DNA from: Bacillota bacterium | Lineage (GTDB): Bacteria > Bacillota > Sulfobacillia > JACIYH01 | Reading direction: 5' to 3' | Length of the DNA: 61,393 nucleotides | NCBI GenBank assembly: GCA_030019365.1 | Contig: JASEFA010000013.1 | Span: forward strand, 1-61,393 | Part shown: positions 1 through 61,393 of the stretch, one piece after another | Numbering within the stretch: the first letter of the stretch is position 1 | How the letters are laid out: the number at the start of each line of letters is the position of its first letter | The notes under the pieces: generated by a model | What the model was told of the DNA's origin: nothing | The model's input: only the letters and a program-made list of their open reading frames with translations | The model's database searches: none | Translations under genes and position numbers: made by a program

Positions 1-55
1 CTTGGAAACAGGGGTTAGAGGGGTCGTTTCAGGCATTTTTGGTGCGCACTCCTAG

Positions 56-172
56 GCCGGTGTCGTGGGGGTGGACATGGAGACGGCGGCAATCCTGACC
101 GTCGCCAGCCTGCGCGGCGTGCAGGCGGGAACGATTCCGGTGGCCAGCGACAACCCGTTCCTGAAGCGGTAG
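56..172 (+). pseudogene. C-terminal relic of a nucleoside (uridine-type) phosphorylase
   Basis: The reading frame ending at TAG 170-172 encodes GVDMETAAILTVASLRGVQ followed by a short tail. This matches the conserved 'VDMETAA' nucleoside-binding segment and C-terminus of the uridine/purine phosphorylase family. An in-frame TAG at 53-55 closes the frame upstream, and no start codon or ribosome-binding site precedes it, so only about 38 codons of a normally ~250-residue enzyme remain. It could be the tail of an intact gene interrupted by one nonsense or frameshift mutation just before the window. The next relic (PhzF-like) overlaps its stop. Confidence 0.5.
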
Positions 173-225
173 ATGCATTCACCGAGACCGCCTTCTGTGG
201 CAACCCGGCAGCGATTGTCCAGTAG
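169..225 (+). pseudogene. N-terminal relic of a PhzF-family isomerase
   Basis: The frame reads VDAFTETAFCGNPAAIVQ and then TAG (223-225). It matches the diagnostic PhzF N-terminus (VDAFT-x-x-x-F-x-GNPAA-V). Nothing PhzF-like follows in any frame before the next gene at 301. It is fused back-to-back with the phosphorylase relic: its first codon overlaps that gene's stop. This suggests two coupled genes that were cut down by deletion. A second, longer PhzF fragment lies at 14683. Confidence 0.5.
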
Positions 226-300
226 CATGTGGTCGCCGAGACGAGCTTGGGGAGGCGCAAGCGACGCAGCGGCGCGCTCCCCGAGAAGGAGGGCACCTGC

Positions 301-1284
301 ATGGAGATAGATCTGACGCACGCATTGGACCCGGGGGAAACGGTTGGGGGGCGTGTCACCAGCTATGGAGGACGCGAGGCCATGTGGCTCGAGGCCGGGC
401 TGGCGCGAGTCCGTGACCGCACTTTCGGCGACATGGAAGTGTCTGTGGATCTCGCCTTTACCACCCGGACCAGTTTCGGGGGCCTGGCTTTCAGGGGATC
501 CGATGCCGAAAACTTCGAATTGTGCTACGTGACGCCTCTTGGCAGCCAGGAGGCGGTGCAGTACGACCCTGTGTTCAACGGCTCCAACACCTGGCAGGTA
601 TACTGCGGAGCCGACCACCTGACGGCGGCACATGTCCCCCGGGACCGTTGGGTGACCCTGACCGTTCGCGCCGTCGGCAACAGCGCCACCGCGTTCGTCG
701 ACGGCGTCGAGGTAATGCGGGTCCACGAACTCAAACACCGGCGCGCAGAGGGTTTCATAGGCATCTGGTGTTACAGGCCATGCTACTTCAGCCTACTGAC
801 CGCCAGGCTCGTGAATTCCGGCCCATTCGGCACCGAGCCGATCCGCCATTGGGAGATTTCAGACAAGTTCTCTGACGATGAGGATATGTCCAGGGAGATT
901 GAGCCCGGGTGCTGGCAACCGGTGGCCGCAGAGGAGGACGGGTCCGTCTGTCTGAACCGGTACCGCCGAAAGGAACCCGGATGTGAGTCCGTTTACGCTC
1001 GCGCGTTCGTTGAATCCCCAGACGAGCGCCGCACAGAACTCGTACTGGGGTTCAGCGACGCCTGCATAGTGAGGGTAAACGGCCGGGACGTCTTCAGGGG
1101 CAGCAACTTTTGGGGGGAGAACAACACCGGCAGGCTCAGCTGGAAACCTGCCCGGCTCACCGTGCCGCTGCGGCGCGGCCCCAATGAGGTTCTGGTCAAG
1201 GTCATGGAACGGGATTTCTTCGGGTGGGGGTTGCGGCTGTCGATACCCGACCCAGACCGTGCGCTAAGAGTGAGGCAACCGTGA
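301..1284 (+). CDS. two-domain beta-sandwich protein of unknown function (lectin/jelly-roll like)
   Basis: This is a 327-residue protein starting at ATG 301 behind GAGAAGGAGGG. There is no signal peptide or membrane segment. Residues ~15-180 look like a concanavalin/LamG or DUF1080-type beta-sandwich (FGDMEVSVDLAF, GLAFRGSDAENFELCYV, WVTLTVRAVGNSATAFVDG). The C-terminal ~110 residues (ACIVRVNGRDVF, GPNEVLVKV) resemble the jelly-roll modules that accompany glycoside hydrolases. No catalytic motif is recognisable, so it may bind carbohydrate or be a structural remnant of such an enzyme. It stands alone: dead genes lie upstream and the convergent merR-type gene lies downstream. Confidence 0.7.
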   Translation: MEIDLTHALDPGETVGGRVTSYGGREAMWLEAGLARVRDRTFGDMEVSVDLAFTTRTSFGGLAFRGSDAENFELCYVTPLGSQEAVQYDPVFNGSNTWQVYCGADHLTAAHVPRDRWVTLTVRAVGNSATAFVDGVEVMRVHELKHRRAEGFIGIWCYRPCYFSLLTARLVNSGPFGTEPIRHWEISDKFSDDEDMSREIEPGCWQPVAAEEDGSVCLNRYRRKEPGCESVYARAFVESPDERRTELVLGFSDACIVRVNGRDVFRGSNFWGENNTGRLSWKPARLTVPLRRGPNEVLVKVMERDFFGWGLRLSIPDPDRALRVRQP

Positions 1285-1465
1285 CTGCCGCGTCGTGACG
1301 TTGCACCGGATGATGCCGGAGGGCCTCGGAGATACTGCGCGAGGCCATCGCCAAACAGGCCCTGGCGACGTGACTCCTGACATCCAAATCGCGCTGAAGG
1401 CGGACATGGGACGACCCCAAATGGTGGCAGCGTGGTGGAACCCACCGGCCGGGAAGCGGTGGAGC

Positions 1466-1954
1466 TCACTCCGGAGTCGGGCCCCGGCCCCAGGTGCCCC
1501 CGGTTTCCGGACCACCGCCGAGCAGGCTACGGCACTCTTCGTTGACTCGGCTGACGTCTCCCGAGCGGTGCAGAGCCACGAGCCGGTCGCGGTGTCTGAC
1601 CAGGTCGTCCCTCAGAAGCCTCAGCTCGCTGAGGTGCCGGTCCACCTCGCGGATACGGTCGTCGAGAGCCCGGGCGTAGTCGGTCAGCAGGAGCGCACCG
1701 CACCTGCCCTCCTGTGAGTACGCATGCTTCAACGCCGCAATCTCGTCCAGCCCCAGCCCGAGCATCCTGAGCCTCCGCAGGACCTTCAGAGCACCGAGCG
1801 CACGCTCATCGTAGAGACGATACCCCGCCTCTGTTCGACCCGCGGGTTCAAGCAGACCCCGCTCCTCGTAGTACCGTATGGTGCGGACGGAGACACCTGT
1901 CCGCTCGGACAGCTCACCGATGCGCAACAGGCGGTTCCCGCTGTCTTGCCTCAC
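1466..1954 (-). CDS. MerR-family transcriptional regulator
   Basis: 162 residues if started at GTG 1954; the frame is open to 2047. The N-terminal winged helix has the MerR signature (IGELSERTGVSVRTIRYYEE, then GLLEP-x-R-x-x-x-GYRLY). A long dimerisation helix follows (residues ~75-130). A single pair of well-separated cysteines (EGRCGALL, NEECRSLL) sits in the effector part, which does not match a CueR- or MerR-type metal site closely, so the ligand is unknown. It is the last gene of the minus-strand ArsA-like / ArsD-like / MFS / MerR run and probably controls it. Confidence 0.85.
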   Translation of the reverse strand: MRQDSGNRLLRIGELSERTGVSVRTIRYYEERGLLEPAGRTEAGYRLYDERALGALKVLRRLRMLGLGLDEIAALKHAYSQEGRCGALLLTDYARALDDRIREVDRHLSELRLLRDDLVRHRDRLVALHRSGDVSRVNEECRSLLGGGPETGGTWGRGPTPE

Positions 1955-2053
1955 CCTGCCTACCCCCTGACCTGGATTGTTGGCCACATACCCCTCCCGA
2001 CCCTCCCGGCCGGGCCGCGTCCCGCAGTCGACCGCGGCCCGGCCCAAGGACGA

Positions 2054-3469
2054 TCACCGCCGGTCAGCACTGGCTCTGCGGCCCGGCGCTCCCCCGGCAT
2101 CCAGTTCTCTTACGGGCATCTTAAGGCCGAAGGGAAGAGTAGCAAGCAGGAGGAGCCCGATGGCCACGAAGGCGAGGGGGTGCGCGCCTTCTCTGGCGAC
2201 GAGCGGGAACGCCGCGCCGAGGGCCACCGGTCCCACCACTCCCCCCATGACGTTGCTGAGTTGCCGCAGCCCGCTGATGGCGCCAGCCTTGGAGACGTGG
2301 GCCTCCAGGCCCGCCGCCGCCAGCGGGACACTGGTCATCGTCGCCCCGACCCGGCTCACCAGCAACAAGAGCCCGAGCAGTGCCAGAGACGTGGGCCCCG
2401 CACCCAGTCCCAGGAGCGCGAGCGAGGTCAACGACATCCCCGCCACCACCATCACCCTGTACCCCACCTTCGGTAGCGTCCGGCCGACGAGGGGTGCGAC
2501 AATGGCTTGGGCCAGCGCTGCCGGCGTAATCAGAGCCCCGGTCTGGGCAGGAGAGGCCTGAATGGCTGGGTGCGTTTGGACGTAGACCGAAAGGAAGAGA
2601 AGAGTGCTGTACATGGTGAGTCCCTGAAGGAAAGACAGGCTGAGCACGACGCCCATTCCCTGGGTTCTCAGAAGCCCCCATTCGAGAAAAGGAGTTGCGG
2701 ACCTGTTCTCGATCATCGGCAGGGCCAGGCCCAGGGTGGCTCCCGCGACAAGGAGAGCGACGACCGGCGGGGAGGCGAATCCTGCCTGTCGGCTGAGAGT
2801 CAGCGCCACCATGACTGTGACCACGAGCCCGGAGAAGACAACGACCCCCGCCGCGTCCAGTATCGTCTTCGGCCCACCCCCGACCCGGGCCTGTCCCGGC
2901 TCGCGCCAGAAGCCGACGGTCAGGAAGAAGATGGCCAGCCCCAAAGCGGCGTTGAGGAGGAAAATGAGCTGCCAGGGGTAATACGACGCGAGGAGTCCCC
3001 CCAGGTTCGGGCCCGCCACGGCCGCGACGGGACTGACCATCCCGGCCATGCCAATGGTTTGTGTCCGCTGCCGGCCTTTCAACTGGGAGCTTATCAGTTT
3101 AAGGCCCACCGGCGCGAAGGTCCCCCCGCCGAAACCCTGGAGGGCCCGGAGCCCGAGGAGAAGACCCATCGACCTGGGAAGCACCCAGCCGACCAGACCC
3201 CCCAGCAAGGAGCCGACGGTGAAGACACCCATCCCGAGCAGGAAAGCCTTTCGAGGACCCCACTCATCGGCCATCTTGCCGCCGATGGGCATGGCCACAG
3301 CGGCGGCCAGGAGGGAGGCGGTCGTGAGCCAGGGCAGCCAGTCAACAGCCCACGGAAAGGTCCGGCCGATAGTGGGCAGGGCCGTGACCACCACCGTCAT
3401 CTCCATAGTCCCAAACAGCGTGGCCAGGATCACCAGGACGACAGGTACAGTAGCAGTGCCTCGTCTCAT
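2054..3469 (-). CDS. MFS drug/metabolite exporter, DHA2-like (14-TM type)
   Basis: 471 residues of almost continuous hydrophobic segments, consistent with a 14-helix H+-antiporter. The N-terminus matches DHA2/EmrB-type carriers (TVVVTALPTIGRTF, then the loop GGKMADEWGPRKAF). The motif GPNLGGLLASYYPWQLIFLLN corresponds to antiporter motif C in helix 5. Its ATG overlaps the stop of the ArsD-like gene (ATGA), so it is translationally coupled to the ArsA/ArsD-like pair. That context suggests export of a metal or metalloid conjugate or a drug, but substrate cannot be read from the sequence. Confidence 0.85.
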   Translation of the reverse strand: MRRGTATVPVVLVILATLFGTMEMTVVVTALPTIGRTFPWAVDWLPWLTTASLLAAAVAMPIGGKMADEWGPRKAFLLGMGVFTVGSLLGGLVGWVLPRSMGLLLGLRALQGFGGGTFAPVGLKLISSQLKGRQRTQTIGMAGMVSPVAAVAGPNLGGLLASYYPWQLIFLLNAALGLAIFFLTVGFWREPGQARVGGGPKTILDAAGVVVFSGLVVTVMVALTLSRQAGFASPPVVALLVAGATLGLALPMIENRSATPFLEWGLLRTQGMGVVLSLSFLQGLTMYSTLLFLSVYVQTHPAIQASPAQTGALITPAALAQAIVAPLVGRTLPKVGYRVMVVAGMSLTSLALLGLGAGPTSLALLGLLLLVSRVGATMTSVPLAAAGLEAHVSKAGAISGLRQLSNVMGGVVGPVALGAAFPLVAREGAHPLAFVAIGLLLLATLPFGLKMPVRELDAGGAPGRRASADRR

Positions 3470-3930
3470 TGGCCGTCCTCCTGTCGGTCGGGCCCGGCTG
3501 ACGCCACGGCCGCGCTGAGTTCCTGCAGGGAGGGAACGTCGCTCACGAACGCGGCCCGCCCGTTCACGGCAATGACCGGGGGTATCATGAAAAACACAAT
3601 GCTAATCTGCCTTAGCCGGGCCATAACCGCAGGCCCTGGGGCGAGTCCTGCCCGCAGGGCGTCGAGCTCGTGGCGCAACCTGGCCCACTCCTGCACGTTC
3701 CGCGCAAACGGCAGCTCGTATCCGGCCGCTTCCAGCGCCTCGGCCATGCCCACGTAGTAGGTGAGTCGCTCGGGTCGGGTAGCGGCGGGAACGACTTCAA
3801 TCTTCACCTTGTCGCCCAGCCGCACCTTCGCCTCGCGGAGGAGCCGGGCCACGGCGACGTTCTTGCCCGTGAAGTCCGGAACGCAGCAGTCGAGGCGCGG
3901 GAAGACGGTAACCCTGACCGCATCGCTCAC
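3466..3930 (-). CDS. ArsD-like thioredoxin-fold protein with vicinal cysteines
   Basis: 154 residues starting at GTG 3930. An N-terminal beta strand is followed by Cys15-Cys16 (FPRLDCCVPDFTGKNVAV), and a central segment IPPVIAVNGRAAF resembles the cis-proline strand of a thioredoxin fold. ArsD metallochaperones have the same arrangement (a strand, a CC pair, 'PxxxVxG') and pass As(III) to ArsA. This protein is longer than classical ArsD (~120 aa). The GTG overlaps the frameshift-corrected stop of the ArsA-like gene, and its own stop overlaps the MFS start. The functional assignment is inferred from context plus the CC motif; a general redox role is possible. Confidence 0.65.
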   Translation of the reverse strand: MSDAVRVTVFPRLDCCVPDFTGKNVAVARLLREAKVRLGDKVKIEVVPAATRPERLTYYVGMAEALEAAGYELPFARNVQEWARLRHELDALRAGLAPGPAVMARLRQISIVFFMIPPVIAVNGRAAFVSDVPSLQELSAAVASAGPDRQEDGQ

Positions 3931-4858
3931 TGGGCTTCACCCCCGTAGAGGACCTCCGCCACTGCCGCAGCAGGGCAAGGCCCCTCACCTCACCGGGTAG
4001 CAGTGGAACTTCGGCGATGATCTTCCCGGCAAAGGTTTCCCGGACTCGTGCCAGGTGGCGTTGCTGCATCTCGTACCGCCGCCAGAAGTAAGGCGTATCA
4101 GCCCGGCGGACCTCCACCTCGGGTAGAACCTCGTTGACAATCAGGGCCGGGACGGCGATGTCGTGCTGGGCGAGTTCCGCGAGCGCCCGCTCCGTCTCGG
4201 CGATGGGGAGAGTTTCGGGCCAAAGCACGTAGAGAAAGGCCGTGCGCTCGGAGGATGTGATGAGTTTCATCGTCTCCCGAGTTCTCTGCTCCTCCCGGGC
4301 GATGAGGGCCAGGCGCGCCTCGCTGCCAGCTGGCGCGAATTCGGCGAATGGGTCACCTCCACCGTAACGTCTGGCCATGGTGAAGGGCAGGGTTATCTCC
4401 ACCAGGGCCCGGCCACCGGGTGCGGTGTCGAAGACTATGGTGTCGTAGTCCCGTGCCCTCTCCGTGAAGAGTTCCATGAGCTTATAGAAACTCGCCATCT
4501 CCATGGCACATGGCGAGATCTCTTTGCTCATGAGCTCCATGAGCTCGGACGGTCCGAAGACGTCCTGAACCATCGCGGCCAGGTGGAGCCAGTTCTCCCT
4601 CACGAGCGCCCGCGGGTCAGTCTCTGTGACGGATAGCCCAGGCACTCCGGCAATCTGCCGGACCCGGTGGCCGATGTCGGTCGCGAAGATGTCGCTCAGA
4701 CTCCGCTGCAGGTCTGTAGAAACGAGCAGGACACGACGGTCCGCATCTGCGAGACGGACCGCTGTCGCAGCGGAAATGGTGCTCTTGCCCACACCCCCCT
4801 TTCCCCCAACGAACAGGAACCTGGTCTCGGACTTGGGCTCAACTACCCTCCACAGCAC
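3927..4858 (-). CDS. ArsA/GET3-type ATPase, single-domain, with apparent frameshift near the 3' end
   Basis: GTG start at 4858 behind GGGGGGAGGTC. P-loop GGKGGVGKS at residues 18-26; switch motif DTAPGGRALVEI corresponds to the DTAPTGHTLR of the ArsA/GET3 family. There is one ATPase domain of ~310 residues, as in dimeric single-domain ArsA homologues. The natural frame runs past the usual C-terminus to 3797. One base off, from about 3975, the other frame reads AVAEVLYGGEAQ and stops at 3927-3929. That ending fits the family and gives a 4-bp GTGA overlap with the next gene. Either a one-base sequencing/assembly error or a real mutation is likely. It would power metalloid extrusion together with the ArsD-like and membrane partners. 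Confidence 0.75.
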
Positions 4859-4897
4859 GAGATAGACCTCCCCCCGTCAGCTGTCCACGGCGTTCAG

Positions 4898-4926
4898 TGT
4901 AGACCCTTCCGTTACGTGAGAGTCAA
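4898..4926 (-). promoter_or_regulatory. predicted sigma-A promoter of the ArsA-like operon
   Basis: On the minus strand TTGACT (4921-4926) is followed after 17 bases by TCTACA (4898-4903); TACACT two bases further on is an alternative -10. It lies about 40 bases upstream of the GTG start. Confidence 0.5.
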
Positions 4927-4964
4927 GCGCCGGCCGCTGCCAATCCTCTTCGGGCCGGACGCTG

Positions 4965-5084
4965 TCAGGGCGCATCAAACTCGGTGGGGCTGACCGCATC
5001 GAGCATCAACCAGACCAGGTCACCTGCACGGAGCCAGTCTCGTTGGCTAGACGGCACTATGTACGCCTGCTCATCTGCTGTGCG
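4965..5084 (-). mobile_element. N-terminal relic of an IS1182-type transposase
   Basis: The frame encodes AYIVPSSQRDWLRAGDLVWL followed by MLDAV, then a stop at 4965-4967. This resembles the N-terminus of IS1182/DUF772 transposases (LPPSLRDWLPEDHLVWFILDAV). No catalytic domain follows, and no terminal inverted repeats are evident. It sits in the divergent intergenic region between the arsA-like and arsR genes. Confidence 0.5.
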
Positions 5085-5160
5085 AGGAGGAGACACAGGG
5101 ACCGAGGAAGGTTGTCCTGGACATCGCAATACTGGGCGGGGCCCCCCTGGGCGCAGCCCC

Positions 5161-5189
5161 TTGACACGCGACAAGGGGCGTGGTATGCT
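5161..5189 (+). promoter_or_regulatory. consensus sigma-A promoter of the CC-protein/arsR/arsP operon
   Basis: TTGACA at 5161-5166 and TATGCT at 5184-5189 are separated by exactly 17 bases. The predicted start (~5196) falls inside an inverted repeat (5193-5216), and a leader of about 190 bases precedes the first gene at 5384. Confidence 0.8.
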
Positions 5190-5192
5190 GAC

Positions 5193-5216
5193 ATCGTGTT
5201 AGTGCGATATCACGAT
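5193..5216 (+). promoter_or_regulatory. inverted repeat at the transcription start, candidate ArsR operator
   Basis: ATCGTG (5193-5198) is repeated inverted as CACGAT (5211-5216) with a 12-base AT-richer spacer. It covers the predicted start point of the 5161 promoter, the usual place for an ArsR-family operator. The ArsR encoded at 5630 is the obvious candidate ligand; this is inference. Confidence 0.5.
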
Positions 5217-5383
5217 TCCCACACGCCCGGAGCGCCGAAGGAATACCGCCCCAGCCACCGGCGGCTCCAGGGAGGCGATCTCCGAAAGTCTGTCCTACTG
5301 ACTTCGCCCCGAGCGGATCACCTGGATGTCCTGGAAAGGGACCCATCGGAGGGCAGCAGTGTACGGGAAGGGGGGTGTTTTGG

Positions 5384-5587
5384 ATGGTGACCAAGAGGAG
5401 GGGAATTGTCGGCCTGCTCAAGAGGTCGCTGGGCATCTCCACCCGCGATTGCTGCGGCGGCGATCCGAAGGCGCCGCGGGTTGGCGACCCCGACCACGGT
5501 ACGGGTCCGTGCTGCGACGAGCCTGCCGACCCGAAGACGGTCAGGCCGGGCCGCGAAAAGGCGGACGACGGTTCGGACCGCTGCTGA
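5384..5587 (+). CDS. 67-residue protein with two vicinal cysteine pairs
   Basis: ATG 5384 follows GGAAGGGGGG at good spacing. The product has a basic N-terminus (MVTKRRGIVGLLKRSLG) that could form an amphipathic helix, then a polar, Gly/Pro/Asp-rich body with Cys23-Cys24 (RDCCGGD), Cys43-Cys44 (GPCCDEP) and a terminal Cys67. No known domain is recognised. It is the first gene after the promoter at 5161 and lies 42 bases before arsR. CC pairs bind trivalent arsenic or antimony in other proteins of this type of operon, so a metalloid-binding or delivery role is a reasonable inference, not shown. Confidence 0.65.
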   Translation: MVTKRRGIVGLLKRSLGISTRDCCGGDPKAPRVGDPDHGTGPCCDEPADPKTVRPGREKADDGSDRC

Positions 5588-5629
5588 GAGCTCTTACATA
5601 GAAGTGGCTCTACTCAGGGGGGACGCCTC

Positions 5630-5989
5630 TTGGCAGTTGACCGGCAGGACAGCGCAGGTCTGTGCAAGGTTTTCGCGGCGCTGGCCAATCCCCATCGCCT
5701 GCGGATCTACGAATCCTTGTTCTCGGGCTGCCTTTCGACTTGCTGCGACCGCATCGAGAGATGCGAGCCGGCGATGGCCCAAACCGACGTTGTGCGGCTG
5801 CTGGGCCTTGCGCAGTCAACTATCTCCCACTATCTGAAGGTGCTCGAGGACGCCGGGCTGGTCAGAACAGAAAGGCGAGGACCGTGGACCTGCTACTTCC
5901 CCAACTACAGCCAGGCAGCCAAGATCGGGGCGTTCTTCAGCGAGCTCGCCAGCCGTGAGGCGCAGCCGACCAGTCCCGAGACACCGTAG
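5630..5989 (+). CDS. arsR: ArsR/SmtB-family metalloid-responsive repressor
   Basis: 119 residues, TTG start behind GGGGGGA. Winged helix: LCKVFAALANPHRLRIYESL, then the recognition region VVRLLGLAQSTISHYLKVLE, then a wing ending in GPWTCYF. Cysteines 34, 38, 39 and 45 (SGCLSTCCDRIERCEP) form an insertion just before the HTH rather than the classical ELCVCDL in the recognition helix. That makes a non-classical trivalent metalloid site likely. It should repress the operon from the inverted repeat at 5193. The arsP-like permease follows directly. Confidence 0.85.
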   Translation: MAVDRQDSAGLCKVFAALANPHRLRIYESLFSGCLSTCCDRIERCEPAMAQTDVVRLLGLAQSTISHYLKVLEDAGLVRTERRGPWTCYFPNYSQAAKIGAFFSELASREAQPTSPETP

Positions 5990-6054
5990 GAGTTCTTTTT
6001 TTGGCTATCCGTATCGGGGTATCGAAATATTGGAGTACGGGGAGGCTCCCGACC

Positions 6055-6987
6055 ATGGGTAACTGGCTCGAACAGACGGGCCACGCGCTGGCCGTCACCT
6101 TCTTGCACAACTGGCCCATCTTGCTTGCGGGCACGGTCATCGCCGCAGCCACGCAGGTCTACATCAGCCAGGACAGGCTCACCGCCTTTCTCAAGAAGAA
6201 CTCCCGCCGTTCCATTGTCCTGGCCGTTGGCGCGGCGGTCCTGACTCCGCTCTGCTCGTGTGGCACGATGGCCGTCATCTTAGCCATGCTGGCGTCGGTG
6301 GTTCCCTGGGGGCCGATTGTGGCCTTCATCGTGGCTTCCCCGCTGACGTCGCCGGCGGAGTTCTTCTATCTCGCCGGTTTTCTGGGTTGGAAGTTCGCCG
6401 GGTTCCACCTTCTTGCGTCCACAGCGGTCGGCCTGGCAGCCGGGGCGATCGCCGACCGCCTGGATCGCGCGGGTTGGTTGGCCGGGCAGGCCCGGTATCA
6501 GGCGGGACCTGAGAGCCACCCGGGCGGGGGTGAGGTGGCGGCGACCGGGGCCAGCACGCCTGCCGGCGGACTCCGGCCCGGGATCCTCTTGCGCGAGATT
6601 GTGTTGACGGCCTACCGGCTTGTCCCGCGCTGGGTGGCCTTCGCCGCCATCGGCTACGGCGTCCTCTACTTGATGCCGCCCGGTCTTACCGAGAACCTCA
6701 TGGGGAACCGCCACGCCTGGTCGGTGCCGGCGGCCGCTCTCCTGGGCCTTCCTCTTTACATCAACACCGACACCGCAGTCCCACTGCTCAAGTCCCTCGT
6801 GGACGCCGGCATGAGCCAAGGAGCTGCCATGGCCTTCTTCATCACCGGCCCGGCCACGAGCGTAGGGGCACTGGCCGGGCTGATGACCGTTGCCCGCAGT
6901 CGCGTCATCATCCTGGTCCTGGTCATCATCCTCGCCGGCGCGATCCTCGCCGGCCTGTCGTTCGAAGCAGTTAGCGCCTTATTCTAG
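6055..6987 (+). CDS. arsP: ArsP/DUF318-type permease
   Basis: 310 residues from ATG 6055 (GGGGAGG ten bases upstream); the frame is open from a TTG at 6001. About eight to ten hydrophobic segments. It carries both hallmark repeats of the family: TPLCSCGTMAVILAML in the first half and PLYINTDTAVPLLKSLVDAG with FFITGPATS in the second. ArsP members export trivalent organoarsenicals; related permeases act with ArsR/ArsA on inorganic arsenite. The TPLCSCG cysteine pair is present. A Gly/Ala-rich cytoplasmic loop joins the halves. It is co-transcribed with arsR and the CC protein. Confidence 0.85.
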   Translation: MGNWLEQTGHALAVTFLHNWPILLAGTVIAAATQVYISQDRLTAFLKKNSRRSIVLAVGAAVLTPLCSCGTMAVILAMLASVVPWGPIVAFIVASPLTSPAEFFYLAGFLGWKFAGFHLLASTAVGLAAGAIADRLDRAGWLAGQARYQAGPESHPGGGEVAATGASTPAGGLRPGILLREIVLTAYRLVPRWVAFAAIGYGVLYLMPPGLTENLMGNRHAWSVPAAALLGLPLYINTDTAVPLLKSLVDAGMSQGAAMAFFITGPATSVGALAGLMTVARSRVIILVLVIILAGAILAGLSFEAVSALF

Positions 6988-7043
6988 CAGGGCGAAGCGC
7001 ATACCAGAACCAGTTGGCGCCAAGCAACGACCCGCCCTGGCTC

Positions 7044-7071
7044 TTGCCTTCCTGTCCAGACAGGCTATACT
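7044..7071 (+). promoter_or_regulatory. promoter with a palindromic operator between -35 and -10
   Basis: TTGCCT (7044-7049) and TATACT (7066-7071) are 16 bases apart. A perfect 6-base-arm palindrome, CCTGTC-CA-GACAGG (7051-7064), fills the spacer. A repressor bound there would block the polymerase. The MFS gene at 7109 begins about 30 bases beyond the predicted start point. Confidence 0.65.
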
Positions 7072-7108
7072 TGGTAGCGTGTGGCGACGGCGTATTGGAG
7101 CCAGCAGA

Positions 7109-8425
7109 ATGGCGGTAATGGCCCGAACTACCGCGATCGTTCGCCCGGGGATTGGTCTCGATGGCTTCAGCCGCGGGCTCCTGTTGCTGGGGCTCGCCGT
7201 AGTTTCCTTTGGCCTGGCCGAGTTTGCCCTCTACGTGGCCCTGCCGGTCTGGATTCTGGAGCAGTCTGAATCAGCCGGGGCCGTAGGCATGTCCTTTATC
7301 CTCAGGATGCTCCCCGCTTTCGCCGGACCGGCCCTCGGTTCGGTCGTGGACCGCTTCCCGAAGCGCCGCCTGATGGCCCTCGCGGGGACGCTCAGCGCCC
7401 TCCTGGTCGTCCCCGTGATTGTCACCGTGAGCCGCGGGCAGACCCTGCCCATCTATATCGCCATCCTGGGTTGCTCCGCGTCCTTCCTCCTGTTCAACCT
7501 GAGCCGGCGCTCCGCCGTCCCGGAAATCGTGCGAGACCCCGGGCGGCTCACCCGGGCGAATTCCGTTCTTTCCGTCGCCGCCTCGCTGGCCCAGGTGGCG
7601 GGTGCCGGACTCGGGGCACTGGTGCTGCGGAGGCTGAACCCATCGGGGGTAGTGGCGGCTGCCGCCCTCCTCTACCTCGCCAGCGGGATCGTGGCGTCGC
7701 AGGTCCCAGCGTCCGCACGCGCGACCCGGGCCGGCCCGGCCGCGGACTCCCGGCCGGGCGTCCAGCCGGGACTGCCCGGAGACGCACCGCCCGGGAACGC
7801 GGAGTCCGCGGAAGAGGCGACCGAGCGGTCGGGGGTCAGGGACCCCGGTCGTCCGGTCGTGCTCGGTGTCGTTCTCCTCATGGGGCTCGAGATGCTGGCA
7901 GCCGGCCCCTTCATCGCCTACCAGATCATCTTCGTCCAGACGAACATGGGCTTGCCGCCGGAGTTCTTCGGATACCTTTTCTCGGCGCAGATGGCCGGGA
8001 ACTTGCTGGCCGCCAGTTTTCTGGTGGGATGGGCCCGAAAGGTAGCGCCCGGCAAGCTGCTGCCGCTCAGCATGGGCGGCCTGGCCCTGAGTTCAGCGGT
8101 CTTCCTCACCGGGTCGCCGTTCTGGGTCGTGTCGTCCCGGCTGCTGACCGGCATCGCCGTGTCAGCCAAGGTCGTGGCCGACGATACCTTGATCCAGACC
8201 TACGCCCGCCAGCGCCACCTGGGAAGGACCTTCGCCCTCGGGAGCGTCTCCGGCGCGGTCGCGGAGACAACTTCCATCGCGCTGGCCGGCTGGCTCGTAC
8301 CCCGAGTCCCTCTCCCGCAGGTATTCGCGGTTTCCGCCACCTTACAGGCCTGCGGTATCCTGGTCGGGTTGCGCATCCAGACCCTGGCCCGAAGAGCCTG
8401 CCCCGGCACCTGCCGCAGCCGGTAG
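7109..8425 (+). CDS. MFS exporter (EntS/MFS_3-like)
   Basis: 438 residues from ATG 7109 (GGAG upstream). Twelve predicted hydrophobic segments with the motif-A loop SVVDRFPKRRLMAL between helices 2 and 3. A hydrophilic central loop of ~50 residues rich in Gly/Pro/Glu divides the halves. MFS_3 proteins such as EntS export siderophores and macrolides. The substrate is unknown here, and no biosynthetic genes adjoin it. The operator palindrome in its promoter suggests induction by a ligand whose regulator is encoded elsewhere. Confidence 0.85.
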   Translation: MAVMARTTAIVRPGIGLDGFSRGLLLLGLAVVSFGLAEFALYVALPVWILEQSESAGAVGMSFILRMLPAFAGPALGSVVDRFPKRRLMALAGTLSALLVVPVIVTVSRGQTLPIYIAILGCSASFLLFNLSRRSAVPEIVRDPGRLTRANSVLSVAASLAQVAGAGLGALVLRRLNPSGVVAAAALLYLASGIVASQVPASARATRAGPAADSRPGVQPGLPGDAPPGNAESAEEATERSGVRDPGRPVVLGVVLLMGLEMLAAGPFIAYQIIFVQTNMGLPPEFFGYLFSAQMAGNLLAASFLVGWARKVAPGKLLPLSMGGLALSSAVFLTGSPFWVVSSRLLTGIAVSAKVVADDTLIQTYARQRHLGRTFALGSVSGAVAETTSIALAGWLVPRVPLPQVFAVSATLQACGILVGLRIQTLARRACPGTCRSR

Positions 8426-8675
8426 ACAGCCTGGCCGGAGGGTCGGCCGGGACACGGGCGCCATCAGCAACGTCCGTGGGCTCGGCCTTATGGTCGCCTT
8501 CTCCGTCGGCTCGGACGAGGCCGGTCGGGCGCTGGAGCGGTGGCTGGCCGCCGAGCGGATTGTGGTCGGCTACCAGCCGCCTTTCCGTACCTTTCAACTG
8601 ATGCCCGCATACATCATCACAGACGCCGAGGTAGACAGGCTCTGCCACGCCCTGAGGCGGGCGTCGTGCACCTAA
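8425..8675 (+). pseudogene. C-terminal relic of a class-III aminotransferase
   Basis: The frame encodes ISNVRGLGLMVAFSVG, then WLAAERIVVGYQPPFRTFQL and MPAYIITDAEVDRLCHALRR. This is the conserved C-terminal lobe of the acetylornithine/4-aminobutyrate aminotransferase family ('VRGxGLM', 'RLxPPLxIT-x-x-EID'). No PLP-binding lysine region precedes it; the upstream sequence is the end of the MFS gene. A deletion fused the MFS stop to this tail. Its stop overlaps a transposase relic on the other strand, which may mark the breakpoint. Confidence 0.7.
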
Positions 8676-8838
8676 TACCTAATCGCAAGTACCCGAGGAC
8701 CCAGGTGAGCAAAGATGTGCCGCCTGACGTACTGCGCCAGCAGGCACCCGAAGGCGTGGCACATCACCCGGTCCCCCAGCCTGTGAAACACCGGCCGCAG
8801 TTCCAGCTCCGTCTTCGTGTCCCGGATGTCACGTCCTC
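8672..8838 (-). mobile_element. C-terminal relic of an IS4/IS1634-type transposase
   Basis: The minus-strand frame reads RDTKTELELRPVFHRLGDRV, then MCHAFGCLLAQYVRRHI and a stop at 8672. It matches the end of IS1634-like DDE transposases ('K-T-x-LE-x-RPV-x-H...R-x-x-GH-x-x-x-C-x-LA'). Only ~55 codons survive and no inverted repeats were found. The rest of 8839-8999 shows no gene. Confidence 0.6.
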
Positions 8839-8999
8839 CTGACTTCCCTGCCAGAAGGAGCCAGTAGAAGCCGGAGGCGGACGGGTCCTGGCCCTTGGAG
8901 GTTGGAGTCGGGTGTGCTGAAATGTAGCTCGGCTTGACCTCCTACCGCCCCGGGGCTGTTTGTCACGGGGACACTCTCGTCGACCAGGGAGGGCCGCAG

Positions 9000-10187
9000 G
9001 TGACGGGTACCTCACCGACCGCCCGCAACGTTCCCATCCTCGCCTTGACCACCGGCGTCAATGTCGTGGGCATGACTACCTGGATTCCGATTTTGCCCCT
9101 CATCCTTCGCGACCTCGGGGCCCCGGACTTCTGGATTGGTTCTTCGGTCGCCATTTGGACCGTGGTGGGTTCCCTGTTTCAATACCAGGGTGGCGTGTGG
9201 TGCGACCGCCTCGGGCGGCGCGCCCTCATGGTTTACCCGACTTACCTGGGAGGGTTGCTGTTAGGCCTGGCCAGTTTCATGCCGTCCTGGAAAAGCTTCG
9301 TCCCGGTGTACGTTCTCTGGTACGCGATGAACTCGCTCCAGGATCCGGCGTTCCCGGCCATCGTTGGCGAGTCGGTGCCCGCGCCCGCACGGGGCCATGC
9401 GTTTGGGCTGTTTAAGCTGTTCATAGCCGCTGCGGGGGCCGCCGGACCGTTGATAGGGGCGGTCTTGCTGCCTTCCGTGGGCTCACGCGGCCTGCTCCTG
9501 GCCACCAGCGGTGCCTTCCTCGCCACGGCGGCTGCCCGGCAATTCCTCCTCCGCGAGACCAGACCCGCGGCCGTGCAGCAGGGCGGTCTGGCTTGGGCGG
9601 AGTTGTTGCAGGGGCGGCTGGGGCTGGTGCTCCTTATCCTGGTATGCCAGACGGCTATCGTGGCCCTTGGTCTCTATGGCCCATTTCTCACCCTTCACGC
9701 GCGCGACGCTATGAGCCTGAGCAAGAGCGAGATAGATGTGCTCTATGCACTCGCCTACATCCTGGCAGCCTGCGCCAGCCCGTGGGCGGGGAAAGCGGTC
9801 GCCACGTGGGGTGCCGACCGGGTACTGGCATGGGCCGCCCTGACCCTGGGTGCCTCGTTGCTGTTCTGGACCGCCCAGACCCGCCCGGTCCTGATCGTGG
9901 CGTGGATGTTGGTCTCCGCGGGGTGTTTTCAGTTCCTGGTGGTGGCCGGCGACGCCTTTCGCGCGACCGCTCTGCCGGACTCGATCCGGGGGCGGGCTCT
10001 GGGCGCGATCGGCGCCATCAGCCGCGTCATCTCCGCGGCGGAGGTATTCCTGGCCGGACACTGGCGCCTGAGCGCCCCGGTGGCTCCCTTCCTGCTCCTG
10101 GCCGCCACCGCCCTGGTGGCCTTCGCGGGGGTCCAGGTCCTGGCGGCACGTGAGAGGCCGGCGGGCACCGTGACTCCCGGCACCTGA
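9000..10187 (+). CDS. MFS transporter
   Basis: 395 residues from GTG 9000 (AGGGAGGG upstream). Twelve hydrophobic segments; motif-A loop GGVWCDRLGRRALMV; the second-half loop is degenerate (AGKAVATWGADRVLAW). The protein is short and has no extra domains. It lies alone between the transposase relic and a dead GNAT gene, so no partner hints at its substrate. Export of a drug or metabolite is the default expectation for this group. Confidence 0.82.
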   Translation: MTGTSPTARNVPILALTTGVNVVGMTTWIPILPLILRDLGAPDFWIGSSVAIWTVVGSLFQYQGGVWCDRLGRRALMVYPTYLGGLLLGLASFMPSWKSFVPVYVLWYAMNSLQDPAFPAIVGESVPAPARGHAFGLFKLFIAAAGAAGPLIGAVLLPSVGSRGLLLATSGAFLATAAARQFLLRETRPAAVQQGGLAWAELLQGRLGLVLLILVCQTAIVALGLYGPFLTLHARDAMSLSKSEIDVLYALAYILAACASPWAGKAVATWGADRVLAWAALTLGASLLFWTAQTRPVLIVAWMLVSAGCFQFLVVAGDAFRATALPDSIRGRALGAIGAISRVISAAEVFLAGHWRLSAPVAPFLLLAATALVAFAGVQVLAARERPAGTVTPGT

Positions 10188-10282
10188 GATCAACGACATC
10201 GCTGGCGGGGCATTTGGACGGCGAGCCGGCCGCTGACCAGGAACGAGAGGCTCATCAAACGCCGACGGCAGCACCGACCGCC

Positions 10283-10590
10283 CTATCGTGCCGCCCCGGG
10301 AGTGCCAAGGCCCAACTGTGATGGCCAAGCGTGAGGGTCAGCGCTCACGATCGGCAGAAGCAGGGATCCCCTCTTTCCCGGTACGAAGCCAAAACGCGCA
10401 TAGAAAGCGGGGTGCCCACACAGCATGGCCAACGCAAGACCCCGCTGGGGCCGCGTAGGCCAGAGAATCCTGGACGACACGCGATCCGTAACCCTGGCCC
10501 TAATGAGAGGGGTGGCAGGCCACCAGCGTCACGATGGCACCGGGCACCCAGCCCCGCCGCGTGCGTACCCGCCGGGCTGTCGCATGCCGT
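10283..10590 (-). pseudogene. GNAT acetyltransferase relic with nonsense codon and frameshift
   Basis: On the minus strand one frame gives GWVPGAIVTLVACHPSH, TAG (10500-10502), then GQGYGSRVVQDSLAYA. The HP-x-x-(R/Q)-GQGYG pattern is the acetyl-CoA loop of GNAT enzymes. The homology then moves to another frame: RGLALAMLCGHPAFYARFGF followed by VPG, the typical YhbS-like C-terminus. Two independent lesions show a dead gene. The region 10188-10282 holds nothing else recognisable. Confidence 0.75.
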
Positions 10591-10600
10591 CCCTCCGAAC

Positions 10601-11545
10601 CTAACGCCGCCGCCTTCCCCCGCTGGAGCCTTCTTGGGCCATCAGCGCTTTAAGGTTGCGGCCCATAACAGACTCAAGATACACCATGCCTGCCGCGTTC
10701 AGCTTGGTCTTGATCGCCCCCCAGGCGGAGCTGGAATGGTCGGCGTTGTCCGAGAGAATTGCTCTCGTTTCTTCCTCGGTGAACGACACCCCGGCGGGTT
10801 CAAGCCTGAGGAGCCCCTCGTTCTGGGGGCACACCTCCTGGCAGATCAGACAGCCCACAAGGCAGTTGTGGGCAGACTCCGGAATCCACCCGGGCCACGC
10901 CCGTGTCGACCCGTTGTGCAACGTCACACACTTCTCCGCTTCGAGCATAAGCCGATCTGCTCTGATGGCTCCGGTCGGGCAGGCGCTCCTGCAAGCCTGG
11001 CAGCACTCGCATTCGGATGAGATCTCCGCACAGCGCGCCGCGCAGGTCGGCCGCGGCTCGACAGTGGCGTCGGTCAGGAATCCCATTAGCTGGTGGTAGC
11101 TCCCCATCCCTGGCGCGTAGGTGAGGCTGTTGCGCCCGTATGTGACAAGCCCGAGGCGGGCTGCGATCGCCTTGAGCGGTGCCCTCAAAGTTGCAACGCG
11201 GTACTTGCCCTTGAGGACAATCGTCTCCAACTCATGCTTGACCTGCCTGCGGACCTTGCCGTGCCACGCGTAAGTAGGTGGCACGACCACCTCAAACACG
11301 CCCCTGCCCGTGTCGAAGGTCACTCGATGGGCCGGCCGAGGGACGGCAACAACGACAACTGCGTTCGCCTGCGGTAGCTTCTCATTCTTCAGGTAGCTGA
11401 ACACGTCCAGGAGCTCCCGGACGTATTCACTCCCCGCCTCCCTTCGCCGGTCGACCTCCGACCGCACTTCATCCACTACTCCCGGGCAACCCCAGGCGAT
11501 GCGGTAGCCGCGCCCGTTTGCCCATTCCTGCAAAGACCTGTGCAT
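10601..11545 (-). CDS. QueG-like (epoxyqueuosine reductase family) iron-sulfur protein
   Basis: 314 residues. The C-terminal half holds a two-cluster ferredoxin module: CECCQACRSACPTGAI, KCVTLHN and CLVGCLICQEVCPQN. This spacing is typical of the QueG family, which reduces epoxyqueuosine in tRNA using cobalamin. The N-terminal half (VVVVAVPRPAH, LGLVTYGRNSLTY) also fits the corrinoid-binding part. It lacks HEAT repeats and differs from the second QueG-like protein at 26036, so at least one of the two may have another substrate. The end of the GNAT gene at 11476 overlaps its start by 70 bases. Confidence 0.72.
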   Translation of the reverse strand: MHRSLQEWANGRGYRIAWGCPGVVDEVRSEVDRRREAGSEYVRELLDVFSYLKNEKLPQANAVVVVAVPRPAHRVTFDTGRGVFEVVVPPTYAWHGKVRRQVKHELETIVLKGKYRVATLRAPLKAIAARLGLVTYGRNSLTYAPGMGSYHQLMGFLTDATVEPRPTCAARCAEISSECECCQACRSACPTGAIRADRLMLEAEKCVTLHNGSTRAWPGWIPESAHNCLVGCLICQEVCPQNEGLLRLEPAGVSFTEEETRAILSDNADHSSSAWGAIKTKLNAAGMVYLESVMGRNLKALMAQEGSSGGRRRR

Positions 11546-12057
11546 TCGCGGGAGACCTCCCTTGTGAGCCCGGGCTCACCTCTTCGCTGCACCGCATCAA
11601 CAGCCATCCTCATCTCCGCGCGGGAATCTACGAACCCGAACTTCTGGTACACAGGCTTGCCGAGGCTCGACGCGTGAAGGCTGAGTCTGCCGGCTCCCAT
11701 AGAACGCGCGAACCGAACGCATTCCCCAAGAAGCGCGGTGGCGACGCCCCTTTGCCGGTATTCTGGCAACGTGTACATATTCATGATATAGCCTTCTCTA
11801 CCTGACATGTTGTCCGGTGTTGGTGGTTTGCAAAGAAAGATCAATCCGCTTGAGCCCACGATCTTACCGTCATCCGCGGCAAGCCATGCGAACAACCGCT
11901 TTGCAGGTATCATGGCACTGAAGTATTCCCGTGAGGCGGTTATCAGATCCGCCTCCGTTACACTCCCGGTCAGCCAGCCCATTTCGCGAAACATCTCTAT
12001 CCTGAGCCTCACCAGGGTTTCGACGTCCTGGACTGTTGCCGCCCTGACCTCAATCAC
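11476..12057 (-). CDS. GNAT-family N-acetyltransferase
   Basis: 193 residues from GTG 12057; the frame is open to 12168. Canonical GNAT pattern: N-terminal IEVRAATVQDVETLVRLR, substrate region, then IMNMYTLPEYRQRGVATALL as the acetyl-CoA binding loop and SLGKPVYQKFGF near the end. Substrate unknown. The last ~25 codons overlap the start of the QueG-like gene, so the two may be translationally coupled. Confidence 0.82.
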   Translation of the reverse strand: MIEVRAATVQDVETLVRLRIEMFREMGWLTGSVTEADLITASREYFSAMIPAKRLFAWLAADDGKIVGSSGLIFLCKPPTPDNMSGREGYIMNMYTLPEYRQRGVATALLGECVRFARSMGAGRLSLHASSLGKPVYQKFGFVDSRAEMRMAVDAVQRRGEPGLTREVSRECTGLCRNGQTGAATASPGVARE

Positions 12058-12285
12058 CGCACCCAGCCCCCCCAGCGACTCACCGCGGGGCGCCACCGCG
12101 TTCCTCGACGCCCGTGTGCGGTCCCCCCGCACAGCACGCATGTTAGCGGGCGCCGAATGCGGGGTCAAGGGCCACCGTCCTGGCAGTCAGTCCTCGCGCT
12201 GGCCCTCGACGATACCGTTCTCGGGTGGTAGCATGTGGGTGGCCGACAGGACAGGCAACGAAGGGGTCCACCAGGGTGGGAGCGG

Positions 12286-12966
12286 ATGGCGATGACTGAG
12301 GTTGGAATCCTCGTCTTTCAGGACGTCGAGGTTCTGGACTTCGCGGGCCCGTTCGAGGTGCTGTCGGTGGCGGCGAGGCAGAGCGCGGGGCACCTGGCAG
12401 TTGAAACCGCCGGGCTCGCACGGGAAATCGTCTGCCGGGGCGGGCTGGTGGTCCGCCCGGCGCGGCTGGTGTCCGAGGACCCGTGTTACGACCTCCTGGT
12501 CATACCCGGCGGGCCCGGGGCGAGGAACATGGTGGCGGCCGTGCGCACCTTAGCACGGTCCGGAAACAAGGCTTCCGCGGACACCGTGAGGGCCAGTCCG
12601 GGTTCGGCCGCCGACGAAACCATTTTCCGGCTCGCGGAGCAGGGCCGCAGGCTCATCCGGTATGTCGCGGCCCACGCCGAACGCGGAGCTATCGTCGCCT
12701 CGGTGTGCACCGGGGCCTACTTCCTGGCCGAGGCGGGGCTCCTGGCCGGCCGCAAAGCCACAACACACCACGGGGCCTTCAAGCAGTTCGCTGAAACCTA
12801 CCCGGACATAGAGCTGCTGCCTCACCGCTACGTCGACGAGGGCCGGGTCCTGACGTCGGGCGGGGTGAGCTGCGGAATCGACATGGCTCTTCACCTGGTT
12901 TGCCGCCTGGTTGGTCCGGAAGCCGCTCGCACCGTCGCAGACACCCTGGAGTGGCCCTCCTGCTAG
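12286..12966 (+). CDS. DJ-1/PfpI-type glutamine-amidotransferase-like protein
   Basis: 226 residues from ATG 12286 (GGGTGGGAG upstream). Class-I glutamine-amidotransferase-like fold: VGILVFQDVEVLDFAGPFEV at the N-terminus, DLLVIPGGPGARN, and the nucleophile elbow IVASVCTGAYFLAEAGLLAG with the candidate nucleophile Cys. THHGAFKQFAETYP and VLTSGGVSCGIDMALHLV follow. This matches isonitrile-hydratase-like proteins and the N-terminal domain of GlxA/FtrA regulators, without the AraC HTH. A ~35-residue insertion (residues ~85-120, SGNKASADTVRASPGSAADE) is unusual for the family. Function unknown. Confidence 0.78.
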   Translation: MAMTEVGILVFQDVEVLDFAGPFEVLSVAARQSAGHLAVETAGLAREIVCRGGLVVRPARLVSEDPCYDLLVIPGGPGARNMVAAVRTLARSGNKASADTVRASPGSAADETIFRLAEQGRRLIRYVAAHAERGAIVASVCTGAYFLAEAGLLAGRKATTHHGAFKQFAETYPDIELLPHRYVDEGRVLTSGGVSCGIDMALHLVCRLVGPEAARTVADTLEWPSC

Positions 12967-13089
12967 CCGGCCTTCCGGTTGTGCGGGCTGACGCCCTGGG
13001 ACAGGTGTTGCCAGAACCGCGGGCGCTCGTCTCCATCGGGGCTGCGTTCCCCCAAATCGGCGGCATCAGCACAGGCGCAGAAAAGTGTG

Positions 13090-13221
13090 GTCGGCACGGC
13101 ATTAACACCCACGCGCACCAGATGGGCACCGGGCGGCACCAGATAGGTCCACACCACCGGCCCGGGGAGGCGCGCCGTCCAGGACCACCGACACATAATC
13201 CCGTTCGTCCAACTCACTCAC
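13090..13221 (-). pseudogene. possible N-terminal relic of priA
   Basis: Immediately overlapping the end of coaB, a GTG at 13221 opens a frame reading VSELDERDYVSVVLDGAPPR. After a frame change the other frame reads VWTYLVPPGAHLVRVGVNAV. Together they resemble the start of PriA ('VxVDVP...R-x-x-x-YxVP...VGxRVxVPF'). In many Bacillota priA follows coaBC directly, which supports the idea. The match is weak, and nothing of the helicase follows. The remainder of 12967-13213 has no other gene. Confidence 0.35.
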
Positions 13222-13939
13222 CGCGGCGACATTCCAGGAGGGAAATGACGCGGTCGAGAATGCGATGAGCCAGTTCTTCCTTGCTCATGAGGGGGAGATC
13301 TTCCCGGCGCCCGTCGCGCCAGAACAGGGAGACCTCGTTGTCGTCGCTGGCGAATCCCGCACCGGGCCGGCTGACGTCGTTCACCACCAGCAAATCCAGG
13401 TTCTTGCGCCCCATTTCCTCCCGGGCGTCACGCTCGCAGACGCCGGTCTCGCCGGCGAAACCAACCACCACGGTGCTACCCTTCTGTCTGCCCACTTCCG
13501 CCAGGATGTCGGCGGTGGGCTCTAGCTCGAGGTGCCACGACGCCATGCCCTGTTTCTTGACCTTGCCCTCGAACACCTGGCGGGGTCGCCAGTCTCCCAC
13601 CGCCGCCGCCTTGAGCACGAGGTCTACCCCCGGCAGCCGGTCTATTACCGCCCGGTACATCTCCTCGGCCGAGGTAACGTTAACCACCTCCACCCCCTCG
13701 GGGGGAGGGAGAGCCACCGGACCGGAGACCAGCACCACGCTGGCTCCCCGCATGCGGGCGGCGCGGGCCAGGGCGTAGCCCATCTTGCCCGAGGACGGGT
13801 TGGAGATGAACCGGACGGGATCGATCATCTCCCGGGTGGGGCCGGCCGTCACAAGGACCCGCCTGCCGGCCAGGTCGGCCGCAGCCGCACACGAACCGGC
13901 GCCTCCGCCACCTACCACCACCTCAAATCGATCGCTCAT
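13214..13939 (-). CDS. coaB: phosphopantothenate-cysteine ligase domain (CoaB) without the CoaC half
   Basis: 241 residues from ATG 13939. The core is a complete CoaB domain: LAGRRVLVTAGPTREMIDPV, FISNPSSGKMGYALARAA, DLVLKAAAVGDWRP (with the AAVxDxxP motif), GFAGETG, NDVSRPGAGFASDDNEV. CoaB joins cysteine to 4'-phosphopantothenate in CoA synthesis. In most bacteria it is fused behind a ~180-residue CoaC flavoprotein; here only a ~25-residue Gly/Ala-rich stub precedes CoaB. Either CoaC is encoded elsewhere or the gene lost it in the deletions that mark this region. Confidence 0.82.
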   Translation of the reverse strand: MSDRFEVVVGGGGAGSCAAAADLAGRRVLVTAGPTREMIDPVRFISNPSSGKMGYALARAARMRGASVVLVSGPVALPPPEGVEVVNVTSAEEMYRAVIDRLPGVDLVLKAAAVGDWRPRQVFEGKVKKQGMASWHLELEPTADILAEVGRQKGSTVVVGFAGETGVCERDAREEMGRKNLDLLVVNDVSRPGAGFASDDNEVSLFWRDGRREDLPLMSKEELAHRILDRVISLLECRRGE

Positions 13940-14148
13940 GCTTCGTATACCCCCGTTCACCAGCCCGGAGAGGCAACCCGGCTCCCGGTCGAGAAGAGAA
14001 TTGACCACTCATGTCCGTACGACAGGCTCGGGCTCAGGCAAGAGAGCTTCCAGGCACCCTATTCTCAGGGCTAGCGCATTCCAGAGCTCGAGCGTGCGAT
14101 GACCCTCCCTGCCAGATCGCTGCGCATCCCCGCCCGGCTGCGGCTCAC

Positions 14149-14154
14149 ATTATA
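14149..14154 (-). promoter_or_regulatory. extended -10 promoter candidate upstream of coaB
   Basis: On the minus strand TGC-TATAAT forms a perfect extended -10. No good -35 is seen. It would give a leader of ~205 bases before coaB. It may instead be a leftover promoter of the ABC relic region. Confidence 0.35.
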
Positions 14155-14179
14155 GCACCGGACTGTGGGAGAGGGAGGT

Positions 14180-14490
14180 ACCAGGAACGGGCCGTTGGCG
14201 TGCAGCTATGGTGCGCCCGGATCCGCCGATACGCGGGAGACTCCCCAAGAAGGATTCAGCACGCCAGCAGCCACGTGCGCCAGCGTCGCCGGAATGCCCC
14301 GCCACGATGATGTCCCCCGACGTCATGGGCAGGGTGGTGGCCATCATGCGGATGGTGGTGGTTTGCCCACGGGGTCGGGCCCGAGCAGGCCGAAGATCTC
14401 GCCCCTTTCGATGATGAAGCTCACCCCATCCACCGCCGTGATCCCATCGAAGACTCGCTGCCAGGGCCACGGGTGGGGAAATCGTGGTGG
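14180..14490 (-). pseudogene. N-terminal relic of an ABC-transporter ATPase
   Basis: One minus-strand frame gives VFDGITAVDGVSFIIERGEI followed by FGLLGPDPVGK. The next frame continues TTTIRMMATTLPMTSGDIIV and AGH. Together they are the Walker A region of a NatA/DrrA-type ATPase with a frameshift inside the P-loop itself. No Walker B or signature motif follows. The gene is clearly dead. Confidence 0.75.
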
Positions 14491-14682
14491 CTCTGGCCAC
14501 CACCCCCCTGCCCCATCCTGGGGCTCGTCGCCGGGGCCTGCGGGGACCGCCGGGATCGGAAGACGACCACGTCAAGACCCAGCAGCATCATTCACTCGCC
14601 GATCATTGGCTCCTCCCCGGGGCAAATCCCCGTGGTAACCTGGGATGGGTCGAAACGCTTCGCCGGAAAGGAATGGTGGGAG

Positions 14683-15081
14683 ATGAAGGCTTCCGTTGAG
14701 ATCTGGGACGCTTTCACCGACGTTCCGTTCACGGGCAACGTGGCCGGGGTCGTCTTGGACGCCTCGGACCTCACGCCCGAAGACATGCAGCGAATCGCCG
14801 CGGAGTTGAACGCACCGACGACCGGTTTCGTGGTGGGACACGAACCTGGTCCGCCCCCTGTGTTCGAGGTACGGTACTTCACACCGCAACGGGAGATAGC
14901 ACTGTGCGGGCACGTGACCGTGGCCCTGTTCACTGCGCTGGCAACCAGCGGACACTGCCGGCCGCTCCCGGAAGGCACGACAGCGTACCAGCGCACAGCA
15001 GTGGGCTTGCTCCCCGTCACCCTCTTTTCCTGTTGCCGACCGGGGGAGCCGGGGGAGGCTGGCGCGTTGACAACTTCTTAG
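14683..15081 (+). pseudogene. PhzF-family isomerase, truncated to the N-terminal half
   Basis: ATG 14683 follows GGTGGGAG. Residues 1-~90 are good PhzF sequence: WDAFTDVPFTGNVAGVVLDA, then PTTGFVVGHEP and VRYFTPQREIALCGHVTVAL. The family signature 'FTP-x-x-E-x-x-LCGHAT' is intact. After ~residue 120 the homology ends and the frame stops at 15081. PhzF proteins are ~260-300 residues with two similar halves, so half is missing. The tetR promoter lies in its last 20 bases. It might still be translated but should not be active. Confidence 0.7.
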
Positions 15082-15095
15082 CGGAACTTTATGAT
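15067..15095 (+). promoter_or_regulatory. consensus sigma-A promoter of the tetR-ABC operon
   Basis: TTGACA (15067-15072), 17-base spacer, TATGAT (15090-15095). The predicted start is ~15102. GGGAGG at 15126-15131 would be the ribosome-binding site of the tetR-type gene. Confidence 0.8.
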
Positions 15096-15140
15096 ACAAG
15101 TGCTCTCACAACGTTCCCATTAGACGGGAGGGTCGAAGCG

Positions 15141-15935
15141 ACGGCACCGAGGCGACGGCAGGACCGGAAAGAAGAGATCCTCGAGGCGGCGGCCGACCTT
15201 CTCGCGGCCGGCACCGAACCGCGGCGCCTGACCATGGACGGCGTCGCGGCACGCGCCGGCATCGGGAAGGCCACTCTGTACCACCACTTCCCCGACCGCC
15301 AGTCACTCTTGAGCGCCCTGGCCGCGCGGGGTCTCATCCACCCGGCCGAGGCGGCGCTCGACCGACGCGAGGCCATCCTGCAGGCCGCCCTCCGGACATA
15401 CGCCACCCTGGGACTCCCGGCCGCCACGATGGAAGAGGTCGCGCGGGAAGCCGGGGTGAGCCTCGCTGCCCTCTACCGGCACTTCCCGACCAAAGACAAC
15501 CTTGTCGAGGCCCTCCTCCGGCGGTTCTCGGTCCTTGACGACGTCACCCGCCTGGCGGCTCCGGACTTCACCGGCGACGACCGCGAGGCCCTCTACTCCC
15601 TCGCCCTGCGCCTGCTCCAGGTGGCCGTCGAGCGGGCTCCTTTGGTCCGCCTGGTGCTGAGCACGGCGCCGACCCACCCGGAGGCCGCCCGGGAGGCCTT
15701 TCGCCAGGGTCCCGGGCGGGTCATAGCCTTGCTCGCCGCGTACATCGACAGCCGGGTCAGGGCCGGCGTTTTCCGCCCCGGCGATGCCCTTGTGCGCGCC
15801 CACTGCTTCGTCTCGATGTGCGTCATGTTCGGCCTGGCTGCCTCTGTGCCCGGCTTGGCGCCGGCCCTCCCATTGTCCGCCGTGGCCCGAGAATACGCCG
15901 ACCTGTTCTACGAAGGCCTGCGCCTCAGAGAGTGA
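15141..15935 (+). CDS. TetR-type regulator with two tandem HTH domains, likely ACG start
   Basis: Homology begins at APRRRQDRKEEILEAAADLL, but no ATG, GTG or TTG lies between the promoter (TSS ~15102) and codon 32. An ACG at 15141, nine bases behind GGGAGG, fits as a start (or a mutated ATG) and gives 264 residues. The first TetR-type HTH spans residues ~10-55 (LTMDGVAARAGIGKATLYHH) and a complete second one ~75-120 (ATMEEVAREAGVSLAALYRH). One C-terminal ligand-binding/dimerisation domain follows. Most TetR proteins have a single HTH. It precedes the ABC exporter operon by 28 bases and most likely represses it. Confidence 0.8.
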   Translation, partial: TAPRRRQDRKEEILEAAADLLAAGTEPRRLTMDGVAARAGIGKATLYHHFPDRQSLLSALAARGLIHPAEAALDRREAILQAALRTYATLGLPAATMEEVAREAGVSLAALYRHFPTKDNLVEALLRRFSVLDDVTRLAAPDFTGDDREALYSLALRLLQVAVERAPLVRLVLSTAPTHPEAAREAFRQGPGRVIALLAAYIDSRVRAGVFRPGDALVRAHCFVSMCVMFGLAASVPGLAPALPLSAVAREYADLFYEGLRLRE

Positions 15936-15963
15936 CGCAGCCTTGCTGGGAGGGTGATGCGAC

Positions 15964-16896
15964 GTGCAACCGGCTATCCAGACTTTCGGTATAACCCGGC
16001 GCTTCGGCGACCTTGTCGCCGTGGACGGGCTCGATCTCACCGTGGAGCCCGGCGAGATTCTGGCTCTGCTCGGCCCTAACGGCTCCGGGAAGACAACGGT
16101 CATTAACATGCTCAGCGGTCTGCTCCGGCCCACGAAGGGCCGGTGCCTGGTAGCGGGGCTCGACCCTGTCACGGACCCGGTCGGCGTGCGACGCCGCCTG
16201 GGCGTGTGCCACCAAGAAACGCTCCTTTACGATGAACTTACCGGGCGCGAGAACCTGTGCTTCGCCGCCGATCTATACGGACTCCCCCCGGCCTTGGCCC
16301 GGCGTCGCGCGGGAGAACTCCTCGAGCTCATGGGCCTCTCCCACCGCCAGCACGACCGCGTGGGGACGTACAGCGGCGGGATGCAGCGCCGCCTGGCGCT
16401 GGCGCGCGCCCTGCTGGCCGACCCCCCGGTCACTGTTCTGGATGAACCAACTCTCGGCGTCGACGTCCAGGCCAGAGCTGCCATCTGGGACTACATCCGC
16501 CTCCTGGCCGGACAGGGCAAGGCGGTCATGCTCACGACCAACTACATGGAGGAGGCCGAAGCCCTGGCCCACCGCATCGCGGTGATCGACCGCGGAAGGC
16601 GGGTCGCCCTGGGTACGCCCGAGGAACTCAAGGACCTGGTGGGCGGCGACATTATCGAGACGGAGCTGGCCGGAGACGCCGCTGCCTTTGCGCCGGCGGT
16701 ACGGCAGCTTCCAGGAGTCCGGGGCGTTTCGGCCCAGGCCAGCCGTCTAACGTTAACCGCCCAGGACGGGGCGACTCTCCTACCCAAGGTCCTCGCCCTC
16801 CTCAGCGACTCGACGACGGTTCGGGCCGCCTCGCTGCGGCGGCCCAGTCTCAACGACACGTTCCTGCAACTGACAGGCCGAGAACTGCGCGATTAG
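15964..16896 (+). CDS. ABC exporter ATPase (DrrA/NatA type)
   Basis: 310 residues, GTG start behind GGGAGGGTGATG. Walker A LLGPNGSGKTTVINML, signature YSGGMQRRLALARALLADP, Walker B VTVLDEPTLGVD, H-loop LTTNYMEEAEALAHR. A C-terminal ~80-residue extension (LVGGDIIETELAGDAAAFAP onward) is usual for drug-exporter ATPases. It pairs with the two ABC-2 permeases that follow at 16912 and 18063, forming a heterodimeric efflux pump under the double-HTH TetR regulator. Confidence 0.9.
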   Translation: MQPAIQTFGITRRFGDLVAVDGLDLTVEPGEILALLGPNGSGKTTVINMLSGLLRPTKGRCLVAGLDPVTDPVGVRRRLGVCHQETLLYDELTGRENLCFAADLYGLPPALARRRAGELLELMGLSHRQHDRVGTYSGGMQRRLALARALLADPPVTVLDEPTLGVDVQARAAIWDYIRLLAGQGKAVMLTTNYMEEAEALAHRIAVIDRGRRVALGTPEELKDLVGGDIIETELAGDAAAFAPAVRQLPGVRGVSAQASRLTLTAQDGATLLPKVLALLSDSTTVRAASLRRPSLNDTFLQLTGRELRD

Positions 16897-16911
16897 GACG
16901 GTGAGCCACCG

Positions 16912-18057
16912 ATGAGGTTCTCGCATGGCTTCTGGCGGGCCCTTTCAGGTATGGCGGCCAAGGACCTCCGCCTCCTGGCCCGCGACCCGCGGGCGGTGAT
17001 TGCCAACCTGGTGCCGCCCCTTTTGCTCTTGCTTATCCTGGGCGTCACGGGAGCGGCGGGGTCGCGCCTTCCCGTCGCCCTGGCACCTATGGGGGAAGGC
17101 GTCTACACTTCCCACCTTGTGGAGCTAGCCGGGAGCATCCGCACGCCGACCTCGCCGTATTTCGCCATCCGGACAACCAACCCCGACGAAGCGCTCAGGG
17201 GCTTCGCGGAGCGGCGCTACCTTGGCGTCATCGAAATCCCCGCTGACTTTGACACCCGTATCGCCTCCGGCAAGCCGGGCGAAATCATCCTGCATCTGCA
17301 CAACTTCAACGCCGACCAGGCGAAAAACTTCAGAATGAGGGCCGAGGTCCTGGCCTGGACTTTCAACCACGAGGTGCTCCCAGCCGACCTCTACCCGGTG
17401 AAAACTCGCCTGGAGATGCATGAGGACCGGCCTGTGGAGGTTCCCTTCCATCACGCCCTGGTGGCGGGGGTCGCTGCCCTGGCCGTGCTCCTTGGCGGCA
17501 CGGTGGGCGCTGGTCTTGGGCTGGCCCGGGAGTTCGAGCGCGGCACCTCCCGCCTGCTCCTTCTCTCGCCGGCTAACCCGTTGGCCCTGGCGCTGGGCAG
17601 GCTCGTGGTGGGGCTCGTCGAGGCGGTCCTGGCCGGAACCGTCGCTTACGGCGTCGGTCGTCTCCTCTTCGGCGTCCCCGTGGAGGGACGCCCGGCGGAG
17701 GTCGCCCTCGTGGCGGTGGCCCTCGGCCTCTATGGTGCCAGCGTGGGGACAGTTCTCGCGCTGGGTGCGCCACGCCTGCCCCCGGCCATGGTGGGCGCCA
17801 TATTCTATTCCGTCCTGTCCTGGATTTTCGGGGGGGGCATGGCCGAGACAAGCCTTTTTACCCACGTCTTTCCCCGCCCGCTCCTCTGGCTCAGCCGACT
17901 TAACCCCGCGACCCGCGGAATTGACCCGATCGTCCGGCTGATAAACCTCGGGCATACGGCCACGCTGGAGCTGGACCTGGGCGTGCTCCTGGCCGCAACG
18001 GCGGCCCTCCTTCTCGTGGCCTGTCGCCGGTTCACCCGTCTGTCGGAAGGGAAGTAA
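16912..18057 (+). CDS. ABC-2 type permease subunit
   Basis: 381 residues. One transmembrane segment near the N-terminus (residues ~25-45), a large extracytoplasmic domain (~50-175), then a block of five or six helices: the ABC2_membrane_3 layout. The soluble domain has RRYLGVIEIPADFDTRIASG and LHLHNFNADQAKNF, also found in the partner at 18063 (VIPADFDQSL, YLHNWNSDLDQNY). The two permeases are therefore paralogues, probably from an old tandem duplication. ATG start; 15 bases after the ATPase stop. Confidence 0.85.
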   Translation: MRFSHGFWRALSGMAAKDLRLLARDPRAVIANLVPPLLLLLILGVTGAAGSRLPVALAPMGEGVYTSHLVELAGSIRTPTSPYFAIRTTNPDEALRGFAERRYLGVIEIPADFDTRIASGKPGEIILHLHNFNADQAKNFRMRAEVLAWTFNHEVLPADLYPVKTRLEMHEDRPVEVPFHHALVAGVAALAVLLGGTVGAGLGLAREFERGTSRLLLLSPANPLALALGRLVVGLVEAVLAGTVAYGVGRLLFGVPVEGRPAEVALVAVALGLYGASVGTVLALGAPRLPPAMVGAIFYSVLSWIFGGGMAETSLFTHVFPRPLLWLSRLNPATRGIDPIVRLINLGHTATLELDLGVLLAATAALLLVACRRFTRLSEGK

Positions 18058-18062
18058 GAATC

Positions 18063-19145
18063 ATGCACGCCTTTCTCCGGTCAGCGGCAGGAACTCTCCG
18101 CAAGGACCTGACCATATGGCGTCGGGACCGGCCGGTGCTGGCGGTCGGCGTCATCGCGCCCCTGGGGCTCTTGCTCATAATGGCCCTCTTCTTCGGTGCC
18201 GGCGGCCGACCGGACGCCGCCCCAGTCGTACTGGTTTCGGAGGGTCAAGGGCCGGTCGCCGCGCGCCTGGCCGAAACGTTCCGCAGCATCCGGTCGCAGG
18301 TCAGCCCATGGTGGAAGCTGCTGCCGCCCAACCCCCGGCTGTTTGCCAGCGAAGAGGTCCCGGGCATGGCCGTCATCCCGGCCGACTTCGACCAGTCCCT
18401 CACTCTGAAGTTCTATCTGCATAACTGGAACAGCGACCTCGACCAGAACTACCGCTACCGCCTGGCCTACACGCTCGGAACGTTGGAGGCGGGCTTCCCT
18501 GAGAATAGGGGCATCCGGGTCGTCCGGCGGGAGACTCTGAGCCGCGACGTCACCTGGGCGGCCTACATGGCCGGGACGACCCTGGCCTACGCCGCCATGC
18601 TGGCCGCCATCCTCTTCGGCGGGGTAGCCGCCGCGAGGGAAACAGAACGGGGCACAGCACGCTTCGTTGGTTCGACTCCCGCCAGCCCCTGGGCCCTCGC
18701 TCTCGGCCGAACCCTGGCCGCCGCCGCCGGGGCGTCGATTTCGGCTTTGGTCGCCTGGGCTTTCGCTGCCCTCCTCTGGAAAGTGCGGGTCTCCGGTCCG
18801 GCGTCCTCGCTGGTTGCCGTTCTCTTCCTCGAGGCCCTGGCCTTCGCCGGGCTCGGCGTTTTCCTGGGTGGCCTCCTCCGGCGGCAGCACTTGCTCATGC
18901 TTCCCACGGGGCTGATCGCGCTGCCCCTGTGGTTCCTGAGCGGGGGCATCGGGCCGGTGGCCCTCTTCCCGCAAACCCTTCAGACGCTTGCGCGTTGGCT
19001 TCCGACGACCTACGCCTTCGGAACGGTGAGCCAACTGGTTCTCTTCGGAAGTGCGGGCGACTTCGGCCTGACCCTGGCGGTGTTGGCGGGTACAGCTATA
19101 GTAACCTTCGGCCTGGCTGGCGTGGTGACGGCCCGGCCAAGCTGA
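18063..19145 (+). CDS. ABC-2 type permease subunit (paralogue of the preceding one)
   Basis: 360 residues with the same architecture: N-terminal helix, extracytoplasmic domain with VPGMAVIPADFDQSLTLKFY and LHNWNSDLDQNYRYRLAYTL, and a C-terminal group of six helices. ATG six bases after the previous stop. Together with the ATPase it forms the complete exporter. Substrate is unknown; members of this group export drugs, lipids or peptides. A short hairpin (GGAGTT...AACTCC, ~19170) follows without a U-run. The sequence 19146-19370 shows no other gene. Confidence 0.85.
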   Translation: MHAFLRSAAGTLRKDLTIWRRDRPVLAVGVIAPLGLLLIMALFFGAGGRPDAAPVVLVSEGQGPVAARLAETFRSIRSQVSPWWKLLPPNPRLFASEEVPGMAVIPADFDQSLTLKFYLHNWNSDLDQNYRYRLAYTLGTLEAGFPENRGIRVVRRETLSRDVTWAAYMAGTTLAYAAMLAAILFGGVAAARETERGTARFVGSTPASPWALALGRTLAAAAGASISALVAWAFAALLWKVRVSGPASSLVAVLFLEALAFAGLGVFLGGLLRRQHLLMLPTGLIALPLWFLSGGIGPVALFPQTLQTLARWLPTTYAFGTVSQLVLFGSAGDFGLTLAVLAGTAIVTFGLAGVVTARPS

Positions 19146-19370
19146 CACCGTCACCCGCGGCTTCCCGCGGAGTTGAGCCCAACTCCCCGTGGGCTTCGTG
19201 AGGAACCACGACCGATGGTACCACGCGCACTGCGATTCTGCACGGTGATGGGTCCTGACGACCGCCTCAAACCTCGCTACGGTAGTAAGCACGCGACAAC
19301 TTCTGCCCCCGCTCTTCACTCCACCGGGGGTCCTGCCCCGCGAATGCGAGGCTGCGAGGTAACCTCATCG

Positions 19371-19574
19371 ATGGACTTCTACGTGAATCCGTATCTCTGG
19401 GAGCAGCAGATCCACCGCTGGCACGCAAACGGCGGGCTGGGATGCTGCCGGGACAAGGCCAGCGACCTGCCCCCCGAGTTTCACTTGCAGGTGGCGGCCG
19501 TGAGGAACCAGTGCCGCCCCCTGTCCATACGTTCTGGGCGAATCAGGCGGCAGGGAAAGGGGAATCTCAAATGA
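19371..19574 (+). CDS. 67-residue protein of unknown function, coupled to the methyltransferase
   Basis: ATG 19371 follows GCGAGGTAACC at good distance. The product (MDFYVNPYLWEQQIHRWHAN at the N-terminus) is rich in aromatic residues, then has GLGCCRDKASDLPPEFHLQV and a basic tail. There is no signal peptide and no known domain. The stop overlaps the methyltransferase ATG (ATGA), which suggests translational coupling and argues for a real gene. It contains a vicinal CC pair, like some arsenic-island proteins, but no other similarity was seen. Confidence 0.5.
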   Translation: MDFYVNPYLWEQQIHRWHANGGLGCCRDKASDLPPEFHLQVAAVRNQCRPLSIRSGRIRRQGKGNLK

Positions 19575-20572
19575 AGCTGACCACGACCGCCGATGTCCTC
19601 GATCTGCTGGGAACCTGCCTGGTCTCCGCAGCCGTCGCTGCAGCCCTGGAATCGCAACTATTTTGGCGCCTGGCGGAGCAGCCCCAGACCGTGGGCAGCG
19701 TGTCCGAGGCACTGGGCATTCCCTTAAAGCGCTGCCATCACTGGCTGGAGCTTCTCGCCGGCCTCGGTCTCCTGCAACGGCGCGACGAAGCCTACGTGCC
19801 TTCTCCTACGGCGCGTGCTGCGATCCTGGATGCGTACAGCCCGGAGACCTGGGCGCTTCTGGCAGAGGAATCGCGCGAGCGTTACCCGGCTGGCCAGGAC
19901 CTGGCGCACCACATCGGTCGTCCCGGCTCAGTTTGGGAAGCTCAAGGCCGCAGGCCGCCCGACTACGTTGCCCAGATGGCGCAGAGCCCTGAGCGTGCCC
20001 GGCGTTTCACCCGCATGCTTTATGAGATCCATCGACCCCTGGCGGCAGAGCTGGCCGAGACTCTCGACATGACCGGGGTGCGGCGGCTCATGGACCTGGG
20101 TGGCGGCTCAGGCGTGGTGTCGCTGGCCCTGTTGAATCGTCACCCCGATCTGACCGCTGTCGTGGTGGACATCGCCAATGTCTGTGTGGCCGGCCGGGAG
20201 ATTTGTGCAACCAGCCCGGCGGCCGAGCGCCTCGCCTACCACGCCGCCGACTTTCTCCAGGACGAGCTGCCCTCCGGATTCGACATGGTGCTGGAATGCG
20301 ACGTTGGCATATACGGCGAAGCGCTGTTCCGCAAGCTGCGAACCGTCTTGAACCCGGGCGGGCGCCTGGTGATCGTAGACGAACTGGCACACCCGGCGCG
20401 CGTTCCCTCGCTCTCGCGCCTGATCCACGCTTTCCGGGCTTCTCTGGCCGACCCCGATTCTACGACCCCCACGGCAGCTGAGGTGCAGTCCCTCCTGACG
20501 CAGGCGGGATTTCGGCTCGTTCCGGAACAGATCTTGTCCCGGGGTGAAGTTGTCATCCAGGCCCACAACTGA
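19571..20572 (+). CDS. SAM-dependent O-methyltransferase (COMT/ASMT-like)
   Basis: 333 residues. An N-terminal winged-helix dimerisation domain (residues ~1-85, AAALESQLFWRLAEQPQTVG, LLAGLGLLQRRDEAYVPSPT) precedes a Rossmann methyltransferase domain. Motif I is RLMDLGGGSGVVSLALL, the acidic residue at the end of beta 2 lies in AVVVDIANV, and motif IV is FDMVLECDVG. This is the plant/bacterial O-methyltransferase architecture used on small hydroxylated molecules. It has its own SD (GGAAAGGGG) besides the ATGA overlap with the small gene upstream. The substrate is unknown. Confidence 0.85.
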   Translation: MKLTTTADVLDLLGTCLVSAAVAAALESQLFWRLAEQPQTVGSVSEALGIPLKRCHHWLELLAGLGLLQRRDEAYVPSPTARAAILDAYSPETWALLAEESRERYPAGQDLAHHIGRPGSVWEAQGRRPPDYVAQMAQSPERARRFTRMLYEIHRPLAAELAETLDMTGVRRLMDLGGGSGVVSLALLNRHPDLTAVVVDIANVCVAGREICATSPAAERLAYHAADFLQDELPSGFDMVLECDVGIYGEALFRKLRTVLNPGGRLVIVDELAHPARVPSLSRLIHAFRASLADPDSTTPTAAEVQSLLTQAGFRLVPEQILSRGEVVIQAHN

Positions 20573-20579
20573 CCCGGAC

Positions 20580-22073
20580 TTAAGCGCAACACTTCCCCTC
20601 CAGGTGAGAACGGAGCAGTTCCCCCAGGATCCTCACGCCGGCGTCGATCTCCCTCGGCGTGGCACTGCACCAGACCAGGCGCAGGTTGCGCTCGCCGCCC
20701 CCGTGCACGAAGTAATCGACGCCCGGACAAATCCATACTCCCGCCCGGGCAGCTTCCTCATACAGGTGCACAGAGTCCACTCCCGGCGGCAGGGTAACCC
20801 ACGCCGCCAGTCCTCCCTCGCCGGCGTACCACTCCACTGAAGGCGGGAAATACTCTTCCAGTGCACTCACCATCGCTTTTCTCCGGGCCCGGTAGATCCT
20901 GCGCGCTCGAGCGAGGTGCAGGCGGCAGTAACCCAACCGGCAAAACTCGTGCAGGGCGGCCTGGAGAATGGGGCTGCAGTTCAGATCTGCCGTCCGCTTT
21001 GCAGCAGCGAGCGCGGCAACCGCATGTCGAGGGGCAACCACCCAGCCGATGCGCAGACCGGGAAAGAGGAGCTTGGACATGCTGTTCACGTGGAGCACCC
21101 TGCCCGACCTGTCGTGGGCCTTGAGGGGCGGGATGAAGCTGCCGGGGTGGCAAAGCTCATCCGAGAAACCGTCTTCAACCACCACGAAATCGAACCGGTC
21201 CGCATACTCAAGCAACTTCAGCCGCGTCGCCAGGTCCATGGTAACGCCGGTGGGGTTCTGGAAGGTGGGCATCACATATACCATCTTGGGTCTCTCCTGC
21301 TGTGCCAGGGCAGCCAGAGACTCGAGATCCAGACCGGCGGACGTCACAGGTATTCCCCGTATCCGTACTCCCGCGGCCCGCAGGCAGGCAACGGCGCCTA
21401 CATAGGTGGGGTCCTGCGTGAAGACGACGTCCCCCGGATTGAGCAGCGTCCGGCATATCACGTCCATCCCCTGCTGGAAGCCGCTCACGATCAGTACTTC
21501 GCCTGGCTCGGAAGACACACCCTTCCTGCCCATGTAGGTGGCAACCCACTCACGGAGCGGCTGATATCCTTCCGTGGGACCGTAGTCGAGCAGGACGGTA
21601 TGATCTCTCTGCAGGACGTAGTTGATGCACATGCGCATTCGTTCCGCTGACCTCTGATCCCACCAGGGCACCAGGCGCGACAGGATCACCCCCGGGGTAC
21701 CCGCCTGCGGCGCGCGGCTGCGGGGAGGCAGGTCCGCAATCATTCGGGCTGAGTCCGACAGCATGTGCCCCCAATCAACCGTGCTGTCTGCCCCGTCCGC
21801 CTGCCCGGTCGACCTCACCCGGTAAGCTCTCCCTCCCTGCGCGCTCGCCACGAAGGTTCCCGTTCGCCCCCTGGCTTCCAGCACACCGTCGGCCACCAGA
21901 GATTCGTAAACAGTGAGCACGGTATTCCTGCTCACACCGAGCAGGCCGGCCAGGACACGCGAGGACGGCAACCTGCTTCCTGCCGGAAGGCTTCCCGCCG
22001 AGATCAGCCCCTGGATCTGCTGCCGCAACTGCATATGCATGGGGCCGTTATCGGGCTTGCTACTGATGAACAT
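20580..22073 (-). CDS. MocR/GabR-type regulator (GntR HTH + aminotransferase-like domain)
   Basis: 497 residues. N-terminal GntR winged helix (residues ~10-75: MQLRQQIQGLISAGSLPAGS, LPSSRVLAGLLGVSRNTVLT) and a class-I aminotransferase-like domain (~110-490). PLP-site motifs are kept: YGPTEGYQPLREWVATYMGR, MPTFQNPTGVTM, VVVEDGFSDEL and the Schiff-base lysine in NSMSKLLFPGLRIGWV. MocR proteins usually sense PLP or an amino-compound adduct. It converges on the methyltransferase gene with only 7 bases between stops. The flavin reductase gene follows upstream on the same strand. Confidence 0.9.
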   Translation of the reverse strand: MFISSKPDNGPMHMQLRQQIQGLISAGSLPAGSRLPSSRVLAGLLGVSRNTVLTVYESLVADGVLEARGRTGTFVASAQGGRAYRVRSTGQADGADSTVDWGHMLSDSARMIADLPPRSRAPQAGTPGVILSRLVPWWDQRSAERMRMCINYVLQRDHTVLLDYGPTEGYQPLREWVATYMGRKGVSSEPGEVLIVSGFQQGMDVICRTLLNPGDVVFTQDPTYVGAVACLRAAGVRIRGIPVTSAGLDLESLAALAQQERPKMVYVMPTFQNPTGVTMDLATRLKLLEYADRFDFVVVEDGFSDELCHPGSFIPPLKAHDRSGRVLHVNSMSKLLFPGLRIGWVVAPRHAVAALAAAKRTADLNCSPILQAALHEFCRLGYCRLHLARARRIYRARRKAMVSALEEYFPPSVEWYAGEGGLAAWVTLPPGVDSVHLYEEAARAGVWICPGVDYFVHGGGERNLRLVWCSATPREIDAGVRILGELLRSHLEGKCCA

Positions 22074-22091
22074 GGCTCTGGTGCCTCCGCA

Positions 22092-22676
22092 TCACTTTCC
22101 ACCCCCCACAGGAAAAACCTGCCTGGCGTCTCCTACCGTGGCGACCCGATGGCCTACCGCGTAGTAGTGCACGGGGGCGTAAACAACCGGATCAAGAAGG
22201 CCCATGTCCACCTTCCCGTACGTCGGGTCAGGCACGCGGTGGTCGATCAGGATGTTCTTCACCTCGCCGAAGAACACCCGGCTACCGCTCTGGTGCACAG
22301 TGTTCACCAGCGCACACTCGAAAACCCAGGGGGAATCGTCGAGCACCGGGACGTCGAGAACACTCCCCCGCGACCAGGCGACTCCGGTGTCCGCACACTT
22401 GCTGGTCTGGTATCCCGAGGTGTTGCCGAAGTAGTCAGCCACCTGGACCATGCCTGTTGTCACCAGGTTGGCAGAGAAGGCACGGGTCTTCACGACCAGG
22501 GTCGGGGTCATCTTTTCCCCGCGCGAGGCGAACATGACCGTCGGAGGGCTAACCGAACAGAAGGTTATCCAGGTGATCAGCGTGAAGTTCGGTTCTCCGT
22601 CATCCCTGAAGGCTCCGATGACATACGCGGGTTGGGGGAAGAATCCTCGTTGCGGCGCAATGGAACGCCTGGCCAC
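22092..22676 (-). CDS. flavin-reductase-like FMN-binding split-barrel protein
   Basis: 194 residues. The split-barrel pattern of the flavin reductase/DIM6 family is clear: QPAYVIGAFRDDGEPNFTLI, ITFCSVSPPTVMFASRGEKM, then ALVNTVHQSGSRVFFGEVKN. These proteins bind FMN and reduce it, or use it to transfer electrons. Start GTG or ATG at 22676. It lies 18 bases upstream of mocR on the same strand and may share its control. Confidence 0.85.
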   Translation of the reverse strand: MARRSIAPQRGFFPQPAYVIGAFRDDGEPNFTLITWITFCSVSPPTVMFASRGEKMTPTLVVKTRAFSANLVTTGMVQVADYFGNTSGYQTSKCADTGVAWSRGSVLDVPVLDDSPWVFECALVNTVHQSGSRVFFGEVKNILIDHRVPDPTYGKVDMGLLDPVVYAPVHYYAVGHRVATVGDARQVFPVGGGK

Positions 22677-22767
22677 CTACGTCACCTCTCCTCTGGGTAC
22701 TGGCGGCCCGGCAACACAGTCGGTTAACCCCCCGGCGCGGGGCCCCATCAAGCAGCAGGGCCCTCTC

Positions 22768-23616
22768 TCAGGACTTCGCCGGTCTGGTTCTCTCTCCTGC
22801 GGGCCCATCAACCCAGCCAACCGCCGCGCAGTCCATCACAGCCCGGAATGCCCCCGGCTCCTCACTCCAGGCCCGCACTCCTGCAGCCATCGCATCCAGT
22901 GTCTCCCGATCAGCCCATCCTTCCCCGACGGCCACATCCACGGTGGCCGGCGAGCACAACACCTCCACCAGGATGTCCGCAAAGGCGCGCACGGCCCCTG
23001 TGTCTCCCTGGCACTCGGCGAAGGCAAACCCGATGCTGCGCCCGAATCCGGCCTCAAGCAGCAGGCGGCGCTGGTGCCGCGCGTAATACGGGCTGCCGCC
23101 GTTACGCTCCCGCACCCGCAAAACCAGGCTGCTTGCCTCTGCCAGCAGCGGCGTCGACGGGACGCACAGCACGGTGCCGTAATCAGGGTCACGAATCGCC
23201 ACCACACCGCCCGGCCTGAGCACCCGGCGCATCTCTCTGAGGGCCCTCAGGGGATCGCTCAGATGCTCAAGCACGTTGTGGGCGAAGGCGGCGTCAAACG
23301 AGGCGTCCGGGAACGCGAGCTCGTATATGTCCCCCACCCGAAACTCCACATTTGCCGCTCCCCGCTGAGCCGCCAGCGCCCGTGCCCGCTCGATCTGACG
23401 GGGCTCCAGATCGACCCCCACGACCGACCCGGACGCCAGGACTTCGGCAAACCCGAGCGTGATGGAGCCCGGGCCGCAGCCGCAGTCCAGCAGACGCATG
23501 CCGGGGCGGAGGAAGGGGAGGAAGAAGCCCGCCCGGTCACGCGCGGTACGTTGCGAGTGCCAGCGGTGGGCGCCGGGGCCATAGCCGATGCTGTATACCT
23601 CTCGCTCCACAGGCAA
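22768..23616 (-). CDS. class-I SAM-dependent methyltransferase (UbiE/Methyltransf_11-like)
   Basis: 282 residues. Motif I MRLLDCGCGPGSITLGFAEV, motif II VVGVDLEPRQIERARALAAQ, and AFAHNVLEHLSDPLRALREM with VLRPGGVVAIRDPDYG. Substrate unknown. It is preceded by the enoyl-CoA hydratase gene 18 bases away and followed by the flavin reductase, all on one strand. Co-transcription is likely; a shared pathway is not obvious. Confidence 0.88.
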   Translation of the reverse strand: MPVEREVYSIGYGPGAHRWHSQRTARDRAGFFLPFLRPGMRLLDCGCGPGSITLGFAEVLASGSVVGVDLEPRQIERARALAAQRGAANVEFRVGDIYELAFPDASFDAAFAHNVLEHLSDPLRALREMRRVLRPGGVVAIRDPDYGTVLCVPSTPLLAEASSLVLRVRERNGGSPYYARHQRRLLLEAGFGRSIGFAFAECQGDTGAVRAFADILVEVLCSPATVDVAVGEGWADRETLDAMAAGVRAWSEEPGAFRAVMDCAAVGWVDGPAGERTRPAKS

Positions 23617-23634
23617 CTCGCTCCCCTGGCCAAC

Positions 23635-24456
23635 TCAGGGTCGCATGCCGGTAGCCCGGTCCACTAGACGCCTCTCCATGAGCGCTCTCACTCGCTCCGC
23701 GAAATGCACCGACTCGGCGCACGCCATGAGGAACTGGCGCTCCCTCTCCAGTTGCGTTTCCAGGCCCGGCCACAGGGACTGGTTCAGCAGCTCCTTGGCC
23801 CTGGCATATGAGGTGGCGGGCCCCGACGCCAGGCGCCCGGCCACGTCCAGGGCTTCCCCGAGCAACCTTTCCCCGGGAACCACCCGGTTGACCAGGCCCC
23901 AGGCCAGCGCCTGTTGAGCACTCACCGGTTCATCCAGGAAAACCAGCTCTGCCGCCCTACCGCCTCCGGCCAGCCCGGGAACGAACGATGACCACCCGCC
24001 GTCGGGACAGAGGCCTATGCTCGTATAGGCCTGCTTCATGAATGCGCCTTCGCTGATGAGCCTGAGGTCGCAGGCCAGGGCCAGGCTCATCCCCGCCCCC
24101 ACGGCAGGACCGTTGATGGCTGCCACCACGGGCTTTGGTATCAGGCGAAGATCGGCCACCAACCTGTGCAACAGCTTCGTCAGGTCCCGGAAGTACCGCG
24201 CCGGTTGCTTCCCCAGAAGCTCATACGCGGGTTTCATGTCACCCCCGGCACAGAAAGCCCTTCCGGCACCGGTGATCACTACACTCCGCACCTCGGGGTC
24301 CTCTGCGCACCTCTCCACCGCCCGCACCAGCGCACCGCTCAACGCCTGATCCAGAGCGTTGAGCACCTGGGGCCGGTTCAGCGTAATCAATGCGACGCCC
24401 GACTCAACGTCCAGGGTGAGGTTCTCCGACTGAAAGCCGGTCCTGCTGCCCTCCAA
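23635..24456 (-). CDS. enoyl-CoA hydratase/isomerase family protein
   Basis: 273 residues. Crotonase fold: VALITLNRPQVLNALDQALS, oxyanion-hole segments AGRAFCAGGDMKPAYELL and AINGPAVGAGMSLALACDLR. In the second catalytic segment the sequence is MKQAYTSIGLCPDGGWSSFV. The position of Glu164 in classical hydratases holds Asp in CPDGG, so an isomerase or other crotonase reaction is as likely as hydration. Start ATG 24456 behind GGGAGGGAG. Confidence 0.85.
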   Translation of the reverse strand: MEGSRTGFQSENLTLDVESGVALITLNRPQVLNALDQALSGALVRAVERCAEDPEVRSVVITGAGRAFCAGGDMKPAYELLGKQPARYFRDLTKLLHRLVADLRLIPKPVVAAINGPAVGAGMSLALACDLRLISEGAFMKQAYTSIGLCPDGGWSSFVPGLAGGGRAAELVFLDEPVSAQQALAWGLVNRVVPGERLLGEALDVAGRLASGPATSYARAKELLNQSLWPGLETQLERERQFLMACAESVHFAERVRALMERRLVDRATGMRP

Positions 24457-24484
24457 TGCTCTCCCTCCCTAGTCGTGTCGTTCT

Positions 24485-24527
24485 CGAAAACGGCTTTTCG
24501 CGAGCGGTGGCGACGGTGAACCGTCGC
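24485..24527. repeat. two adjacent hairpins upstream of the enoyl-CoA hydratase gene
   Basis: CGAAAA-CGGC-TTTTCG (24485-24500) and GCGACGG-TGAA-CCGTCGC (24510-24527). TCGCGAG also occurs twice directly (24498 and 24524). These may act as a terminator or processing site between the ferredoxin-like gene and the hydratase gene. The rest of 24457-24685 shows no gene. Confidence 0.45.
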
Positions 24528-24685
24528 GAGGGACTCCCCCCACAAACGCCCGTGGCCACTGGGTTTCAACCCGCCCAGCGCCAGCCAGACGGTCCCGGCC
24601 GGGACGGGGCACTGCGTACGGAGGAAACGAATCCCGGTCACCGAAACACGGTAACCTCTGTCGAGTGTTCATGGTGCGCTCCCCG

Positions 24686-25708
24686 CTAGGCGGGCGCCCT
24701 GGGAACCAGGGTGATGGCTCGTTGCGGGCAGGTGTTCACACAGAGGCCGCATCCGTAGCACCTGGCCTCGTCATACGCCAGCACCCCATTCCCCAGCACC
24801 CTGGCTCCAAACACGCACCGGAGGACGCAGGTACCGCAACCGGTGCACACATCCATGTCGGTCCGGGCGACCCACGGTGCCTTGCGCACCCACCGCGTCC
24901 GCCCGAACCTGAGCAGAGCCTGCAGGTCATGACAGCAACAAGGGCAGCACGAACAGAGGGCGTAGGGGCGATCTCCCGGCTCAAACACGGCCAGGTGAAC
25001 CAGGCCCTCGCGATCCGCTATTCTCAGGATCTCTTCACCTTCGTCCACCGTGATCGGCCTGCCCACGCCGCGGGCACGGTATTCCTCGGCCCGGCTTCCC
25101 AGGATCAGGCAGGTCTCCAGCGGCTTGTCGCACCTCTGGAAGGTCAGGCGGCATGCACAGGGGAGTAGCTGCAGAGCGGAGGTCGCAGCCATCAGACGGT
25201 GGGCGTCCACTCCGGGCATCACGGTAGTCTCACCCGAGTGCGGATGGCGATGCCCGGTGAAGGCCTCTTCCACCGGCAATACTTCTGAGCTCGCCTTGAG
25301 GGCTCCCTCTTCGATGAGGTCGTCGTACATCTCGAGCCGCCTGGTCAGGTAGAACTCCCGCAGTCTGACCAGAGACGCCCGGTCAAGCCCGTCCACCCGC
25401 CCCTCACCCAGATGAATCAGGAGCAACGAGTAGAAGCTACGGGCATGATACCAAAACTCGTCCCGGTCGAGATCCGCTGGCCTCCTGCGCGCCAGTATTC
25501 CCCTCCGGAAAAGGTCTTCCAGGAGCTCAGCGGCAGTCTCCAGATCCGTCCCGAAGGCCCCGGCGAGCCGGGAGGGATTCACCCAATCGTCGCCCGCGCA
25601 CCAGAGAACGTAAGGTGCATCTGGGGATGGAACGATACGGCTCAGCTCAGGCAGGAACTCATCGGGACAACCGGTCCTGCGGGCAAGGGCCTGGTAGATT
25701 TCCAGCAT
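24686..25708 (-). CDS. 2x[4Fe-4S] ferredoxin-domain protein with extra cysteine cluster
   Basis: 340 residues from ATG 25708 (GAGGGGAAG upstream); the long open frame further upstream is not protein-like. Residues ~1-130 are helical and winged-helix-like (DWVNPSRLAGAFGTDLETAA). The middle has LLPCACRLTFQRCDKPLETC and the striking ALCSCCPCCCHDLQALL. The C-terminus is a classical two-cluster ferredoxin (VCTGCGTCVLRCVFGA; RCYGCGLCVNTCPQRAI). The family occurs in anaerobes as an electron carrier or enzyme partner of unknown role. It is divergent from the QueG-like gene at 26036. The 327 bases between them hold a promoter and no gene. Confidence 0.75.
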   Translation of the reverse strand: MLEIYQALARRTGCPDEFLPELSRIVPSPDAPYVLWCAGDDWVNPSRLAGAFGTDLETAAELLEDLFRRGILARRRPADLDRDEFWYHARSFYSLLLIHLGEGRVDGLDRASLVRLREFYLTRRLEMYDDLIEEGALKASSEVLPVEEAFTGHRHPHSGETTVMPGVDAHRLMAATSALQLLPCACRLTFQRCDKPLETCLILGSRAEEYRARGVGRPITVDEGEEILRIADREGLVHLAVFEPGDRPYALCSCCPCCCHDLQALLRFGRTRWVRKAPWVARTDMDVCTGCGTCVLRCVFGARVLGNGVLAYDEARCYGCGLCVNTCPQRAITLVPRAPA

Positions 25709-25953
25709 GCCACTCTTCCCCTCTCGCCGGCCCCGGGCACACGTCAGGGCCGGGTACCTCACCAGGTCAGATTCTCCAAGACCGCCATGTGCCCCTACGT
25801 CCGGGCCGCTGCCACTCAGATCATACCACCCCCGGGTGACGGAAGTGAGGTGCCAGCCACCGCCCCTTTCCGCGCCACGGTGGCCCCCCCCGGCGGAGCC
25901 CGCCATCGCCCGCAGGGGACCACCAGCGGCCTCCTGTGTACACGACCTGGCTC

Positions 25954-25982
25954 TTGACCCGCGTGGCCAGGAACGGGATACT
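25954..25982 (+). promoter_or_regulatory. predicted sigma-A promoter of the QueG-like/azlCD cluster
   Basis: TTGACC (25954-25959), 17-base spacer, GATACT (25977-25982), with a predicted start ~25989, about 47 bases before GTG 26036. Confidence 0.55.
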
Positions 25983-26035
25983 TCTTGCATGGGCGATGCT
26001 GGCGGCCGGGACGGCGGACCGGGAGCCCGCCGGAG

Positions 26036-27184
26036 GTGGTGGACCTGGCACTGACGTTGGAAGCACTGCGTCCTGCTGCGCGGGAGGCAGGCTTCCTGGC
26101 GCTGGCGGCCATACCCTGCACGGAGTTTTCTTCGTGGGGCGCCTCGGTGCGAAGCAGGACCGGATACGGGGAGTTTCCCTCCCTGCCCTCTCTCACGGAC
26201 CCCACCACATCGCTTCCGGGCGCCCGCACCATCGTGGTGGCCCTTTGGGATTACTCGCGGGCCGTGGTGCCCCCATCCGCGCGCAGCAGGGTGGCCCGGC
26301 TCTACCTCTCGGAGAGCGACCCACCCGACCAGGGGACACACGGCGGCGGGCGGTGCCTGGTGGAGGCATTCGCCCGGCTGGGGTGGCGATGGAGCGGGAA
26401 GGTTCCCCGCCGAGAGGCTGCTGTGGCGGCGGGGCTGGTGGTTCAGAGGCGAAACTGCCTGGGATACCTCCCGCACGGACACTCCTTCGTGTCCCTGTTC
26501 GCATGGGCGGTGGACGCCGAAATTCAACCGGGACGCCTGGTCAACCGTGATCGTGCCCCGGCCGGCCTCGGGGAGCCGCTGGTTGGGTTCTCATACCCGC
26601 CCGCGCGCGTGGATCCCTGCGGTCGCTGCCGGCTATGCATCGACGCCTGCCCCACGGGTGCGCTGGCCAGCCCTTTTGTGCTGGACCCACGCCGGTGCAT
26701 CGACCGGAACACGTGGCGGGCGGGCGAGTGGTTACCGCGGGAGCTGCGCTCGAAGATGGGCACCTGGATCTATGGGTGCGACGTCTGCCAGGAAGTCTGC
26801 CCGCGCAACCGGGCCGTGGCGGAGCCGGCTCCCGCCCCCGGTGACCAGGCACTGCTCAACTTCGCACTGGAGCACCTGGCGATGGTGGCGGACCAGGAGT
26901 ACCGCGCGGTGTGGCACAGGTACTTCGTATACAACCCCAGCAAGAACGACATCCGCCGGAACGCCATCGTGGCTCTGGGAAACCTGGGCGACCCCGCGGC
27001 GGAACCGATCCTGCGAGAGGCGCTCGGTGATGGGGACCCGATGGTACGGGGACATGCGGCCTGGGCCCTCGCGAGAATGGCAACCCGCACGGCCCGGCGT
27101 ACTCTCCAGGCTGCCCTGGCCCGGGAGACCGATCCTGCCGTGCGGGACGAGATCGAGCTTTCGTGCCAGGAAGCAGCCGTCTGA
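26036..27184 (+). CDS. QueG-like epoxyqueuosine reductase with HEAT-repeat tail
   Basis: 382 residues from GTG 26036 (GGGAG upstream; TTG 25985 and GTG 26039 are alternatives). Two [4Fe-4S] sites: DPCGRCRLCIDACPTGAL, RRCIDRNTW and YGCDVCQEVCPRN, exactly the QueG order. C-terminal PBS-lyase/HEAT repeats (NAIVALGNLGDPAAEPILRE; HAAWALARMATRTARRTLQ) are typical of Bacillota QueG, the last enzyme of queuosine synthesis. The N-terminal corrinoid-binding half is shorter than usual. It is the better of the two QueG candidates. Confidence 0.75.
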   Translation: MVDLALTLEALRPAAREAGFLALAAIPCTEFSSWGASVRSRTGYGEFPSLPSLTDPTTSLPGARTIVVALWDYSRAVVPPSARSRVARLYLSESDPPDQGTHGGGRCLVEAFARLGWRWSGKVPRREAAVAAGLVVQRRNCLGYLPHGHSFVSLFAWAVDAEIQPGRLVNRDRAPAGLGEPLVGFSYPPARVDPCGRCRLCIDACPTGALASPFVLDPRRCIDRNTWRAGEWLPRELRSKMGTWIYGCDVCQEVCPRNRAVAEPAPAPGDQALLNFALEHLAMVADQEYRAVWHRYFVYNPSKNDIRRNAIVALGNLGDPAAEPILREALGDGDPMVRGHAAWALARMATRTARRTLQAALARETDPAVRDEIELSCQEAAV

Positions 27185-27200
27185 TAAGATAGGGAAGGCC

Positions 27201-27932
27201 ATGGAGAACCACTACCAGAACCATCTTCACCGGTACGCTGAGCCGGCTGCTCCCGGGAGCCAGCGCCCATTTGTCCGGGCTCTGACGGACTCCATTCCCG
27301 TCGCGGCAGGTATAGGCACGTACGGCGCGGTATTCGGCTCGCTTGCCCACCAGGCGGGGCTCACCTTCTCCGCCACCCTAGCCATGTCCGCCCTGGTCTT
27401 CTCCGGGACAGCCCAGTTCGCAGCCCTGCCGCTCCTGCAGGCCGCCGTCCCGCCGGGCCAGCTTTTCGTGACCGCTTTCCTGCTTAGCCTGCGCCACCTG
27501 GTCATGGGCCTCTCCTTGGCACCCCAGCTGGGGAGGGTGAAGCCGGCGCACCGGCTGCTCCTCGCGTACGGCATGAACGACGAGAGCTACTCTCTCACCA
27601 CCAGCGACGCCGCCCGGCACGGTTTCCATCCTGGCTACATGCTCGGGACCGGACTGGCCACCTTCATCGCCTGGACGGCCAGCAGCGCTGCAGGCGCCCT
27701 GCTGGGTGGGGTGGTTACGGACCCCGCCCGGTGGGGCCTGGACTTCGCCTTCCCCGCGGTGTTCATCGCCTTGCTCGTACCCCTGGCCCGCGGGCGGGCC
27801 GGCGTGGCTGCAGCCCTTGCCGGAGCGCTGGTGGCTGTTGCCGCGGGCCCGCTCCTGCGCGGAGGCGGACACATACTGGCAGGTGCACTGGCCGCGGCGG
27901 TCGTGGGAGGTATCGTGGACCGTGGACAGTAA
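27201..27932 (+). CDS. azlC: AzlC-family branched-chain amino-acid exporter, large subunit
   Basis: 243 residues from ATG 27201 (AGGGAAGG upstream). AzlC pattern: LTDSIPVAAGIGTYGAVFGS, then ALVFSGTAQFAALPLL, SLRHLVMGLSLAPQL and GMNDESYSLT. Five to seven hydrophobic segments. With AzlD it forms an exporter for branched-chain amino acids or analogues such as azaleucine. It lies 16 bases after the QueG-like gene. Confidence 0.9.
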   Translation: MENHYQNHLHRYAEPAAPGSQRPFVRALTDSIPVAAGIGTYGAVFGSLAHQAGLTFSATLAMSALVFSGTAQFAALPLLQAAVPPGQLFVTAFLLSLRHLVMGLSLAPQLGRVKPAHRLLLAYGMNDESYSLTTSDAARHGFHPGYMLGTGLATFIAWTASSAAGALLGGVVTDPARWGLDFAFPAVFIALLVPLARGRAGVAAALAGALVAVAAGPLLRGGGHILAGALAAAVVGGIVDRGQ

Positions 27933-28242
27933 CCTCTGGGCGGCCATTCTCGCTATGGCCGCTGCCACCTACCTGACTCGCTGCCTCGCGCTGGTGTACC
28001 CGTCACTGCCCCTTCCCGGGGTTCTGCGGCGCGGCCTTCGATACATCCCTGCGGGTGTGCTGGGAGCACTGGTCGCCCCGGCACTCATCACTCCGCGGGG
28101 CCACCTCGTCCCGCCCTGGCAAAACCCCGAGCTGCTGGCCGGGCTAGCGGCAGGAGTGGTCGCTGTCCGCACCCGCAGCATCCTCCTGACCATGGCAGCG
28201 GGAGTCGTCGCCGCGCTGGGTTTCCGGCGCGTCATTCCCTAG
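27922..28242 (+). CDS. azlD: AzlD-family small subunit
   Basis: 106 residues. GTG 27922 overlaps the end of azlC by 11 bases, typical of this pair. Four hydrophobic segments with the family pattern AAATYLTRCLALVYP, LRYIPAGVLGALVAPALI and LAGLAAGVVAVRTRSILLTM. The 108 bases between it and polX (convergent) hold only GC-rich sequence. Confidence 0.88.
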   Translation: MDSNLWAAILAMAAATYLTRCLALVYPSLPLPGVLRRGLRYIPAGVLGALVAPALITPRGHLVPPWQNPELLAGLAAGVVAVRTRSILLTMAAGVVAALGFRRVIP

Positions 28243-28350
28243 CCCTCTTCCAAGGGGCGGGGGAACAGGTAGCAATACCGCCTCTCACCACCGCCGCGCG
28301 GGGCCATGCACGCTGCCCCTTCCTGCCTCCACGGCGGCTGGCAGCGGCGG

Positions 28351-30093
28351 CTAGCGGCGGCAGCGGAAAGAGAGCAGGCGATCGGGGCCGGCGCAGTTCA
28401 CGACGTGCTCCTTGCCCAGCCAGGCGCGCCGGGCCACCTGCACGCCCAAGTGCATGTCGTCCAGGCCGCCGGCACTGTGGGCATCGGTGTTGATGACGAG
28501 CGGGATTCCCCACTCCAGCGCGGCCTCCCGGGCCAGCTCGTCGGAGAGGTCCAGGCGGTCGGGGGAGGCATTGATCTCCAAAGCCTTGCCCTCGGCCCGG
28601 GCCACCTCGAAGATCCGCCTCATGTCCACGGCGTATTCGGGACGCCGCCCGATCAGGCGCCCGGTGGGATGCCCCAGGGCATCCACGTGGGGATGGCGCA
28701 GGGCCCGCTCGATGCGGGCGGTCATGGTCTCACGGTCCTGCCGGAAGCCGCTGTGCACGGAGGCAATCACGACGTCCAGCCCGGCCAGCACCTCGTCATC
28801 CAGGTCCAGGTGACCGTCGGCCAGGATGTCCACCTCGATGCCCCTGAGCAGTCGGAAGTCCTTCCCCTCTTTCTCCCACTTGCGGTTGAGGGCCTCGATC
28901 TCGGCTCCCTGGCGGGCCAGGCGCTCCGCATCCAGCCCGTTGGCCACCGTCAGGCTACGGGAGTGGTCGCAGATGCCCAGGTAGCGGTACCCGCGGGCCA
29001 TGGCGGCGCGGGCCATCTCCTCCAGGGAGTTGCCCCCATCGGACCAGTCGGTGTGACAGTGGAGGTCCCCCCCGAGGTCGCTCTCCTCCAGCAGGGCGGG
29101 AAGGCTGCCCGCTTCCGCCGCCTCGATCTCGCCCCTGTCCTCGCGCAGTTCGGGAGGGATGAATTCGAGACCCAGGTGGCGGTAGATGTCGCCTTCTTCT
29201 GCCACCGGCAGACGGCGTCCGTCATCGGCGAAGAGGCCGTATTCGTTGAGCTTCAGCCCCCGCTCGCGGGCCCGCCCCCGCAGGCGCACGTTGTGTCCGG
29301 CCGAGCCGGTGAGGTACTGCCAGGCGCAGGGGAACTCCTCCTGCGAGACCACCCGCAGGTCGACGGCCAGCCCCAAACGGGTCCGCACCTGCGACCTGGT
29401 CTCCCCCTGCAGGACGACCTCGTCCACCACCGGCATGTGCAGGAAGAAATCCATCACCCGGGCGGGCTCCGCCGAGGAGGCCACCAGGTCTACGTCCTTA
29501 ACCAGCTCCCTGCCCCGCCTCACGCTCCCCGCTATCTCCACCCGTTCCACCATGGGCAGGGAGGCCAGGTACCCGGCCAGCTCCCGCGCCACCGGATAGG
29601 CTAGGCCCAGGGGGCTGCGCTCCAGGCGCACTCGCAGCAACTCAATCCCGTGCAGGATGGCCTCTTCCTTCTTCGCCCCCAGCCCCCGGATGGTGCGCAG
29701 CCGGTGATCCCGGGCGGCCGCCTCCAGTTCGGCCAGGGTGGTGATCCCCAGCGCTCGCCAGATGGTGCCCACCGTGCGCCCGCCCACGCCGGGGATGTCC
29801 AGCATCCGGCGCAGCCCCGCCGGGACCTCCTGGTGCAGCCGCTCCAGGGCCCGGCAGGTGCCGGTGGCCAGGATCTCCTCGATCTTGGTCGCCAGGGCCT
29901 TGCCCACTCCCGGGATCTCGGTGAGGCGTTCCTCCGCCGCCACCTGCGCTACCTCTTCAGCCCACCCCCGCAGGACCTGGGCGGCCCGCCGGTACGCCCT
30001 CACCTTGAAGGCATCCTCGCCCTTGATCTCCAGCAGGTCGCCGATCTCTTCCAGAAGCCACGCCACCTGGTAGTTGGAAGGTTGCGGTGTCAC
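28351..30093 (-). CDS. polX: family X DNA polymerase with PHP exonuclease domain (PolX)
   Basis: 580 residues from GTG 30093 (AGGAGG eight bases upstream). Residues ~1-75 are the 8-kDa domain, followed by helix-hairpin-helix motifs (EIPGVGKALATKIEEIL; DIPGVGGRTVGTIWRALG). Polymerase active site: VEIAGSVRRGRELVKDVDLV. The C-terminal PHP domain starts DLHCHTDWSDGGNSLEEM and contains GICDHSRSL, IASVHSGF and INTDAHS, the metal-binding His/Asp set. Bacterial PolX works in base-excision and gap repair. It sits in its usual Bacillota neighbourhood near pheT. Confidence 0.95.
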   Translation of the reverse strand: MTPQPSNYQVAWLLEEIGDLLEIKGEDAFKVRAYRRAAQVLRGWAEEVAQVAAEERLTEIPGVGKALATKIEEILATGTCRALERLHQEVPAGLRRMLDIPGVGGRTVGTIWRALGITTLAELEAAARDHRLRTIRGLGAKKEEAILHGIELLRVRLERSPLGLAYPVARELAGYLASLPMVERVEIAGSVRRGRELVKDVDLVASSAEPARVMDFFLHMPVVDEVVLQGETRSQVRTRLGLAVDLRVVSQEEFPCAWQYLTGSAGHNVRLRGRARERGLKLNEYGLFADDGRRLPVAEEGDIYRHLGLEFIPPELREDRGEIEAAEAGSLPALLEESDLGGDLHCHTDWSDGGNSLEEMARAAMARGYRYLGICDHSRSLTVANGLDAERLARQGAEIEALNRKWEKEGKDFRLLRGIEVDILADGHLDLDDEVLAGLDVVIASVHSGFRQDRETMTARIERALRHPHVDALGHPTGRLIGRRPEYAVDMRRIFEVARAEGKALEINASPDRLDLSDELAREAALEWGIPLVINTDAHSAGGLDDMHLGVQVARRAWLGKEHVVNCAGPDRLLSFRCRR

Positions 30094-30268
30094 CCATTTG
30101 CCCTCCTTGCCCGGGGAGGAAACCGGCTCCTCCCGTGAAAAGAGTCCCCGAGGAGGCCCATGCCTCCCGGGAGGCAGCCAACATGGGCCAGCTCTGGGAA
30201 CGCGCCCTCGCCTGAGCCCGCCGCCGCCTGGGCGTTTCCGCCCGACGGCGCCACCGGAGGCGTGGAGG

Positions 30269-31276
30269 CTAGGGCGAACCGGGCCGCGCCGCCCGGCGAT
30301 CCCAGATCCGATAGTCGCAATGGGTGCCCCCCTCCATGAGGGTGCTGCGCAGAGAGCGCCCGAATGCCGGGTTAAATCCCCGGGCGGAGAACTCCCCCAT
30401 CCGGCAGGATAGCACATATCCCAGATCGGCGGCATCGAGCTCCCGGAACTTCTCCGCCCAGAAGCAGCGGGAGACGCGCAGCACCGCAGTGGCTCCTTCG
30501 TACCGTACCCCGCAGGTGACGAGCGGGTTGCTCAGGAAGCGGAGCCGCAGGTAAGTGTCCAGGTCCTCCCGGCCCAGCTCCTGGGCCCGCTGCCGCCAGC
30601 GCCGGCGGTGCAGCTGGGCCAGACCCCGGGACGCCACCTCCACCACCTCGGGGCCGAAATGGCGCTGCAGCTCCCGCAGCATGGCCACCATCTCGGCGAC
30701 ACTGGCCCCCCGCACGCGGTGGTACAGCCGCTCTTCGACCGACATTTCCTCCAGCCGGGTGCCGGGCGGGTACAGCTGCTTGCGCAGGAGAGCCCGCGGC
30801 ATTTCGGCCGGGGACCCGCCCCCCTCGGCAACGACCCCCACGGCGCTTGCCGGGGAACGCGCCCGCTCTCCCCAGTCCACCGCCGCTCCCCCGGGGATCA
30901 CCTCAAACCCCAGGCTGCGGTGAAAGGCGAGCGACTCGGGGCGGAGGGGCCCGGTGATGGCCGAGACCGTGTGGCATCCCCGCTCCTCCACGGCGGCAAA
31001 GAAAGTCTCGTAGAGTCGGCGCCCCACCCCGGATCCCCGCCTGGTCGGGTGAACTCCCGCCAGGTGGATGTAAGCCTCCCCCGGGCGGGACTGGGAGACG
31101 AACCCCAGCAGGAACCCGATCAGCCTGCCATCCTCTTCGGCCACAAAACCCGTATCCGCGAAGTGCAGGAAATGCCCCGGAGCGACCTGACCCGCCCAGG
31201 AAACGTCAAGCCAGCCTGCAATCGCTTCGGAAACGGCTGCATAGTCCCCCGGCTCAAGCTGGCGGATCTCGTACAC
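30269..31276 (-). CDS. fusion of a GNAT acetyltransferase and an ATC-hydrolase-like domain
   Basis: 335 residues from GTG 31276 (GTG 31285 possible). Residues ~1-150 are a full GNAT domain (VYEIRQLEPGDYAAVSEAIA, AYIHLAGVHPTRRGSGVGRR, ESLAFHRSLGFEVI). The C-terminal ~170 residues match the L-2-amino-thiazoline-4-carboxylate hydrolase family: LSCRMGEFSARGFNPAFGRS followed by LRSTLMEGGTHCDYRIW, where 'GFNP...R..TL..G...CD(F/Y)R' is diagnostic. ATC hydrolases open a thiazoline ring on the way to cysteine; relatives have unknown substrates. The fusion suggests the acetyltransferase acts on the same small molecule. Confidence 0.75.
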   Translation of the reverse strand: MYEIRQLEPGDYAAVSEAIAGWLDVSWAGQVAPGHFLHFADTGFVAEEDGRLIGFLLGFVSQSRPGEAYIHLAGVHPTRRGSGVGRRLYETFFAAVEERGCHTVSAITGPLRPESLAFHRSLGFEVIPGGAAVDWGERARSPASAVGVVAEGGGSPAEMPRALLRKQLYPPGTRLEEMSVEERLYHRVRGASVAEMVAMLRELQRHFGPEVVEVASRGLAQLHRRRWRQRAQELGREDLDTYLRLRFLSNPLVTCGVRYEGATAVLRVSRCFWAEKFRELDAADLGYVLSCRMGEFSARGFNPAFGRSLRSTLMEGGTHCDYRIWDRRAARPGSP

Positions 31277-31512
31277 GCCGGCCACCCCCTCGCTTTCCGT
31301 GAGGGAGAGTTCGCCACCTCCCCCGCCCCCACCTACCGCACACCCATCTTCCCCCGGCCCATCCCCGTCTGCCGGCAATGCGCCCGCACCCGGATGCCCC
31401 GGCCAATGCCCCCCATAGGAATGCCCCGGCCGATCAGCGGTACGGCAGGAACTGGCATCGGCGCGGGGAATAGCATGGACGAGGTAGCCACACAGAGGGG
31501 GGAGGCGAGGCA

Positions 31513-31935
31513 TTGGACAAAGAGCTCCGCGAATACCTGGACGAGCGATTTTCCAGGGTCGACCGGAGGCTCGGGGACCTGGAGGAACAGGTGACCGGAG
31601 TCGATCAACGGCTCTGCCACCTGGAGGAACAGGTGACCGGAGTCGATCAACGACTAAACCAGGTTGAAGAGGGACTTGCAGCCGTAAGTGCACGGCTTGA
31701 ACGCATGGACGAGCGCATGGCCGGTCTCGAGGTGATGGGCGAGACGGTCCAGGATCAGGTCCGCCTGGTGGCAGAAGGTCACTCCACCCTCTACGAGGCC
31801 ATCGGTCGCCATTACGAGGAAGTGCGGAGCGAGCTCAGGTTCATGGGCGGGATGCTGAAGAACTGGAACGACCTGGTGAGCCGCCGGTTGACGGAACTGG
31901 AACGACGGGTGAGGGAGCTGGCAACATCGCGTTAG
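31513..31935 (+). CDS. coiled-coil protein with tandem 14-residue repeats
   Basis: 140 residues, TTG start behind GGGGGGAGGCGAG. Almost the whole chain is heptad-patterned (LEEQVTGVDQRLCHLEEQVT, ERMDERMAGLEVMGETVQDQ). A 14-residue unit LEEQVTGVDQRL is repeated, encoded by 32 identical bases at 31579 and 31621. It resembles short tropomyosin-like or phage/attachment coiled coils, but no enzyme or membrane part exists. A second small coiled-coil gene with a similar Gln/Leu pattern lies at 60938. Function unknown. Confidence 0.65.
   Translation: MDKELREYLDERFSRVDRRLGDLEEQVTGVDQRLCHLEEQVTGVDQRLNQVEEGLAAVSARLERMDERMAGLEVMGETVQDQVRLVAEGHSTLYEAIGRHYEEVRSELRFMGGMLKNWNDLVSRRLTELERRVRELATSR
31579..31652 (+). 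repeat. 42-bp tandem repeat inside the coiled-coil gene
   Basis: The 32 bases from 31579 recur without mismatch from 31621 (period 42 = 14 codons = two heptads), so the coiled coil grew by exact in-frame duplication. The lack of synonymous changes suggests the duplication is recent. Confidence 0.8.
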
Positions 31936-31962
31936 CTTTGCGTCAGGCCGTCAGACCCGTCC

Positions 31963-34482
31963 TCACCGCAGGGTGGCGCCCAGGTCCACCTCCAGGGCGT
32001 GCCTGACCTCGGCGTGGATTTCATCCACCTCGCGGTCGGTCAGGGTTTGCTCCGGCGAGCGGTACGTCAGCGAGTAGCCCAGGCTGCGGTGACCAGGCAG
32101 GATTCCTTCTCCCCGGTACACGTCGAAGAGCCGCACGCTCTCCAGCAAAGGTCCGCCCGCAAGCCTGATCACCTCTTCGGCCCGGGCGGCCGGGATGTGG
32201 TCCGCCAGCATGAACGCCACGTCGCGGGTAACGGCTGGGAAGCGAGGAAGGGGCCGGTAGAGGCGTTCCTCGCCGGCCAGGGCGAGGAGAGTGGTGAAAT
32301 CCAGCTCGAACAGCGCCACCCGCCCCTCCAACTGGTGGACACGCGCCGCCCGCGGGTGGAGTTCCCCCACCACACCCAGGAGATGCCCTCCCGCCGTGAG
32401 CCGGGCCTGGCGACCGGGGTGCAGGTACGGCTCCCCCGTCGGCGTGTACTCGACCGGCCTGACCCCCAGAACATCCAGCAGGTACTCCACCACGCCCTTC
32501 ATGTGGAAATAGTCCGTTTCCGGAGCCCCACCGCTCCAGTGGCTCTCCCACCAGGGCCCGTACGTGGCTCCGGCTACATACAGCCGTTCAGCCGGCAACT
32601 CCCTGGGGGGCAGCTCCCCCGGCAGGTATACGGCCGCGATTTCGAAGAGTCCGGCCCGCGTAACCCGGTGGGCCTGGTTGTGCGCAAGGCACCCGAGCAG
32701 TCCGGGCACCAGGCTGGTGCGCAGGACACTCCACTCCACGCTGAGGGGATTGCGCGTGGTGAGGGCCCGCCGACGGGGGTCATCCCCCTCCAGCCCCAGG
32801 CGGTCGAATGCATCCGGCGAAATCAGGGAGAAGGTGAGCGCCTCCGACAGCCCGGCCGCGGCAAGCACCTGGCGGGCGCGGCCAATGAGCCGCTGCTCCC
32901 GGGTGAGGTAGCCGGCGGAGGGCGATCCCGTGGGCAGGGTTGACGGAATGCGCTCGTAGCCGTGAATGCGCGCCACTTCCTCGATGAGGTCGATCTCGCC
33001 CACCACGTCGCCCCGCCAGGTGGGCACCGCCACCTCCCACCGCTCGTCCGCCCGCCCCGTCAAACCGCGATCCGGCGCGGGCGAGGCGGCGGTCGCGGGC
33101 GCGGTGGAGGCAGCGGGCGACGCCGCGGTGACGGAGAAACCCAGGCGGACCAAGGCTTCCCGGGTGGCGGCACGGGGGATGTCCAGGCCCAGGACGGCAC
33201 CCACCCGGGCCGGCCGGAACTCTACCGGCCGCGGGCCGTATTCCCGGGCGCGCACGTCCACCGCCCCGGGTACTACCCGCGCCACCCCCAGCTCTTCCAG
33301 CAGATGGCACGCCCTCCGGGAAGCGGCCAGGACGCCGGCCGGATCGATCCCTTTCTCGAAGCGGGCGGCAGCGGCCGTCCGCAGGCCCAGCCTCCGGGAC
33401 GTACGCCTGATGCTGATGGGATCGAACCAGGCTGCCTCCATGAGCACTTCTCGGGTGGAGCCCGTGACCTCGGTATCCTCTCCGCCCATGACTCCCGCCA
33501 GCCCCACCGGCCTGCCGGCATCGGCGATCACCAGCATCTCTTCGTCCAGCTCGCGCTCCTGCCCGTCCAGGGTGCGCATCCGCTCGCCGGCCCGGGCCCG
33601 TCTCACCACGATGCGGCCTTCCTCGAGGCGACGCAGGTCGAAGGCGTGCAGAGGTTGACCGAGCTCCAGCATGACGTAGTTGGTGACGTCCACCACCGCA
33701 CCCAGGGGCCGCATCCCGGCGGCATGGAGCCGGAACTGCACGGGGACGGGAGAGAACTGTGGCAGGACATCGTGGAGCAGGATGGCCGTGTAACGGGGGC
33801 AGAGGCCGGGGTCTTCCACCCGCACGGAGGTAAGGCGGGCCGCCTCGCCCCCGGCGTCCGTACCCGCAGGGAGGGCCACCTGGTAATGGCGGGCAAACAC
33901 AGGGGGCAACTGCACCTCTCCCCCGGTCAGGGCGGCCACCTCGCGCGCCACCCCCAGGATGCTCTGACAGTGGACGGCATAGTTCACCGTCAGCTCCAGG
34001 TCGAGCACCACATCGCGCAGCCCGAAGTAACCCACCAGGTCGGTGCCGGGAGCCACCTCGAGAGGAAGTATGACTATCCCCTCCCCTTCCCGGTGCTCCT
34101 CCCCCAGCACCAACTCGGTGGCGGAAAGGAGCATGCCCTCGGACAGCTGGCCCGCGAAGTGCTGGCTGCCTATCTGGCGGCCTCCCGGCAGCACAGCCCC
34201 CGGCCGGGCGTAGGCCACCACCTGTGCCGCCGCCAGTCCCGGGGCCCCGGTCACCACCTGGCGGATGGCCCGTCCGTCATCCACGCGGCACACCCACAGG
34301 CTGCGCGACGCCGGATGAGGCAGGATCTCCATGATCCGGGCCGCCACCAGGTCCGCCAGATCCTCGCCCAGCCGGTCCACGCCCTCCACCTTGAGCCCGC
34401 TCCAGGTGAGCCGCTCCGCCAGCTCCTCCGCGTCCCAGGCTACACTTACATAGTCGCGCAACCATCCCAGGGGTACCCTCAC
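31963..34482 (-). CDS. pheT: phenylalanine-tRNA ligase beta subunit
   Basis: 839 residues from GTG 34482 (GAGAGG eight bases upstream). N-terminal MRVPLGWLRDYV-type start, Myf-type tRNA-binding domain (residues ~40-150), B3/B4 editing domain, B5 domain (EVAVPTWRGDVVGEIDLIEE), catalytic-like domain and C-terminal FDX-ACB anticodon-binding domain (RPLPRFPAVTRDVAFML). One Ala/Pro-rich insertion (~residues 452-480) is lineage-specific. It pairs with PheS to charge tRNA-Phe. The 127 bases between the two genes carry nothing recognised. Confidence 0.96.
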   Translation of the reverse strand: MRVPLGWLRDYVSVAWDAEELAERLTWSGLKVEGVDRLGEDLADLVAARIMEILPHPASRSLWVCRVDDGRAIRQVVTGAPGLAAAQVVAYARPGAVLPGGRQIGSQHFAGQLSEGMLLSATELVLGEEHREGEGIVILPLEVAPGTDLVGYFGLRDVVLDLELTVNYAVHCQSILGVAREVAALTGGEVQLPPVFARHYQVALPAGTDAGGEAARLTSVRVEDPGLCPRYTAILLHDVLPQFSPVPVQFRLHAAGMRPLGAVVDVTNYVMLELGQPLHAFDLRRLEEGRIVVRRARAGERMRTLDGQERELDEEMLVIADAGRPVGLAGVMGGEDTEVTGSTREVLMEAAWFDPISIRRTSRRLGLRTAAAARFEKGIDPAGVLAASRRACHLLEELGVARVVPGAVDVRAREYGPRPVEFRPARVGAVLGLDIPRAATREALVRLGFSVTAASPAASTAPATAASPAPDRGLTGRADERWEVAVPTWRGDVVGEIDLIEEVARIHGYERIPSTLPTGSPSAGYLTREQRLIGRARQVLAAAGLSEALTFSLISPDAFDRLGLEGDDPRRRALTTRNPLSVEWSVLRTSLVPGLLGCLAHNQAHRVTRAGLFEIAAVYLPGELPPRELPAERLYVAGATYGPWWESHWSGGAPETDYFHMKGVVEYLLDVLGVRPVEYTPTGEPYLHPGRQARLTAGGHLLGVVGELHPRAARVHQLEGRVALFELDFTTLLALAGEERLYRPLPRFPAVTRDVAFMLADHIPAARAEEVIRLAGGPLLESVRLFDVYRGEGILPGHRSLGYSLTYRSPEQTLTDREVDEIHAEVRHALEVDLGATLR

Positions 34483-34609
34483 AGCCTTCACCTCTCATTC
34501 CAGCTCTGCAGGCCGCCGCACTGCCCCTGGACCTGCCATGCCGTCCGTGCAGGCGACGGGCCTGCCGCGTGCCCTCGCTTCGATCTCTCGGCACGCCCAG
34601 AGGCGACAT

Positions 34610-35635
34610 TCATGCGAACTGCTCCAGGAAGCGCATGTTGTTCTGAAACAGCAACCGCATGTCGGTGATGCGGTACTTGAGCATGGTCAACCGGTCCAGA
34701 CCCATGCCAAAGGCGAACCCGGTCACTTCCTCCGGGTCGTATCCGCCCACCTCCAGCACCCGGGGGTGCACCATCCCGCATCCTGCCATCTCCAGCCAGC
34801 CGCTACCGCAGGTGGAGCACCCCCGCCCCCCGCACAGAAAGCAGGTGGCGTCCAGCTCGGCGCTGGGCTCGGTGAACGGGAAGTAGCTGGGCCGCAGGCG
34901 CACCCGGGTCTGGGGACCGTACAGCTGACGGGCGAACTCCTCCAGCACGCCCCTGAGATCCGCCATGGTCACACCCCGGTCGACGAGCAGACCTTCCACC
35001 TGGTGGAACATGAAGGAGTGGGTGGGATCCACGGTGTCGCGCCGGTACACCTTGCCAGGCGCGATCACCTTCACCGGCAGCCGGGGAGCCATGGTCTGCA
35101 TGACCCGGATCTGGACGGGGGAAGTCTGGGTGCGCAGGAGGATGTCATCGGTGATGTACAGGGACTCCTGGGCATCGCGGGAAGGGTGGTCGCGGGGGAT
35201 GTTCAGGGCCTCGAAGTTGTACCAGTCGTACTCCACCTCGGGACCCTCCGCCACCGCGAAGCCCAGCCCCAGGAAGATGCGTTTGACCTCGTCCGCCACC
35301 TGGTACAGGGGGTGGAAATAGCCCCGCCGCACCGGCACCCCGGGGAGGGTGACGTCCACCTTCTCTTCCCCCAGGCGGCGGCTCTCCTCTTCCTGCTCGA
35401 TCTCCTCCCGGCGGCGGGAAAGGGCTTCCTCCAGGGCCTGCCGCAGCATGTTGGCCTGGCGACCGAACTCGGGCCTCTCTTCCGGCGGCAGCCGGCCCAG
35501 TTCGGCCAGCGCCCTGGTGACCACTCCCTTCTTACCCAGGTAGCGGATGCGGATCTCCTCCAGATCGGCCGGGCTGCGCGCCCGGGCGAGGTCCTCTTCG
35601 GCCTCTCTTCTCAGCGTGACCCAATCTCGCTCCAT
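34610..35635 (-). CDS. pheS: phenylalanine-tRNA ligase alpha subunit
   Basis: 341 residues from ATG 35635 (GGGAGG upstream; GTG 35647 is an alternative). N-terminal coiled-coil arm (residues ~1-90), class-II motifs with DTVDPTHSFMFHQVEGLLVD and GMGLDRLTMLKYRITDMRLL. The zinc-ribbon-like CFLCGGRGCSTCGSGWLEMA is normal for Gram-positive PheS. Expression should depend on the T-box leader 100 bases upstream. Confidence 0.96.
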   Translation of the reverse strand: MERDWVTLRREAEEDLARARSPADLEEIRIRYLGKKGVVTRALAELGRLPPEERPEFGRQANMLRQALEEALSRRREEIEQEEESRRLGEEKVDVTLPGVPVRRGYFHPLYQVADEVKRIFLGLGFAVAEGPEVEYDWYNFEALNIPRDHPSRDAQESLYITDDILLRTQTSPVQIRVMQTMAPRLPVKVIAPGKVYRRDTVDPTHSFMFHQVEGLLVDRGVTMADLRGVLEEFARQLYGPQTRVRLRPSYFPFTEPSAELDATCFLCGGRGCSTCGSGWLEMAGCGMVHPRVLEVGGYDPEEVTGFAFGMGLDRLTMLKYRITDMRLLFQNNMRFLEQFA

Positions 35636-35734
35636 GCTCTCGCGCACCTCCCGCCCGGTCAGCCCTCCGGCCGCCCGCCCCGGATTCCGCCGGTGCGGCG
35701 GCGCAGCGTCATGCCCGGTGCCACACTCCCGCTG

Positions 35735-35972
35735 ATACGAAAAAACCCCGTCCTCTCAAGGACGGGATTCCCCGCGGTACCACCTGGATTGAACCGGCCC
35801 GACCGGGCCGACCCCCCTCTTTCCCCCTATCGCAGGGTCGCGGCCGCTCCTACTTGCCCCAGGGGGTTTCAGGCGGCGGCTCGGGAGGGAACTTCCTCCG
35901 GTCACGCCCGGGCGGGCTCTCAGTCCGCGGCCCACCCTCCCTGCAGGGCAGTATCCGGAGTACTTTCCTCCG
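35735..35972 (-). promoter_or_regulatory. T-box riboswitch leader for pheST
   Basis: Minus-strand leader. The conserved T-box AGGTGGTACCGCGG lies at about 35771-35785 and is followed by an intrinsic terminator. Stem I features are visible: GGAGGAAAGTAC near the 5' end (S-turn AGUA) and the AGAGAGC-like bulge (CTGAGAGCCC). A TTC at 35889-35891 (in GGAAGTTCCC) is the probable Phe specifier codon. Uncharged tRNA-Phe would stabilise the antiterminator and switch pheST on. Confidence 0.9.
35739..35766 (-). terminator. intrinsic terminator of the T-box
   Basis: CCCGTCC-TTGAGA-GGACGGG on the minus strand is followed by six Ts. It is mutually exclusive with the antiterminator that uses the T-box sequence. 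Confidence 0.9.
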
Positions 35973-36083
35973 TCAAGGCCTGGCAGGATTCGGTTGCAGA
36001 ATTCTGAAGCGGCGGTACATGAGGTAGGCGGTGACGGAACCGGTCAGCTCGAAGATCCTCCACCAGAGGTCGGCAGCTGACAT
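35973..36083 (-). CDS. YqzL-like 36-residue protein
   Basis: ATG 36083, stop TGA 35973-35975, with GAAGGGG and GAGGG upstream. The product begins MSAADLWWRIFELTGSVTAY and continues LMYRRF. This matches the YqzL family ('M-x-x-x-FW-x-x-F-x-x-TG-x-x-x-AYLLY'). The family is small and of unknown function in Bacillota. It lies between trmH and the T-box of pheST, as in many related genomes, and its stop is just before the leader's conserved part. Confidence 0.75.
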   Translation of the reverse strand: MSAADLWWRIFELTGSVTAYLMYRRFRILQPNPARP

Positions 36084-36125
36084 ACCCTCGCACGCCCCTT
36101 CCCGTCGCTGTCGCACCGCATTATA

Positions 36126-37007
36126 TCACAGCCCAGCGAGCCGTACAACGGCCCGCTGGCGCACACTTTCGTATAGAAGGATTGTTCCGGCCATGGCCAC
36201 GTTCAGCGATTCCGCCCCGCCGGGCATGGGAATTGAAACCGCCACGTCGGCGAGGGTCTCCAGCGCCGGGGCCAGCCCGCGGGCCTCGTTCCCCAGCAGG
36301 ATCACGGTCCGCCCGGTGAGGTCCGTGGCAAAGGGGGGGGCTCCGCCGCGGGCCCGGGTGGCCACCACCCTCCATCCCTGCTCCCGGAGGCGGCTGAGCA
36401 CCTCCCATGACGATACCCGCCACGCCCTCACCCGGAAGGCCGCGCCCGCGCTGGCCCGCAGCGTCTTGGGAGATGAAAGCTCCGCCGTCCCGGGACCGAG
36501 CAGCAGGGCCCAGACCCCCGCTGCCAGGCCGGCGCGTACGATGGTCCCCACGTTGCCCGGATCCTGCAACCCGTCCAGGGCCACCACCAGAGCCGGCTCG
36601 CCGGGGGGAGAGACCGGTTGCCCGGACGGAGGCCCATGCGCGCCCGGCAGCGAAGCAAGCTCCCCCGCAGGCAGCACCCTCTCACCGAACTCCACCACCG
36701 CCACCACGCCCTGGGGGGTAACAGTCTGGGCGCATGCCTCCAGAGCCTCCGGTGCGACGCACGTCAGGCGGCCCCCCGCCCCGGCCGCCCGTTCCAGCAG
36801 GGCGGTCCCCCCGGGATGGGCAGTCAGCTCCGGCGTATACAACACGAGAGGCAGAGCCACCCGGGCTTCCAGGGCCTCGGCCACCAGCCGCCGGCCCTCG
36901 ATCACCGTGAGACCCTGCCGCTGTCGCTCCTGCCTGTCACCCAGGCTCCGCACCCACCGGATCAGCCGGTTCTGGCGGCTGCGGATTTGGGGCTCCTGGT
37001 CATGCAT
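36126..37007 (-). CDS. TrmH/SpoU-family RNA 2'-O-methyltransferase
   Basis: 293 residues. N-terminal substrate-binding domain (LTVIEGRRLVAEALEARV) and a C-terminal SPOUT knot with the three motifs: ALDGLQDPGNVGTIVRAGLA, VILLGNEARGLAPALETLAD and SIPMPGGAESLNVAMAGTIL. It methylates the 2'-OH of an rRNA or tRNA nucleotide. It is the usual neighbour between rplT and pheS in Bacillota. Confidence 0.9.
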   Translation of the reverse strand: MHDQEPQIRSRQNRLIRWVRSLGDRQERQRQGLTVIEGRRLVAEALEARVALPLVLYTPELTAHPGGTALLERAAGAGGRLTCVAPEALEACAQTVTPQGVVAVVEFGERVLPAGELASLPGAHGPPSGQPVSPPGEPALVVALDGLQDPGNVGTIVRAGLAAGVWALLLGPGTAELSSPKTLRASAGAAFRVRAWRVSSWEVLSRLREQGWRVVATRARGGAPPFATDLTGRTVILLGNEARGLAPALETLADVAVSIPMPGGAESLNVAMAGTILLYESVRQRAVVRLAGL

Positions 37008-37062
37008 CTCGGGTTCGCGCGCTCAACACGCCCTCCGGTACGGCGGGGCGCCTTTGCGCCCG

Positions 37063-37422
37063 CTAGGCCGACAGGGCCTGCCGGGCCTTTTCCACCAGAT
37101 TCGTGAAGGCGGCCGCGTCGCGGACGGCCAGGTCGGCCAGCATCTTGCGATTGATGGCGATGCCGGCCCGCCGCAACCCGCCCATGAGGCGGCTGTACGA
37201 CATGCCGTTCTGCCGCGCCGCCGCGTTGATGCGGGCGATCCACAGGCGGCGGAAATCCCGCTTCTTTTCCCTGCGGTGACGCCGGGCGTAAGCAAGAGCC
37301 TTCATCACCGCCTCGTTGGCCGCCCTAAAAATCCTGGACCGCCGCCCCCAGTACCCTTTGGCCAGCTTCAGCACCTTGCGGTGACGCTTTCTCTTCGGTA
37401 CTCCGGTCTTGACCCTGGGCAT
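37063..37422 (-). CDS. rplT: 50S ribosomal protein L20
   Basis: 119 residues starting [20 protein letters not shown] at ATG 37422. Full-length and typical: [54 protein letters not shown]. Third gene of the infC-rpmI-rplT operon. L20 is known to autoregulate this operon in several bacteria, but the short infC leader here leaves little space for the classical pseudoknot. Confidence 0.97.
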
Positions 37423-37478
37423 TCCCGACTCCTCCGTGACTCTACCGGGTTGACATCCGGGCGCTCCCCTGCCCGCCC

Positions 37479-37679
37479 TCAAAAGGCGTAAGGCATCAGG
37501 CGGCGCACGCGACGCGACTCAGCCTTCTCCAGGATGGTCCCCTGGTTGAGACGGCGCTTACGTTTGGCGCTCTTCTTCTCGAACTTATGGCTGGTGAAGG
37601 CATGCTGCGCGCGCACCTTACCCCGGCCCGTCACCCGGAAACGCTTCTTGGCACCGCTGTGGGTCTTCATCTTCGGCAT
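37479..37679 (-). CDS. rpmI: 50S ribosomal protein L35
   Basis: 66 residues from ATG 37679 ([20 protein letters not shown]). All typical L35 features are present ([19 protein letters not shown]). Second gene of the operon, 56 bases before rplT. Confidence 0.97.
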
Positions 37680-37760
37680 ACGCAGGCCTCCATCACTAGA
37701 CTGACCCATACTCCTGCGCCCTGGCCCGTACTCCTGGGGCCTGACCCGTGCTCTGGGGGC

Positions 37761-38276
37761 TTAGCCCGTACTCTTGGGGCTTAAGATCATCACCATGTTG
37801 CGTCCTTCCAGGCGGGGCGGCCTCTCCACCACCGCCAGGTCGGAAACCTCCTGCACCAGGCGCTCCAGAACCTCCCTGCCCAAATCCACGTAGGCGAGTT
37901 CCCGGCCCCGGAACATGAGGGTAACCTTCACCTTGTCGCCGTCTTCCAGGAAACGCCTGGTGTTACGTGCCTTCACTGCGAAATCGTGCTGCTCGATGCG
38001 CGGCCGCAGCTTGGTTTCCTTCATGTCCCCCGCCCGCTGCTTCTTGCGAGCTTCCCGATCCCGCTTCGCCATCTCGTACTTGTGCCGCCCGTAGTCCATG
38101 ATGCGGCACACAACAGGCCGGGCCTGGGGAGCCACCTCTACCAGGTCCAGACTCTGATCGTACGCCATTTCCAGGGCTTCACGCAAGGAAAAGATGCCAA
38201 GCTGCTGGCCGTCCACCCCGATCAGGCGCACCTCGCGCGCCCTGATCTCTTCGTTGACCCGCAGGTCCTTGTCTAT
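37761..38276 (-). CDS. infC: translation initiation factor IF-3, non-canonical AUA start
   Basis: 171 residues. Homology begins at IDKDLRVNEEIRAREVRLIG. In that frame there is no ATG/GTG/TTG before Val-15 (GTG 38231), which would cut the conserved N-terminus. An ATA at 38276, seven bases behind GGGAGGGAGGGG, fits perfectly. IF-3 rejects non-AUG starts, and E. coli infC uses AUU for autoregulation; AUA would serve the same purpose. The domains are complete: N-domain with MAYDQSLDLVEVAPQARPVV and C-domain with DGDKVKVTLMFRGRELAYVD. Confidence 0.92.
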   Translation of the reverse strand: MDKDLRVNEEIRAREVRLIGVDGQQLGIFSLREALEMAYDQSLDLVEVAPQARPVVCRIMDYGRHKYEMAKRDREARKKQRAGDMKETKLRPRIEQHDFAVKARNTRRFLEDGDKVKVTLMFRGRELAYVDLGREVLERLVQEVSDLAVVERPPRLEGRNMVMILSPKSTG

Positions 38277-38307
38277 ACGCTTTCCCCTCCCTCCCGCGGC
38301 CTTAGCC

Positions 38308-38337
38308 AGTATAACACAGGCTGGCGCAGGCAGGCAA
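38308..38337 (-). promoter_or_regulatory. predicted promoter of the infC operon
   Basis: On the minus strand TTGCCT (38332-38337), 18-base spacer, TATACT (38308-38313). TSS ~38301 leaves a leader of only ~25 bases before the AUA start. Confidence 0.65.
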
Positions 38338-38364
38338 TCAGCCCTGAAATACGGTCCGCTGGCA

Positions 38365-40587
38365 TCAGTCCTGAATGTCGATGCCCTTCTCCCGGTACAT
38401 ACGCGTGTCCGCCACTCCCAGCAGGTCCTCGGGGGTCTCGCCGTCCTCCGGGTACGCCGCCACCCCCCAGCTTATGCCGGGCACGGGCACCTCCTTTTCC
38501 CTTACGTACACCTGCGCGGGGATCCCTTCCAGGACCCGCCGCAGGGCCTGCCCGGCCTCGTTCAGCCCGGTGTCAGGCATGATGATGACGAACTCGTCAC
38601 CTCCGTAGCGGGCCACCACGTCGGCCGCCCGCACCCTGGCCTTGAGAGACTCGGCCACCGCGCGCACCACCGCATTCCCGGCCAGATGGCCGTAGCGATC
38701 ATTCACCCGCTTCAACTGGTCGAAGTCCAGAAAGGCCACGCTCAGCCGGGTACCCAGCCGGCGACAGCGCGCGATCTCATCCTGCAGGCGGGCATAGAAG
38801 TAGGCATAGTTGTAAACGGCGGTGAGACCGTCGGTGATAGCGGCCCGCGTGGCGTAACGGTGCTGCAGGGCCACGAAGATGTAGTCGGCCACGTGGCCGG
38901 CGACCGCCACCAGCAGCTGCAGGTCGTCCTCGCCGAAGGCGGCCACCGTGTCACTGCCCACGTCCAGCACGCCTATCACCTGCTCCTGAGCCACCAGGGG
39001 GATGGCCACTTCAGAGGCGTTGGCTCCGGTGGGGACGCTGATGTACCGCGGATCCTGGCTGCAGTCGTCCACCACCTGCATCTGCCCGGTGCGAAAAGCC
39101 CAACCGGTGACTCCCCTTCCCCGCGGCACCCGGAACCCCACCACCTCCTCGGGATACCCCGCCACCGCCCGAACCACCAGGTCCCCCGTGGCCTCGTCGG
39201 GCAGGAGCACGATATACTGGTGGCCAGGGCCCAGGGACTCATGCAGGATGTCCAGGATGCGCTGCAGGAGGACGTCCAGGTCGAGCAATGCCCGGGTCTC
39301 CTGAGCCACCCGGTACACCACGGCCAGCTCCCGCCCGTGCACGGGCAGGATGCGGCCGGGGGCGAGCTGCCCCGGTCGCCTCCCCCTGGCAGAGCGGGAC
39401 TGCCGGGTCTGGATCTCCTGCCAGAGGGGCAGGTTCTCCCTCTCGATTCGCTCCACGACGGCCATCCAGGCATCCACCACCTGCGGACAGAACTGGATGC
39501 CCCGGGCGGCCACCAACCTCTCCCTGACCTCGTCGAGATGGTACGACCCCCGGTAGGGACGGGCTGAGGTCATGGCATCGAAGGCATCCGCCACCGCCAG
39601 GATGCGTGCCAGCAGGGGGATTTCCTCGCCGCTCAGGGAATCCGGATACCCTCCCCCCGCGTACCACTCGTGGTGGTGGCGGACGGCGGGAGCCAGGTGG
39701 CGGAAGATGGGAATCCCCTCGAGCAGTTGGGCTCCATAGGCGGCATGGGCCATCATCGCTCCCCTCTCGCCCGAGTCCAGGGGCCCCCGCTTGCGCAGGA
39801 TGCGCACGTCCACCTCCGTACGCCCGATGTCGTGGAGGAGGGCGGCGTAGCGAAGATCCTCCAGCTCCTGGGGACTCAGGCGCATCTCCTCACCGATGGC
39901 CAGGGCATATTCGGCTACCCGGGTGGAGTGGCCCCGGAACTGGGGAGCGCGGGAATCGGCCGCCGCCACCAGGGCTCGCACCGCCCCCACGGTAATCTCC
40001 TTGAGCTGCTTCCTCTGGTCGCCCAGCCGCCGGGCGGTCTGCCGCAACCGGGAGATGAGCCGTACATTGTCCAGGGCCAGCCCCGCCTGCTCGGCCAGGA
40101 GGAGGCAGATCTCCAGCTCGGCCAGCGAGAAAGTGGACCCGGCTCCCCGACCCAGGATGGCGGCGGCGCGCGTGCCCGTCCGCCCCCTGACCGGCAGGGC
40201 CAGCACCTGCCCCACCCCTTCCGGAAGGGGCCAGCAATCCAGCCCCTGGGCCGGGCCCATATACGGGCGCTTGCTCCTTAACACCTGCCTGACCAGGCTG
40301 CCGGGACGCGCGGAGGACCGATCGGCAGTCCCCTCACCGCTGTCGAGAAGGGCAGCCGGCCACATCTCCCCGTCCGCCTCCACCAGGCAAACGGCCAGGC
40401 CCCGGTCACAGGCAGCGGCCTGGGCCAGGCCAGCAGCCAGGATCCGGCATACCGCCTCCTCATCCCGGGCGGTAGCCAGAGCCGCCAGTACCCTGAAGAG
40501 CAACTTATTCCCCGGCCCGGCCGAGTTAAGACCCTCCCCCGAATTGCCAGGAGTTTTGCTACGGCCCTGTCTTGCTGGCAGATACAT
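38365..40587 (-). CDS. GAF/HD-GYP/GAF/GGDEF cyclic-di-GMP signalling protein
   Basis: 740 residues from ATG 40587 (weak SD; upstream GTGs are possible). Order: GAF-like domain (~30-190), HD-GYP phosphodiesterase domain (~215-375), second GAF (~410-565), GGDEF cyclase domain (~575-740). HD-type residues: FRGHSTRVAEYALAIGEEM, YAALLHDIGRTEVD and VRHHHEWYAGGGYP. Cyclase motif RYGGDEFVIIMP, with an RxxD inhibitory site (RAAD) five residues before it. Both active sites look intact, so it could make and break c-di-GMP in response to GAF ligands. No membrane segment. Confidence 0.9.
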   Translation of the reverse strand: MYLPARQGRSKTPGNSGEGLNSAGPGNKLLFRVLAALATARDEEAVCRILAAGLAQAAACDRGLAVCLVEADGEMWPAALLDSGEGTADRSSARPGSLVRQVLRSKRPYMGPAQGLDCWPLPEGVGQVLALPVRGRTGTRAAAILGRGAGSTFSLAELEICLLLAEQAGLALDNVRLISRLRQTARRLGDQRKQLKEITVGAVRALVAAADSRAPQFRGHSTRVAEYALAIGEEMRLSPQELEDLRYAALLHDIGRTEVDVRILRKRGPLDSGERGAMMAHAAYGAQLLEGIPIFRHLAPAVRHHHEWYAGGGYPDSLSGEEIPLLARILAVADAFDAMTSARPYRGSYHLDEVRERLVAARGIQFCPQVVDAWMAVVERIERENLPLWQEIQTRQSRSARGRRPGQLAPGRILPVHGRELAVVYRVAQETRALLDLDVLLQRILDILHESLGPGHQYIVLLPDEATGDLVVRAVAGYPEEVVGFRVPRGRGVTGWAFRTGQMQVVDDCSQDPRYISVPTGANASEVAIPLVAQEQVIGVLDVGSDTVAAFGEDDLQLLVAVAGHVADYIFVALQHRYATRAAITDGLTAVYNYAYFYARLQDEIARCRRLGTRLSVAFLDFDQLKRVNDRYGHLAGNAVVRAVAESLKARVRAADVVARYGGDEFVIIMPDTGLNEAGQALRRVLEGIPAQVYVREKEVPVPGISWGVAAYPEDGETPEDLLGVADTRMYREKGIDIQD

Positions 40588-40642
40588 TCTACCTGCGCAC
40601 CCGTTTTTCCTATCCGCCACCCCCTGGCGGACCTCGGCCAAG

Positions 40643-40671
40643 TTGCGCGGTCTCCGGGTCGCGGATATGAT
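40643..40671 (+). promoter_or_regulatory. predicted promoter of the cysteine desulfurase/thiI operon
   Basis: TTGCGC (40643-40648), 17-base spacer, TATGAT (40666-40671). A ~105-base leader containing three direct repeats follows. Confidence 0.6.
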
Positions 40672-40695
40672 TTCAGGGGGCCTCCGCGTCGCCAG

Positions 40696-40776
40696 CCGAA
40701 CCCGGCGCATGGGAAGCGACCGCCCGACTTGGGCGCATGGGCAGCGCCACCCGAACCGGGCGCGTGGGCAGGGGGG
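40696..40776 (+). repeat. three imperfect 27-28-bp direct repeats in the leader
   Basis: CCGAACCCGGCGCATGGG (40696), CCGACTTGGGCGCATGGG (40724) and CCGAACCGGGCGCGTGGG (40751) repeat with 27-28-base spacing between the predicted TSS and ATG 40784; each is followed by an AGCG- or AGGG-like stretch. Confidence 0.65.
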
Positions 40777-40783
40777 ATGGTAC

Positions 40784-41941
40784 ATGCAGGCATACCTGGA
40801 TAACGCCGCCACCACCCGGGTGCTCCCGGAAGTGGCGGAGATGATGCGGGAGATCATGGTGGATCACTACGGCAACCCGTCGTCTTTGCACCGCCTCGGC
40901 CTCGAAGCCGAAAAGCTCGTGAATCAAGCCCGGGAGCGGCTGGCGGCGGTGCTCGGGTGCACACCCGCGGAGGTGATCTTCACCGCCGGGGGAACAGAGG
41001 CCAATGCTCTCGCCATCAGGGGCACCGCCTGGATGCGCCACGCTGAGGGGCGTCACCTCGTCACCACCAGGATCGAGCACCCCTCCGTCCTGCAGACCTG
41101 CCGCATGCTGGAGCAGGAGGGATGGGAGGCCACTTACCTGGACGTGGACGCCAGCGGGACCGTGGACCTCGCCCAACTGGAACGGGCCCTGCGGCCCACC
41201 ACCGTCCTGGTCACCGTGCATTACGTCAATAATGAAGTGGGAACGGTGCAGCCCATCTCCGCCATCGCGGGCATCCTGGGCACGGGGAAGCGCCGCCCCT
41301 GGTTGCACGTGGACGCCGTCCAGGCCCTGGGCAAGCTGCCCGTTGCCGTCCCCGACCTGGGTGCCGACCTCATGTCCCTGAGCGCGCACAAGGTCCACGG
41401 CCCCAAGGGAACAGGGGCTCTGTACGCGCGCCGGGGAATCAGGCTGCGTCCTCTCCTGGCGGGGGGAGAACAGGAGTTCGGGTTGCGGGCGGGTACCGAG
41501 AACGTGGCCGGCATCGCGGGATTCGGCCTGGCCGCACAGCTGGCGGAACAAAGCCGGCCCGCCGCCGCCGCGCACATGCGCTGCCTCAAGGCGGAGATGG
41601 GCACCCGCCTCACCAGCGAAGTGGCCGGGTGCCGTGTGAACGGTCCCCCGCCCGAGCAGGGAGCCCCCCACATACTGAACCTGAGGTTGCCCGGCATGCG
41701 GGGGGAAACCATGGTACACTACCTGGAGGAGCGAGGTGTCTACGTTTCCACCACCTCGGCCTGCGCCTCCCGGCGTCACCCCGTGAGCCACGTCCTGGTG
41801 GCCCTCGGGCTCTCCGAAGAGGAGGCAGCGTGCTCCCTCCGCATCAGTCTGTCCCGGCTGAACAGCCTGGAGGAGGTTACCTATGCCATCGGGCTGATCC
41901 GGCAGGGCGTGTCGGAGCTCGGTCGTTTCAGAGGGAGGTGA
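40784..41941 (+). CDS. cysteine desulfurase (NifS/IscS family)
   Basis: 385 residues from ATG 40784 (GGGGGG upstream). PLP enzyme class V: YLDNAATTRVLPEV, NPSSLHRLG, FTAGGTEANALAI, HVDAVQALGKLPV, PLP lysine in SLSAHKVHGPKGTGALY, catalytic Cys in STTSACASRRHP. It removes sulfur from cysteine as a persulfide. It is translationally coupled (GTGA overlap) to thiI, so its main task here should be feeding sulfur to ThiI for 4-thiouridine in tRNA or thiamine synthesis. Confidence 0.93.
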   Translation: MQAYLDNAATTRVLPEVAEMMREIMVDHYGNPSSLHRLGLEAEKLVNQARERLAAVLGCTPAEVIFTAGGTEANALAIRGTAWMRHAEGRHLVTTRIEHPSVLQTCRMLEQEGWEATYLDVDASGTVDLAQLERALRPTTVLVTVHYVNNEVGTVQPISAIAGILGTGKRRPWLHVDAVQALGKLPVAVPDLGADLMSLSAHKVHGPKGTGALYARRGIRLRPLLAGGEQEFGLRAGTENVAGIAGFGLAAQLAEQSRPAAAAHMRCLKAEMGTRLTSEVAGCRVNGPPPEQGAPHILNLRLPGMRGETMVHYLEERGVYVSTTSACASRRHPVSHVLVALGLSEEEAACSLRISLSRLNSLEEVTYAIGLIRQGVSELGRFRGR

Positions 41942-43137
41942 GTGCCCGTCCCGTGGACAGGCTCTTGTTGATACACTACGGGGAAATAGGTCTCAAGGGA
42001 GAGAACCGCGAGTTCTTCGAACGCAAGCTGCAGGCCGGCCTGCAGCGGGCCCTGGCCCCCTGGCCCGGGGTCTCCGTGGAAAGGCGCCACGGTCGTCTCT
42101 ACATACTCAATCCCCCCGATCCCGGAGCAGCCCTGAAGCGCCTGGAGCGGGTATTCGGCGTCGTGGCCATCAGCCCGGCCGTGCGCGTCCCCCTTGACCT
42201 GGAGGCGATCGCAGAAGCGGCCCGCCACCTCATGCAAGATGCCGCGGCCAGCGCCTCCGCCCTCCCTCTCACGTTCAAGGTGAAGGCGCGCCGCGCCAAC
42301 AAGGGGTTCCGTCCGGACTCCATGGAACTCCAGCGTCTCCTGGGCGCAGACCTGCTGCGCACCGTCCCCGGCCTGAAGGTGGACGTGCACGAACCCGAAG
42401 TCATACTCGAGGTCGAGATCAGGGAGAACGCCTATCTGTACGGGCGGTCGATCGCGGGACCTGGGGGCCTCCCCCTGGGCGCGAGCGGAAAGGCCCTGCT
42501 CCTCCTGTCGGGGGGCATCGACAGCCCGGTGGCAGGGTGGATGGGCATGCGCCGGGGCCTGGAGATGGAGTGCGTGCACTTCTACACCCCACCCTTCACC
42601 GGTCCCCGCTCCGTGGAAAAGGTGGAGGACCTGTGCCGCCAGTTGGCCACCTGGTGCGGACGCATCCGGCTGCACATGGCGAAGCTCACCGACGTGCAGA
42701 AGGCCATCTGGGAAGGGGCCCCCGAGGACCTGCGGGTCCTCTTGATGCGCCGCTTCATGATGAGAGTGGCGTCGGAAGTGGCCCGGCAGCAGGGCGCGAG
42801 CGCCCTGGTCACCGGTGAGAACCTGGGGCAGGTTGCCAGCCAGACCGTGGAGAGCCTCACCGTGATCGAGGCTGCGGCCTCGCTGATCGTGTTGCGCCCC
42901 CTGCTGGCGTGGGACAAGACCGAGATCATCCGCCGGGCCCAGGAAATCGAGACTTACGAGATATCCATCCGGCCCTACGAGGACTGCTGCACCCTGTTCG
43001 TGCCCCGTCACCCCCGCACCCGGCCCGGTCTCGCGGAAGTGGAGGAAGCGGAGGCGAAGCTGCCCGTGGAGACTCTGGTGCGGGGTTGCCTGGAACAGAC
43101 CGAGAGCACCATACTCAAGGCTCCGGAATGGATATGA
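41938..43137 (+). CDS. thiI: tRNA sulfurtransferase ThiI (without rhodanese domain)
   Basis: 399 residues; GTG 41938 overlaps the desulfurase stop. N-terminal ferredoxin-like domain (LLIHYGEIGLKGENREFFER), THUMP domain (~60-165), and PP-loop ATPase LLLLSGGIDSPVAGWMGMRR. The C-terminus ends after EDCCTLFVPRHPRTRP, without the rhodanese domain of E. coli ThiI, as in Gram-positive relatives. Sulfur is then delivered directly by the dedicated desulfurase upstream. Confidence 0.93.
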   Translation: MSARPVDRLLLIHYGEIGLKGENREFFERKLQAGLQRALAPWPGVSVERRHGRLYILNPPDPGAALKRLERVFGVVAISPAVRVPLDLEAIAEAARHLMQDAAASASALPLTFKVKARRANKGFRPDSMELQRLLGADLLRTVPGLKVDVHEPEVILEVEIRENAYLYGRSIAGPGGLPLGASGKALLLLSGGIDSPVAGWMGMRRGLEMECVHFYTPPFTGPRSVEKVEDLCRQLATWCGRIRLHMAKLTDVQKAIWEGAPEDLRVLLMRRFMMRVASEVARQQGASALVTGENLGQVASQTVESLTVIEAAASLIVLRPLLAWDKTEIIRRAQEIETYEISIRPYEDCCTLFVPRHPRTRPGLAEVEEAEAKLPVETLVRGCLEQTESTILKAPEWI

Positions 43138-44345
43138 CATCTCTCGCCGTCCCCCCGCGTCCGGCCAGGGAAGATCCCGGCTACCTGGCGCTGGGCCGGG
43201 ACCTGTGGCTCCTGTTCCTGTCCACGCTGCTGTGGAGCGTGGGAGCCGGCCTGTACATGTACACCTGGCCGGCATATGTGCGGGAGCTTGGGGCAGACGC
43301 CCCGGAGCTGGGGCTCCTCTACGCCATCTCCTTCGGGGCCATGGCGCTCTCCTACCTCCCGGGGGGTTACCTGGCGGACAGGTTCGACCGCAAGTGGGTG
43401 ATAGTGGCGGGTTGGGCGGTGGCCACCCCGGGTCCCTTCCTGTATATCCTGGCGCAACACTGGACACACCTGATACCCGCGGTGATACTGTACAACATCT
43501 CCATGTTCTCCGGTCCCGCCCTGCGGGCCTACATGGCCCACCTCAGCCCGGCCCACCGCATGTCCACCGTGTTCGCCGTCGTGGACGCCGCCTGGCCCCT
43601 GGGCATGGTCATCTCCCCCGTCATGGGCGGCATCTGGGCCGACCGGGCCGGCATGCGCCCCGTGTTCCGGACTGCCTTTGCCCTGTGCGCGCTCTCCACC
43701 GCCGTCCTCCTTCCCATGCGGTCGCAGAAGCCCCGCCCCCAGGGCGGGGAGACCGCCGCGGGCCTCGGCGAGGTCGTCTCCCTCCCCGGGGTGCCGCGAT
43801 TGCTGGCGCTGTCGGCAGGGGTGTACCTCTTGCAGCACATTTTCCTCCCCTTTGTCACCCCCTTCCTGCAGGACGTAGCCGGCCTGGACCTGGCCGGGGT
43901 GGGATTGGTGGGGTCGGCGGTGGCCCTGGGCGGCTCTCTCCTCAGCCCCCCGCTGGGATGGCTTGCCGACCGCCTGGGCAGGGCCCGTGGCGTCGCCATA
44001 TCGCTCTTTCTGATGGTGCTTTCCCTGGCCGTCCTCATGGCATCCGGCAACATGTGGTGGCTCGCGCTGTTCGGGTTCCTGCGCGGGGCGGGCACCATCT
44101 CCTGGAGCCTGCTGGCGGCCATGATTGCGACTCTGCTGCCACCGCGTGCTCGCGGCCGCGGCTTCGCGCTCTTCAGCCTGGCGAACGGGCTGGGCATGGC
44201 AGCCGGTCCCTATCCCGGCGGCTGGATGTACCGCGCCAGTCCCTACCTGCCCTTCGCCGTTTCGGCAGGCCTCCTGCTTACAACCGCAGCGGTTTTGACG
44301 GTCACCCAGAAATTTCACATGACAAAAAGCGCCTCTCTCCGTTAG
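43128..44345 (+). CDS. MFS transporter
   Basis: 405 residues from ATG 43128, overlapping the end of thiI by ten bases. Twelve hydrophobic segments; motif A GGYLADRFDRKWVIVAGW, second-half motif GWLADRLGRARGVAISL. The substrate is unknown. Coupling to thiI may be only positional. Confidence 0.85.
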   Translation: MDMTSLAVPPRPAREDPGYLALGRDLWLLFLSTLLWSVGAGLYMYTWPAYVRELGADAPELGLLYAISFGAMALSYLPGGYLADRFDRKWVIVAGWAVATPGPFLYILAQHWTHLIPAVILYNISMFSGPALRAYMAHLSPAHRMSTVFAVVDAAWPLGMVISPVMGGIWADRAGMRPVFRTAFALCALSTAVLLPMRSQKPRPQGGETAAGLGEVVSLPGVPRLLALSAGVYLLQHIFLPFVTPFLQDVAGLDLAGVGLVGSAVALGGSLLSPPLGWLADRLGRARGVAISLFLMVLSLAVLMASGNMWWLALFGFLRGAGTISWSLLAAMIATLLPPRARGRGFALFSLANGLGMAAGPYPGGWMYRASPYLPFAVSAGLLLTTAAVLTVTQKFHMTKSASLR

Positions 44346-44377
44346 AATGGACGGGCAGGAAGGAGGCGGGAACCGAG

Positions 44378-44995
44378 ATGAAGCGTCATCGCACGCACGT
44401 AACCCTGGGCCTGGCGGTGCTGCTGGTGCTGGTAATGCCGGCCCAGGCTCTCGCGGCGTACTACACCGTGCAACCGGGCGATACCCTGTGGGAGATCGCC
44501 CGGTGGTTCGGCACCGACGTGTACACGCTGGAGTCGTGGAACCCGGGGGCCGGATGGTGGATATACCCGGGACAGACCCTGGCGGTACCCGACCGCCCCC
44601 AGGCATCCCGCGGGGTGTTCTGGGGCGCCGTCCCCTATTCCCGCGACGACCTCCTTCTCCTGGCCCGCCTGATCGAAGCGGAAGCGGGAGGCGAACCCTA
44701 CCTCGGGAAAGTGGCCGTGGGGGCGGTGGTGGTGAATCGTGCCCGTAGCGGCTTTTTCCCGTCCAGCATCCGGGGGGTCATCTTCGACCCCGGCCAGTTC
44801 GAACCCGTACTGAACGGCTACATCTGGGATGTGTACCCGAGCGAGGAAAGCCTGCGGGCGGCGCAGGAGGCCCTGGCGGGGTACGATCCCACCGGTGGCG
44901 CTGTTTACTTTTACGCGTACAACAAGGTCTGGGATCCCTACATGTCTTCCCGGCCCTGGGCCGCCACCATCGGCGGTCACCGCTTCACCTACTGA
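44378..44995 (+). CDS. secreted LysM + SleB/CwlJ-type cell-wall hydrolase
   Basis: 205 residues from ATG 44378 (AGGAGG upstream). Signal peptide (residues 1-~27, LAVLLVLVMPAQALA), a LysM peptidoglycan-binding domain (~28-70, YYTVQPGDTLWEIARWFGTD), and a hydrolase domain (~85-205) with DLLLLARLIEAEAGGEPYLG and GKVAVGAVVVNRARSGFFPS, the SleB/CwlJ signature with its catalytic Glu. Such enzymes act on spore cortex or vegetative wall. This supports a spore-forming ancestry but does not prove sporulation. Confidence 0.92.
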   Translation: MKRHRTHVTLGLAVLLVLVMPAQALAAYYTVQPGDTLWEIARWFGTDVYTLESWNPGAGWWIYPGQTLAVPDRPQASRGVFWGAVPYSRDDLLLLARLIEAEAGGEPYLGKVAVGAVVVNRARSGFFPSSIRGVIFDPGQFEPVLNGYIWDVYPSEESLRAAQEALAGYDPTGGAVYFYAYNKVWDPYMSSRPWAATIGGHRFTY

Positions 44996-44999
44996 CATC

Positions 45000-45029
45000 C
45001 CGGCACCGGGCCGCCCGGGCTCGTGCCGG
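45000..45029. terminator. hairpin between convergent genes, candidate bidirectional terminator
   Basis: CCGGCAC (45000-45006) pairs with GTGCCGG (45023-45029), with an inner GC stem. There is no U-run on either side. The position between the convergent hydrolase and fixX stops supports a termination role. Confidence 0.4.
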
Positions 45030-45035
45030 CGCGGG

Positions 45036-45356
45036 CTAGCCGAAGCGGTAGACGATGCCGAAGCCGCCGCGCGGATAGTGCCAGTCGATGTTCCCGTGCG
45101 GGCAGACGATGCGGCACGCCCCGCACTCCACGCAGCGCTCGTACTCCACCACGATGCGCTTCTCCCCCTGCTCTTCTTCCCACCGATAGACGTGGGCCGG
45201 GCACACCACCGTGCAGGGGCGACCCTTGCTGCCGCATTTCTCCAGGCAGGGCTGCCGGTCGCTGACGAACAGGTGGGGGCGGTCGTCCACCCGGTACCTG
45301 ATGAGATAGAGCTTGTCGTCGACACTGCTCGCCATCGCGGTCACCGTCTCCGCCAT
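45036..45356 (-). CDS. fixX: FixX-type ferredoxin-like protein
   Basis: 106 residues from ATG 45356 (GGGAGGGCGG upstream). Iron-sulfur region: CTVVCPAHVY and YERCVECGACRIVCPHGNID, the FixX pattern in which only one [4Fe-4S] cluster is kept. The N-terminal part has CLEKCGSKGRPC. It accepts electrons from the FixABC flavoproteins. Its start overlaps the fixC stop (TGATG). Confidence 0.9.
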   Translation of the reverse strand: MAETVTAMASSVDDKLYLIRYRVDDRPHLFVSDRQPCLEKCGSKGRPCTVVCPAHVYRWEEEQGEKRIVVEYERCVECGACRIVCPHGNIDWHYPRGGFGIVYRFG

Positions 45357-46657
45357 CACCACACCGCCCTCCCGCCCCGGTACAGGTCGAAGAGAATCTG
45401 GCCCGCAGACCGCCGGGAAAGCACGGCCCGGAGGGCTCTGTGCAGCTTGGCGGCCTTGGGAACGCCGTCCACGGTCATGATCTCGCCCAGGGCCTCGGCG
45501 ATGGCCTGCGGGTAGGTGGTGAACAGGGCTGGAGTCCGCTCCAGGAAGCGCGGTATGCGTCGGTAGTGTTTGAGGTCCCGCAGCACGAAACTCTCTTCCA
45601 GCTTCCGCCGGTACAGGCTCAGGCTCTCCCGGGAGTAATCCTTTTTCTCCCGGACCGCCAGCACCGCCTCGGCCGCCAGCCGGCCCGAGGTCATGGCCAG
45701 GTTCGACCCTTCCCGGTGCAGCGAGTTCACCAGCATGGCGGCGTCCCCGCACACCAGCAACCCGTGATCGTAGACCCGCGGCACAGCGTTGTATCCCCCC
45801 TCCGGAATGAGGTGGGCCAGGTACTCCTTCGTCTCTCCTCCCTCGATCAGGGGACGAACCATGGGGTGGCTCTTCAGGTGCTCCAGCAGGTCGTAGGGAC
45901 GGACGCCGGCTTTGGCCATGTCCGAAAGCATGGCCCCCACCCCGATGGACACCGAATCCCTGTTGGTGTAGATGAAGGCCGTTCCGGTGAGGCCCTTGCA
46001 GGCGTCTCCGATCAGCTCGATGGCCACCCCCTGCCCGCGGGGCAAGCCGAAGCGGTCTTCGATCTTCTCGGCCGGAAGGGCGATCACCTCCTTGGCCGCC
46101 AGGGCGACCTGGTCAGTCTCGATACCCTCGCGCCCCGCTGCCGCGCCCGAGTACAGAGAGTTCAGGGTGTTGACGCCGGCGGCCACGATCACCACGTCGG
46201 CGTAGACCTCGCCATCCCCGCGCCCGGTCCTTACCCCCGCCACCCTGCCATCCTGCCAGATCAGGTCTTCCACCAGGGTCTCGTTGACCAGCAGCGCCCC
46301 CGCCTCAACGGCCTTACCCGCGAACCAGGGATCGAATTTCGCTCGCAGCACGCTGAAGGCGCTGGGGGACTCCCGGAACCTCTCGCTCCGGTAGCCGACC
46401 TTGAAGGCGGCGGTCTCGGTGAGCATCCAGAACTGCTGCTCCACGATGGGGCGCTCGAGGGGAGCTTCGCGGGTGGCGCCCGGGACGATTTCCTCCAGCA
46501 TGCGCGGGTAAAGGATGCCTCCCATGACGTTCTTGGCCCCCGGGGACTCCCCCCGCTCCAGGACGAGGACCTTCACGCCCGCTCTGGCCAGAACATACGC
46601 CGCCGCGCTGCCCGCCGGTCCCGCCCCCACCACGATCACTTCAAACTGCTCGTCCAT
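45356..46657 (-). CDS. fixC: FixC-type flavoprotein (ETF:quinone oxidoreductase family)
   Basis: 433 residues from ATG 46657. N-terminal FAD-binding motif VIVVGAGPAGSAAAYVLARA, then VLERGESPGAKNVMGGILYP and the second FAD motif HGLLVCGDAAMLVNSLHREG. Full length, without the C-terminal ferredoxin of eukaryotic ETF-QO, because FixX supplies it. It passes electrons between the ETF-like FixAB and quinone or ferredoxin; bifurcation is known for FixABCX of other organisms. Confidence 0.93.
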   Translation of the reverse strand: MDEQFEVIVVGAGPAGSAAAYVLARAGVKVLVLERGESPGAKNVMGGILYPRMLEEIVPGATREAPLERPIVEQQFWMLTETAAFKVGYRSERFRESPSAFSVLRAKFDPWFAGKAVEAGALLVNETLVEDLIWQDGRVAGVRTGRGDGEVYADVVIVAAGVNTLNSLYSGAAAGREGIETDQVALAAKEVIALPAEKIEDRFGLPRGQGVAIELIGDACKGLTGTAFIYTNRDSVSIGVGAMLSDMAKAGVRPYDLLEHLKSHPMVRPLIEGGETKEYLAHLIPEGGYNAVPRVYDHGLLVCGDAAMLVNSLHREGSNLAMTSGRLAAEAVLAVREKKDYSRESLSLYRRKLEESFVLRDLKHYRRIPRFLERTPALFTTYPQAIAEALGEIMTVDGVPKAAKLHRALRAVLSRRSAGQILFDLYRGGRAVW

Positions 46658-48651
46658 CAGCGCATCGCCCCCCGGCCGGACTCTCCGTCGCCTTCCGCCC
46701 GCGCCGCCGAACGGACGACACGGGCGAGGGCCGGCACCACTTCGAACAGGTCGCCCACGATACCGTAGTCCGCGATCTGAAAGATGGGGGCGTGGGGATC
46801 CTTGTTGATGGCCACCACCACCTCCGAGCCCTGCATCCCGGCCAGGTGCTGGATGGCCCCGGAGATTCCGCAGGCGATGTACAGCCGGGGACGCACGGTC
46901 TGGCCGGTCTGGCCCACCTGGTGTTCCTGGGAAATCCAGCCGGCCGCCACCGCCCCCCGGGAGGCACCCACCGCACCCCCCAGGGCGTCCGCCAGCTCCT
47001 TGAGCACGGTGAAGCCCTGCGGGCCCCCCACCCCGCGGCCGCCGGATACGATGACTTCCGCTTCCGCCAGGGAGCGCGTGTCGCCCGCCCGGGGCACGAA
47101 CTGCATAACCCTGGCGGCGATGCTCTCCTCGTCCAGGTCGATCCGCTCCTCCACCAGGCGGCCGCGCCGGGACGCATCCCGGGGAGGCATGGGCATGACG
47201 CGGGGGCGCACCGTGGCCATCTGGGGACGGCGGGTCCGGCACAGGATGGTGGCCATGACGTTGCCCCCGAAGGCCGGGCGGGTTTGCCGCAGGAGTTTGG
47301 TGTCGGGATCGATCTCCAGGCCCGTGCAGTCAGCAGTGAGTCCCGTCTCCAGGCTGGTGGCCACGGTCGACGCCAGGTCTCTCCCCTGGGCGGTCGCCCC
47401 CAGGAGGAAGATCTGGGGCCGGTGCTTCCTCACCAGTTCCACGGCGGCGCGGGCGTAAGGGGCAGTCCGGTACTCCTTCAGGACGGGATGGTCCACCAGG
47501 TATGTCACGTCGGCCCCGTAGGTGAAGCTCTCCTCCGCCAGGGCCCTGACGCCCTGGCCCAGAACGACGGCCCCCACCTCAGCGCCCAGCTCGCGGGCCA
47601 GCCGCACGGCCTCCCCCACCAGTTCCCAGGAGACGGGGGCAGCTCGTCCTTCCCGCTGCTCGACGAAGACGAAAATGCCGCCGCCCACTGCCACCTCATC
47701 CCCGGCCGCCCGCTCACCCTCACCCGGCGCCGGAGCGCCCGTCTCCGGGGGCGATTCACCTTCTGCCGCCGCCCGCCCGGGCTGAGCCGACACCTCTTCC
47801 GGCCGGGAGCCCCCCGTCGGGCCGGAATGATTCCGGCCGGCCAGCAGGCCCCGGCCTGCCAGCCGGGCCACCAGGGCCTCAGCCTGCGCCTCTGCCCCAC
47901 CATCGGAGGAGATATACTCGGTGTTGCGCTTCAGCCGCACCTCCGGGGTAAAGGTCCTTACCACGCTGGTGGGGGAACCCTTGAGGCCGCAACGGCCGTC
48001 TTCCACGTCCAGGTCCGCCCTGGTCCAGATCACCGGCCCATGGCGCACAGCCCTGGTCATGTCGGGCAGGGTGGCATAGCGGACGTCGTTGATCTCGTCG
48101 GAGACGGTGAGCAGGGCCGGCAGCCTCGTCCGCACCAGCTCCCGACCCCCTTCCACGGCCCGCCACACCCCTACGGTCCCTTCCTGGAAATCGATGGAGT
48201 CGATCCTGATCACATATGTCAACTGCTTGAAACCCAGCCGGGTGGCGACGCCCGGCCCCACCTGTCCGGTGTCCCCGTCGATGGCCATCTTGCCGCACAG
48301 GACGATGTCCACGGGCTCGCCGGTGGCCACCTTGCGGATGGCCGCCGCCAGCACGTAACTGGTGGCCAGGGTATCCGACCCGGCAAAGGCCCGGTCCGTG
48401 AGGAGGATGGCTTCATCCGCCCCGTAGGAGATGGCCTTCTTCAGGGCCGCCGCCGCCTGGGGAGGACCCATGCTGATGACAGTCACCCTGCCTCCGAAGC
48501 GCTCCTTCAGGCGTAGGGCCTCCTCCAGGGCGTGCACGTCATAGGGATTGGCAATAGAGGGCACACCCGCCCGCACCAGCGTGCCGGTGGCGGGGTCGAT
48601 CTTCACTTCCGTCGTGTCCGGAACCTGCTTCAGGCAGACTACCGCGTGCAA
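46657..48651 (-). CDS. fused electron-transfer flavoprotein FixA-FixB (ETF beta + alpha)
   Basis: 664 residues from a TTG at 48651, or a little longer from GTG 48657/48660. Residues ~1-260 are FixA/ETF-beta (HAVVCLKQVPDTTEVKIDPA, then CGKMAIDGDTGQVGPGVATR, and the AMP-site region). A ~75-residue Pro/Gly/Glu linker follows, then FixB/ETF-alpha (~340-660) with the FAD motif ACGISGAIQHLAGMQGSEVV and INKDPHAPIFQIADYGIVGD. ETF subunits are normally separate; this is a single continuous frame. Its stop overlaps fixC's ATG (TGATG). FixAB receives electrons from a dehydrogenase or NADH. Confidence 0.9.
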   Translation of the reverse strand: MHAVVCLKQVPDTTEVKIDPATGTLVRAGVPSIANPYDVHALEEALRLKERFGGRVTVISMGPPQAAAALKKAISYGADEAILLTDRAFAGSDTLATSYVLAAAIRKVATGEPVDIVLCGKMAIDGDTGQVGPGVATRLGFKQLTYVIRIDSIDFQEGTVGVWRAVEGGRELVRTRLPALLTVSDEINDVRYATLPDMTRAVRHGPVIWTRADLDVEDGRCGLKGSPTSVVRTFTPEVRLKRNTEYISSDGGAEAQAEALVARLAGRGLLAGRNHSGPTGGSRPEEVSAQPGRAAAEGESPPETGAPAPGEGERAAGDEVAVGGGIFVFVEQREGRAAPVSWELVGEAVRLARELGAEVGAVVLGQGVRALAEESFTYGADVTYLVDHPVLKEYRTAPYARAAVELVRKHRPQIFLLGATAQGRDLASTVATSLETGLTADCTGLEIDPDTKLLRQTRPAFGGNVMATILCRTRRPQMATVRPRVMPMPPRDASRRGRLVEERIDLDEESIAARVMQFVPRAGDTRSLAEAEVIVSGGRGVGGPQGFTVLKELADALGGAVGASRGAVAAGWISQEHQVGQTGQTVRPRLYIACGISGAIQHLAGMQGSEVVVAINKDPHAPIFQIADYGIVGDLFEVVPALARVVRSAARAEGDGESGRGAMR

Positions 48652-48699
48652 CGCCACCACCTCGCCGAACCGGGTGTGGCCCGGGGGACCGGTCCCCGG

Positions 48700-48850
48700 G
48701 CCACGCGCCTGCATGCAGGCAGTGAATGGTGAGCAGGAGCGGTCGATGAGCTTCACCGGCTCCTCCTCCGCCTTCTCGTACCTCTACGCCGGCGCCCCGC
48801 ACTTGGGGCAGGTGGCCAGTGCCTCCGCGCCCCACCGCCGGCGGCTCTCC
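48700..48850 (-). pseudogene. rubredoxin-like tail with in-frame TAG
   Basis: Between rubrerythrin and fixA-fixB the frame reads GAEALATCPKCGAPA, TAG (48784-48786), RYEKAEEEPVKLIDRS. 'CPxCGAP-x-(R/E)-x-(F/Y)-E' is a rubredoxin-like zinc ribbon and its usual acidic tail. The TAG splits it, no good start was found upstream, and the frame then runs into fixA-fixB. Probably a dead remnant of a rubredoxin or second rubrerythrin. The strong GGAGGAGG before GTG 48756 belongs to this tail. Confidence 0.4.
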
Positions 48851-48930
48851 CCGCCGGCCCCGGCGCTGCGGTGCCGGTGAGCAGCCGCCACGGCGGCGGT
48901 ACGGCCCCGGCGCCGGTGAGGCGGCCGGCG

Positions 48931-49434
48931 CTAGAACCGGACGTACCGGTTGCCCTGGGTGCCGCAGATGGGGCAGCGGTCGGGCGGCTCCCCCATCACG
49001 GTGTGACCGCATACCGGGCACACCACCACGGGGGCGGTACCGATGCACTGTCCCGCCTGCACCTTCTCGCGGGCCTCTGCGTACAGGGCGGCGTGGATCT
49101 TCTCCGCCGCCACCGCCCAGTTCATGCTGCGCTCGGCCTCCCTCACACCCTGCAGCTGGGCCACCGCCAGGAACGCCGGGTACATCTCCTCCACCTCATA
49201 GGTCTCCCCGCCGATGGCCTTGCCCAGGTTCTCGCTCGTGGACCCCAGCTCGGCCAGGGCCTTGAAGTGGTTGGTGGCATGTACCTGCTCCGCGTAAGCG
49301 ATGGCGCGGAACAGACGGGCCACGTTGGGGTGCCCTTCCTTCTCCGCCTTCTCGGCGAAGATAAGGTAGCGCATGTGGGCCTGACTTTCCCCCGCAAATG
49401 CCGCCCTGAGGTTATCCTCAGTCATTCTCCCCAC
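48931..49434 (-). CDS. rubrerythrin
   Basis: 167 residues from GTG 49434 (GGGGGG upstream; ATG 49425 possible). A ferritin-like diiron four-helix bundle with FAGESQAHMRYLIFAEKAEK, AIAYAEQVHATNHFKALAEL, EEMYPAFLAVAQLQGVREAE and AAEKIHAALYAEA, which carry the Glu/His ligands. The C-terminal rubredoxin domain is VVCPVCGHTVMGEPPDRCPI followed by CG. It reduces hydrogen peroxide in anaerobes. It has its own promoter at 49498 and precedes the fix operon. Confidence 0.95.
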   Translation of the reverse strand: MGRMTEDNLRAAFAGESQAHMRYLIFAEKAEKEGHPNVARLFRAIAYAEQVHATNHFKALAELGSTSENLGKAIGGETYEVEEMYPAFLAVAQLQGVREAERSMNWAVAAEKIHAALYAEAREKVQAGQCIGTAPVVVCPVCGHTVMGEPPDRCPICGTQGNRYVRF

Positions 49435-49497
49435 CGTCTATCCCCCCTGTGCGATTTGCCTCTCCAGGTCACGGAACCCGGAGATTCGCTGGGTCCC

Positions 49498-49526
49498 ATC
49501 TTAGCAGGAATCGTTACTTCTTGCAA
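49498..49526 (-). promoter_or_regulatory. predicted promoter of rubrerythrin
   Basis: On the minus strand TTGCAA (49521-49526), 17-base spacer, TAAGAT (49498-49503). TSS ~49491, leader ~57 bases. It lies in the 3' end of the small upstream gene. Confidence 0.6.
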
Positions 49527-49785
49527 GCAGGCAAGCCCTGCCACTCCGCCGTACCCGCCCGGCACCGCCTGTGATCTGAACGGTCCTGAACATGTCGCTC
49601 GGGATCTCGAGTTCGGTGGTACCTTCATCCACATCGAGGGACCCGGTGAGCGACCTTTCCGCCTTCACGGTCGGGAACCACCCCGTGTCCCACACCCAGG
49701 AGAACCCCACCTGGTCCAGCGCCACCGCCACCGCATGTCCGCCGGCCAGGGCCAGGCAGAGCAGGATCACCAGCACCACCGACAC
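49501..49785 (-). CDS. small exported protein of unknown function
   Basis: 94 residues from GTG 49785 with a weak SD. The N-terminus VSVVLVILLCLALAGGHAVA is a clear hydrophobic export segment, but without positive charges before it. The rest (FSWVWDTGWFPTVKAE, SLDVDEGTTELEIPSDMFRT) is polar and beta-like. No known domain. The C-terminal 25 residues are basic and overlap the rubrerythrin promoter, so the gene may be truncated or not real. Confidence 0.4.
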   Translation of the reverse strand: MSVVLVILLCLALAGGHAVAVALDQVGFSWVWDTGWFPTVKAERSLTGSLDVDEGTTELEIPSDMFRTVQITGGAGRVRRSGRACLLARSNDSC

Positions 49786-49885
49786 CCGATCCTACACCAC
49801 GGCGGCGGGGCCGCCCCGGGCCCGCGCCCACGAATGCCTCACCAGCTATTGTTGAGTCTCGAGGAACGGCAACCTTGCCACGTGA

Positions 49886-49891
49886 TATAAT
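49886..49891 (+). promoter_or_regulatory. extended -10 promoter of the RlmD-like gene
   Basis: TGA-TATAAT is a perfect extended -10; no -35 is evident. ATG 49909 follows only 17 bases later with GAGGAGACGAGG as ribosome-binding site, so the transcript is nearly leaderless. Confidence 0.6.
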
Positions 49892-49908
49892 CCCTCGAGG
49901 AGACGAGG

Positions 49909-51327
49909 ATGAGCGCGAAAGCTGAAGCCAAACCCCCGGTCGTACCGGGCGAAAGGATCAACGTCCTCCCCGAGGGCATGGGCGAGCACGGGGAGGGTGT
50001 AGCCCGCTACCGGGGGTTCAGTGTATTTGTGGAGGGAGCAATCCCGGGGGATGAGGTCCGGGCGGAGATCGTCCAGGTCAAGCAGAACTACGCCCGTGCC
50101 CGGACGCTCGAGATCATCCGACCGGCACCCCACCGGGTCCCACCGCCGTGCTCCGTGTTCGGACGCTGCGGCGGCTGCCGGCTTCAGCACATGGAGTACG
50201 CCGAGCAACTGCGCCGGAAAACCTGGCTGGTGGGTGATGCCCTGGCCAGGATAGGGCGGCTGAACGACGTGCTCGTCCACGATACGCTGGGGGCCGCTCA
50301 GCCCTGGCGCTACCGCACCAAGGCTCTCTTCCCGGTCGGCCGTGCGCCCCGGGGGGAGGGCGTGGTCGTGGGGCTGTACGCGCGGGGCACCCACCGCATC
50401 GTCGAGGTCTCGAACTGCCCCGTGCAGCACCCGGTGAACAACGAGATCCTGGTCGCCGCCAGGGAACTGATCGTGCGATACCGGTATGCCCCCTACGACG
50501 AGACCACGGGAACCGGCCTCGTGCGTCACCTGCTGGCCCGCACGGGGGCGGCCACCGGGCAGGCGGTGGCGGGAGTCGTGATCAACGGCCGCACCCTGCC
50601 GCGGGGCAGGGAGTTCGCCCGCGACCTCATGCGGCGCGTTCCCGCCCTCAGGAGCGTGGTGCTCAACATCAATACCCGGCGGAGTAACGTGATCCTGGGC
50701 GAGGAGACCAGGGTGCTGGGCGGGCAGGCGGCCATCGAGGACCGCCTGGGCGACTTCGTCTTCCGGGTCTCGGCCCGCTCCTTCTTCCAGGTCAACCCGG
50801 CCCAGGCCCTTGTCCTCTACCGGCAGGCCGTGGCCTACGCCGCCCTCACGGGAGAAGAAACCGTGCTGGACGCCTACAGCGGCACGGGTACGATCGCCCT
50901 CTTCCTGGCGCGCGGGGCGGCAAAGGTGACGGGCATGGAGGAAGTCCCCGAGGCGGTCGCCGACGCCCGCCAAAACGCCGCCCGCAATGGCATTGCCAAC
51001 GTGGAGCTCCTGCCCGGCCGGGTCGAGGAACTGCTCGAAGGTCCCGGCGCCCGGTCCCTCCGCCCGGACGTGGTGGTCCTCGACCCGCCGCGGGCAGGGG
51101 TTCCTGCGGCCACCCTGGAGGCGATCGCCCGTCTGGGCCCCCGGCGGCTGGTTTACGTGAGCTGCAACCCGGCCACCCTGGCGCGGGACCTCGCCATCCT
51201 CCACGGCCACGGGTACCGCACTCTCGAGGTGCAGCCTGTGGACATGTTCCCCCAGACCGCCCACGTGGAGGCGGTGGCCCGGGTGGTGCGGGCGGCTGGT
51301 GATAGCTCACGGCAATTATGCCAGTAA
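49909..51327 (+). CDS. 23S rRNA (uracil-5-)-methyltransferase, RlmD/RumA family
   Basis: 472 residues. N-terminal TRAM domain (residues ~10-75), [4Fe-4S] cysteines in CSVFGRCGGCRLQHM plus VSNCPVQHP, and a Rossmann methyltransferase domain with VLDAYSGTGTIALFLARGAA, VVVLDPPRAGV and the catalytic VYVSCNPATLARDLAIL. It makes 5-methyluridine in 23S rRNA. The exact position (U747 or U1939 type) cannot be told from the sequence. Confidence 0.93.
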   Translation: MSAKAEAKPPVVPGERINVLPEGMGEHGEGVARYRGFSVFVEGAIPGDEVRAEIVQVKQNYARARTLEIIRPAPHRVPPPCSVFGRCGGCRLQHMEYAEQLRRKTWLVGDALARIGRLNDVLVHDTLGAAQPWRYRTKALFPVGRAPRGEGVVVGLYARGTHRIVEVSNCPVQHPVNNEILVAARELIVRYRYAPYDETTGTGLVRHLLARTGAATGQAVAGVVINGRTLPRGREFARDLMRRVPALRSVVLNINTRRSNVILGEETRVLGGQAAIEDRLGDFVFRVSARSFFQVNPAQALVLYRQAVAYAALTGEETVLDAYSGTGTIALFLARGAAKVTGMEEVPEAVADARQNAARNGIANVELLPGRVEELLEGPGARSLRPDVVVLDPPRAGVPAATLEAIARLGPRRLVYVSCNPATLARDLAILHGHGYRTLEVQPVDMFPQTAHVEAVARVVRAAGDSSRQLCQ

Positions 51328-51415
51328 CCACCTGCGGGGTACAGGCCCGGGCCGCCATCTCACATGCGCAGGGGAGTCCGCCACCATCGCGAAGTAGCCT
51401 GTGAGGGGGGACTCC

Positions 51416-52714
51416 GTGAGCAGGCCCGTGGTGGCGCTGACCGGGTGGGATGACGCCGGTGACGCCCTGAGGAAAGCGATCGCACTGTGCGACGGGCTGG
51501 CCGGCTTCCGCACTACCGATCGCATCCTCATCAAGCCCAACCTGGTGTTCTGGGACTTCGACCTGCCCTTTCCCCCCTACGGGGTGGTGACCACCACGGC
51601 CGTCGTCTCCGCCCTGGTCCGCCTACTGCACGAAGAAGGCTTCCACCACATCACCATTGGCGAAGCCCCCCTGCCCGTCCCTGCCAGCCGGGGCAGGGAG
51701 ATCTTCAGGGCGCTGGGCTACGAGCGCCTGCGCGAACGGTACGGGGTGGAGTTGGTCGACTTCAACGAGGAACCCTTCGTGCCCGTCCCTTTGGGCGAGT
51801 TCAGCCTCCGCCTGGCCCGCCGGGCCCTGGAGGCCGACCGCATCATCAACGTGCCCGTGCTCAAGACCCACAACCAGTCCGTGGTCTCGCTGGGACTCAA
51901 GAACCTCAAGGGTTGCCTCAGCAAGGGCTCCAAGATGTTCTGCCACCATCCCCGCCTGCCCCTCGACCATCTGTTTCCGCGCATCGTGGAACATCTGCCG
52001 GTGGCACTGACCATCATCGACGGTGTATTCGCCCTGGAGAGGGGACCCGGCCCCACGGGCAGGGCCTACCGCAAGGACCTTCTGGTCGCCTCCCGGGACG
52101 CCTTCGCCTGCGACGTGGTGGGGGCGGCCCTCATGGGGTACAGCACCGAGGACGTGCCGCACCTGCACTTCTTCGCCCGCCGCAACGGCCGCAGCCCCCA
52201 TCTGGACGCAATCGAGATGAGGGGGGACGACCTCGCCACCCATCGCTTCCGCGTTGAGTACGACTGGGAGTGGACCGAGGACGGCACCGGGCCGGCAGGC
52301 TTCCGCGAGCGCGGCATCACCGGGATCGCCGTGCGCAAGTACGACGACACCCTGTGTACCGGGTGCTCGACCCTGTTCAACCCCATGCTCATCATGCTCA
52401 TGGCCGCATACCGGGGCCACCCCTTTCCCAACGTGGAGGTGGTGAGCGGAAAGCGCCAGCTCGCTCAGCCCGGGTTCGACCGCACCGTACTATTCGGCCG
52501 GTGTTCGTGCCGCCTCAACCACGGTAATCCCCACATCCGGAAGGCCATCCCCTTTCCCGGCTGTCCTCCCGACCTCAGCCAGTTCGTGGCCCTCATGGGG
52601 GACGAAGGCATCGCCTGCGACCCCCGGGACTACGCCCGGTACCGCCACTATCTCTTCTGCCGTTACCAGGCCCAGGACGGCTTCAACCTCCGCCTGTATG
52701 ACTTCCCCAGCTGA
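51416..52714 (+). CDS. DUF362-family protein
   Basis: 432 residues from GTG 51416 (GAGGGGGG upstream). DUF362 pattern: RILIKPNLVFWDFDLPFPPY, GEAPLPVPASRGREIFRALG, NVPVLKTHNQSVVSLGLKNL and LTIIDGVFALERGPG. The C-terminal third adds CTGCSTLF and several single cysteines (FGRCSCRLNHG, FPGCPP) that could hold an iron-sulfur cluster. The family's activity is unknown; it is frequent in anaerobes. Confidence 0.8.
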   Translation: MSRPVVALTGWDDAGDALRKAIALCDGLAGFRTTDRILIKPNLVFWDFDLPFPPYGVVTTTAVVSALVRLLHEEGFHHITIGEAPLPVPASRGREIFRALGYERLRERYGVELVDFNEEPFVPVPLGEFSLRLARRALEADRIINVPVLKTHNQSVVSLGLKNLKGCLSKGSKMFCHHPRLPLDHLFPRIVEHLPVALTIIDGVFALERGPGPTGRAYRKDLLVASRDAFACDVVGAALMGYSTEDVPHLHFFARRNGRSPHLDAIEMRGDDLATHRFRVEYDWEWTEDGTGPAGFRERGITGIAVRKYDDTLCTGCSTLFNPMLIMLMAAYRGHPFPNVEVVSGKRQLAQPGFDRTVLFGRCSCRLNHGNPHIRKAIPFPGCPPDLSQFVALMGDEGIACDPRDYARYRHYLFCRYQAQDGFNLRLYDFPS

Positions 52715-52830
52715 CGCCCGCGTACGACACCTATCCCGACGCCTGGTCAGCCGACCCGGGGAGGCAAACATCTGGCTTTATGGCCTTGGCCGGCAGGAAA
52801 TCAGGTCCGGGCTGTCGAAAGCAACCAGCA

Positions 52831-52855
52831 GAACGGTGTTCCCCGTACTAGAACA
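52831..52855 (+). promoter_or_regulatory. GAAC/GTTC inverted-repeat array, candidate IclR operator
   Basis: GAAC (52831), GTTC (52838) and GAAC (52851) give two overlapping palindromes: GAAC-GGT-GTTC, and TGTTC-N9-GAACA (52837-52855). It lies ~85 bases before the iclR-type start in the only non-coding stretch (52715-52937). IclR proteins often bind such palindromes near their own promoter. No clear -35/-10 was found. Confidence 0.45.
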
Positions 52856-52937
52856 GCACGCTCGCACAGTGCTCATCATGGAACGGCGTCTGGGAGGGCG
52901 TGCCAGGACCTGACACGCCTGAACGGAGGAGGCGAAG

Positions 52938-53726
52938 GTGCCGGTGGGCAGACCCGGGCGATCGCAGCCAGAAGTCACTCGCGCGGTGGACAGGGCGCTG
53001 CAGATCCTGCTTCTCCTCGGCGCACAGGGAGAGATGGGGGTGACCGAGATCGCCTCCCAGCTGGGCACCTGGAAGTCAACGGTTCACCGCACCCTGGCCA
53101 CCCTGGCCGCCCGCGGTTTTGTGGTGAAGCAACCGGGCACCGACCGCTACTTCCTGGGCGTCAAGCTGTTCTCCCTGGGGATGCGCTGGCGCGAGAAGGT
53201 GGGACTGGTGCCCATCGTGCGCCCGGTGATGGAGCAGCTGGCTGCATCCGCGGGCGAAACCGTGCATCTGGTAGTACTGGATGCCGACCCCGCCGCACCC
53301 CACACGGTGGTGGTGGTCGACCGTGTGGAATCAGACCACGTCCTGGGCATAACCCCCCGCGTGGGCTTCGGTTCGGCGGCCCACTGCTCCGCCGTGGGCA
53401 AGGTGCTGCTCGCCCATTCCCCCGCCGAAGTGGTGAAACAGATCATCCGCACCCGGGGCCTCCCCCGCCTCACCCCCTATACCATCACCACGGAGGAGGC
53501 CTTGCGCGCGGAACTGGCCGCGGTCAGGGACCGGGGGTACGCCGTGGACAACGAGGAGATGGAGATAGGACTGTATTGCGTGGCCGCCCCCATCCGCGAT
53601 GTCTCGGGCAGCGTGGTGGCGGCCATGAGCGTATCGGGTCCGGTGGGCCGCCTCGCCCCCCGCCAGGAAGAGTCGGCCCGGGCGGTGGTGGCGGCCGCCC
53701 GGGCGGCATCCGCCCGCCTCGGCTAG
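52938..53726 (+). CDS. IclR-family transcriptional regulator
   Basis: 262 residues from GTG 52938 (GGAGGAGG upstream). N-terminal winged helix (ALQILLLLGAQGEMGVTEIA, SQLGTWKSTVHRTLATLAAR) and a C-terminal GAF-like effector domain (SAAHCSAVGKVLLAHSP, GYAVDNEEMEIGLYCVAAPI). It directly precedes iorA (51 bases) and is the likely regulator of the ior/acd operon, sensing an aromatic or 2-oxo-acid metabolite. Confidence 0.92.
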   Translation: MPVGRPGRSQPEVTRAVDRALQILLLLGAQGEMGVTEIASQLGTWKSTVHRTLATLAARGFVVKQPGTDRYFLGVKLFSLGMRWREKVGLVPIVRPVMEQLAASAGETVHLVVLDADPAAPHTVVVVDRVESDHVLGITPRVGFGSAAHCSAVGKVLLAHSPAEVVKQIIRTRGLPRLTPYTITTEEALRAELAAVRDRGYAVDNEEMEIGLYCVAAPIRDVSGSVVAAMSVSGPVGRLAPRQEESARAVVAAARAASARLG

Positions 53727-53776
53727 CGCGAGGTAACGGGGGGCAACGCGGGATGGGAGCAGAGGGAGGTGATCCT

Positions 53777-55681
53777 GTGGTCCAGGTGACCGAACAGCCC
53801 CCGGGTGCGGGCACCAGGGTACTCCTGTCGGGGAATGAGGCCATAGCCCGGGGGGCTTACGAAGCTGGGGTCAGGGTGGCGGCCGGTTACCCCGGCACCC
53901 CCGCCACGGAGGTAATTGAGGCACTGGCGCGATACCCGGAGGTCTGGGTGCAGTGGTCTACCAACGAGAAAGTGGCCGTGGAGGTGGTGATCGGCGCCTC
54001 CTTTGCAGGCGCCCGCGCCCTGGCAGCCATGAAGCACGTGGGGCTGAACGTGGCCGCCGACCCTCTCCTGACTTTCTGCTACATGCCCACCAACGGTGGC
54101 ACCGTCATCGTGTCGGCCGACGACCCCGGTATGCACTCTTCCCAGAACGAACAGGACAACCGCCAGTACGGCCGCATGGCCCGTACCCCGGTACTCATGC
54201 CCTCCGACTCGGCCGAGGCCAGGGACTTCACCCGGGCCGCCTTCGACCTCTCCGAGAGGTTCGCCACCCCGGTGATCCTGCGCAGCACCACCCGCCTCTC
54301 CCACGGGCGCAGCCCGGTGACCCTCGGCCCCCGCCAGGAGGGGCCAAAACCCCTCCGCTTCGAACGCAGGCCCCCGGACTTCGTAATGTTACCCGCCCAT
54401 GCCCGCCGCCGCCACCCCGTGGTGGAGGAGCGGCTCGACGCCCTGCGCGCGTACGCGGAGGATTGCCCCCTCAACCGGGTGGAATGGCGCAGCACCGACC
54501 TGGGCTTCATCACGGGCGGGGTGGCATACCAGTACGTGAAAGAGGCGTTCCCCGATGCCTCCGTGCTCAAGCTGGGCCTGGCTTACCCCATCCCGCGCGA
54601 ACTCATCCGCCGCTTCGCCGCCGGGGTGCGCCAGCTCTTCGTAGTGGAAGAGGGAGATCCCTTCTGGGAGGAACTGATCCTGGCGCAGGGCACGGGTGTC
54701 CTCGGCCAGGGGGTGGCCGGCCCGCAGGTGTTCCCCCGGATAGGCGAGTTGTCCGTAGGAACGGTGCGCCACGCCGCAGCCCACTTCCTCCACCGCACCG
54801 TCACTACTTCCACCGTGGCCGCCATCCCGGCGGGGTCGCCGCCGCCGCCGCCCACCACACCGGAGCCCACGTCGGGCGCGGCGCCATCGCCGGCACCGGA
54901 GCCCGTGGGGAGCGCGGCGGAATTGCCGGGTCGGCCGCCCGTGCTGTGCGCCGGCTGCCCCCACCGCGGCGTCTTCTACGTGCTGGCCAAGTACCACCTC
55001 ATCACCACCGGCGACATCGGCTGCTACACCCTGGGGGCAGCACCGCCCTTCCACAGCATCGACACCTGCACCTGCATGGGGTCATCCATCGGGCACGCCC
55101 TGGGCCTGGAGAAAGCGCTGGGACCCGACTTCTCCCGCCGGGCGGTGGCGGTCATAGGAGACTCCACCTTCGTCCACTCGGGCATCACCCCCCTCATCGA
55201 CATGGTTTACAACCGGGGCACGGGCACGGTGATCATCCTGGACAACGGCACCACCGCCATGACCGGGCACCAGGGCCACCCGGCCTCCGGCTGGGACGCC
55301 CGGCACCAGCCCGCTCCCCGCCTCGACCTGGAGGCCCTGTGCCGGGCCTGCGGGGTGAATGACGTCGGGGTAGTGGACGCGTACGATCTCAAGGCGGTGG
55401 AGAAGGCGGTAAAGGCTGCGCTGGCGCGCCCGGAGCCCTCGGTGATCATCGCCCGGCGGGCGTGCGTGCTGCTCCCGGGCGCCGCGGCACCCCCCATCCG
55501 CTTCCTTCCCGAGAAGTGCATCGACTGCACCGCCTGCTTCCGCATTGGATGTCCCGCCCTGGAGAAGGACACCGGGCGGGGGGGCAAGCGCCCGCGCCTG
55601 AACGAAGGGCTGTGCACGGGCTGCCTCATGTGCGTGCAACTGTGCAAGCCGGGAGCCCTGGTACCTCCCGAGGAGGCCTAG
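53777..55681 (+). CDS. iorA: indolepyruvate:ferredoxin oxidoreductase alpha subunit
   Basis: 634 residues from GTG 53777 (GGGAGGTGATCC). Pyrimidine-binding and domain II: LLSGNEAIARGAYEAGVRVA, AAGYPGTPATEVIEAL, MHSSQNEQDNRQYGRMARTP. TPP site: TTGDIGCYTLGAAPPF, VIGDSTFVHSGITPLIDMVY, VIILDNGTTAMTGHQGHPAS. The C-terminal ferredoxin has CIDCTACFRIGCPALEKD and CTGCLMCVQLCKPGAL, two [4Fe-4S] clusters. A Pro/Ala linker (~355-385) is unusual in length. With IorB it oxidises aryl-pyruvates to aryl-acetyl-CoA, reducing ferredoxin. Confidence 0.94.
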   Translation: MVQVTEQPPGAGTRVLLSGNEAIARGAYEAGVRVAAGYPGTPATEVIEALARYPEVWVQWSTNEKVAVEVVIGASFAGARALAAMKHVGLNVAADPLLTFCYMPTNGGTVIVSADDPGMHSSQNEQDNRQYGRMARTPVLMPSDSAEARDFTRAAFDLSERFATPVILRSTTRLSHGRSPVTLGPRQEGPKPLRFERRPPDFVMLPAHARRRHPVVEERLDALRAYAEDCPLNRVEWRSTDLGFITGGVAYQYVKEAFPDASVLKLGLAYPIPRELIRRFAAGVRQLFVVEEGDPFWEELILAQGTGVLGQGVAGPQVFPRIGELSVGTVRHAAAHFLHRTVTTSTVAAIPAGSPPPPPTTPEPTSGAAPSPAPEPVGSAAELPGRPPVLCAGCPHRGVFYVLAKYHLITTGDIGCYTLGAAPPFHSIDTCTCMGSSIGHALGLEKALGPDFSRRAVAVIGDSTFVHSGITPLIDMVYNRGTGTVIILDNGTTAMTGHQGHPASGWDARHQPAPRLDLEALCRACGVNDVGVVDAYDLKAVEKAVKAALARPEPSVIIARRACVLLPGAAAPPIRFLPEKCIDCTACFRIGCPALEKDTGRGGKRPRLNEGLCTGCLMCVQLCKPGALVPPEEA

Positions 55682-55685
55682 TCCG

Positions 55686-56360
55686 ATGATCGAAGTTATC
55701 ATCCGCCCGGGGGCGGAGCGCACCGAGTCCCCGGCAACCGCAACGGGTACGGGGCAGATCGAGGACATCGTGATCGCCAGTGTGGGGGGACAGGGCGCTA
55801 TCCTGGCCACCCGTATCCTGGCGTCCCTCTTTCTCGGCCAGGGGTGGGAGGTTAAGACCTCCGAAGTGCATGGCATGGCCCAGCGGGGCGGGAGCGTGGA
55901 GAGCCACGTGCGCCGGGGTCGGACCGTTCACTCACCGCTGGTACCGCGCGGGGAGGCCAACCTCTTGCTCGCCCTGGAGCAACTGGAGGCGTTGCGGTTC
56001 CTGCCCTGGTTGCGGTCGGGGGGTACCTGCGTGTGCAGCACGGAACGCATCGCCCCCGTCACCGTCACCCAGGGGAACCAGGCCTACCCGGAAGGGGTGC
56101 GGGAGATCCTGGCGGAGAAGGCGGGTACCCTGTTGTGGGTAGACGCCCCCGCCCTGGCCCGCGGGGCGGGCAACCTGCGGGCAGCCAACGTGGCCCTGCT
56201 GGGTGCCCTCTCCCCCCTCCTGGAGGCAACCGAGCAGGAGTGGCAGCAGGCCATCACCGCACACCTGCCCGAGCGGGTGCGGGCGGTGAACCTGGCCGCC
56301 TTCCGCCTGGCCCGCGAACTCAGCCTGGCCCGCCTCCACGCCGGAACTCGCCCCGCATAG
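55686..56360 (+). CDS. iorB: indolepyruvate:ferredoxin oxidoreductase beta subunit
   Basis: 224 residues from ATG 55686, four bases after iorA. Pyruvate-ferredoxin oxidoreductase gamma-domain pattern: IVIASVGGQGAILATRILAS, EVHGMAQRGGSVESHVRRG, and LLLALEQLEALRFLPWLR. A 25-residue N-terminal extension precedes the domain. It completes the Ior enzyme with IorA. Confidence 0.93.
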   Translation: MIEVIIRPGAERTESPATATGTGQIEDIVIASVGGQGAILATRILASLFLGQGWEVKTSEVHGMAQRGGSVESHVRRGRTVHSPLVPRGEANLLLALEQLEALRFLPWLRSGGTCVCSTERIAPVTVTQGNQAYPEGVREILAEKAGTLLWVDAPALARGAGNLRAANVALLGALSPLLEATEQEWQQAITAHLPERVRAVNLAAFRLARELSLARLHAGTRPA

Positions 56361-56379
56361 TCACGAGGAGGTACACCTC

Positions 56380-58560
56380 ATGAGCGACGCCGACACCCGA
56401 GGAAACCTGGATGCCTTCTTCGCGCCCCGCACGGTGGCGGTGGTGGGGGCCTCACGCGACCCCGCCAAAATCGGGCATCTGGTGCTGAAGTACCTCCTGG
56501 AGAGCGACGCCCGCGTCTACCCGGTCAACCCGTCCGCCGGGGAGATCCTGGGCCGGCCCTGTTACCCGGACCTGGCCTCCATCCCGGAGGACGTCGACCT
56601 GGCGGTGCTGGCCGTACCCGCACCGGCCACCGTGGAGATGGTCCGGCAGTGCGTGGAGAAGGGCGTGCGCGCCATCATCGGCCAGGCCTCCGGCTTCGGA
56701 GAAACCGGGGAAGAGGGCAGACGCCTCGAAGAACAGATCAAGGGGATTCTAAGCGCCGTGCCCGCGGAGAGGCGGCCCCGCTTCCTGGGACCGAACACCC
56801 TGGGGGTATATGTGCCCAGGCGACGCCTTGACACCACCTTTACCCTGCGGGAGCGCAGCCCCCGGCCCGGACCGGGCGACATCGCCTTCATCTCCCAGAG
56901 CGGCGCCACCGCCGTATGCATCATGGAGGCGGCCGCTTCCCTGGGGGTAGGGCTCTCCGCGTTCGCCGGCATCGGCAACAAGCTGGATGTGGACGAAAAC
57001 GAGTTGCTCGACTACTTCGCCGAAGACCCTCATACCCGCGCCATCGCCTTCTACCTGGAGAGCTTCCGGGACGGGCGCGGCTTCCTGGAGAGGTGCCGCC
57101 GCATCACCCCCCACACGCCGGTGGTGGTGCTCAAGACGGGCCGCTCGGCGGCGGGGGCGCGGGCCGCCGCCCTGCACACGGGATCCCTAGTGGGCTCCGA
57201 CCGGGTGGTGGAGGGGGCGCTGCGCCAGGTGGGTGCCTTCCGGGCGTACGACGAGGAGGAACTCGTGGACATGGCCCGGGCCCTGGGCCACGGCCGTCCC
57301 CTCCCCGGCAAGAGGGTGGCGGTGCTCACCACCGCCGGCGGCCTGGGCGTGATCGCCACCGACCTCTTGGAATCCCGCGAGCGGGGGGCAGGCCTGGAAC
57401 TGGCCACCCTGTCCGAGCAGGGCCGGGGACGCCTGCGCTCGGCGCTGGTCCCGTTCGCTGCCGTGGAGAACCCCGTCGACCTCACCGCAAACAGCAGCAA
57501 CGAGCATTACGCCGCCAGCCTGGAGGTCCTCGAAGCGGAAGCCGGCGTAGACGCCGTCCTGTGCGTGATGCAGTTCCAGAGTCCCTTTGTCGACGACCGC
57601 CTGGCAGGGCTCATCATGGACCGCTTCCACCACGGACCCAAACCCATGGTGGTGGTGACCATCGGGGGCGAGCTCTCCCAGCGCGGCCTGCGCCAGGTGG
57701 TGGGGGCGGGCGTCCCCGCCTACCCCTCCCTGCGGCGGGCCGTGCGGGCCCTGGCCGCCCTCTATGAGCGTGGCCTTTACCTCTCCCGTCAGCGCCCCGG
57801 CCCCGAAGCGCCCGCCGCCACCGCCGCCGGGCATCCGTCCCCCCTGGCATGCGCGGGGCAGGCGGCGGACGACCCACGGAAGATGGTGCGGCCCGGGGTC
57901 CCCCTGGCCGAGCACCAGGTCAAAGACCTTCTCGCCACCTACGGCATCCCGGTGCCGCCACGGCTTGTGCTGCAGCCAGGGGATGCATCGCGGCCCGGGA
58001 ATGGATCGGGGCGTGGGGGCGCGTTGCCACCTGGGAACCTCCCCTTCCCCTATCCCGTGGTGGTGAAGACTTCCGCCCCCGACATCCTCCACAAGACCGA
58101 GCTGGGGGGCGTGCGTCTGGGCATCCGCGACCGGGACGAGTTGGACGAGGCCCTCGCCGCCATGGGCGCACGGTTCCCGGGCAAGACCCTCGTGGTGGAA
58201 GCCCAGGAGCCCCCCGGCGTGGAGGCCATCGTGGGCTTCATCCACGATGCCACTTTCGGCCCCTCCCTCATGGTAGGGTTGGGCGGCATCTTCACCGAGT
58301 TGTACCAGGACGTGGCCTTCCGGGTGGCCCCCATCACCGCAGCTGACGCCCGCGACATGATCCAGCAACTGCGCGGGGGTCACCTCTTCGACGGCTTCCG
58401 CGGCATCAGGGCCGGCCGGGAAGCGCTGGTCTCCGTGCTGATGGGGATGTCGCGCCTGGCCGAAGACCTGGGCGACCACATCGAGCAGATGGACCTCAAC
58501 CCCGTGATCATCTACCCGGACCGGGCCGTGGTCGTGGACGCCAAGCTCCGCGTTCGCTGA
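56380..58560 (+). CDS. ADP-forming acyl-CoA synthetase (fused alpha-beta)
   Basis: 726 residues from ATG 56380 (GAGGAGG upstream). Alpha part: CoA-binding domain (AVVGASRDPAKIGHLVLKYL), ligase domain with FISQSGATAVCIMEAAAS and the phosphorylated His in ALHTGSLVGSDRVVEGALRQ. A Pro/Ala/Gly-rich linker (~470-505) leads to the beta ATP-grasp part (YPVVVKTSAPDILHKTELGG, MVGLGGIFTELYQDVAFRVA, EQMDLNPVIIYPD). It turns aryl-acetyl-CoA plus ADP and phosphate into the acid, CoA and ATP. It forms an energy-conserving unit with IorAB. The 3' end is duplicated at 59725. Confidence 0.93.
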   Translation: MSDADTRGNLDAFFAPRTVAVVGASRDPAKIGHLVLKYLLESDARVYPVNPSAGEILGRPCYPDLASIPEDVDLAVLAVPAPATVEMVRQCVEKGVRAIIGQASGFGETGEEGRRLEEQIKGILSAVPAERRPRFLGPNTLGVYVPRRRLDTTFTLRERSPRPGPGDIAFISQSGATAVCIMEAAASLGVGLSAFAGIGNKLDVDENELLDYFAEDPHTRAIAFYLESFRDGRGFLERCRRITPHTPVVVLKTGRSAAGARAAALHTGSLVGSDRVVEGALRQVGAFRAYDEEELVDMARALGHGRPLPGKRVAVLTTAGGLGVIATDLLESRERGAGLELATLSEQGRGRLRSALVPFAAVENPVDLTANSSNEHYAASLEVLEAEAGVDAVLCVMQFQSPFVDDRLAGLIMDRFHHGPKPMVVVTIGGELSQRGLRQVVGAGVPAYPSLRRAVRALAALYERGLYLSRQRPGPEAPAATAAGHPSPLACAGQAADDPRKMVRPGVPLAEHQVKDLLATYGIPVPPRLVLQPGDASRPGNGSGRGGALPPGNLPFPYPVVVKTSAPDILHKTELGGVRLGIRDRDELDEALAAMGARFPGKTLVVEAQEPPGVEAIVGFIHDATFGPSLMVGLGGIFTELYQDVAFRVAPITAADARDMIQQLRGGHLFDGFRGIRAGREALVSVLMGMSRLAEDLGDHIEQMDLNPVIIYPDRAVVVDAKLRVR

Positions 58561-58572
58561 GTCGGCCCAACC

Positions 58573-59529
58573 TCAGTGAGGTTGGTGGCACTGCACGCAG
58601 TTCATACGGCCCTGCACATTGTCCAGGGCGCTGTCCTTGCCCACGTGGCAGCTCATGCATCCGGCGAACTCCGCCGACGGCTTGTAGGCGGGTGCGAACA
58701 CCCCATCAGCCTGCTTGTTGAGCAATTCCACCGCAAAGGCGGCCACGTCGCCGGTCAACTTGGCGCAGCGCTCTTTTCGCTCCGGATCGGTAACCTTGTG
58801 CCCGGAGGCCTTGCACCACTCGCCCACTGACACGTGGCACAGAGGTGAGCCGGAGACGTTCTGGACCTGTCCGGGGAACTTGCTGTATGTGTCGTGCTCC
58901 TTGCTGGGGAACGGTTCCTGGGTGTACCATCCCACCAAGTCGTTGACCAGCACGTTGTACACGCCCTTACCGCACACCAGGTTTATGGCCGCGCAGGACC
59001 CGTTCAGGGCTCCGCACACGGTTCCCCAGCCCACCACTCCCCCTTCGCCATAACGGAACATGTCCGCCGGGATCGCGGTGAACGGAAAACCCACCTCTTC
59101 AGCCAGCGTAAGGACAATGGCGGAGAAGGCACCGTAGCAGCAAGCTCCCTTGTAATAGCCCTCGTATCCCCTCTTGCGCACGACCTCGGGATCCAGCTTC
59201 TTGTAAGTCCACGGCCACTGCGGTACTGCTGCGGCCGTCTGAGCGGTCTTGATATCGACGGTGCGGCTGCTCCCTTCCCAGAGCACTGTGGCCCCCATGG
59301 ACTCCGCCACTGCGCGCACGGGCGCCAGGGTAACATCGTTCTCGAGACGGGCCGCGATGGGACCCACCACTTCCTTGCCATTGACCACTATGCGGACGCT
59401 TTCACCAGCCTGCGCCCGGCCCGGTAGTACCAGGCCCGTCACTCCCCCTGTCACGGCCGCTCCTGCAGCCAGGGCCCCCGCGCCCAGCAGGAATTTCCTC
59501 CTCGAAATCACCTTCTGCTCTGCTATCAC
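58573..59529 (-). CDS. Tat-exported split-Soret-like dihaem cytochrome with stalk domain
   Basis: 318 residues from GTG 59529. Twin-arginine signal SRRKFLLGAGALAAGAAVTG; then a copper-amine-oxidase-N-like stalk (IRIVVNGKEV-type strand, TLAPVRAVAESMGATVLWEG). The core matches the C_GCAxxG_C_C/split-Soret cytochrome family (GACCYGAFSAIVL, GWGTVCGALNGSCAAINLV, SPLCHVSVGEWCKASG). Two CxxCH haem sites lie near the end (GCMSCHVGK; NCVQCHQPH). Split-Soret cytochromes are known from sulfate reducers; the stalk fusion is less usual. It would act outside the membrane. Confidence 0.82.
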   Translation of the reverse strand: MIAEQKVISRRKFLLGAGALAAGAAVTGGVTGLVLPGRAQAGESVRIVVNGKEVVGPIAARLENDVTLAPVRAVAESMGATVLWEGSSRTVDIKTAQTAAAVPQWPWTYKKLDPEVVRKRGYEGYYKGACCYGAFSAIVLTLAEEVGFPFTAIPADMFRYGEGGVVGWGTVCGALNGSCAAINLVCGKGVYNVLVNDLVGWYTQEPFPSKEHDTYSKFPGQVQNVSGSPLCHVSVGEWCKASGHKVTDPERKERCAKLTGDVAAFAVELLNKQADGVFAPAYKPSAEFAGCMSCHVGKDSALDNVQGRMNCVQCHQPH

Positions 59530-59724
59530 GGTTTCACCCCCACCTTTCGCCGGCCTCCCTCCCCGGCCCGACCGCACAGGCCCAAACCCGGGGAGGCTAA
59601 CCCGGCGCTGCCTGGACTTTGTGAACACATTCTCTTGCCTGGGGATTCGCTCCCTCCCCTGCCAATCCTTCGCCTCACCCATCCAGCTTTGCTGTCACCC
59701 ATAAACCGGCCTTATGGCCGCGCC

Positions 59725-59930
59725 GATGGGGATGTCGCGCCCGGCCGAGGGACTGGGCGACCACATCGAGCAGATGGACCTCAACCCCATGTGCGTGTTC
59801 CCAGACCGCGCCATGGTGGTGGACGCCAAGCTCCGCCTCAACGCGGTTAGTGGTGGTGGACGCCTATCTCCACCTCAGTCGGGTTAGTGGCGCTGTGCGG
59901 AGTTCGTCCGGCCCTGCCGGCCCAGGAAAT
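59725..59930. repeat. diverged duplicate of the acd / cytochrome 3'-end junction
   Basis: 59725-59840 repeats the last ~115 bases of acd (58440-58555), encoding SRPAEGLGDHIEQMDLNP and then RAMVVDAKLR. From ~59875 the repeat continues into the end of the cytochrome gene (58570-58615; GGTTAGTGGCGCTG against GGTTGGTGGCACTG). Inside it, TGGTGGTGGACGCC...GGTTAG occurs twice in tandem (59815 and ~59851, ~37 bases). The unit therefore spans a gene-to-gene junction in the same orientation, 1.28 kb away. 59530-59724 holds no gene. Confidence 0.8.
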
Positions 59931-60336
59931 CCCGTATGGCAACGACAAAGCCACGAATGTCGTCCAGGTCGGATTGAATGATCTCGTACAACTCCTCGTC
60001 GGTCACCAGGTGGTAAAGGTGAACAAGCCGGTTTCGATAACCCGCCATCTTGACCAGTTGCTCGCCCAGGTGCCGGTCCACGACACCTCTCGCCGCCAGC
60101 CCCTGGGCAATCGATTTGTATTCCAGGGTCAGGTCCGCACCGCCGGTCTTGGCCAGGATATGCCGCCCGACGTCGAACACGGCCTCCAGCGATCGCCGCA
60201 GGTAGCTCTCGGTCGCTCCGATGACCTTCTTATCTGCCAGAAACGCTTCCCGCTCAAACCGTCTCAGCTCTTCCAGCTCTGTAAGGTATGACTTTATCAG
60301 CGACAGTCGTTCCTGAACCAGAGAGACATTGATCAT
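59884..60336 (-). CDS. hepT: HepT-type RNase toxin (DUF86)
   Basis: 150 residues from ATG 60336. Helical HEPN domain with the RNase/AMPylation motif RNRLVHLY (residues ~101-108, RX4HXY). MntA-type antitoxins inactivate HepT by adding AMP to that Tyr. It lies two bases after mntA. Its last ~12 residues (RQGRTNSAQRH) are encoded by the duplicated cytochrome end: the matching cytochrome residues are VQGRMNCVQCHQPH. So the tail is a recent, foreign addition. Confidence 0.88.
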   Translation of the reverse strand: MINVSLVQERLSLIKSYLTELEELRRFEREAFLADKKVIGATESYLRRSLEAVFDVGRHILAKTGGADLTLEYKSIAQGLAARGVVDRHLGEQLVKMAGYRNRLVHLYHLVTDEELYEIIQSDLDDIRGFVVAIRDFLGRQGRTNSAQRH

Positions 60337-60338
60337 AG

Positions 60339-60806
60339 TCACACCTCTTCCAGGACCTCCTGGTAGAACCGATCCAGGAAAGGCTTGAAATCGGCCGCCC
60401 GCCGCAAGACAGACATCTCGTACCGATCCCGAAAGGCAGAACTGGCTTCGAAAACGCAAACCCCCGCGAGTGCCTCGGCCTGGAAGACAGAGTGGTGTTC
60501 CTCCAGCAACACCAGATCAACCGCATAGGGAGCGAAGAAATCGGCCAAACCACAGTACAAGGATGTATACATGTCCAAACGTCCGCGGGCATCAGAGGGC
60601 AACGGTCGCGCGGTGACGACACCGATGTCTATGTCCGCAAGCGGATCCCGCAGTTCCACGTCTTCCCCGTGCAGCATGCGCAAAGCATTGGCCACCTGCG
60701 AACCGAAAAGGTAGACCAGGGCCAACCCGTGCTCGCGGCAGACGCGCTGGAATGCCCCAAGCTTCCCCTCTTCTCCTGCATGTCTCGCTACGCCCTGCTC
60801 GGTCAA
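60339..60806 (-). CDS. mntA: MntA-type nucleotidyltransferase antitoxin
   Basis: 155 residues from TTG 60806 (GGTGAG upstream). Minimal nucleotidyltransferase domain: VYLFGSQVAN at residues ~31-40 and the catalytic LADIDIGVV (~56-64) give the GSx(n)DxD pattern. The spacing between the two is longer than usual because of a short insertion (MLHGEDVELRDP). Pairs with HepT in a type-VII toxin-antitoxin system, in which MntA AMPylates HepT. Confidence 0.88.
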   Translation of the reverse strand: MTEQGVARHAGEEGKLGAFQRVCREHGLALVYLFGSQVANALRMLHGEDVELRDPLADIDIGVVTARPLPSDARGRLDMYTSLYCGLADFFAPYAVDLVLLEEHHSVFQAEALAGVCVFEASSAFRDRYEMSVLRRAADFKPFLDRFYQEVLEEV

Positions 60807-60839
60807 GTGCGTTACTCACCTTCCTCAGAGCACACCCTG

Positions 60840-60868
60840 ATGTTACCAGAGGGAATCCCGAGGGGCAA
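60840..60868 (-). promoter_or_regulatory. predicted promoter of mntA-hepT
   Basis: On the minus strand TTGCCC (60863-60868), 17-base spacer, TAACAT (60840-60845); TSS about 30 bases before the TTG start. Confidence 0.5.
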
Positions 60869-60937
60869 GCACGGCCTGAGGAGCGGCCGCCGTAGACACC
60901 GGCGAGCGGCCTGGCAACAAGCCCGGCGACAAGGGGA

Positions 60938-61219
60938 TCAGGGGGTGCGGGGCGCTCCCCTGCGCGGGGTGGGGGCCAGGGTCCTCCGGGGCGGGGCAAA
61001 CATGTCCCGCAGGGAACGAAGCTGGACGTCGTGATCGGCCACCTTGCCCAGCAGGCACTCGTGGCGCATCTCCAGTTGCAACTGTCTTTGCTCCAGCTTT
61101 TGCTGTCCCTCCTCAAGTCGAACCTGTCGCTCCTGTAGCACCAGCTGTTGCCTCTGCAGTTGTTCATTGAGCGCCTGCAATCCCTGGAGCGCAGCCACGA
61201 TCTGGTCCAGGGTTTCCAT
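60938..61219 (-). CDS. small coiled-coil protein
   Basis: 93 residues from ATG 61219 (GAGGAGG at good distance; ATG 61240 also possible). Residues ~1-75 form one Gln/Leu-rich helix with heptads (LQALNEQLQRQQLVLQERQV, LEEGQQKLEQRQLQLEMRHE); the tail is Pro/Arg-rich. No known domain. Its style resembles the coiled-coil protein at 31513, but there is no direct sequence match. Confidence 0.6.
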   Translation of the reverse strand: METLDQIVAALQGLQALNEQLQRQQLVLQERQVRLEEGQQKLEQRQLQLEMRHECLLGKVADHDVQLRSLRDMFAPPRRTLAPTPRRGAPRTP

Positions 61220-61303
61220 GGCGAGAACCTCCTCACTCATCGCGCTAGCCTCTGTGGCGCCCGCCGCCTCGTCGAGCGGGCTGACCCCTGCCGCGGCGGC
61301 CCC

Positions 61304-61393
61304 TCAGCGGGAAAGCCTCTGGAGCACGAAGCCGCGGGGGTCGCGGATGGTCACCTCCATGGGCATCTGTCCCGGCAGGGTGTGGGTGGCGCA
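61304..61393 (-). CDS. C-terminal end of a gene that continues beyond the window
   Basis: Thirty codons ending at TGA 61304-61306: ATHTLPGQMPMEVTIRDPRG, then FVLQRLSR. The fragment is protein-like (a beta-strand-like EVTIRDPRGFVLQ) but too short to assign. Confidence 0.5.
   Translation of the reverse strand, partial: CATHTLPGQMPMEVTIRDPRGFVLQRLSR

Follow-up and report, generated by a model that had tools for sequence, protein, structure and literature searches.

Small proteins with vicinal cysteine (CC) pairs recur beside the genes of ArsP-family permeases, and a 67-residue protein with two such pairs leads a predicted arsenic-type operon in the window (the whole 61,393-nucleotide stretch analyzed). 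The locus could be a metalloid-detoxification module in which the small protein is a candidate dithiol buffer or carrier that works close to the membrane for ArsP and ArsA; this reading is held at about even confidence.

The small open reading frame (ORF, Table 1) encodes the predicted protein MVTKRRGIVGLLKRSLGISTRDCCGGDPKAPRVGDPDHGTGPCCDEPADPKTVRPGREKADDGSDRC, in which the length, the two CC pairs and the terminal cysteine are as described in the earlier note. The N-terminus is basic and hydrophobic (KRRGIVGLLKRSLG), the CC pairs lie in the contexts CCGGDPKAP and CCDEPADPK, and the tail is net acidic. The protein has no match in Pfam or NCBIfam, and its structure model (pLDDT 51, no helix of four or more residues, no confident fold) is uninformative.

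On the plus strand, the genes are arranged in the order small protein, ArsR, ArsP, and the three would be co-transcribed. Assignment to an arsenic-type operon, proposed earlier, is supported by the Pfam matches of ArsR, ArsP_1 and ArsA. The repressor scores above the cutoffs of HTH_5 (35.3 bits, cutoff 22) and HTH_metalloreg (60.7 bits, cutoff 55), and six homologues all retain its Cys 38-39 and Cys 88. It carries the CC pair claimed for it but is encoded by the gene next to the small ORF, not two positions on. The permease contains a CSCG motif (PLCSCG), which fits C(S/T)C.

The divergent side also encodes an MFS transporter and a MerR-type regulator. For the second protein of the divergent unit the CC pair was confirmed, while the description "ArsD-like" found no support: the ArsD models of Pfam and NCBIfam do not match it. 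Its model is thioredoxin-like (pLDDT 70; best PDB match E 0.0075, TM 0.35), with ArsD only at rank 49 among its structure matches, so that neither family models nor structure search support its identification as ArsD. On the minus strand, the ORF of ArsA shares about 130 bases (3797-3930) with that of this protein.

Table 1. Features of the arsenic-type locus (positions in the window).
Feature	Position	Strand	Remarks
CC (15-16) protein	3469..3930	-	thioredoxin-like model; second in divergent unit, behind ArsA
Single-domain ArsA/Get3-type ATPase	3797..4858	-	PF02374, 208.8 bits; divergent unit
Perfect 8-bp inverted repeat, GCCCCTTG-8-CAAGGGGC	5156..5179		overlaps -35 hexamer; operator candidate
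Sigma-70-type promoter, TTGACA-17-TATGCT	5161..5189	+	TG before second hexamer
9-bp inverted repeat, one mismatch, ATCGTGTTA-6-TATCACGAT	5193..5216		over expected transcription start; ArsR operator candidate
5' leader	5196..5383	+	no significant fold, no Rfam match
Small double-CC ORF	5384..5587	+	ATG start; 67 aa; Cys 23, 24, 43, 44, 67
ArsR/SmtB repressor	5630..5989	+	TTG start; CC 38-39
ArsP-family permease	6055..6987	+	PF03773, 106.6 bits (cutoff 32.3)

ArsP-family permeases have small CC proteins of 42-83 aa as neighbours in Bacillota, Arthrobacter and the archaeon Halobacterium. Where the records are annotated, they are named "hypothetical protein" (for example, WP_002509686.1 of Staphylococcus equorum and WP_158295129.1 of Halobacterium). 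Five of the Bacillota proteins have no usable match in Pfam or NCBIfam, and two more have none in Pfam. In loci of ArsP genes that resemble the one in the window, MKEKEPKKGIFSFFNRSKSGCCDMKIVEIKEETAKKGCCDLKILPAEKGGSK is encoded adjacent to the permease, with three relatives in its class. On Staphylococcus plasmids, MGIKDALKKLKPQEQSCCSVEIEEKTDKKDENNEKKENGNKNCC follows arsR and the permease gene, opposite a divergent arsD-arsA pair, and the arrangement is similar in further loci. The small CC gene of Arthrobacter is located after the permease gene. On a Halobacterium plasmid, MSILDRLLGGESNDDESCCDMQIEEVDSDENEADAPDERADRTED comes first, followed by arsR and the permease, with arsD-arsA nearby; this is the gene order of the window. 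The small genes thus flank ArsP on either side, and the regulators are ArsR, MarR, PadR or none. Since both the position and the type of regulator vary, the ArsP permease is the constant partner. One CC pair is universal in these proteins and the second is present in about half of them.

The association was also recovered by sequence search. A profile was built from 11 small CC proteins, the window protein being left out, and was run on 398 sampled genomes of the phylum. It matched 28 places at E <= 0.0034 (3 seeds and 25 new). An ArsP-profile match lies within flanks of about 1.5 kb in 22 of the 25 new places (one of them weaker and on the opposite strand), a count based on a home-made ArsP profile, the seeds of the small-protein profile having themselves been found via ArsP. 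The link between small CC proteins and ArsP is considered real because ArsP played no part in the sequence search. Small CC proteins are few in the top-scoring PF03773 loci, and the association is therefore limited to certain ArsP subfamilies. In the genome of the window itself, the match C4:38199-38363 (MPDLPGKSKGNQGLWRRLLGGGGSCCCGVRIVEEPEEAPKEQKDSG...), a canonical small CC protein, adjoins an ArsP, in an island that also encodes a CC-bearing PadR, a thioredoxin, an SBF/ACR3-type pump, ArsR and a CcdA-like protein (assigned by eye). Among 154 genomes of the class, convincing matches were found only in the genome of the window, with a profile that included the window protein, whose own match is not independent.

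Seven profile matches are longer proteins, in which the small CC domain continues into a thioredoxin-like domain (L173-L175, L178-L181). Both of the fusion proteins tested match DUF2703 (PF10865), and several of the fusions are encoded directly after an ArsP gene. In Rhodococcus, a gene cluster induced by arsenic includes the DUF2703 family (PMC6514093).

Other CC-bearing proteins are encoded in these loci. MarR- and PadR-type regulators beside the ArsP genes also have a CC pair (L041-L044, L046, L047, L152, L210:5345-5809), which thus occurs in three regulator families in the ArsP context. A second conserved small protein of 82 aa, starting with MSSCC.P.AP.IY.LNVGG and without a Pfam match, is encoded between ArsP and the small CC gene (L047:2337-2585, L150:1691-1939, L151:1687-1935). 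L210:3631-4137 joins a similar sequence to Thioredoxin_3.

The window protein shares with the recurring proteins its size, the basic hydrophobic N-terminus, the position of the first CC pair, the acidic tail, and an operon with an ArsP-family permease, often with ArsR or ArsA; one or two CC pairs occur in both. A loose architecture of about 42-83 aa with a basic hydrophobic start followed by CC is found in 24 of 29 members and in the window protein, and in few background ORFs. However, the window protein lacks the CCxxxI motif, and in its operon arsR lies between the small gene and arsP. The blind profile run on the 398 genomes did not recover it (E > 0.5). Against the 29-member profile it scores 4.6 bits. 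Shuffles do as well in 43 of 5000 cases when composition is kept and in 344 of 5000 when the cysteines are fixed. Core members score at least 19.8 bits when left out, except for L044 (three CC, -2.8 bits), counted as a member only because it is adjacent to ArsP. Judged by sequence, the window protein would be either an analogue or a very divergent member of the group, and it plausibly works like the group. A role in metalloid handling, as proposed in the earlier note, gains indirect support from the recurrence of small CC proteins next to ArsP permeases, and the failure of the profile to recognize the window protein counts against it.

Several known systems are comparable. ArsD (PF06953) is likewise small, with vicinal cysteine pairs and an arsA-containing locus, but the 67-aa protein has neither an ArsD match nor a confidently predicted fold. 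The DUF2703 thioredoxin fold is joined in several profile matches to the small CC domain of the recurring group; the window protein has no such domain. SaoC (NF040734), a Cys-Cys-COOH (seleno)protein, has a terminal cysteine motif and an organometal context, and its system includes the ArsP-like transporter SaoE. The window protein differs in having no NCBIfam match and a single terminal cysteine.

The small protein could serve a thiophilic metal other than arsenic (Cu, Zn, Cd or Hg), with its ArsP closer in role to the Cu/Zn exporter SO_0444 or to SaoE. The permease of the window indeed matches SaoE (73.5 bits) and SO_0444 (71.4 bits), and the model match identifies its ArsR only generically as a metalloregulator. 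These scores, however, are far under the cutoffs of 325 and 300 bits, respectively, ArsA adjoins the operon, and at several loci the recurring small CC proteins accompany arsD-arsA or an ACR3-type pump. A metal other than arsenic is considered unlikely.

In the earlier note, a lack of homologues anywhere was to count against the proposal. For the exact 67-aa protein none has been found so far: searches of its own genome, 100 relatives and a plasmid collection returned only noise. The loci of the closest ArsR homologues in the class (45-60% identity) have no small CC gene, the closest of all (60%, L033) included, and ArsR, searched against genome contigs, matched a single locus that was distant and uninformative. 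The lack of an orthologue, and of such an ORF beside the ArsR relatives, would fit an ORF that arose by chance in GC-rich DNA, within a long 5' leader ahead of arsR. The codon score is within the range of real genes and is equalled by 157 of 1025 out-of-frame segments (15%); codon usage is compatible with a gene but is not decisive. Two CC pairs, however, occur in only about 0.5% of comparable ORFs: in 2 of the window's 318 ORFs with lengths of 40-115 aa, the 67-aa ORF itself counted, and in 6 of 1139 ORFs in other GC-rich loci. GC content at third codon positions is high (0.85), as it is in genuine genes, the ATG follows a purine-rich stretch, and Halobacterium has a small CC gene in the same slot. 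The ORF is probably translated, and its being a product of chance is rather improbable.

The region upstream agrees with the near-perfect promoter, operator-like repeat and leader of about 190 bases described earlier. Ten of the 12 hexamer positions of the promoter match, the spacer is 17 nt, two dyads are present, and the leader up to the ATG is about 185 nt long. The promoter is the sole promoter-like site in 4850-6100 (1.25 kb), where shuffles give 0.3. The number of dyads in 5145-5224 is equalled by 3 of 1000 mononucleotide shuffles, and the dyad at 5193-5216 could serve as the operator of ArsR. The ATCGTG dyad occurs once more, at 58228, within a coding ORF; this copy was dismissed as chance. 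An attenuator in the leader was rejected as well, with neither a terminator nor a significant fold (z +1.5 relative to shuffles).

A regulatory role is another reading. The small protein could assist ArsR as a dithiol co-sensor, could act as its anti-repressor, or could be a translated leader controlling arsR expression, as it is the first cistron, has the same frame as arsR and stops 42 nt short of that gene. The ordinary fold of the leader speaks against this, as do the small CC genes elsewhere, with their varying side of ArsP and their varying or missing regulators, and such a role is quite doubtful.

The 67-aa ORF ends in TGC TGA, and the next in-frame stop is that of arsR. The genome of the window probably uses selenocysteine, because it encodes both tRNA-Sec (75.1 bits, anticodon TCA; C3:328593-328685) and SelA (471.7 bits; C8:51534-52631). 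Reading of this TGA as selenocysteine would fuse the CC protein to ArsR through a Cys-Sec pair of the kind known in metal-handling selenoproteins, e.g., SaoC (PMC13188914), but it is only a long shot because the hairpin after the UGA is weak and ordinary (z -0.16 relative to shuffles, loop just 8 nt from the UGA); in addition, arsR has its own start preceded by a G-rich stretch, and the two ORFs had a one-in-three chance of sharing a frame. In-frame TGA codons elsewhere in this genome are worth a look.

Vicinal thiols bind As(III) and Sb(III) in ArsD and ArsR proteins. In the metalloid-detoxification module considered here, the promoter at 5161-5189 would drive synthesis of the small protein, ArsR and the ArsP permease, and ArsR would probably repress it at the dyads over the promoter. 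A soft thiophilic metalloid, e.g., As(III), Sb(III) or an organoarsenical, could be the inducer. Upon induction the small protein would be the first product. Judging from its composition, the basic, hydrophobic N-terminus could hold it near the membrane; such contact is a guess, since the hydrophobic moments of the N-termini show no excess over shuffles. The two vicinal dithiols may hold the metalloid and pass it to the cysteine motif of ArsP, which ArsA possibly energizes. Alternatively, the small protein could simply buffer the metalloid. With its flexible dithiol chain it would do the job for which ArsD uses a fold.

ArsP is an exporter of methylarsenite and trivalent roxarsone (review: PMC6205960), and ArsA has been proposed to energize it (PMC2963123). 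In the open literature, no described carrier bringing these thiol-reactive organoarsenical substrates to ArsP was found, and nothing was found on small CC proteins of this kind. Tentatively, and at slightly less than even confidence, undescribed but widespread short flexible dithiol proteins, with one or two CC pairs after an N-terminus that is basic, hydrophobic and possibly membrane-binding, and sometimes fused to DUF2703, may carry or buffer metalloids for the ArsP-family permeases of bacteria and archaea. The window protein would be either a member that evolves fast or an equivalent of independent origin. As a target, the recurring group is preferable to the copy in the window because its sequence is conserved and it is present on Staphylococcus plasmids. 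A small dithiol protein recurring beside ArsP would be the obvious candidate for the carrier, and one that is easily testable.

Follow-up and report, generated by a model that had tools for sequence, protein, structure and literature searches.

We identified a TetR-family regulator in which two tandem HTH domains precede a single ligand domain. Its gene lies in a Bacillota genome, in the window (the whole stretch of DNA that was analyzed, 61,393 nucleotides), at 15141..15935 on the plus strand, and comprises 264 codons counted from an ACG. TetR_N matched this protein twice, at 15177..15320 (HTH1, 44.1 bits) and 15375..15515 (HTH2, 57.2 bits), both against a cut-off of 24, and a TetR_C_7-like ligand/dimerisation domain follows at 15591..15866 (TetR_C_7 39.4 bits, cut-off 22); all three are read on the plus strand. 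Over the whole protein, TetR_N scored 90.6 bits in two stretches (hmmscan, E 5.3e-26, cut-off 24). The initial annotation had placed two TetR DNA-binding domains before one ligand domain, and this is borne out, with the Pfam cut-offs exceeded in a single frame that is open over 14700-15935. An HMM built in this analysis also recovered the two domains (E 2.7e-16 and 1.1e-19). The whole genome holds only four TetR_N matches, spread over three proteins. A TetR_N match above the curated cut-off and a helical C-terminal ligand/dimerisation domain place the regulator in the TetR family, but its two tandem HTHs depart from the usual plan of a single N-terminal HTH per subunit. Judged by its sequence, it is an architectural variant within the family.

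We sought other double-HTH TetR proteins and found ten rare ones with the order HTH-HTH-ligand domain, every one of them with HTH1. When 154 genomes of the window's class were searched with the protein, the sole full-length match was in G009 (44% identical, E 4e-49). The same architecture was found in G008 and G066 by reading their loci, profile searches added double-HTH proteins in G185 and G304, and a profile search added those of five congeners of G304 (G540, G541, G543, G547 and G549). A Pfam scan of five relatives gave two TetR_N stretches in all five and TetR_C_7 in four, and our own HMM found two TetR_N-type domains in each of the five G304 congeners. In the own-class search the double proteins separated cleanly from the rest (four at E <= 2.4e-87, next match 8.3e-38). 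Counted over the genome sets surveyed, which overlap one another, the architecture was present in 4 of the 154 genomes from the class of the window, in 6 of the 82 from that of G304 (all from one genus), in 1 of the 3 from that of G185 and in 3 of the 398 drawn across the phylum. Neither of two further genomes from the window's own genus carries the regulator, and the best ATPase relatives there are 44-48% identical. Among plasmids, 15 records matched and none covered 80% of the regulator. A pattern scan of 84,980 species, which reaches close relatives only, returned 15 loci, and two HTHs were present in none of them.

HTH1 is as well conserved as the remainder of the protein. Between the window and G009 proteins, identity is 46% in HTH1, 44% in HTH2 and 41% in the rest; between G008 and G185 it is 54%, 44% and 36%, respectively. 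The spacing between the HTH1 and HTH2 motifs is 65 residues in the window protein, 64 in G009, 65 in G008 and G185, 63 in G304, 58 in G066 and 62 in the five G304 congeners, so that 10 of the 11 proteins fall within 62-65. The G008 and G185 proteins (L079 4064-4834 and L081 4180-4974) also have the inter-HTH linker LPxLExxRPExEKKR in common. A tree that included 40 single-HTH controls (from 74 single-HTH frames) paired the HTH1 domains by lineage: window with G009 (95/78), G008 with G185 (98/96) and the G304 genus together (100/99). The deep branching of this tree lacks resolution and does not separate one origin of the architecture from up to three. The presence of HTH1 in each of ten other double-HTH proteins argues against a stray duplication. 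We conclude that selection has maintained HTH1 as a component of this protein.

Structure prediction agrees with this domain make-up. The AlphaFold model of the regulator, from a six-sequence alignment (mean pLDDT 84.4, pTM 0.62), contains the helices of two complete HTH units. Residues from about 65 to 264 of the model match single-HTH TetR-family structures with Z up to 16.0 (3.9 A rmsd over 194 residues). The tandem HTHs modelled alone reached pLDDT 87.8 and pTM 0.56; each half of that model matched TetR-family HTHs, so that, for example, residues 1-64 matched 7k1a_B (Z 11.1, 1.3 A over 63 residues) and residues 74-128 matched 1vi0_B (Z 12.2, 0.7 A over 55 residues). The pTM values of 0.62 and 0.56 are too low to fix the mutual orientation or angle of the two HTHs. 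None of the 50 structure matches listed was seen to span both HTHs. The 60 PDB profile matches listed, of 194, begin at profile position 57 or later and cover HTH2 and the ligand domain only; among those 60 no chain with the order HTH-HTH-ligand domain was seen.

Among the closest known systems are the classical single-HTH repressors of the AefR/TetR_C_7 type, which share TetR_N and a TetR_C_7-like ligand domain with the regulator. The structural matches FrrA, EthR, NalC and 3bhq align from about model residue 65 (Z 14-16). Compared with these classical repressors, the window regulator has one extra complete TetR_N in front. Two non-identical TetR HTHs per polypeptide also occur in the double TFRs of Actinomycetes, Mce3R among them (PMC11667970). 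Mce3R is described as two whole TFRs fused in the order HTH-ligand-HTH-ligand (406 residues), with a non-palindromic site (PMC11667970). In contrast, the window regulator places both HTHs before one ligand domain within 264 residues, and with only one such domain it does not consist of two complete HTH-plus-ligand units per chain. TFRs of the QacR type bind long operators, and QacR itself binds a 28-bp palindrome as a tetramer (PMC4482099); there, four HTHs per operator come from two dimers, whereas the window regulator could supply four from one dimer. In the CC-licensed PMC papers, which are far from all of the literature, no TetR protein described was found to carry two tandem HTHs ahead of a single ligand domain.

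The regulator is the first gene of an operon on the plus strand. A DrrA-like ABC transporter ATPase (15964..16896) begins 28 nt past it, with ABC_tran and DrrA1-3_C above cut-off and TIGR01188 drrA just below (306.9 bits, cut-off 312.45). Two ABC-2 permeases with Pfam matches follow, at 16912..18057 (54% identical to the G009 counterpart) and 18063..19145 (52% identical over residues 1-208). The domain make-up is conserved together with this operon in G009, where the homologue heads an ATPase (61% identical) and then both permeases. The three exporter genes had no match in the G008, G066, G185 and G304 loci, and in G008 the gene after the double-HTH regulator encodes a protein without a Pfam match. 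On the other side of the regulator, a phzF-type 5' fragment (14683-15081, profile positions 2-102 of 281) ends at the regulator's promoter; the genome also has a whole phzF copy at another site (C3:38880-39824). Close together at 2054-10187 of the window lie three matches to Major Facilitator transporters (2054-3469 on the minus strand, 6890-8425 and 8934-10187). Rfam gave no match across the window.

The start of the regulator gene lacks a canonical codon. A sigma-70-type promoter, TTGACA-17-TATGAT (15067..15095, plus strand, 11/12 matches), is the only promoter-like site in 14400-19500 (shuffle mean 0.3). Downstream of it, the Shine-Dalgarno sequence GGGAGG, which had been noted ahead of ACG 15141, is indeed found at 15126..15131 on the plus strand, nine bases before the ACG. 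Of nine start positions compared for anti-SD pairing, four of them neighbouring-gene starts, ACG 15141 was the strongest (-13.0 kcal/mol, with an assumed anti-SD string that may not be that of this genome). By its Shine-Dalgarno and its position, this non-canonical ACG (15141..15143, plus strand) is the best-placed candidate start. Over 15141-15233 the GC content at the three codon positions is 0.81/0.58/0.81, similar to 0.76/0.50/0.87 in the remainder of the gene, as against 0.57/0.48/0.43 directly upstream of 15141. The third-position value of 0.81 is at the coding level, compared with 0.43 upstream, and the HTH1 half is coding. Together, the promoter, the Shine-Dalgarno and the rise in GC3 place the start near 15141. 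Most likely, as read from these signals, translation begins at 15141 or within a few codons of it, and would be of low efficiency if the ACG is real. In one study, translation initiation has reportedly been measured from all 64 codons. A short frame in another reading frame, ATG ATA CAA GTG ... TAG (15091-15123), ends just 5' of the regulator's Shine-Dalgarno and could be a leader peptide or chance.

The initial annotation had taken the ACG for the only start that keeps HTH1. This holds in that no ATG, GTG or TTG is read in frame between GTG 14904 and ATG 15234, but GTG 14904 is itself in frame. The listed ORF of the regulator frame opens at this GTG, 79 codons 5' of ACG 15141. It stands 5' of the promoter, within the phzF remnant that is read in another frame, and we consider it an unlikely start. 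Among the ten relatives, the inferred starts, placed by position upstream of HTH1, are ATG in G185, G304, G066 and G549, GTG in G009 and G008, and TTG in G540, G541, G543 and G547 (several TTG candidates in G541), giving four ATG, two GTG and four TTG, with the window protein as the exception. TTG is thus the apparent start in four of the five G304 congeners (L107, L108, L109 and L111). Weak starts may be common for the double-HTH architecture, to judge from these genes.

The absence of a canonical start codon is a point against our best explanation, that of an intact regulator, and three other accounts of the start have to be weighed. It is conceivable, if somewhat doubtful, that the ACG is a sequencing or assembly error and that 15141 in truth carries an ATG (or GTG), which would make this an ordinary double-HTH regulator. 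The well-placed Shine-Dalgarno, the single transition that separates ACG from ATG and the ATG, GTG or TTG codons of all ten other double-HTH genes are consistent with such an error. Against it, GCGACGGCA is identical in both copies of a repeat across the start, a weak hint that the base is genuine. This repeat is a 14-nt tandem near-duplication (15134..15161, plus strand, 12/13 identical; CGAAGCGACGGCA at 15134 and CGAGGCGACGGCA at 15148) that falls between the Shine-Dalgarno and HTH1, and of 1022 tiles of the window, 5 hold an adjacent repeat of this quality. The near-duplication is a hint that the leader was rearranged, and since its length of 14 nt shifts the frame across the start, the regulator gene is possibly damaged.

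The start codon may have been lost recently, by rearrangement or mutation of the leader, leaving the regulator little translated and the exporter operon transcribed constitutively; we regard this as unlikely. The ACG does stand where a canonical codon would be expected, the near-duplication spans the start and is rare in the window, and the neighbouring phzF is likewise just a 5' fragment. In all other respects, however, the 264-codon frame is intact, and its GC3 is of the coding type over the whole length. In addition, when one repeat unit is omitted by inspection, the sequence still has no canonical in-frame start codon, so the duplication alone is insufficient to explain a loss. A real ACG start, a broken start and a sequencing error are indistinguishable from the present data. 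Translation from ATG 15234, which would give a single-HTH protein of the classical kind, with a 30-residue tail, and leave HTH1 as untranslated debris, is very improbable: this codon is the first in-frame ATG and acceptable to annotation programs, but it has no Shine-Dalgarno (-3.0 kcal/mol with the assumed anti-SD), lies 139 nt 3' of the promoter and within HTH1, and the ten relatives have canonical codons upstream of HTH1 and keep it. ATG 15234 does cut into HTH1, as first annotated, and the alternative single-HTH product suggested at the same time is unlikely. A check for homologues that begin at the corresponding position without HTH1 did not refute the double-HTH reading: the 44% identical homologue and nine more distant ones all carry HTH1.

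The promoter contains a candidate operator, AACTT N8 AACTT N8 AAGTG N8 ACGTT (15072..15115), with four half-sites at a 13-bp period and 18/20 matches. Two direct half-sites (AACTT 15072 and AACTT 15085) face two others (AAGTG 15098 and ACGTT 15111). It is the best four-half-site arrangement in 15056-15130 when every position is tried with periods from 9 to 16 and central gaps from 3 to 12. A score of 18 was reached by 1 of 500 shuffles of this region and 2 of 300 of a longer stretch, p values that are optimistic because the pattern was first noticed by eye. Among 70 single-HTH control promoters, three reached 18 and none beat all of its own 40 shuffles. As a family trait the pattern failed: in five of five relatives, including G009, at least 85 of 150 shuffles matched the promoter's own score. 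The unusual operator geometry proposed in the initial annotation is plausible for this promoter, where the four-half-site pattern is present, but the pattern is absent from the five relatives tested. The candidate fits two half-sites read per subunit, and is only suggestive of it.

A competing reading of the same region is an imperfect inverted repeat of 49 bp (15076..15124, 19-bp arms, 14/19 complementary), whose centre lies about 6 bp off that of the four-half-site candidate. Its p value is about 0.02 at mismatch penalties of 1.0-1.2 and 0.08-0.27 at 1.5-2.0. With 100 shuffles for each of six double-HTH promoters, inverted-repeat p values were 0.01 in the window and 0.00 in G008, and lay at 0.27-0.60 in the remaining four promoters. 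Operator width was rejected as a double-HTH signature, as 17 of the 70 single-HTH control promoters have inverted repeats at p <=0.033, several of them 34-57 bp long. In the genus of G304, five genomes keep a 36-bp block, TGGTACT...T...ACAC...GTT.AGTATATTACC, with two-tier symmetry (outer TGGTA/TTACC, inner ACAC/GTT; permutation p only 0.05). The block (L107-L111) lies 101-211 nt upstream of the double-HTH gene, between that gene and minus-strand frames farther upstream, and CTGTCAATAT comes after it in all five.

We interpret the regulator as probably an autoregulating TetR-family repressor of its own DrrA-like ABC exporter operon, with two HTHs and one ligand/dimerisation domain per subunit and two half-sites read by each. 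As the product of the operon's first gene, ahead of the DrrA-like ATPase and the two ABC-2 permeases, it would form a dimer that presents four HTH units at its own promoter. By analogy with TetR-family biology, this dimer would cover the -35, the -10 and the transcript start, and RNA polymerase would be blocked. A toxic compound, the exporter's probable substrate, would fill the ligand pocket, and the dimer would then leave the promoter. The type of exporter suggests a hydrophobic toxic compound as the ligand.

The two HTHs could instead be used alternatively, one HTH pair per dimer at a time on two kinds of operator, which we hold possible but not likely. HTH1 and HTH2 of the window protein are 38% identical to each other, yet each is conserved with its G009 counterpart. 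The near-constant HTH spacing, on the other hand, fits simultaneous contact somewhat better, and the composite block conserved in one genus also favours simultaneous contact somewhat; neither is decisive. An extended form of the autoregulating-repressor reading is that the regulator belongs to a rare TetR branch, inherited separately, that binds four half-sites per dimer with a constant period of about 12-13 bp, and that in this genome a true ACG also keeps synthesis low. We think it improbable that all of this holds. If a true ACG start does keep synthesis low, a tight composite operator would need few repressor molecules.

ACG 15141 offers a clean case in which a possible non-canonical start, natural to a bacterium, can be tested. 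TetR repressors are standard parts for sensors and gene circuits, and it is generally assumed that each subunit has one HTH. A tandem-HTH form from nature, with its near-constant linker, would illustrate how a single subunit can gain in operator length and specificity.
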